A DNA stretch of 20,661 nt, taken from positions 5,299-25,959 of the forward strand of contig QEUW01000190.1 of the NCBI GenBank assembly GCA_003577005.1, read 5' to 3'. Made by a program: the position numbers and the translations under genes. Below are positions 1 to 20,661 of the stretch, piece after piece. Each line of letters begins with the position of its first letter. The stretch's first letter is position 1. A model generated the notes under the pieces. That model was not told where the DNA came from, did not search any database, and saw only the letters and a list, made by a program, of their open reading frames with translations. Source of the DNA: Chloroflexota bacterium. GTDB lineage: Bacteria > Chloroflexota > Anaerolineae > Caldilineales > Caldilineaceae.

Positions 1-1137
1 GTGAGCCAGGGCCTGCAATGGGGAGCGGCGGCGCTTCTCATTGCGACGGCCGTGGCTTTGGTGCATCTCTCTGCAATTCGACAAAATTATAGCCATCTCC
101 ACTGGGAGGATGAACTCTTCTTTACCCACGAGCAAGAAGAGATCCACTGGTGGGGAGACTGTTTCCGCAAACCTCTCTGGCCAGGACTCTATCGACCGCT
201 TACCACCAATTGTTACTATTACCTGGTCGGCGCAATAGCCGGGCCAAACCCAACCACACGTGTCCAGGCACATCATTTGCTCAATGTCGTGTTTTATGCT
301 GCGAATGGTCTAGTTTTGTTTGGTCTGGGCCGGCTGTTGCTGCTGTGGCCGTGGGCACTAGTTGCAGCCGTGCTCTTTGTCTCGCGGCGCGCCCATATCG
401 AAATTGTGCTCAATACGGTCGAGTTTCAGTCGCTCGGCGCCAGCTTTTTGTCGCTTCTATCCATGCTCTGGTTCATCTGTGCCCGCCGGCAAGAGCGCCC
501 CTTCCTGCTGGGGCTCTCATCTCTGGCCCTGGCCCTGGCGCTATTGAGCAAAGAATCGGCGGTGGTTACGCCTGCAATTCTGTTGGTTTACGGGTGGCTG
601 TACGACGAGCGTAAGGGCTGGCAGTGGTATCTGGCGCCTGTTGGTGTCGCTGCGGCCTGGGGTGTGCTCTTTGTCACTTTTTTGCGCGGTTTTAGCAGCC
701 ACACCCCCACGGGTTTTGATTATACCCTGGCGCCGCTAGCGATCCTGGCGAACTACAGCGCCTATTTTATGAGCATCGCCAATCCGCTTGCCAGTGCGCC
801 CGACAACATGATCATGCCCGCCTTGCTAGAACGCCTGGCAAGTGAGAGCCTGATGGTGGCGACACTGAGCGCTTTATTCGTTCTCTGTGCTGGGATCATC
901 GCGTTTCACAGGACAGTGTCGTCCAGCATAGGTGTGTGGCTGCGCCCCTTTGCCTTTGGCATTGCGTTTTTTGCACTGGCAACGGCGCCGTACGCCATTC
1001 TCGTGGACCGCCTGTTTATGCGTTATGGATATTTCGGACATGCGGGGCTGGCGCTGGCTTCCGCAGCGTTCCTCTGGGGTAGCCTCTTGGCCGTGTGTAA
1101 GGCGTTGGGCGTTTTTATCCCAGGCAAATCTGCTTGA
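1..1137 (+). CDS. GT-C-type membrane glycosyltransferase, TMTC-like (possibly 5' partial)
   Basis: This 378-residue protein is very hydrophobic, with roughly nine or ten membrane segments. The first segment is followed by an exterior loop with an acidic motif (WEDE, about residue 35). Such acidic residues in the first loop are typical of GT-C glycosyltransferases that use polyprenyl-phosphate sugars. The block YRPLTTN (about 63) followed by HHLLNVVFYAANGLVLFGLG, and the later LLSKESAVVTPAILLVYGWL, resemble the TMTC/O-mannosyltransferase-like family. No TPR region follows, so it is shorter than TMTC proteins. It probably transfers a sugar on the outer membrane face; the substrate is unknown. 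The reading frame is open to base 1, so the GTG at base 1 may be an internal valine and the gene may start upstream. It ends in TGA 110 bases before a long hairpin. The fold class is fairly sure, the activity is not. Confidence 0.65.
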   Translation: MSQGLQWGAAALLIATAVALVHLSAIRQNYSHLHWEDELFFTHEQEEIHWWGDCFRKPLWPGLYRPLTTNCYYYLVGAIAGPNPTTRVQAHHLLNVVFYAANGLVLFGLGRLLLLWPWALVAAVLFVSRRAHIEIVLNTVEFQSLGASFLSLLSMLWFICARRQERPFLLGLSSLALALALLSKESAVVTPAILLVYGWLYDERKGWQWYLAPVGVAAAWGVLFVTFLRGFSSHTPTGFDYTLAPLAILANYSAYFMSIANPLASAPDNMIMPALLERLASESLMVATLSALFVLCAGIIAFHRTVSSSIGVWLRPFAFGIAFFALATAPYAILVDRLFMRYGYFGHAGLALASAAFLWGSLLAVCKALGVFIPGKSA

Positions 1138-1247
1138 TACGAAAGATGCGCCAATTGCTCTAAACGAAAATTGAGCCGCTCTATAAACAGGTACAGCCCG
1201 TGGTTCTGTTAGCATTTCGGCAGAGGAGAGGCTTTACGAGAATTATG

Positions 1248-1295
1248 GCAACAAAGCATAGCCCCAGACCATTGGTTGGGGCTATGCTTTGTTGC
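1248..1295. terminator. Perfect 19-bp inverted repeat, likely bidirectional terminator
   Basis: The arms at 1248-1266 and 1277-1295 are perfectly complementary over 19 bp, around a 10-nt loop. The hairpin lies between the plus-strand membrane protein ending at 1137 and the minus-strand gene ending at 1343, where a shared terminator is expected. Neither side has a clear T run, so strong stem pairing would have to do the work, or the element is a dispersed palindromic repeat. Confidence 0.6.
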
Positions 1296-1342
1296 ATGAA
1301 ATAGCAGCCCTACTGTGACGCTAAAAACCTGCCTCTCCCCTT

Positions 1343-1834
1343 TTATGAGCGTAAGGTTGCTGGCTCCCGAGACCAGCTTTCGTGCGGCGGCCGCGTCCAG
1401 TTTGCCGTGGCCAAATAGTTTGCCTCATCGGCCTCAATCATAAGCTTGTGGATGAGCACCATATCGGCATCTGGGACCGGCTCGGATGATACCACGCACA
1501 GCTCTGCTACTTTGCGCGAGAGTACAGTGCCACCGATGCTACAGTTGTGGAGCACGAGGACACGGCCACGGGTGCGAGGGATTCGGAATTGCCGGTAAGG
1601 GTCAAGGCGGCTAGGAATGTCGAGATAACCAAATTTTGCCAACTGGTTGTACTGCTCTGGGGTCAGCCGCTCACGCAGCAACTGTTCGGCGCGCCGATTT
1701 GCTAGAACACGCCCCGAGTGTTGATGAAGCCACCAGCGCACGCTCAGAAAGAGCAAGACTGCCGTTGCCGAAAGCGTCAACACCAGCGGAACCCAGGTGT
1801 CAGCCAGCCCACCTGCCCACTCTGTGAAATTCAC
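1343..1834 (-). CDS. Single-pass membrane protein, conserved hypothetical, second gene of a pair
   Basis: This 163-residue protein has one N-terminal membrane helix (about residues 14-36). A basic stretch (NRRAEQLLRE) follows, then a soluble domain with LTPEQYNQLAKFGYLDIPS, an RQFRIPRTRGRVLVL strand block, and a C-terminal block PVPDADMVLIHKLMIEADE. The layout suggests a membrane-anchored cytosolic domain. I recognise the pattern only as a conserved hypothetical family and cannot assign a function. It starts at GTG 6 nt after the stop of the 82-residue protein gene, so the two are almost certainly co-transcribed. The GTG lies inside a short palindrome (1822-1836) that could hide it in the mRNA, so translation may be coupled to the upstream gene. 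The gene ends in TAA just before the 1248-1295 hairpin. Confidence 0.6.
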   Translation of the reverse strand: MNFTEWAGGLADTWVPLVLTLSATAVLLFLSVRWWLHQHSGRVLANRRAEQLLRERLTPEQYNQLAKFGYLDIPSRLDPYRQFRIPRTRGRVLVLHNCSIGGTVLSRKVAELCVVSSEPVPDADMVLIHKLMIEADEANYLATANWTRPPHESWSREPATLRS

Positions 1835-1840
1835 AGCACC

Positions 1841-2089
1841 CTACCCGCCCGCGATACGGGGCACAACCACTGTCAAAGGTGCGGTTGCATCAAATTCGTG
1901 GATGCGCTCAGCTGTTCCATCGGGGTCGTCGAGCCGGAAAACAGCCTGGCCGCGCGCAAATGCTTCGTTTACGATTCGTTCGGCTTCGGCAATCACCTCC
2001 AACGTTTCCGGGTCTTCCTCTTCTACCTTTTCGCGTTCCCACACCAGTTCGGTATGTCCTGCGCGCCCCAGAACCTGTAGCTTATTCAT
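1841..2089 (-). CDS. Small protein with C-terminal Gly-Gly, possible ubiquitin-like/MoaD-like fold
   Basis: The ATG at 2089 is chosen because GGAGAG lies 6 nt upstream; an in-frame start at 2140 would add 17 unlikely residues. The 82-residue product reads as two beta strands (KLQVLGRAGHTELVW), one helix (ETLEVIAEAERIVNEAFARG), strands QAVFRLD and ERIHEFD, and a last strand LTVVVPRIAGG that ends exactly at the stop codon. This beta-beta-alpha-beta-beta order, the length, and the -P(x)2-3GG tail match sulfur carriers such as MoaD/ThiS and ubiquitin-like modifiers. That is an inference from pattern, not a recognised family match. No E1, E2, deubiquitinase or cofactor gene is present in the window. 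Its only partner is the membrane protein gene 6 nt downstream. Confidence 0.6.
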   Translation of the reverse strand: MNKLQVLGRAGHTELVWEREKVEEEDPETLEVIAEAERIVNEAFARGQAVFRLDDPDGTAERIHEFDATAPLTVVVPRIAGG

Positions 2090-2420
2090 CGCATTCTCTC
2101 CTTCACAGCAACTCGATTGCGGGCGAAAAGAATCTTTCACAGCTAAAGCCTATCAAACCGGCGCAACAGCGTCGATAGATAGAGGCACAGGCCCCAGGTA
2201 TAGGCCAGCTATATCTGTTAACAGGCTATGAGCGGCTTACACTTGGATTTTGTACGATGTCAAACGACAACGATATGCCCTTGTTTGTGAAAGCTAATTG
2301 CAAGTGCGGAGCCCATGCCCCGTACCCAGGACTGAGATTGTTGTTTTCATGGTAACCCCTTAATTTGACGTGTGACTTGACGTATGATGCAATGATAGCA
2401 CCGGTGAGAACGCTATAAGC
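2090..2420. other. Non-coding stretch upstream of the small Gly-Gly protein gene
   Basis: No convincing gene is seen here. A 67-codon minus-strand open frame (2226-2429) lacks a ribosome binding site and any recognisable motif. The promoter of the minus-strand pair should lie here, but no clear -35/-10 pair stands out. A 10-bp palindrome (CTGTTAACAG, 2215-2224) is too short to interpret. Confidence 0.4.
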
Positions 2421-2657
2421 GTGTCCCACCTCAATACTTTGTTCAGGCGCTCGACAGGTCTACCGGTTCAAGAACATGTCATTCAGCGCCGCGTCGAGCG
2501 CGCCAGAGAACTGCTTGTGCGGGGCGAACTACCCGCCATTCAGGTAGCGCTCGACGCAGGTTTTGCACACCAGAGCCATATGGCCCGGTGAATGCGGCGT
2601 CTTCTAAGCGTGACACCAATATCGCTGGTGCGCGGCATGCACACTATGAGCAGATGA
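2421..2657 (+). pseudogene. AraC-family HTH regulator relic
   Basis: In one frame the translation reads SHLNTLFRRSTGLPVQEHVI, continues with QRRVERARELLVRGELPAIQ and VALDAGFAHQSHMAR, then meets a TGA (2589-2591). The same frame resumes with MRRLLSVTPISLVRG before a second TGA at 2655-2657. This is the DNA-binding half of an AraC/XylS regulator: first recognition helix region, linker, and second HTH with the usual GF..QSH motif. The stop falls where the family normally continues with a Cys-Phe-Arg-Arg-type sequence. The N-terminal sensing domain and the start of the first HTH are missing, and there is no start signal. I call it a decayed fragment. Confidence 0.75.
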
Positions 2658-2986
2658 ACGCCGCACGCGCTAGCTACGACGCGCCACCGATTTCCTAACC
2701 CACCATCATTGGAATTGCGAACATCTTGCACCTTGAGGGCGCAGGACAAATCATCACTTTCTTATCGTTTCGCTGCTGCACCACCGTCATCTAATACCCG
2801 TTTCATATCGCTTGGATGCGCGATATCCTTTGTCTTACATGCCATAGACGAGCGACTTTTTCCTGGCGACAGCTTTGTGCTGCTGACACAAGTCGTGCTT
2901 GGCACGGTTTGGAGTGAAATCCGGAAGCTGAAATAGCCAATTCAACAACTGAGACGAGAACTTTATCCAAACGAGAAAGACACAAC
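2658..2986 (+). other. Intergenic region before the cation/proton antiporter
   Basis: No supported gene is seen. A 75-codon plus-strand frame (2709-2936) has no family resemblance or ribosome binding site. The antiporter promoter should lie here, but I see no near-consensus pair. The segment just before the start codon holds only a weak GAGAAAG as a possible ribosome binding site. Confidence 0.4.
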
Positions 2987-4438
2987 ATGTCAGTTTTTAC
3001 CTATCTTCTGCTAGGTGCGGCGATCCTCCTCTTGTTGGGCGTGATCTCCAGCAAAGCATCTGGCCGGCTGGGCGTACCGGCTCTTTTGCTCTTTTTGGTT
3101 ATCGGCATGTTGGCCGGGTCGGAAGGCATTGGTGGGATCGAGTTTTCCGATGTCCATCTTGCGCAGAACCTCGGCGTGATTGCCCTCATCTTCATTCTCT
3201 TTTCCGGTGGGTTTGACACAGAGTGGGCGCGGGTTCGTCCCGTGCTGCCGCATGGTCTGGTGCTGGCCACGGTCGGTGTCCTGCTCACCGCTCTGTTGGT
3301 GGGTGTCTTTGCCATACTCGTCCTTGGCTTCTCCTGGCGGGCCGGGCTCTTGCTCGGCGCCATCGTCTCTTCCACGGATGCCGCTGCCGTCTTTGCCATC
3401 CTGCGTTCGCGGGGCGTGGGGCTGCGGGGCAGCCTCCAGCCGCTCATTGAACTTGAGTCGGGCAGCAACGACCCCATGGCCATCTTCCTCACCACGGCCA
3501 TGATTGGACTCCTCCTCGACCCTGCGGCCTCGGTTTGGGGGCTGGTTCCTATGTTCCTGATGCAGATGGTCGTGGGTGGCGCCGCTGGTTATGTGTTGGG
3601 GAAGGGCATGGTCTTTATCATCAACAGGCTGAACCTGGCCTATGACGGGCTCTACCCGGTGCTGACCATTGCCCTGGTCCTGCTGGTCTATAGCGTGACC
3701 GATCTGCTTGGCGGCAATGGGTTCCTGGCGGTCTATCTGGCCGGCCTGGTGGTGGGCAACACCTACGTCATCCATCGGCGGAGCCTGATGCGCTTTCATG
3801 ACGGCCTGGCCTGGCTGATGCAGATCGTCATGTTCGTGACCCTGGGCCTCCTGGTCTTTCCTTCCCGGCTGCTTCCAATCATCGGGATCGGCCTGGTCAT
3901 CTCGGCCTTTTTGATTTTGATTGCCCGTCCAGTCAGCGTCTTTTTGTGCCTCGTGCCGTTCCGGCTGAGCTGGCGCAAAATTGCGATGGTCGGGTGGGTG
4001 GGTCTACGGGGCGCCGTTCCCATTATCCTGGCTACGTTTCCCCTGATGGCGGGTGTCCCGCAAGCGGAGACCATCTTCAACCTGGTCTTCTTCATTGTGT
4101 TGACTTCGGTGTTGATCCAGGGCAGTACAATTCCTCCGGTTGCGCGGTGGCTTCATGTTTCAGCGCCCATGCGCTTGCGCCCGCGCTCGCCCCTTGAATT
4201 CGAATCCACCAGCGGGGTTCGCGGGGAACTCGTTGAGCTCGAACTCCCTGAACATTCAACAGCAGTCGGACGGCGCCTTGTCGATCTAAGGTTGCCGGGA
4301 GGGGCGCTGCTTGTGCTGATTGGCCGGGGTGAAAGCTTCATTGTCCCCAGCGGGAGTACTACACTGGAAGCCGGTGATGTTCTGCATCTCTTGGCCGATC
4401 ACGAGGCTTTAACACAAGTCAAAGAGCGGCTCCGGTAG
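2987..4438 (+). CDS. nhaP2: K+(Na+)/H+ antiporter, CPA1 family, NhaP2 type with TrkA-C domain
   Basis: This 483-residue protein exchanges cytosolic K+ or Na+ for protons across the inner membrane. Residues 1 to about 395 form 12-13 membrane helices of the sodium/hydrogen exchanger fold. The key acidic positions of the CPA1 family are present: [10 protein letters not shown] (Asp131) and ELESGSNDP (Glu157, Asn161, Asp162). A second arginine-rich membrane block, [17 protein letters not shown], is also typical. Residues about 410-483 ([15 protein letters not shown] to the end) resemble a TrkA-C/RCK-C ligand-binding domain as in NhaP2/CvrA. E. coli NhaP2 is longer, about 578 residues, because of an extra C-terminal domain that is absent here. 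The ATG has only a weak Shine-Dalgarno sequence. It stands alone on the plus strand, with no coding partner. Family assignment is strong; the preferred cation cannot be read from the sequence. Confidence 0.88.
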
Positions 4439-4640
4439 GCCGAGCAGGTTATCCAGGCGGTTGCATCCTGGCGGCGCCGCCCGTTGATCCGCCTCAATGG
4501 GATGAGCAGACCAACGCTTTATACGAACATATAGCAACAGTGCTCAGGTCTTACAGTTGAGCCAGCTCTGCAACGGACAGTTCATTCATCAAAAGCGCCT
4601 CACCTTTGCCACACCCCGATCCAAGCCCTAAATTTACGAT
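4439..4640. other. Intergenic stretch after the antiporter gene
   Basis: No supported plus-strand gene. A short GC-rich palindromic patch occurs near 4470-4485, without a T run, so no clear terminator for the antiporter gene is seen. On the minus strand, a frame open from 4760 to a TAA at 4551 (69 codons) runs through here; it has no ribosome binding site or recognised motif and could be a relic. Confidence 0.35.
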
Positions 4641-4669
4641 TTGACAGCGGCTGGCAAAGCCGCTATCAT
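4641..4669 (+). promoter_or_regulatory. Sigma70-like promoter with a palindrome filling the spacer
   Basis: TTGACA (4641-4646) and TATCAT (4664-4669) are separated by exactly 17 bp. The spacer itself is an inverted repeat, GCGGCT-ggcaa-AGCCGC, extending to 7 bp per arm if one flanking base is counted on each side. Such a palindrome in the spacer is a plausible operator. The expected start near 4676 would give the PHP-domain operon a leader of about 225 nt. The palindrome could alternatively be a hairpin ending antiporter transcripts, but it lacks a T run. Confidence 0.55.
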
Positions 4670-4679
4670 GCCCCACAAT

Positions 4680-4721
4680 AAAAACGCCGCCTCGCAGTGC
4701 TGGAACCACTGGCAAGGCGGC
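4680..4721 (-). terminator. Intrinsic terminator on the minus strand
   Basis: The stem pairs 4686-4699 with 4707-4721, with one mismatch and one bulged base. It is followed on the minus strand by TTTTTATT. It is oriented to end leftward transcripts, although both flanking genes run rightward. Confidence 0.55.
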
Positions 4722-4759
4722 TGACCTTCCAAACTGGTGTTCGCAGTCTGGTCGGCTAC
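4680..4759 (-). ncRNA. Candidate small RNA transcription unit of about 80 nt
   Basis: A minus-strand promoter-like pair (4766-4793) would start transcription near 4759. A strong imperfect hairpin (arms 4686-4699 and 4707-4721, outer GCCGCC/GGCGGC) is followed on the minus strand by five T residues (4684-4680), the pattern of an intrinsic terminator. No minus-strand gene upstream needs this terminator. The unit would lie inside the leader of the PHP-domain operon and be antisense to it. The sequence also stays open in one frame (4760-4551), so a short coding relic is an alternative. Confidence 0.35.
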
Positions 4760-4765
4760 CTTACG

Positions 4766-4793
4766 ATTTTAGCACCTTTCTGGGCAGAATCAA
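4766..4793 (-). promoter_or_regulatory. Putative minus-strand promoter for the small RNA candidate
   Basis: Read on the minus strand, TTGATT (4793-4788) and TAAAAT (4771-4766) are spaced by 16 bp. The pair is a reasonable but not perfect sigma70 match. It gains weight from the intrinsic terminator 80 nt downstream. Confidence 0.35.
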
Positions 4794-4900
4794 AGGAGCG
4801 GCCGCTTTGACAACGGCGCGCCCGGTTGGGGCGTGGTTGGGAGGAGGCCGTTTCTTGTTGTCTTCCGCTTGAAACCACCCGATTGAGAGAAAGGACTTTC

Positions 4901-5821
4901 ATGCACAACCTTCCGTTTCAGCAGCCCGGCCGCTTTTGGAAGGGCAATTTGCATACCCACAGCACGGCGTCCGATGGGCGCTATTCCGTGGAGGAGACCT
5001 GCCGTCGCTATCGCGAGGCCGGCTACGACTTTATTGCCATGACCGACCACTTTCTAGAACGGTATGACTTTCCCCTCACCGACACCCGCAGCTTTCGTAC
5101 CGGTGGCTTTACGACCATTCTCGGCGCTGAATTGCATACTGTTGAGGTGAAAACAGAACTGGGGAACGCCTGGCATATCCTGGCCGTAGGTCTCCCGCTC
5201 GACTTTTCCCCGATCAACAACGGGGACACCGCAGCCGACCTGGCGCAGCGGGCGCTGGCGGCCGGCGCTTTTGTCGCCGCGGCGCATCCCCGCTGGTACG
5301 CCCTCACCGAGCGCGATCTCGACGACCTGGGTGCAGTGGACGCCATCGAAGTCTTCAACGGCACCGCAGTTGACCACAACGATGCGCACGATAGTTGGGC
5401 TGTCGCCGATGTGATGCTGGGGCGGGGGCGACGCTACACTTGCTGCGCCACCGATGATTACCACGGCAAGGCCGACCGCGCTGATTTTGGCCTTGGCTGG
5501 GTCCATGTCAGGAGCAGCGCGCTCGACCCAGGTAGCTTGCTTGCCGCACTCAAAGCCGGCCACTATTACTCGTCCACCGGGCCGCAGATCTTTGACATCC
5601 AGGTAGAGCCAGGAGAGAAACTCACGGTACGTTGTTCACCTGCCAACCGCATCTTTTTGACCGGCATCGGCAGTGTCAGCCGGCTCGCCTTTGGCAACGG
5701 CATCACCGAGGCAGAATTCGACCTGCGCAAGTTTGACAGCCCTTACTGCCGCGTCACCGTGCGCGATGACCGCGGCGGGCGGGCCTGGTCCAATCCCATC
5801 TGGTTTGAGGATCGCTCATGA
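4901..5821 (+). CDS. PHP-domain metallohydrolase, CehA/McbA-like
   Basis: This 306-residue protein is a cytosolic PHP-fold metal-dependent hydrolase (phosphoesterase or amidohydrolase type). Metal-ligand motifs are in order: NLHTHSTASDG (His18, His20, Asp25), MTDH (Asp49, His50), GAELHT (Glu77, His79), AAHPRW (His129) and TDDYHGK (Asp185, Asp186, His188). Residues about 220-306, starting HYYSSTGPQIFDI, form the beta-rich tail usual in the CehA/McbA group. The ATG at 4901 is chosen because AAAGGA lies just upstream; an in-frame start at 4826 adds 25 residues that match nothing. Its TGA overlaps the ATG of the next gene (ATGA), so the two enzymes are translationally coupled. The natural substrate is unknown; family members cleave phosphoesters, esters or carbamates. 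Confidence 0.82.
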   Translation: MHNLPFQQPGRFWKGNLHTHSTASDGRYSVEETCRRYREAGYDFIAMTDHFLERYDFPLTDTRSFRTGGFTTILGAELHTVEVKTELGNAWHILAVGLPLDFSPINNGDTAADLAQRALAAGAFVAAAHPRWYALTERDLDDLGAVDAIEVFNGTAVDHNDAHDSWAVADVMLGRGRRYTCCATDDYHGKADRADFGLGWVHVRSSALDPGSLLAALKAGHYYSSTGPQIFDIQVEPGEKLTVRCSPANRIFLTGIGSVSRLAFGNGITEAEFDLRKFDSPYCRVTVRDDRGGRAWSNPIWFEDRS

Positions 5822-6906
5822 CCGAAATCGGCCGGCACAAGACCGAACTAGATACGCCCATCCTTTGGGTAGACCTGGACCAACTGGAGCAAAACATTGC
5901 TAACCTAGCCCAACACTGCCGCCAGGCTGGTGTTAACTGGCGCCCCCACACCAAAGGCATCAAGACGCCGGCCATCGCTCACAAGCTGCTGGCGGCCGGC
6001 GCCATCGGCGTTACCTGCGCCAAACTGGCCGAAGCCGAAGTGATGGCGGCCTCGGGCATCACCGACATCCTGGTCGCCAACCAGGTGGTAGGTCCGCAGA
6101 AGATTGCACGGCTGGTCAATCTGCTCCGCCATGCCGATGTCAAGATCGCAGTGGACAACGCCGCTGTTGTAACTGCGCTTGGCGAGGCGGCCACGGCGAA
6201 GGGCGTCACTGCTGGCGTGCTGATCGAGGTCAACACCGGCATGGACCGGGCCGGCGTCTTACCCGGCGAACCGGCGCTGGCGCTGGCCCGCCATGTGGCG
6301 GCAACTCCTGGTCTGCGCCTGCGCGGGTTGATGGCATGGGAAGGCCATACGCTGGCTTTCCCCGACCCGGAGCAAAAACGGCGTGGAGTCGAGGAGAGTA
6401 TCAGGTTGTTGCTGGAAACGGTGGAGCGCTGTCGCCGCGCCGGTTTGCCCATCGAGATCGTCAGTTGTGGTGGCAGCGGCACTTATCAGATCACAGCCGC
6501 CATCCCGGGCGTCACCGAAATCCAGGCCGGCGGCGGTATCTTTGGCGATGTGACTTACCAGGGATGGGGCGTGCCGTTCGCACCGGCGCTCTTTGTCCAG
6601 AGCATGGTCACCAGCCGCCCGACCCCACAGCGGGTCATTATCGACGCCGGGTTCAAGACCCTGCCGCGCGGCTTTGCCGCACCCCGGCCACTGGGGTTAC
6701 CAGGGGTCAAGACTCTCTCCCTTTCTGCCGAACATGGTAATATCACTCTGGAGGAATCTAGCCAGACACCCAACGTAGGGGATGTGATCGACCTGGTCGT
6801 CGGTTACAGCGATGCCACTGTCTGCCTCCACGAGCAGTTATACGGCATCCGCAACGGCCAGGTGGAAACCATCTGGCCGATTCTGGGCCGGGGCAAGCTC
6901 CGCTGA
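5818..6906 (+). CDS. PLP-dependent D-threonine aldolase/D-serine dehydratase family enzyme
   Basis: This 362-residue fold-type III PLP enzyme has an alanine-racemase-like barrel and a C-terminal beta domain. The N-terminal DTPILWVDLDQLEQNI and WRPHTKGIKTPAIAHKLL match the DSD1/D-threonine aldolase family, with the PLP lysine most likely Lys46. VEVNTGMDRAGV-like (IEVNTGMDRAGV), LMAWEGH and SCGGSGTY are further family motifs. A metal site is suggested by SAEHG (His306) and GYSDATVCLHE (Asp332, His338), but the latter differs from the P-x-H-x-C-type motif of characterised D-serine dehydratases. Exact substrate is therefore uncertain; a D-beta-hydroxy amino acid is likely. It follows the PHP-domain gene with a 4-bp overlap and is the last gene of that operon. 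The MITE-like element begins 10 bp after its stop. Confidence 0.82.
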   Translation: MTEIGRHKTELDTPILWVDLDQLEQNIANLAQHCRQAGVNWRPHTKGIKTPAIAHKLLAAGAIGVTCAKLAEAEVMAASGITDILVANQVVGPQKIARLVNLLRHADVKIAVDNAAVVTALGEAATAKGVTAGVLIEVNTGMDRAGVLPGEPALALARHVAATPGLRLRGLMAWEGHTLAFPDPEQKRRGVEESIRLLLETVERCRRAGLPIEIVSCGGSGTYQITAAIPGVTEIQAGGGIFGDVTYQGWGVPFAPALFVQSMVTSRPTPQRVIIDAGFKTLPRGFAAPRPLGLPGVKTLSLSAEHGNITLEESSQTPNVGDVIDLVVGYSDATVCLHEQLYGIRNGQVETIWPILGRGKLR

Positions 6907-6916
6907 TAGGGAGTAG

Positions 6917-7035
6917 GTGTACTGACAAATGAAGTTAGGTCATGCAATCCAGGTGCAACGCACTTTGTCAAGTGCGTTGCACCTCCCGGCGGCTACCCAA
7001 CTTGATTTGTCAATACACTTGATTTGTCAATACAC
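6917..7035. mobile_element. MITE-like element with nested inverted repeats
   Basis: The 19-bp end at 6917-6935 matches the inverted complement of 7017-7035 with only two mismatches (core TGACAAAT). The right end is tandemly doubled, with a 17-bp unit at 7000-7016 and 7017-7033. A perfect 15-bp hairpin (6951-6965 with 6970-6984, loop TGTC) lies inside. GTAG occurs directly on both sides (6913-6916 and 7036-7039), as a possible target duplication. No transposase is encoded. It could be a non-autonomous transposon or a dispersed palindromic repeat. Confidence 0.6.
6951..6984. terminator. Perfect 15-bp hairpin inside the MITE-like element
   Basis: The arms pair perfectly around the 4-nt loop TGTC. 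Lying between convergent operons, it may help end transcription from both sides, although there is no T run. Confidence 0.45.
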
Positions 7036-7090
7036 GTAGGGAATAGGGAGTGGGAAGTGGGAACACTGCTCCCTATTCTCCACTCCCTAC
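7036..7090. repeat. GGGAG-type inverted repeat next to the mrpG stop
   Basis: A perfect 10-bp stem (7041-7050 with 7069-7078) sits inside a longer imperfect repeat whose ends read GTAGG and CCTAC. It begins right after the MITE-like element and ends 4 bp before the mrpG stop codon. A related fragment (TAGGGAGTAGG) occurs at 6907-6917 on the other side of the element, so the element may have inserted into this repeat. It could act as the mrp operon terminator. Confidence 0.5.
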
Positions 7091-7094
7091 GCCC

Positions 7095-7445
7095 CTACTC
7101 TTGTTGTACCTCTGCCCGCAGGGCATCGCGTCCCATCTCATCATATTTGAGGACAAATTTCTCTGCCGGGGTGGCGACGCGATAGGCGGCGCGCGCCATG
7201 GCGGTCGTGGCAATCGGTCCGGTAATAAAAAAGAGGATCACCAGCACGATCATGCGGGCTAGATAGTCGGGGTAATAGATCCCCGCCGCGATCATCAAAC
7301 AACTGATGCCCATAGTGGCAGCCTTGCCAAAGGCGTGCATCCGCATAAAGACATCTGGCAGCCGCCACACGCCAATGCTGCTGAGCAACATGATCAGCAC
7401 GCCAATCGTAGCTACGGTCAAGGTTGTCCACTCCTGCACTTCCAT
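7095..7445 (-). CDS. mrpG: Na+/H+ antiporter subunit G
   Basis: This 116-residue inner-membrane protein has three membrane helices and is the last subunit of the Mrp (Mnh) complex. Family signatures are GVWRLPDVFMRMHAFGKAATMG and a following helix pair ending ITGPIATTAMARAAYR. MrpG is a small accessory subunit near the cation path. The ATG at 7445 has GAGG 6 nt upstream; the preceding GTG at 7448 is less well placed. It is separated from mrpF by 155 bp that contain a palindromic repeat, whereas the other genes of the operon overlap or nearly touch, so its expression may be uncoupled from the rest. Confidence 0.9.
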   Translation of the reverse strand: MEVQEWTTLTVATIGVLIMLLSSIGVWRLPDVFMRMHAFGKAATMGISCLMIAAGIYYPDYLARMIVLVILFFITGPIATTAMARAAYRVATPAEKFVLKYDEMGRDALRAEVQQE

Positions 7446-7492
7446 CACAAACCTCGCTTTCCTATCCTAAACCGGACCAGCCGGAGCTCACA

Positions 7493-7580
7493 GCGGTCCG
7501 CAGAGGACGCTGAGGAGGTGCAGAGAGCACAGAGAACAACCTCTGTGTTCTCCGTGCCATCTCTGTGGGCTCTGTGAACT
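7493..7580. repeat. Palindromic CAGAGAG-rich repeat between mrpF and mrpG
   Basis: The sequence is rich in CAGAG on the left and CTCTGTG on the right, and folds back on itself. The central arms 7527-7538 and 7546-7557 pair over 12 bp with one mismatch, and further partial pairing continues outward. Its composition differs from the genes on both sides. It looks like a dispersed non-coding repeat inserted into the operon. Confidence 0.55.
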
Positions 7581-7600
7581 GCTGTTGGCTGCAAACTGTG

Positions 7601-7876
7601 CTACTCCTCATCTTGCGCCTGCTCCAGATAGCGCGCCAGCAAGACCGTCCCCAAAAAGCCGAGCACCGCTGTCACAAGCGCAATGTCGAGCAATGGCGGC
7701 GCGTCATGGCGGATGGCGATGAGCGCCACCAGACCCACAGCGTGCAGCGCAATCAGGTCGAAGGCCACGGTGCGGTTTGGGACATCCGGCCCGATGGTGA
7801 GCCGGACAAAACTGAGCGCAAACGAAAGCGTTAGCAAAACAAGCAGTACACCGATGCCAATAGCAAAGGGGCTCAT
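7601..7876 (-). CDS. mrpF: Na+/H+ antiporter subunit F
   Basis: This 91-residue protein has three membrane helices. FVRLTIGPDVPNRTVAFDLIALHAVGL is the MrpF/PhaF signature, followed by LDIALVTAVLGFLGTVLLARYLE. The ATG at 7876 has a perfect AGGAGG 6 nt upstream, so the TTG at 7882 is not used. It overlaps the end of mrpE by ATGA. MrpF is one of the small subunits that join the large MrpA and MrpD parts of the complex. Confidence 0.92.
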   Translation of the reverse strand: MSPFAIGIGVLLVLLTLSFALSFVRLTIGPDVPNRTVAFDLIALHAVGLVALIAIRHDAPPLLDIALVTAVLGFLGTVLLARYLEQAQDEE

Positions 7877-8460
7877 CCCCAACCTCCTCGCGTGACCAGC
7901 GACAGCCGCCGCTCGAACATCTCTCTGACCTCATGCCGGAAGTGGTCGGGGTCCTTGACCACAAAGCTGTGTACGTAAAGGATATTTTGGCCGTGGTCAT
8001 CCTGGCTCAGGTCGATGCTGACCGTCCCCGGCGTCAGCGTAATGACCGTCGCCAGGATGATGATCTCCAGGTCAGTGTCGATGGAGAGGGGAACCGCTAC
8101 AATCCCCGGGCTAAACTGGGGCCTCGGCTGCAAAATCCACCACGCCAGCTTGGCGTTGCTGACGACAATTTCCCACAATACAAAACCGATAAACGAGAGG
8201 AGCCACCAGATGCGCTGCCCATATGCCCGCTCATAGACGGTCAACGCCAGCGCACCCACAGAAAAGCCCACCAGATAATCGGGGGCGCCAAAGACCGGCA
8301 GAAAGATATACCAGAGGATCGCCAGGCTGATGTTGACCAACAACAGCGCGATCACTCGCTGGTTTTCGCGCTGCGTCATCGGGGGCAGATGCACCGGGCG
8401 CGCCGCTCTTTCCTTCTCCTGCTCGTAGACGGCTATCGTGCTGGAATTGTCCCTTGTCAT
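7873..8460 (-). CDS. mrpE: Na+/H+ antiporter subunit E
   Basis: This 195-residue protein carries a hydrophilic N-terminal tail of about 30 residues. Membrane helices follow (VIALLLVNISLAILWYIFLP and others), then a cytosolic domain with VITLTPGTVSIDL, a hallmark of MrpE. The C-terminal stretch HSFVVKDPDHFRHEVREMFERR is also usual. The ATG at 8460 has AGGA close upstream. A second in-frame ATG at codon 28 (MTQRENQR) would give a protein nearer the usual family length, so the true start is slightly open. There are 27 nt between it and mrpD. Confidence 0.9.
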   Translation of the reverse strand: MTRDNSSTIAVYEQEKERAARPVHLPPMTQRENQRVIALLLVNISLAILWYIFLPVFGAPDYLVGFSVGALALTVYERAYGQRIWWLLSFIGFVLWEIVVSNAKLAWWILQPRPQFSPGIVAVPLSIDTDLEIIILATVITLTPGTVSIDLSQDDHGQNILYVHSFVVKDPDHFRHEVREMFERRLSLVTRGGWG

Positions 8461-8487
8461 TGTTCCTGTCCGATCATCGAACCGGCC

Positions 8488-10071
8488 CTACTCATTCCCG
8501 GAAATCGCCCCTGTCTCGACCATGCCAATCCCATCACCTGGGTTGACTGCCTGGATATAGCCGCTGCGATCCAGCGCCTGGGCCGCAGCGACGCTCGACC
8601 ACTGAAAGAATGGAGCGCTAAAAATGCCGATCGCCAGGCTGACAGCCACCAACAGACCGATCGGCGCCACGGTCAACCACCCACCCGGGTTGCAAGTCGT
8701 GGCCGGCCCTAGTGGCCCTTCGAGTGGGCCGGCAAAGCCCTTCTGCCACAGACGCACCATGCTCATCAAGGTCAACAAGCTGACCACTAGGCTCACCGCC
8801 GCAATGGTCCACTGGCGAGCGTCCAGCGCAATCTGCAACAGCCCAAGCTTGCTGATAAAACCGCTTGACGGCGGGATGCCCGCCAGCGAAAAGGCTGCCA
8901 CAAAGAAGACAATCGCCAACATCGGGTAGCGTTTGACCAGCCCGCCCAGATGGCCCGGCTGCAACTGCCCCGTCCCCATAGCCAGTTCGGCGGCGCCGCC
9001 GGCCATAAGCAGCGCTGTTTTGACGATCATGTGGTGGACGATGTAAAAGATGCCAGCCGCCATGCCAAACCCTACCGCCATCTCGTTCCCGGCCACGGCC
9101 AGCCCTAATCCCATGACCATATAGCCCACCTGGCTGATCACATGAAAACTCAGCACCCGGCGGATCGTGTCTACCGCCATGGCGCCAAAGACACCCACCA
9201 ACATGGTGAGCCCGGCAATCGCCAGGATGAGCGGCTGCCAGCCGGCCAACAGGTCGGGAAAGAGTAGCGGGTAGATGCGAAACAGGGCATAGATGCCCAC
9301 TTTGGTCAGCAGACCGCCAAAGATGGCCGTCACAGCCGGGTGTGGCGTGTGATAGCTCGCCGGCAGCCAGAAAAAGAGGGGAAAGAGTCCGGCCTTGCTC
9401 CCGTAAGCGATCAGCAACATGCCGGCCAACACGATGCGCAGCGACTGCGGCGCCATCTCCATGCGGTCTGCCAGTTGCGCCAGGTTGAGCGTGCCCAGCG
9501 TGCCGTAGGCGACACCGGCCGTGGCCAAAAAGATCATCGAGGCCAGCAAATTCAATACCACATAGCGTGTCCCGCCGTTTACCTGCGATGGCCGGCCACC
9601 CAGGCTGAGCAGGACAAAGCTCGACATGAGCAACACTTCAAAAAAAACATAGAGGTTGAAGAGATCGCCCGACAGAAAGGCGCCGTTGACACCCACCAAC
9701 AGAAAGAGCAGCAGCGGGTAAAAATTCATTGCCTCGCGCTCGTCCAGCGTCCCCATGGCATACCAGACTGTAGAGACCATGAGCAACCCGGTCAACGTCA
9801 GCATGATGGCGCTCAACCCATCGCCGACCAGGGTGACGCCAAAGGGCGCCTGCCACATCCCCACATATAAAACCAGGCGGTGGCCGCTGCCCGCCGTGAC
9901 CGCCAGCAACAACAATGCCACCAGCAGATTGATGCTCGTAGCTGTCACGGCCAACACCCGGTGGACCAGCAATTGCTGCGGGCGTGGCCTTGTCACCACC
10001 AGCAGACCCAGCGCCGCACAGACCAGCGGAATGACAATCGGTGCAGCCAGCCAGTTTGCGTTCAGACCCAT
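8488..10071 (-). CDS. mrpD: Na+/H+ antiporter subunit D
   Basis: This 527-residue protein has about 14 membrane helices and is related to the NuoM/NuoN proton-pumping subunits of respiratory complex I. The charged residues of this fold are visible: FFEVLLMSS (Glu145), GSKAGLFPLFFWLPASYHTPHP (Lys226) and GGLLTKVGIYALFRIYP (Lys257). It is one of the two large ion-translocating subunits of the Mrp antiporter. The ATG at 10071 lies one base after the mrpC stop codon. Length matches the family, about 490-530 residues. Confidence 0.95.
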   Translation of the reverse strand: MGLNANWLAAPIVIPLVCAALGLLVVTRPRPQQLLVHRVLAVTATSINLLVALLLLAVTAGSGHRLVLYVGMWQAPFGVTLVGDGLSAIMLTLTGLLMVSTVWYAMGTLDEREAMNFYPLLLFLLVGVNGAFLSGDLFNLYVFFEVLLMSSFVLLSLGGRPSQVNGGTRYVVLNLLASMIFLATAGVAYGTLGTLNLAQLADRMEMAPQSLRIVLAGMLLIAYGSKAGLFPLFFWLPASYHTPHPAVTAIFGGLLTKVGIYALFRIYPLLFPDLLAGWQPLILAIAGLTMLVGVFGAMAVDTIRRVLSFHVISQVGYMVMGLGLAVAGNEMAVGFGMAAGIFYIVHHMIVKTALLMAGGAAELAMGTGQLQPGHLGGLVKRYPMLAIVFFVAAFSLAGIPPSSGFISKLGLLQIALDARQWTIAAVSLVVSLLTLMSMVRLWQKGFAGPLEGPLGPATTCNPGGWLTVAPIGLLVAVSLAIGIFSAPFFQWSSVAAAQALDRSGYIQAVNPGDGIGMVETGAISGNE

Positions 10072-10072
10072 C

Positions 10073-10549
10073 TCAGTTGTTTCCTTCTGTCTGCTGGCGG
10101 AAGACTACATCCTCCAGCCATTCATAATCTTCTTCGACTGGCCGCAGTTGTGACCGCGGTTGCAAGGCAAAGGGGTCGTCGGTGCGCTCGGCAGAACTGT
10201 CACGTGTCGTCTCCAACGAATGGCGCCGGTTGATCAGTGCGATAAAGAAGGCGATGATCCCAAAGCTGATGACGATAGCAGTCAGGATCAACGCCTGAGG
10301 TAGTGGATCGACAAACTGTTCCAGGTACTGGTTGAGCTCTAACTGGCTGGTGTCACCTTCGAAGAATGCCTTTTCGAGCACCGGCGGGTGGCCGCGGCGA
10401 CTCGCACCGGTGCCAAAGAGCAACAGGTTGACCCCGTGGGTAAAAAGCCCCAGCCCCAGCACCATACGAATCGGGCTACGCTGGAGGAGCAGATAGGTTC
10501 CCGCTCCCATCAGTGCGCCAACTAGACAGGCCAGCACGAGTGCGATCAT
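10073..10549 (-). CDS. mrpC: Na+/H+ antiporter subunit C with C-terminal extension
   Basis: This NuoK-like subunit has three membrane helices in its first 115 or so residues, with SPIRMVLGLGLFTHGVNLLLF and DPLPQALILTAIVISFGIIAF as signatures. Its 158 residues exceed the usual 113 or so. The extra 40-45 residues form an acidic, polar tail (DDPFALQPRS, VEEDYEWLEDVV) that should face the cytosol; its role is unknown. The ATG overlaps the mrpB stop (ATGA), and GGAGAG lies 5 nt upstream. Confidence 0.93.
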   Translation of the reverse strand: MIALVLACLVGALMGAGTYLLLQRSPIRMVLGLGLFTHGVNLLLFGTGASRRGHPPVLEKAFFEGDTSQLELNQYLEQFVDPLPQALILTAIVISFGIIAFFIALINRRHSLETTRDSSAERTDDPFALQPRSQLRPVEEDYEWLEDVVFRQQTEGNN

Positions 10550-10971
10550 CGTTGCTCTCCTTCCGATGGCCGGCTCAACTCCAACAAATAGGAGGTGACC
10601 ACCGCGCTTACAATCAAAAAGACGCCGATATCAAAGAAGGTAGGCGTTCCAAATTCCAGCGTAAAGGCGCCCAGCGAAATATACCACCAGACTCCGGTCA
10701 GAACGGCGCCCCCAGATATGCCGATCAGCGCCGCCGCAACGGCAATGACCAATCCCACCCCCATCACCGGTTGTAGATAGCGGCCAATCAGGTCACGGAC
10801 AAACTCGTGGCCACGGGCGAGAATCTGCATCAAAAAGGCCGTTGCCACCACCAGACCGGCAATAAAGCCGCCGCCGGGTTCGTTGTGCCCCACCAGCAGC
10901 AACACCACCGCCAGCACCAGAAGCACCGGCGTGAGGATGCGGTCGAGCAGCGAGAGATATAGATCAGGCAT
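10546..10971 (-). CDS. mrpB: Na+/H+ antiporter subunit B
   Basis: This 141-residue MnhB-domain protein has four membrane helices. DRILTPVLLVLAVVLLLVGH and NEPGGGFIAGLVVATAFLMQ are strong family motifs, as is LEFGTPTFFDIGVFLIV near the end. The ATG at 10971 overlaps the 3' end of mrpA by 8 nt and has AGGAGAG upstream, which shows tight co-translation. It is a separate gene, although mrpA carries its own C-terminal MbhD/MbhE-like region. Confidence 0.93.
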   Translation of the reverse strand: MPDLYLSLLDRILTPVLLVLAVVLLLVGHNEPGGGFIAGLVVATAFLMQILARGHEFVRDLIGRYLQPVMGVGLVIAVAAALIGISGGAVLTGVWWYISLGAFTLEFGTPTFFDIGVFLIVSAVVTSYLLELSRPSEGEQR

Positions 10972-13417
10972 GAGGTCTCTCCTCAGTCACGGTCGATGGG
11001 AGAGGCGGTGGCGTCGCCAGCGGCGCGGCATCAGTTGCCCGATCACCTGCGCCATCGACCCCCGGGCTACTTGCGGTGTGGGCCGGCCGATGTAGAGGGT
11101 GCAAGCGCGAAGCGCGCAACAGTGCATAGCCACCTACCGCCGCCACCACCAGAACGGTGATCTCGCCCAGCGTATCGATGGCGCGGAAATCAACCAGGAT
11201 CACATTGACGACGTTGCCGCCGTGGGCCGCCGGTACGGCATTGCGCAAAAAGAAATCGCTGATCGGCAGCGCAAAGGGCGTCTCGGCGGCCAGCAATACC
11301 ATGCCAAACCCCCATAGCCCAACCGCTCCGGCGATCACGATGTGATGGATGGCGCCGCGGCCATACGCCTGGGGATGGGCGCGGTGCGGAATGCGATAAA
11401 AGACCAGCACCAGCAACACCACCGTCAGCACCTCGATCAACAACTGGGTCAAGGCTAGGTCCGGCGCCGAGAAGAAGACAAAGATGAGGGTCACCACAAC
11501 ACCCACCAGGCCCAGGCTGATGATCGCACTCAGCCGGCTCCGTGTCCGCACAGTGACAAGCGCAGCCACTACCGCCAGCGTCGCCAGCACGACCTCGTAA
11601 AAGGTCGGTGTCGCCGCCCATTCCGTGCGCAGGTCGCCAATAAAGTTGCTACTCAGAGCCGAATAAAACAGGAAGGCGACCGCCGCCAGCAACGTCACAC
11701 TGATCTGCGTGGGGAAGGAGGTTCCCTGCACCGTACGCGTGCTCCAGCCGGCCAGCGCATAGAGGCCATCGGCGGCGCGGTCAAAGACTTGGGTGCCGTT
11801 GAGCCATTCGGGCGCCAACGTAAAGAGCGCCCGCACCCGCTCTCGCACCAGAAAGATCACAACCCCAATGCCGATGGCCAGCAAACTGGTCAGAAAGACT
11901 GGTGTCAGCCCATGCCACAACAGCAGATGAACTTCGACCGGTGCGCCGAGGATAGCGGCAGCCGGCGGTGCAAAGAGGTCGTGCTCCACAACGCTGAGCA
12001 GAAAGGGGATCACCGCACCGATCAACGTCAAGATGAGCACCGGCAGGACAAACAACACCGGCGGCGCATGATGGACGTGCGCTTCATCAAGCGGTGCACG
12101 GCGTCGCAAAAATGGCTCCCATATCAGGGTAAGGCTGTAGGCCACAAAGAGGGCCCCACCCAATACTGAGGCCACCAACCCGATCCAACCAACAAGGATG
12201 TCGCCCGCGCCGATAAACCCGTAAAAGTTCTCCAGGAGCGTCTCTTTGGCAATAAAACCAAAGGTGGGCACCAGCCCGGCCATGGAGAGACCGGCTAGCA
12301 GCGCCGCTGCCGCCACCAACGGCATCGCCCGCGCCAGGCCGGCCAGCCGGCGAATATCGCGCGTCCCATTAGCGTGGTCGATGATCCCCGCAACGAGGAA
12401 GAGCGGACCCTTGTAGAGCGCATGGGCCAGGATCCCCAACACCACAGCTACGGCCGCGGTCTCGATGGTGAAAGCCAGCAGCATGACCAGCACCCCCAAC
12501 TGGCTGACGGTGGCATGGGCGAGGATCGCTTTCAGGTCATAATAGCGGAGCGCGCTGGCGGCCCCCAACAGCATGGTGACGCCGCCCACCAAAAAGAGCG
12601 ACCAGAACCAGAGCTGGCTTTCGGCAAAGGCCGGGTGCAACCGCGCCAGCAGGTAGACTCCTGCCTTGACCATGGTCGCCGAATGGAGATAGGCGCTGGC
12701 CGGCGTGGGCGCAGCCATCGCGCCCGGCAACCAGAAATGGAAAGGGAATTGCGCCGATTTGGTAAAGGCGCCCAATAAGATCAGCATCAGCATGGGGGTA
12801 AAGAGCGGGTGGCTGAGGAAGGTAGTAGCCGGCTGGGCCAGCAACCCGCTGATCGCATAGGTCCCCCCCATCTGGGCTAGTAAGACCATGCCGCCCAACA
12901 TCGCCAGCGCACCCAGACCAGTGACAACCAGCGCCCGTCGCGCGCCCTCCAGCCCATTCTTGTCGGATAATTTGAACGAGATGAGCAGATAGCTGGTAAT
13001 GCTTGTCCCTTCCCAAAAGACATAGAGGGCCAGCAAGTTGTCAACCCACACCAATCCCATCATGCTGGCCATAAAGAGAAAGAGCAGGGCGTAAAAATAG
13101 CCAAGCCCTGGGTCATCCTCAAAATAATAGCCAGCATAAATGGCAATAGCTGTCCCGATCCCGGCGATGATCAGGCCAAAAAAGAGGGCAAGGCCGTCCA
13201 AGCGCAAATCCAGGGTTAGACCAAACGCATCCGACCAGATGTATTGTTCGGCGAGGATAGCGCCGTGGCCGATGGGGGCGAGCTGTGTAAGCAGCCACCC
13301 CGTCACTAGCGCGGGGGCGACAGCGGCGAGCCAGCCGGCATGTCGCCAGCGGTGCGGGCGCAGCAGCCAGAGCACCGGCCCGGTCAGCGCCAGGAAGGCA
13401 AGTGAGGCGATCAGCAT
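10964..13417 (-). CDS. mrpA: Na+/H+ antiporter subunit A, first gene of the mrp operon
   Basis: This 817-residue protein has about 20 membrane helices and is related to NuoL of complex I. Residues about 60-140 hold the N-terminal antiporter domain (DLRLDGLALFF, VFWEGTSITSYLLI with Glu136). The core transport domain has TKSAQFPFHFWLPGAM (Lys220) and MVKAGVYLLARLHP (Lys251). Residues about 600-770 carry DUF4040/MbhD- and MbhE-like modules (IFVFFSAPDLALTQLLIEVL and VNVILVDFRAIDTLGEI). The final 45-50 residues are a Pro/Ala-rich hydrophilic tail. The ATG at 13417 is chosen: the upstream in-frame TTG at 13504 would put an 18-bp duplication in the coding region. Transcription appears to start near 13764 and pass a riboswitch-like leader. 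Together, mrpA-G exchange cytosolic Na+ for protons and support alkali and salt tolerance. Confidence 0.93.
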   Translation of the reverse strand: MLIASLAFLALTGPVLWLLRPHRWRHAGWLAAVAPALVTGWLLTQLAPIGHGAILAEQYIWSDAFGLTLDLRLDGLALFFGLIIAGIGTAIAIYAGYYFEDDPGLGYFYALLFLFMASMMGLVWVDNLLALYVFWEGTSITSYLLISFKLSDKNGLEGARRALVVTGLGALAMLGGMVLLAQMGGTYAISGLLAQPATTFLSHPLFTPMLMLILLGAFTKSAQFPFHFWLPGAMAAPTPASAYLHSATMVKAGVYLLARLHPAFAESQLWFWSLFLVGGVTMLLGAASALRYYDLKAILAHATVSQLGVLVMLLAFTIETAAVAVVLGILAHALYKGPLFLVAGIIDHANGTRDIRRLAGLARAMPLVAAAALLAGLSMAGLVPTFGFIAKETLLENFYGFIGAGDILVGWIGLVASVLGGALFVAYSLTLIWEPFLRRRAPLDEAHVHHAPPVLFVLPVLILTLIGAVIPFLLSVVEHDLFAPPAAAILGAPVEVHLLLWHGLTPVFLTSLLAIGIGVVIFLVRERVRALFTLAPEWLNGTQVFDRAADGLYALAGWSTRTVQGTSFPTQISVTLLAAVAFLFYSALSSNFIGDLRTEWAATPTFYEVVLATLAVVAALVTVRTRSRLSAIISLGLVGVVVTLIFVFFSAPDLALTQLLIEVLTVVLLVLVFYRIPHRAHPQAYGRGAIHHIVIAGAVGLWGFGMVLLAAETPFALPISDFFLRNAVPAAHGGNVVNVILVDFRAIDTLGEITVLVVAAVGGYALLRASRLHPLHRPAHTASSPGVDGAGDRATDAAPLATPPPLPSTVTEERPHA

Positions 13418-13423
13418 GAGTGG

Positions 13424-13459
13424 TACATCATCCTTGCGTATTACATCATCCTTGCGTAT
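13424..13459. repeat. Perfect 18-bp tandem duplication carrying the mrpA ribosome binding site
   Basis: The 18-bp unit occurs at 13424-13441 and 13442-13459 with no mismatch. On the mRNA strand each copy contains GCAAGGATGATG, so the AAGGA Shine-Dalgarno-like sequence is present twice. The proximal copy lies about 13 nt from the mrpA ATG, a slightly long spacing. Confidence 0.7.
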
Positions 13460-13506
13460 AAGGTGATCTGCGCCGGTGACAGGCAAATCCAGGCCACGAC
13501 GCAAAC

Positions 13507-13604
13507 AAAAAAGCGAAACCGCCCGGCGATACTAGGCGAATGTGTCCCCCTATCCTCGGTGAACCAGGACACAGTGCGTCAGTAAAACGTCGCGGCGGTC
13601 TCGC
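13507..13604 (-). terminator. Conditional terminator in the mrpA leader
   Basis: On the minus strand, GCGAGACCGCC (13604-13594) pairs with GGCGGTTTCGC (13523-13513) over 11 bp with one G-U pair, and TTTTTT (13512-13507) follows directly. A nested 7-bp hairpin (13541-13547 with 13567-13573) brings the arms together. The 5' arm is also the 3' strand of the upstream aptamer, so the two folds exclude each other. Bound aptamer would favour readthrough into mrpA, 90 nt downstream. Confidence 0.65.
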
Positions 13605-13698
13605 CAGTGGTGTCAAAAACCTGTACGAGCAACCGGGGGCGGCTTCCCGAACTGACGGTCACTCGCCTTGCGGCTGCAAGTGGCTACTCCCCGATCCG
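13593..13698 (-). promoter_or_regulatory. yybP-ykoY-type riboswitch aptamer upstream of mrpA
   Basis: On the minus strand the conserved blocks of the yybP-ykoY class appear in order: GGGGAGTAGCC (13692-13682), a hairpin with a GCAA loop, ACCGTCAGTTCGG, and GGCGAGACC (13605-13597). The outer stem P1 pairs CGG-AT-CGG (13698-13691) with CCGCCG (13598-13593), with a 2-nt bulge. Known members bind Mn2+ and switch genes on; the E. coli alx member also responds to alkaline pH. Aptamer size, about 106 nt, is normal. It lies about 66 nt after the predicted transcription start. Assignment rests on conserved motifs recalled from the class, not on a covariance search. Confidence 0.72.
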
Positions 13699-13770
13699 TA
13701 TGATATCGAGCCCTCAATTCATGTGCGACAGGTGCTTGCAAACATCAATGCTCTCTATCATCTTGGCCCG

Positions 13771-13799
13771 ATGCTAACAAAATGCAATGCCGTTGTCAA
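13771..13799 (-). promoter_or_regulatory. Sigma70-like promoter of the mrp operon
   Basis: On the minus strand TTGACA (13799-13794) and TAGCAT (13776-13771) are spaced by exactly 17 bp. Transcription would start near 13764, giving a leader of about 347 nt that contains the aptamer and terminator. It lies between the stop codon of the BTAD regulator and mrpA. Confidence 0.65.
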
Positions 13800-13854
13800 A
13801 ATAACGGCGCGCCGATCTCCTTTCTGGAGCGCACCCGTAGCCGTAAACTTTGCC

Positions 13855-13891
13855 TGCGCCACCGGTATCAAAATCTGACCGGCCAGGCGCA
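13855..13891 (-). terminator. Stem-loop after the BTAD regulator gene
   Basis: TGCGCC (13855-13860) pairs with GGCGCA (13886-13891), and inner ACCGG pairs with CCGGT across an asymmetric internal loop. It sits 37 bp past the regulator stop codon and before the mrp promoter. There is no T run, so termination is only a suggestion and some readthrough into mrp is possible. Confidence 0.3.
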
Positions 13892-13927
13892 AAATGCTTG
13901 GAATCAGAGAGGGGCTGGCAAACGTGC

Positions 13928-16900
13928 TCAAGCGGGAAAGCGGGCCAGGGCTGCCGACAACTCGGCGCCGGCTGCATCCAATCCCATGGCCTGAACTTGA
14001 CGGAGTGTCGTCTCCAGCAGCTGTTCGATGGGCGCGCCTGCCGGTTGTAACTCGGCAATCACCAACAAGGTGTCGATGTACTCCTCCAACAGGCTGCGGT
14101 GCCCGGCAAAGCGGAGCGCCTGGCGTAACAGCGCCGCAGCATGATCTGCATCTTGCCGCAGGTGGGCCAATCGAGCTAGCCCCAGCAGTGCCTGTACGTG
14201 CGTGTAGGGATAGAGGTTGACGGCATCGGCCAGCGCCTCTTCTAATAGCCGCTGAGCCCTTGCATCATCACCGCGGTAGAGCGCAACCAGCCCAAGCCCG
14301 ATCTCTGCGCTATTACGGTGATTTCGAAAGGCAGGTCGTTGGTCGAGCAGCGCCAGCGCTCGCTGCAGACGGCGCTCGGCTTCATCGATCCGCTCCTGTT
14401 TCAATGAGAGAAATGCACTGCCGATGCGTGGCCAGAGGCTCGCCCGCTCCGCTGCCATACCCTGGATGGCTCGGTTGAGGAGGATGCTCCGCTCGTTGAG
14501 CGCGTGGCTCTGTTCCCAGTGGCCGAGAATTCTGGCTGCCACGGCCAGTTGGTAGTAGGCGGTAGCAGCAATCGAAGCTTGCCCTGTCTCATTCGCCAGT
14601 TCGACCACCGCTTCGAGGCAGTGGGTCGCCTCGGTTAGTTGTCCCTGCACCAGCAGCGTCCAGCCATAGTCGAGCAGCGGCAACACAGCGTGGACCCGGT
14701 CGAGCGTCTGCAGGATGTCGGCCAGAGGGTCAGCGACTGTGGGCGGTGGAGGCGAATACGCCGACCATGTGGGCGCTGTTTCGGGTGGGTCGGCACTGTA
14801 GATCCGCCGGCGCCGCTGGTACAGATCCTCAATGACCTGCGACCGCTCTTCGGCGCGCCCGCCCTCCGCCAGCGTTGTCATCAACTCGCGCAAAAGTTTG
14901 TTGCTCTCGCCCTGTTGGCCGAGGAGACCAAGCATCGAGGCCAACCGGCTGTAAGCCGTGAGCATCAACAGGCGGTCACCCTGGCGCTGGCCCCACTGGC
15001 GTAACCGCTGGTAGGTGTCGGTGACGCCGGTGGGGTCGAAGAGGCTCTCATAGGCTCGTCCTCGTCCCTGCAAAGCACGGGCGACCCATACAGCTTCGTC
15101 GTCGGGGCGCTTCTCCAACACGGCCAGCGCCTGGTCAAAATAGACAACTGCGGGCTGAAAGCCGTAGGCTAGCAGTGACTTTTCGCCGGCAAGCACGCTG
15201 TACTCGACAAAGGCTGGCTGTGACGCCGCGCCTGCCTGACCGTAATGAAAGGCGATCTCGGCGGGGCTATCGTAGCCGCGCCCCAGGGCGACCAACGCGT
15301 CCGCAACCTGACGGTGTAGCCGGCGGCGTTGCAGGGCCGGCATTGTCTCGTAAGCAACCTGACGCACCACCTGGTGGCTGAACTCCAGCCGCTCATCGGG
15401 GCGTTCGACCAGAAACTGGCGGCGCAACAAGATTTCGAGACCGGTCATGGGGTCAGTGGGCGTAGCATTCTCCAACAGGTCGAGGCTAAAATCGCGGGCA
15501 ATTACAGCGCTCAACTGAAGCACCCGCTGAGCTGGCTCGGCCAGCCGTCCGATCCGTTCTGAGATGATCTCTTGCACCCGTTGGCTTGGGCGCAGCAGGG
15601 GCGACCCCTCGTCGAGGAGCTCGCCGCCCTTAGTGGAAGATTGGTGGCGCTCCTGCCAGTCGCGCAGCGTCTCCGTAACAAAGAGAGCGTTACCGCCCGT
15701 GGCCCGGTGCAATGCTCCTGCCAGCGAGGTCAGCGTCTGATTCTCGGCACCAGTCACGGCTGCGACCAGTTGCGCCACCTCGGCGGCTGTCAGCCGTTCG
15801 ACCCCAATCACCTGGTGGCGGCGCTCGCGTTTGAGGGCATGGAGCAGAGTGGCCAACGCCTCGTTTTCGCTGAGATCGTCGCTCCGGTAGGCAAGTAGAA
15901 CCGCAAGCGGCATCTCATCCAGCCTTGCAGCCAGACGGCTCAGCACAGCCAGCGTGCCGGCATCGGCCCAGTGCAGGTCATCGATAAAGAAGACCAAGGG
16001 CCGCCGGCTTGCCAATGCCGCCAGCAAGGCGGCGATTCCCGCGACCAGGCGTTGGCGGTTTTCGTCGCTGCGTACCGGCGCCTCATGTGGTGAGAGTGGC
16101 AGATCCGGCAGGCGGTCGGCCAGGCTGGGCACGATCTGTGCCACCTGCGCCAGGCTGGACGACGGCAGGCTAGCGAGCACATCATCCGGCAGCCCATGAA
16201 GATAGCGCGAAAGGCTATCAGCAAGGGGGGCGAACGGCAGTTGCCGCTCCGACGGCTGGCAGGCTGCGCTGAGGACGGTGGCGCAGGCTTCACCCGCAAT
16301 CTTTAACAGTTCATAAGCCAGCCGGGTCTTGCCGGCGCCGGTTTCACCTGCCAGGAGCGTCAGGTTTCCGTGACTGGAAAGCGCTCTCTGCAACCGGGCG
16401 GCTGCCTTTTCCAGTTCGTTTTGGCGACCGGCAAACAGATCGGCAAAATAGGCGTCGAACACAGGCAGCACAGTCTGCTGTGGCAACAACGCCGGCACGC
16501 GTGGCTGGGGGGGAGTAGCCACCCTGGACAAGGTTACGGTGGCGGGCGCCGGTGATGGAACTGCTGTGAGGGCGCGTGGCTGCACCTCGCCGTTGAGGAT
16601 CCGCTGGTGCCAGCGTTGGGTGAGCGGGCTGGGGTCTGCGCCCAACTCTTCGGCGAGCACAATCCGGCAGCGTTCGTAGGTGAGCAGGGCGCCCGCGCTG
16701 TCACCGGCCTCGGCTTGATAGCGCATGAGAGCTTGATAGGCGTTTTCGCGCACCTCGTCGCGCGCCAGGATACGCCGGCACGCGGCCAAAGCGGCGTTGA
16801 GGTTCCCCAGGTCAGCCTGGATTTCGGCGAACTGGAGTAGAGCGGTAAAATAGCGTTCACGGAGCCGTTCGCGTTCGTTTTGCGCCCAGTCTGCATAGGG

Positions 16901-17410
16901 GTCGCTGATGAGATAGTCGTCCTGGTAGAGCGCGATGGCCTCTTCCAGCAGCCGTTGGCGTTCAACCGCATCGGTGCTGGTCTCCGCCTGATTTAACTTT
17001 TGTTCGAATATATCCACATCCAGCCAGAGCGTTGAGTCGGGGCGAAACGCGTACCCTGGCGTCTCGGTGACAATATAGATGGAGGGGGCGCGGTTACGGC
17101 GTTCTGGCTCCAGCACGTTGCGCAAGGCATTGATAGCGCTCCGTAAGGTTGTTGCGGCAGCGGACGGGCTGCTTTGCGGCCAGAGCAACTCGATCAGCCG
17201 GTCGGTAGCGACGGGTCGTGGTCGCTCTGTAATGAGGATTTTAAGCACCTGCCGCGCCTGGCGCGTGTGCCAATCTCCCTCGCTGACAGCCTGCTGGTCA
17301 CGTACGACCTGGAGCGTACCGAGTGTTGAGATACGAATATCGTGTTGCGGGGCGCCATTTGTGGCGGCTGATCTGGGCATGAAACCAAAAGGGCGGGGAC
17401 AAGAGAACAT
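13928..17410 (-). CDS. BTAD-domain transcriptional regulator with AAA ATPase and TPR region
   Basis: This 1160-residue cytosolic regulator belongs to the SARP/AfsR-like class common in Chloroflexota and actinobacteria. Residues about 24-125 form an OmpR-type winged helix (ISTLGTLQVVRDQQAV, RLIELLWPQSSPSAAATTLR, and YIVTETPGYAFRPDSTLWLD). Residues about 130-275 form the BTAD helical domain. After a Pro-rich linker an AAA_16/STAND ATPase follows, with Walker A GETGAGKT (355-362) and Walker B LVFFIDDLHWAD (472-483). From about 700 to the end are TPR-like helical repeats. No LuxR domain is seen. The target genes are unknown; its promoter overlaps that of the divergent secreted protein gene, a likely target. 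The ATG at 17410 has GGGGAAG very close upstream; Met11 is an alternative start. Confidence 0.88.
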   Translation of the reverse strand: MFSCPRPFGFMPRSAATNGAPQHDIRISTLGTLQVVRDQQAVSEGDWHTRQARQVLKILITERPRPVATDRLIELLWPQSSPSAAATTLRSAINALRNVLEPERRNRAPSIYIVTETPGYAFRPDSTLWLDVDIFEQKLNQAETSTDAVERQRLLEEAIALYQDDYLISDPYADWAQNERERLRERYFTALLQFAEIQADLGNLNAALAACRRILARDEVRENAYQALMRYQAEAGDSAGALLTYERCRIVLAEELGADPSPLTQRWHQRILNGEVQPRALTAVPSPAPATVTLSRVATPPQPRVPALLPQQTVLPVFDAYFADLFAGRQNELEKAAARLQRALSSHGNLTLLAGETGAGKTRLAYELLKIAGEACATVLSAACQPSERQLPFAPLADSLSRYLHGLPDDVLASLPSSSLAQVAQIVPSLADRLPDLPLSPHEAPVRSDENRQRLVAGIAALLAALASRRPLVFFIDDLHWADAGTLAVLSRLAARLDEMPLAVLLAYRSDDLSENEALATLLHALKRERRHQVIGVERLTAAEVAQLVAAVTGAENQTLTSLAGALHRATGGNALFVTETLRDWQERHQSSTKGGELLDEGSPLLRPSQRVQEIISERIGRLAEPAQRVLQLSAVIARDFSLDLLENATPTDPMTGLEILLRRQFLVERPDERLEFSHQVVRQVAYETMPALQRRRLHRQVADALVALGRGYDSPAEIAFHYGQAGAASQPAFVEYSVLAGEKSLLAYGFQPAVVYFDQALAVLEKRPDDEAVWVARALQGRGRAYESLFDPTGVTDTYQRLRQWGQRQGDRLLMLTAYSRLASMLGLLGQQGESNKLLRELMTTLAEGGRAEERSQVIEDLYQRRRRIYSADPPETAPTWSAYSPPPPTVADPLADILQTLDRVHAVLPLLDYGWTLLVQGQLTEATHCLEAVVELANETGQASIAATAYYQLAVAARILGHWEQSHALNERSILLNRAIQGMAAERASLWPRIGSAFLSLKQERIDEAERRLQRALALLDQRPAFRNHRNSAEIGLGLVALYRGDDARAQRLLEEALADAVNLYPYTHVQALLGLARLAHLRQDADHAAALLRQALRFAGHRSLLEEYIDTLLVIAELQPAGAPIEQLLETTLRQVQAMGLDAAGAELSAALARFPA

Positions 17411-17439
17411 CTTCCCCTATAAAATCAGTCATTCTTCGC

Positions 17440-17468
17440 TTGAACAGATACCCATTATACCTTAAAAT
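17440..17468 (+). promoter_or_regulatory. Sigma70-like promoter of the secreted repeat protein gene
   Basis: TTGAAC (17440-17445) and TAAAAT (17463-17468) are spaced by 17 bp. Transcription would start near 17475, with a leader of about 57 nt to the ATG at 17532. It overlaps the opposite-strand promoter at 17454-17482 over 15 bp. Confidence 0.5.
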
Positions 17469-17482
17469 GGTGTCAGGATCAA
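17454..17482 (-). promoter_or_regulatory. Near-consensus promoter of the BTAD regulator gene
   Basis: On the minus strand TTGATC (17482-17477) and a perfect TATAAT (17459-17454) are spaced by exactly 17 bp. Transcription would start near 17447, about 37 nt before the ATG at 17410. This is the best promoter match in the window. Confidence 0.7.
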
Positions 17483-17531
17483 GCAATTTATAACGCAGTG
17501 CGGCATAACTTATTCTCAAGGAAGGGCTCTT

Positions 17532-19109
17532 ATGGTTGTTCGATCTCTGTTGCCTACTCGTTTATGCTCTATTTGTTTAAGTTCGTTCAGGCTAGTGGTA
17601 GCTGGGATGTTGGCGCATTTGTTGTTGATTCCCGGTGCGGTGAGCCAGGCGGCTGTGCTTCAACAGATTTTACCGGTGGAAGGGCAGGTACTGCAAGGGT
17701 CGTTACCGCTGCGCTACAATGCCCATTATCTGGGGCTTGAGCCATTGATTCGCGACGGCATTATCACGTTGACGCTGGCTTACGAGCCACAGGACAACCC
17801 CAACCTGCGCGGATTTGTCAACTTCCTCGTGTTGACGGAGGATGGTCTCAGACGGTACCTGGCGGGCGAGGATGCGCGCAACCTCAACATTGCCAGCGGC
17901 GCCCCGCTTCAATTTGACCCGGTGGGCAACAAGATGGCGGCGGCTTTCCGCGATTCCGGCCGCGGCAGTTATACCGTGATCGTCTACAACAATTCCGACC
18001 TGCCCGTGACCTATGCCTTGAGTGTGGAAGGAGGCACGCTATTCGACGGCGCCAATCAGACGCTCACTGCGGCGTTGGCAAGCGCCGACCCGACCCCCAC
18101 CCCTACCCCAACGCCCGCACTGGCTGCCGGCACAGCCGACCCGGCAACTTTTGTGTTACCCGGTTCGATCACGGCGCGCCAGGTCACTGGTGCGCTGGCT
18201 ACTCCGGTCCAGCGCCACTACTTGAACATGCGGCCCGATGTTCGCGATGGATTGATCATCTTCAACTTTACTTTCGACCCCATGGATGTGCGCGAGCTCT
18301 TGGGTAACATCAACTTCTGGATCTTGGATGAGGATGCGCTGCGACGGGTCATTGCGGGCGGGCAACCGGAAGATCTCAACCTGGCCACCGGTTTCCGCGT
18401 GCCTTTCAATCCATTTCCCAATGAATTGCAGGCCAGTTTCAATGCCTCTGGCAATACACCGTATACGGTCGTGGTCTATAACCGCTCGACTGTGCCGGCC
18501 ACCTATGCGCTGGCGGTCAACGGCGGTGTGCTCATCGACCAGTACGGGCAGACCAATGAGGCCAAGGTTGCGGCGTTAGAAGAAGCAGCGCTGGTAGGCT
18601 CGACGACCAGCGCGCCGGCTGCGCCTATTACGCCGGAGGGGGCCACGACGACGCAGATCAGCTTTGTGCCCACGGTCGAGGCGACTCCAACCCCTGCGCC
18701 CTCGCTGGAAAGTGGTGTCGAGCGGCTGGCCGGTGCACTGGACCAGCCGTACGAGCACCACTATTTGGGTCTTACACCGACAATCCGCGACGGATTGATC
18801 GTCCTTACCCTGGACTTTGACCCGAAAGATGTGCTCGCCCTGGCAGATAATCTCAACTTCTGGGTGCTGGACGAGGAAGGGCTAAAGAGCGTCATCAACG
18901 GTGCCCGCCCGGCCGATGTGGGTATCGCCACCGGCAGCGTCGTACGGTTTGGCGCCGATAAGGGCAAGCTGCGCGCTGTGATCAACAGCTCTGGCCGCGG
19001 CCATTACACGGTCGTCGTCTTCAACAACTCCACCGTCCCGGCCACCTACCTTCTGCGCGCCAACGGCGGGCTGCTGACCGATGAGACGGCGCAGACGACG
19101 TTGCCTTGA
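17532..19109 (+). CDS. Secreted protein with three beta-sandwich (PPC-like) repeats
   Basis: This 525-residue protein has a signal peptide: basic start, hydrophobic core about 20-35, and a likely cut near SQA-A at residue 40. It carries three repeats of about 120-130 residues (about 52-178, 213-342, 396-522). Each runs RHYLG/N..P..RDGLI..T..F.P, then NFWVLDE..L..VI.G..P.D, then SGxGxYTVVVYNNSTVPATYAL..NGG. The end block resembles bacterial pre-peptidase C-terminal (PPC) beta-sandwich domains. Thr-Pro-rich linkers (TPTPTPTPALA at about 188; ATPTPAPS at about 384) separate the repeats, as in cell-surface proteins. No catalytic domain is seen, so a binding or scaffold role is likely. AAGGAAGG lies 6 nt before the ATG. 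It is divergent from the BTAD regulator. Function is not known. Confidence 0.75.
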   Translation: MVVRSLLPTRLCSICLSSFRLVVAGMLAHLLLIPGAVSQAAVLQQILPVEGQVLQGSLPLRYNAHYLGLEPLIRDGIITLTLAYEPQDNPNLRGFVNFLVLTEDGLRRYLAGEDARNLNIASGAPLQFDPVGNKMAAAFRDSGRGSYTVIVYNNSDLPVTYALSVEGGTLFDGANQTLTAALASADPTPTPTPTPALAAGTADPATFVLPGSITARQVTGALATPVQRHYLNMRPDVRDGLIIFNFTFDPMDVRELLGNINFWILDEDALRRVIAGGQPEDLNLATGFRVPFNPFPNELQASFNASGNTPYTVVVYNRSTVPATYALAVNGGVLIDQYGQTNEAKVAALEEAALVGSTTSAPAAPITPEGATTTQISFVPTVEATPTPAPSLESGVERLAGALDQPYEHHYLGLTPTIRDGLIVLTLDFDPKDVLALADNLNFWVLDEEGLKSVINGARPADVGIATGSVVRFGADKGKLRAVINSSGRGHYTVVVFNNSTVPATYLLRANGGLLTDETAQTTLP

Positions 19110-19116
19110 ATACTCC

Positions 19117-20661
19117 CTAAAACCCTTGTAGCTTACTCAGATCCGCCACCCGCGCCGGCAGGGTGGCGATCTGTTGGACGAGGGCGAGGCGGGCGTGGCG
19201 GAGGGTTGCGTCTTCGGCGTTGACAAGCACCTCGTCAAAGTAGGCGTTGATAGGGTCTTGTAGTTTGCGCAGTTCGGTACCCAACTCCTCCGCCGGTTCG
19301 AGGCTGTCGGTTAGTACAACGGCGGCCGACTGCCAGGCAGTGTGCAACTCGTGTTCCACCGCTTCAACGTAGGCGCCAGGGTTGAGGTCAAGCGTCTGCT
19401 CCAGGTTGCGGGTAATGCGGGCGCAACGGGCATAGGCGGTAAAGGTCTCGGTCCACCACGGTTGTTGAACCAGTGCGTTCAGCGCTTCGCAGGCGCGGCG
19501 GGCAGCATGGGGGTTGTCACCGCGCACGGCCAGCACCGCCTCTATCACGTCGTGCGCAAAGCCCAGGTCGGACAATACGCCCTGGAGCCGGCGTTCGACA
19601 AAGGCCAACGTCTCATCCACAGCCTGCGCCGGCACGGTAAGCGGCTGGAGCGCTGCCGCAGCCTCCAGCCCGGTACGGATGCTAAAGTCGGTGTGGGTTG
19701 CCAGCAGGTTGTGGACCACGCCCAGCGCAGCGCGGCGCAACCCAAACGGGTCGGCGCTGCCTGTTGGAACGGCGCCCGCGGCAGAGAGGCCAATGAGGCT
19801 ATCGAGCTTGTCGGCCAGCGAGAGCGCCAGACCGGGTAGCGTAACCGGGTTAGCGTCGCCCGCCGAGCGCGGCAGATAGTGTTCGCGGATGGCCTGCGCC
19901 ACTTCCGGCGCCTCACCGCTCCGCAGGGCGTAGATTTCGCCCATGATGCCCTGTAGGCTCGTCATCTCCACCACCATCGACGTGACCAGATCGGATTTGG
20001 CGAGCGCTGCTGCCCGCCCAACTTGGGCGATCTGCTGCTCGCTGGCGTCGAGCGCCCGGCCAATCTGGGGCGCCAATTGTTCCAGGCGCTTCACCTTGTC
20101 GAGCATGGAGCCGAGCTTCTCGTGAAAGGTGAGCGTCGCCAGCCGGGGCGTAAACTCTGCCAGCGGCTGTGCGGTATCGCGGCGGTAGAAAAAGGCGGCG
20201 TCGGCATAGCGGGCGCGGATGACCCCTTCGTTGCCGGCCACGACCACATCGGGGTGGTCCAGGTCGGCGGCGTTGGCCACGGTGATAAAGTGGGGCAGCA
20301 TTTTTCCGTCGCGAAAGACAGGAAAGTAGCGCTGATGTTTTTTCATCACGCCGATCAAAACAGGTTCAGGCAGTTCCAGATATTTGTCCTCAAACGAGCC
20401 GAGGAGCGCCTGGGGCGCCTCTACCAGATCGGTTACTTCATCGAGCAGCTCGGGATCATCTGATGTTATACCTTGTGCATCGGCGGCTGCCTCTTGCACC
20501 AGTTTGGCGGTATAGCGGCGGCGCAGGTCACGGTCTAGGATGACACCTGTATCTTGAAGCGCCTTGAAATAACCGTCCGCCTTTTCGACCGTGAAGGTGG
20601 TGAACTCGCCGGGTGCGAGTTCTGCTTTGGCGTCGGCAAAGCGCGGGCCGCGACTGACCCG
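19117..20661 (-). CDS. glyS: Glycyl-tRNA synthetase beta subunit, 5' part outside the window
   Basis: The frame is open to the window end, leaving 514 residues of the C-terminal part of a protein of about 690 residues. It starts mid-domain with RVSRGPRF (family: TRGHRF) and continues [20 protein letters not shown]. Strong GlyS motifs follow: [44 protein letters not shown] and [20 protein letters not shown]. The C-terminal half, with [23 protein letters not shown] and [17 protein letters not shown], ends in an anticodon-binding DALR-type region. With the alpha subunit it charges tRNA-Gly in the cytosol. In some Chloroflexota alpha and beta are fused; whether that holds here lies upstream. The stop codon is only 7 bp from that of the convergent secreted-protein gene, with no hairpin between. 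Confidence 0.93.

Follow-up and report, generated by a model that had tools for sequence, protein, structure and literature searches.

In the yybP-type riboswitch of L. lactis, Mn2+ stabilizes a weak helix, P1.1, whose 3' segment otherwise builds a terminator (PMC11087558, PMC6754395). The mntP and alx leaders of E. coli respond jointly to Mn2+ and alkaline pH; the mntP leader is reported to bind Mn2+ with a Kd of 2.4 µM at pH 8.5, about 41 at pH 6, and about 53 µM at pH 6.8, which is 17- to 22-fold tighter at alkaline pH, and Mn2+ stress alkalizes the cytosol (PMC9603457). The Na+-I riboswitch (DUF1646 motif), whose target genes include some that are annotated as Na+/H+ antiporters, is a separate RNA made up of two base-paired parts, P1 and P2 (PMC9337991). 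The Mrp of Thermomicrobium roseum, a thermophile counted with the Chloroflexota, is reported to perform Ca2+/H+ antiport and no monovalent antiport; no other Mrp of this phylum is named as tested in the passage of the review concerned (PMC5703873). Full-text literature searches on mrpA, Chloroflexi/Chloroflexus, and calcium sodium antiporters, short of the gene lists of the two 2015 discovery papers, found no description of a yybP-ykoY switch controlling mrp, in agreement with the earlier note on this DNA, which knew of no such case; the available portions of PMC9337991, PMC4342826, PMC11477304, and PMC9495176 name no mrp target. Within that literature, what is new here is mrp as a target and a recurring switch-CaCA-mrp arrangement, CaCA being the Na+/Ca2+-exchanger family.

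The DNA analyzed, called the window below, is a stretch of 20,661 nucleotides from a member of the Caldilineaceae (Chloroflexota). We confirmed the observation of a promoter-like site, an aptamer, and an overlapping terminator ahead of an mrpABCDEFG operon. From the sequence, we put at roughly 80% the probability that this leader (13799-13507, minus strand) is a Mn2+ riboswitch that turns mrpABCDEFG on at the level of transcription, with Mrp as part of a Mn2+-efflux regulon. The E. coli mntP and alx leaders control an exporter and, in the case of alx, a TerC-type protein, whereas the target in the window is mrp. The window leader and the L. lactis yybP-type riboswitch share the L1 letters GGGGAGUAG. 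Both also have an L3 of the form UCA-N-U-UC with its invariant adenosine (PMC6754395) and a weak P1 switch helix with a 3' strand shared with an intrinsic terminator (PMC11087558). Unlike the L. lactis type, the window leader lies below Rfam detection and precedes mrp, with no known Mn2+ exporter or TerC gene as its target, and it is predicted to be transcriptional, in contrast to the translational riboswitch of E. coli mntP (PMC11647493). The CaCA-mrp operons of other Chloroflexota carry the same aptamer subtype with mrp downstream.

Architecture of the leader and its mrp operon

The TTGACA-17-TAGCAT promoter that had been proposed from the letters is in place (Table 1); it is the sole promoter-like site found by a consensus scan of positions 13300-14000, against a mean of 0.2 in shuffles, and TG precedes its second hexamer. 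The aptamer then reads, on the minus strand, GGGGAGTAGCC from 13692, a CTTGC-AGCC-GCAAG hairpin, CCGTCAGTTCGG, and GGCGAGACC, and each of the motifs that had suggested a yybP-ykoY-type element, the GCAA hairpin included, is present. Its parts are an L1 strand GGGGAGTAG, P2 (CTTGC/GCAAG), P3 with L3 CGTCAGTTC, a weak fourth arm (P4), and the 3' strand. In the aptamer fold the partners of this last strand are GCC and GG, both on the L1 side; in the fold of the whole leader its partner is the 3' arm of the terminator. The aptamer's last strand thus doubles as the terminator 5' arm, and the expression platform competes with P1, as in the yybP-ykoY class.

Table 1. Features of the mrp leader and operon in the window
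Feature	Position	Strand	Description or basis
Sigma-70-type promoter	13771..13799	-	TTGACA 13799-13794, 17 nt, TAGCAT 13776-13771; consensus scan 10/12
Predicted yybP-ykoY (Mn2+) aptamer	13590..13701	-	Hold-out covariance model R1, isolated-aptamer junction fold, subtype covariation
P1 3' strand GGCGAGACC, common to aptamer and terminator	13597..13605	-	Sequence
Intrinsic terminator	13507..13604	-	5' arm GCGAGACCGCC 13604-13594, 3' arm GGCGGTTTCGC 13523-13513, T-run 13512-13507
mrpA	10964..13417	-	817 aa; Proton_antipo_M, MbhD, MbhE (Pfam)
mrpB	10546..10971	-	MnhB, Pfam PF04039
mrpC	10073..10549	-	Oxidored_q2, Pfam PF00420
mrpD	8488..10071	-	Proton_antipo_M, Pfam PF00361; NCBIfam MrpD models match below their cut-offs
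mrpE	7873..8460	-	MNHE, Pfam PF01899
mrpF	7601..7876	-	Pfam PF04066 on open frame 7601-7882; ATG at 7876
mrpG	7095..7445	-	Pfam PF03334 on open frame 7095-7448; ATG at 7445

The two terminator arms form 11 bp, including one G-U pair, with six T immediately after, and the terminator alone folds at -43.6 kcal/mol. The overlapping terminator had been claimed earlier in the same terms; it is also the fold of the whole leader and is conserved in the closest relative. The whole leader folds at -80.1 kcal/mol freely and at -66.7 kcal/mol with the aptamer P1 forced, which argues that aptamer P1 and terminator are mutually exclusive. The isolated window aptamer folds into the expected multi-arm junction. 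Folding energies were no better than those of dinucleotide shuffles (z 0.19 for the aptamer and -0.81 for the leader), so that energy alone proves nothing.

The operon downstream had been taken for mrp, an identification borne out by Pfam matches on all seven products; mrp as the target of the switch is supported by the recurrence of the switch before CaCA-mrp operons. The seven genes A to G include separate mrpA and mrpB, which we take to define group 1 of Mrp (CPA3). NCBIfam MrpA models match MrpA below their cut-offs, TIGR01300 matches MrpG over its cut-off, and the mrpA start codon (ATG at 13417) coincides with the start in the closest relative. Elsewhere in the window, a second cation/proton exchanger gene (Na_H_Exchanger with TrkA_C; 2987-4438, plus strand) lies near the mrp operon on the opposite strand, a large BTAD/AAA/TPR transcriptional regulator gene (13928-17410, minus strand) precedes the leader in the same orientation, and a short unit, GTGTATTGACAAATCAA, is tandemly repeated at 7000-7033, just 3' of mrpG.

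Assignment to the yybP-ykoY class

The earlier note had named a match to Rfam RF00080 as its own check, and this failed: the window gave no match at gathering or relaxed thresholds. No Rfam family reached its gathering score in the window, the Na+-I (DUF1646) motif, which has an Rfam entry, included. Matches to Hammerhead_II, leuA-Halobacteria, and HOTTIP_3 (E values of 1.8, 4.2, and 0.77) and a c-di-GMP-II-GAG match overlapping the aptamer of the closest relative, genome G539 (14.7 bits, E 8.4), were taken as chance. RF00080 reached only 14.3 bits (E 0.11) on the G539 leader, which, with the lack of a match in the window, points to insensitivity of the model to the Chloroflexota subtype. On two other Chloroflexota aptamers it gave 28.7 bits (before CaCA) and 23.9 bits (before a P-type ATPase) against a cut-off of 45; among 14 control genomes it produced matches in five, two of them above the cut-off, and among 301 Chloroflexota genomes in 18, with one over the cut-off and at least three that look false. 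In the printed alignments the GAGACC strand sits in an unpaired part of RF00080, and the model seems not to represent this strand as paired.

A covariance model, R1, was built from ten Chloroflexota aptamers of one subtype, with the window and G539 left out. The training aptamers had been detected by RF00080 ahead of genes for CaCA, P-type ATPase, or TerC proteins, family names that were checked in Pfam on five of the neighboring proteins. R1 scored the window at 13701-13590 (minus strand) with 68.8 bits (E 5.8e-19 over 31,990 bases). For the G539 leader the score was 91.6 bits (E 8.1e-26), and the next-best match in those 31,990 bases had an E value of 0.17. This second match (window 16501-16527, plus strand; 10.7 bits) spans 27 bases without aptamer arms opposite the regulator gene and was rejected. 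The R1 alignment of the window contains only two non-standard pairs. The conserved core letters are all found in the window: GGGGAGUAG in L1, CGUCA in L3, which includes the invariant adenosine that binds Mn2+ in this class, and the GAGACC strand. The window also has both GGGGAGTAG and CGTCA, present in 93 and 102 of 103 R1 matches, respectively.

At an E value of 0.01 or less, R1 matched in 89 of 400 Chloroflexota genomes versus the 18 of 301 for RF00080, in samples and with filters that differ, an indication that a good part of the yybP-ykoY class in this phylum escapes the Rfam model. Six RF00080 matches (L154 to L157, L160, and L162) sit upstream of GDT1/UPF0016 genes (one of the six proteins, at L157, checked in Pfam) and form a second subtype that was deliberately kept out of R1, which scores these aptamers at 24.9 to 36.9 bits. 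One further RF00080 match (L127) is outside the R1 model, and three (L164, L167, and L168), which have no conserved aptamer and resemble protein-coding DNA, were excluded from both model and census.

The MrpA of G539 is 74 to 75% identical to that of the window and the closest among the genomes searched, and the promoter, aptamer, and terminator are all kept ahead of its mrpA. Two metagenomic relatives of MrpA (P0002 and P0003) stand at 86% and 84% identity. Its promoter is TTGACA-17-TACCAT (spacing counted by eye), and the stretch from promoter to aptamer can hardly be aligned between the two. Within the aptamer, the end of P3 has been rebuilt on both sides (GGG/CCC in one and GGAGC/GCTCC in the other), the P2 stem is the same, and the lower part of P3 carries one-sided changes with one mismatch in G539. 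L3 reads UCAGUUC in the window and UCAAUUC in G539, the single difference coming after the invariant adenosine; the G539 form is the L. lactis L3 (PMC6754395). The 5' arm of the terminator is identical, and the 3' arm changes from GGTTTCGC in the window to GGTCTCGT in G539, one-sided changes that keep the pairing. At its energy minimum (-34.7 kcal/mol) the isolated G539 aptamer adopts a fold other than the junction; with P1 forced, the energy is -32.4 kcal/mol.

Covariation was assessed in two alignments, both fitted to R1, so that their figures favor structure. The first comprised 20 aptamers from mrp loci (18 linked to mrp and two back-to-back neighbors); it had 97.8% of its cells paired and double changes in 18 of 25 pairs (shuffled mean 14.1, with 18 reached in 1 of 500 shuffles), and its covariation score, fitted as it was to the model, was 0.676, a value reached by none of 500 shuffles; the shuffled score was 0.251, and sliding gave no more than 0.143. 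In the second, of 103 R1 matches (100 distinct) fitted in the same way, 96.2% of cells were paired, double changes occurred in 21 of 25 pairs (shuffled mean 17.8), and the score was 0.679 versus 0.225 shuffled. The junction of P1, P2, P3, and P4 (weak in the window) is thus found together with compensatory changes. Judged by its sequence, the leader RNA belongs to a known class even though RF00080 misses it; the original assignment to yybP-ykoY is upheld by the hold-out model, the conserved G539 leader, the compensatory changes, and the recurrence of the aptamer before CaCA-mrp operons in 16 genomes.

Distribution across the Chloroflexota

Genes downstream of the aptamer were surveyed in a census of 115 places, drawn from 100 of 118 and 13 of 14 R1 matches together with locus L082 and the window, places fetched twice being counted once. 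The 18 matches left out of the 118 included five above 57 bits (those of G646 and G495 and the second matches of G323, G351, and G502), and one of the 14 order matches (G160, E 0.0098) was also left out. Genes were named by BLAST against our own reference set, in which the labels of the proteins had been checked in Pfam. TerC was the first recognized gene in 47 places and a P-type ATPase in another 47; CaCA came first in 13 and mrp in two, and the remaining six had another gene or none. TerC and P-type ATPase genes are known targets of the yybP-ykoY class; the window leader does not precede a known Mn2+-homeostasis gene, its target being mrpABCDEFG. mrpA follows CaCA in 11 of the 13 CaCA places, and five further CaCA-mrp loci came from scans of the class sample, outside the census. 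The mrp loci under the switch therefore number 18: 16 further genomes with the order aptamer, CaCA gene, mrp, and two, the window and G539, in which the switch directly precedes mrp. In the CaCA-mrp operons one or two CaCA genes, and in two genomes an M50 protease gene as well, lie between switch and mrpA.

The earlier note had also asked whether other Chloroflexota mrp leaders conserve the element; this holds for G539 and the 16 CaCA-mrp genomes and fails for most mrp operons. Among the 249 genomes of the class sample, 74 had MrpA at an E value of 1e-100. R1 matched in 30 of these (19 of 40 and 11 of 34); in nine the switch preceded mrpA in the same orientation, one of them (G047) with mrpA cut at a contig edge, and no match was found upstream of mrpA in the other 65. 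A general rule linking the switch to mrp was rejected on this count. In the order of G176, R1 matched in 12 of 46 genomes, G539 among them; 33 of the 46 had MrpA at an E value of 1e-200, and 32 of these showed no match at mrp, leaving G539 as the only one with the switch. R1 found only G539 among 52 mrp loci (with flanks of about 1.5 kb in most) and gave no match at an E value of 0.5 or less among 79 mrp loci, most from other phyla; such absences carry lower confidence, since many genomes are in broken contigs and only part of the first-look candidates was scored. The T. roseum mrp genes, which lie on a megaplasmid and encode an MrpA 42% identical to that of the window, had no R1 match in the surrounding 49-kb stretch, for which the gene table, itself incomplete, lists no CaCA gene.

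Of the 71 MrpA proteins placed in a tree, 15 came from CaCA-mrp loci; the partial MrpA of L163 was left out, and where a locus had two MrpA-like genes the copy closer to the window was used. Switch-linked MrpA fell into three clades, each with support of 100: seven CaCA-mrp proteins with one Chloroploca protein (L007) whose mrp lacks the switch, eight CaCA-mrp proteins with a long MrpA, and the window with G539. The 15 CaCA-mrp proteins, 39 to 44% identical to the window MrpA, are thus in clades other than its own. Descent of the window mrp operon from CaCA-mrp operons was unsupported, its MrpA being in another clade, although the deep forks are weak (SH-aLRT 79). The same weak forks do not distinguish gains from losses of the switch, and there may have been one gain of the switch-mrp link plus losses. 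Since the aptamer precedes mrp or CaCA-mrp in these genomes and the known targets TerC and P-type ATPase elsewhere, Mrp, as read from genome sequence, is a predicted member of the Mn2+-riboswitch regulon, and this in three clades of the MrpA tree (17 genomes and the window).

Several other arrangements of the aptamer were observed. G539 has a second R1 aptamer (L215, 7048-6926, minus strand) ahead of a CaCA gene apart from mrp, and mrp was not found behind that gene in the 6.9 kb read; the CaCA and mrp halves of the module are in this genome each under their own copy of the switch. Tandem R1 aptamers, each before its own TerC-like gene, occur at L220 (G549; 7351-7215 and 6043-5872, minus strand) and L307 (G561; 7725-7614 and 6518-6411, minus strand). 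Back-to-back aptamers occur at L227 (134-242, minus, and 360-474, plus) and at L161 (1160-1270, minus, and 1741-1856, plus), the latter with a TerC-like gene on one side and CaCA-mrp on the other. At L248, L316, and L317 the first gene encodes an M50 protease with a CBS domain (by Pfam for L248 and L316 and by similarity for L317), followed at L316 and L317 by CaCA and then mrp. At L299 and L308 the aptamer precedes a gene for a CitMHS/ArsB-superfamily-like transporter and then a second membrane-protein frame of similar size; the L299 protein also resembles the magnetosome transporter MamN, below the cut-off. The remaining cases are a lamin-tail-domain protein gene (L300) and P-type ATPase genes preceded by a putative zinc metallopeptidase gene (L310) or a VTT-domain protein gene (L278).

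Predicted ligand, switching, and role of Mrp

The expression platform resembling that of L. lactis and the letters of L3 lead us to predict Mn2+ as the ligand and activation as the sign of control. Without Mn2+, GCGAGACCGCC would pair with GGCGGTTTCGC, and the hairpin with its six U would halt RNA polymerase and leave mrp silent. With Mn2+ docking L1 and L3, P1 would retain the GAGACC strand, the terminator would be blocked, and mrp would be transcribed. By analogy with E. coli mntP, Mn2+ is probably bound more tightly at alkaline pH. Reuse of the aptamer strand by a terminator was scanned in the 111 of 121 aptamer entries in which the GACC strand was present with no fewer than 80 nt beyond it: an arm for GACC followed by a T-rich stretch was present at 56 of the 111 loci versus 0.34 expected from simple base shuffles. 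The overlap occurred in 13 of the 18 mrp-linked loci, including the window and G539, and was missed at the other five (L151, L158, L313, L314, and L315).

A riboswitch of the same fold could have come to respond to Ca2+, to another metal, or mainly to pH. This would suit Mrp as a salt and pH system, the T. roseum Mrp reported as a Ca2+/H+ antiporter (PMC5703873), a Streptococcus member of the class reported to bind Ca2+ as well (PMC9495176), and the match of the CaCA proteins to a 'calcium/sodium antiporter' model. We consider it unlikely, however, as the mrp-linked aptamers have the same core letters in L1 and L3 as those before TerC and P-type ATPase genes, and the frequency of GGGGAGTAG and CGTCA among all R1 matches, with both in the window, gives no sign in the core of a new ligand. 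Somewhat less probable still is a passive leader, decayed from an ancestral CaCA-mrp or TerC operon and no longer in control of mrp. The lower R1 score of the window relative to G539, the weak fourth arm, and the failure of Rfam to find the window would fit such decay, but all core letters are kept, the R1 alignment has no more than its two non-standard pairs, and aptamer and terminator are conserved at 74 to 75% MrpA identity while the neighboring stretch has diverged. Chance motif matches ahead of a terminator or attenuator of the ordinary kind, for which the missing Rfam match and the unremarkable folding energy might speak, can practically be dismissed given the hold-out E value of 5.8e-19, the conservation in G539, and the covariation of the subtype.

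If the leader is the Mn2+ riboswitch that we favor, several roles for Mrp may be considered. Since Mrp imports protons, mrp under the switch would counter the alkalization of the cytosol by Mn2+, and Mrp would probably re-acidify the cytosol when Mn2+ or alkali causes stress. Ion gradients are what CaCA exchangers run on, so that Mrp could support them; with CaCA under the same switch, it would most likely restore the ion gradients spent by exchanger-type Mn2+/Ca2+ efflux. The Ca2+/H+ antiport of the T. roseum Mrp raises the further idea that Mrp itself may expel a divalent ion. It is possible, if rather doubtful, that the riboswitch-controlled Mrp exchanges divalent cations (Mn2+ and/or Ca2+) for H+ and so acts as a seven-subunit Mn2+ exporter induced by the ion that it expels, and that CaCA-mrp is a two-pump version of a Mn2+/Ca2+ detoxification module.

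The Mrp complexes studied earlier move monovalent cations, and one Chloroflexota Mrp is reported to move Ca2+ (PMC5703873). With the predicted Mn2+ switch ahead of mrp, a complex-I-like multisubunit antiporter hitherto associated with the control of salt and pH would enter the Mn2+-riboswitch regulon. As a proton importer, Mrp would also provide a physiological setting for the joint response of the class to Mn2+ and alkaline pH, and a Mn2+ sensor ahead of mrp would give a direct hypothesis for the purpose of some Mrps.
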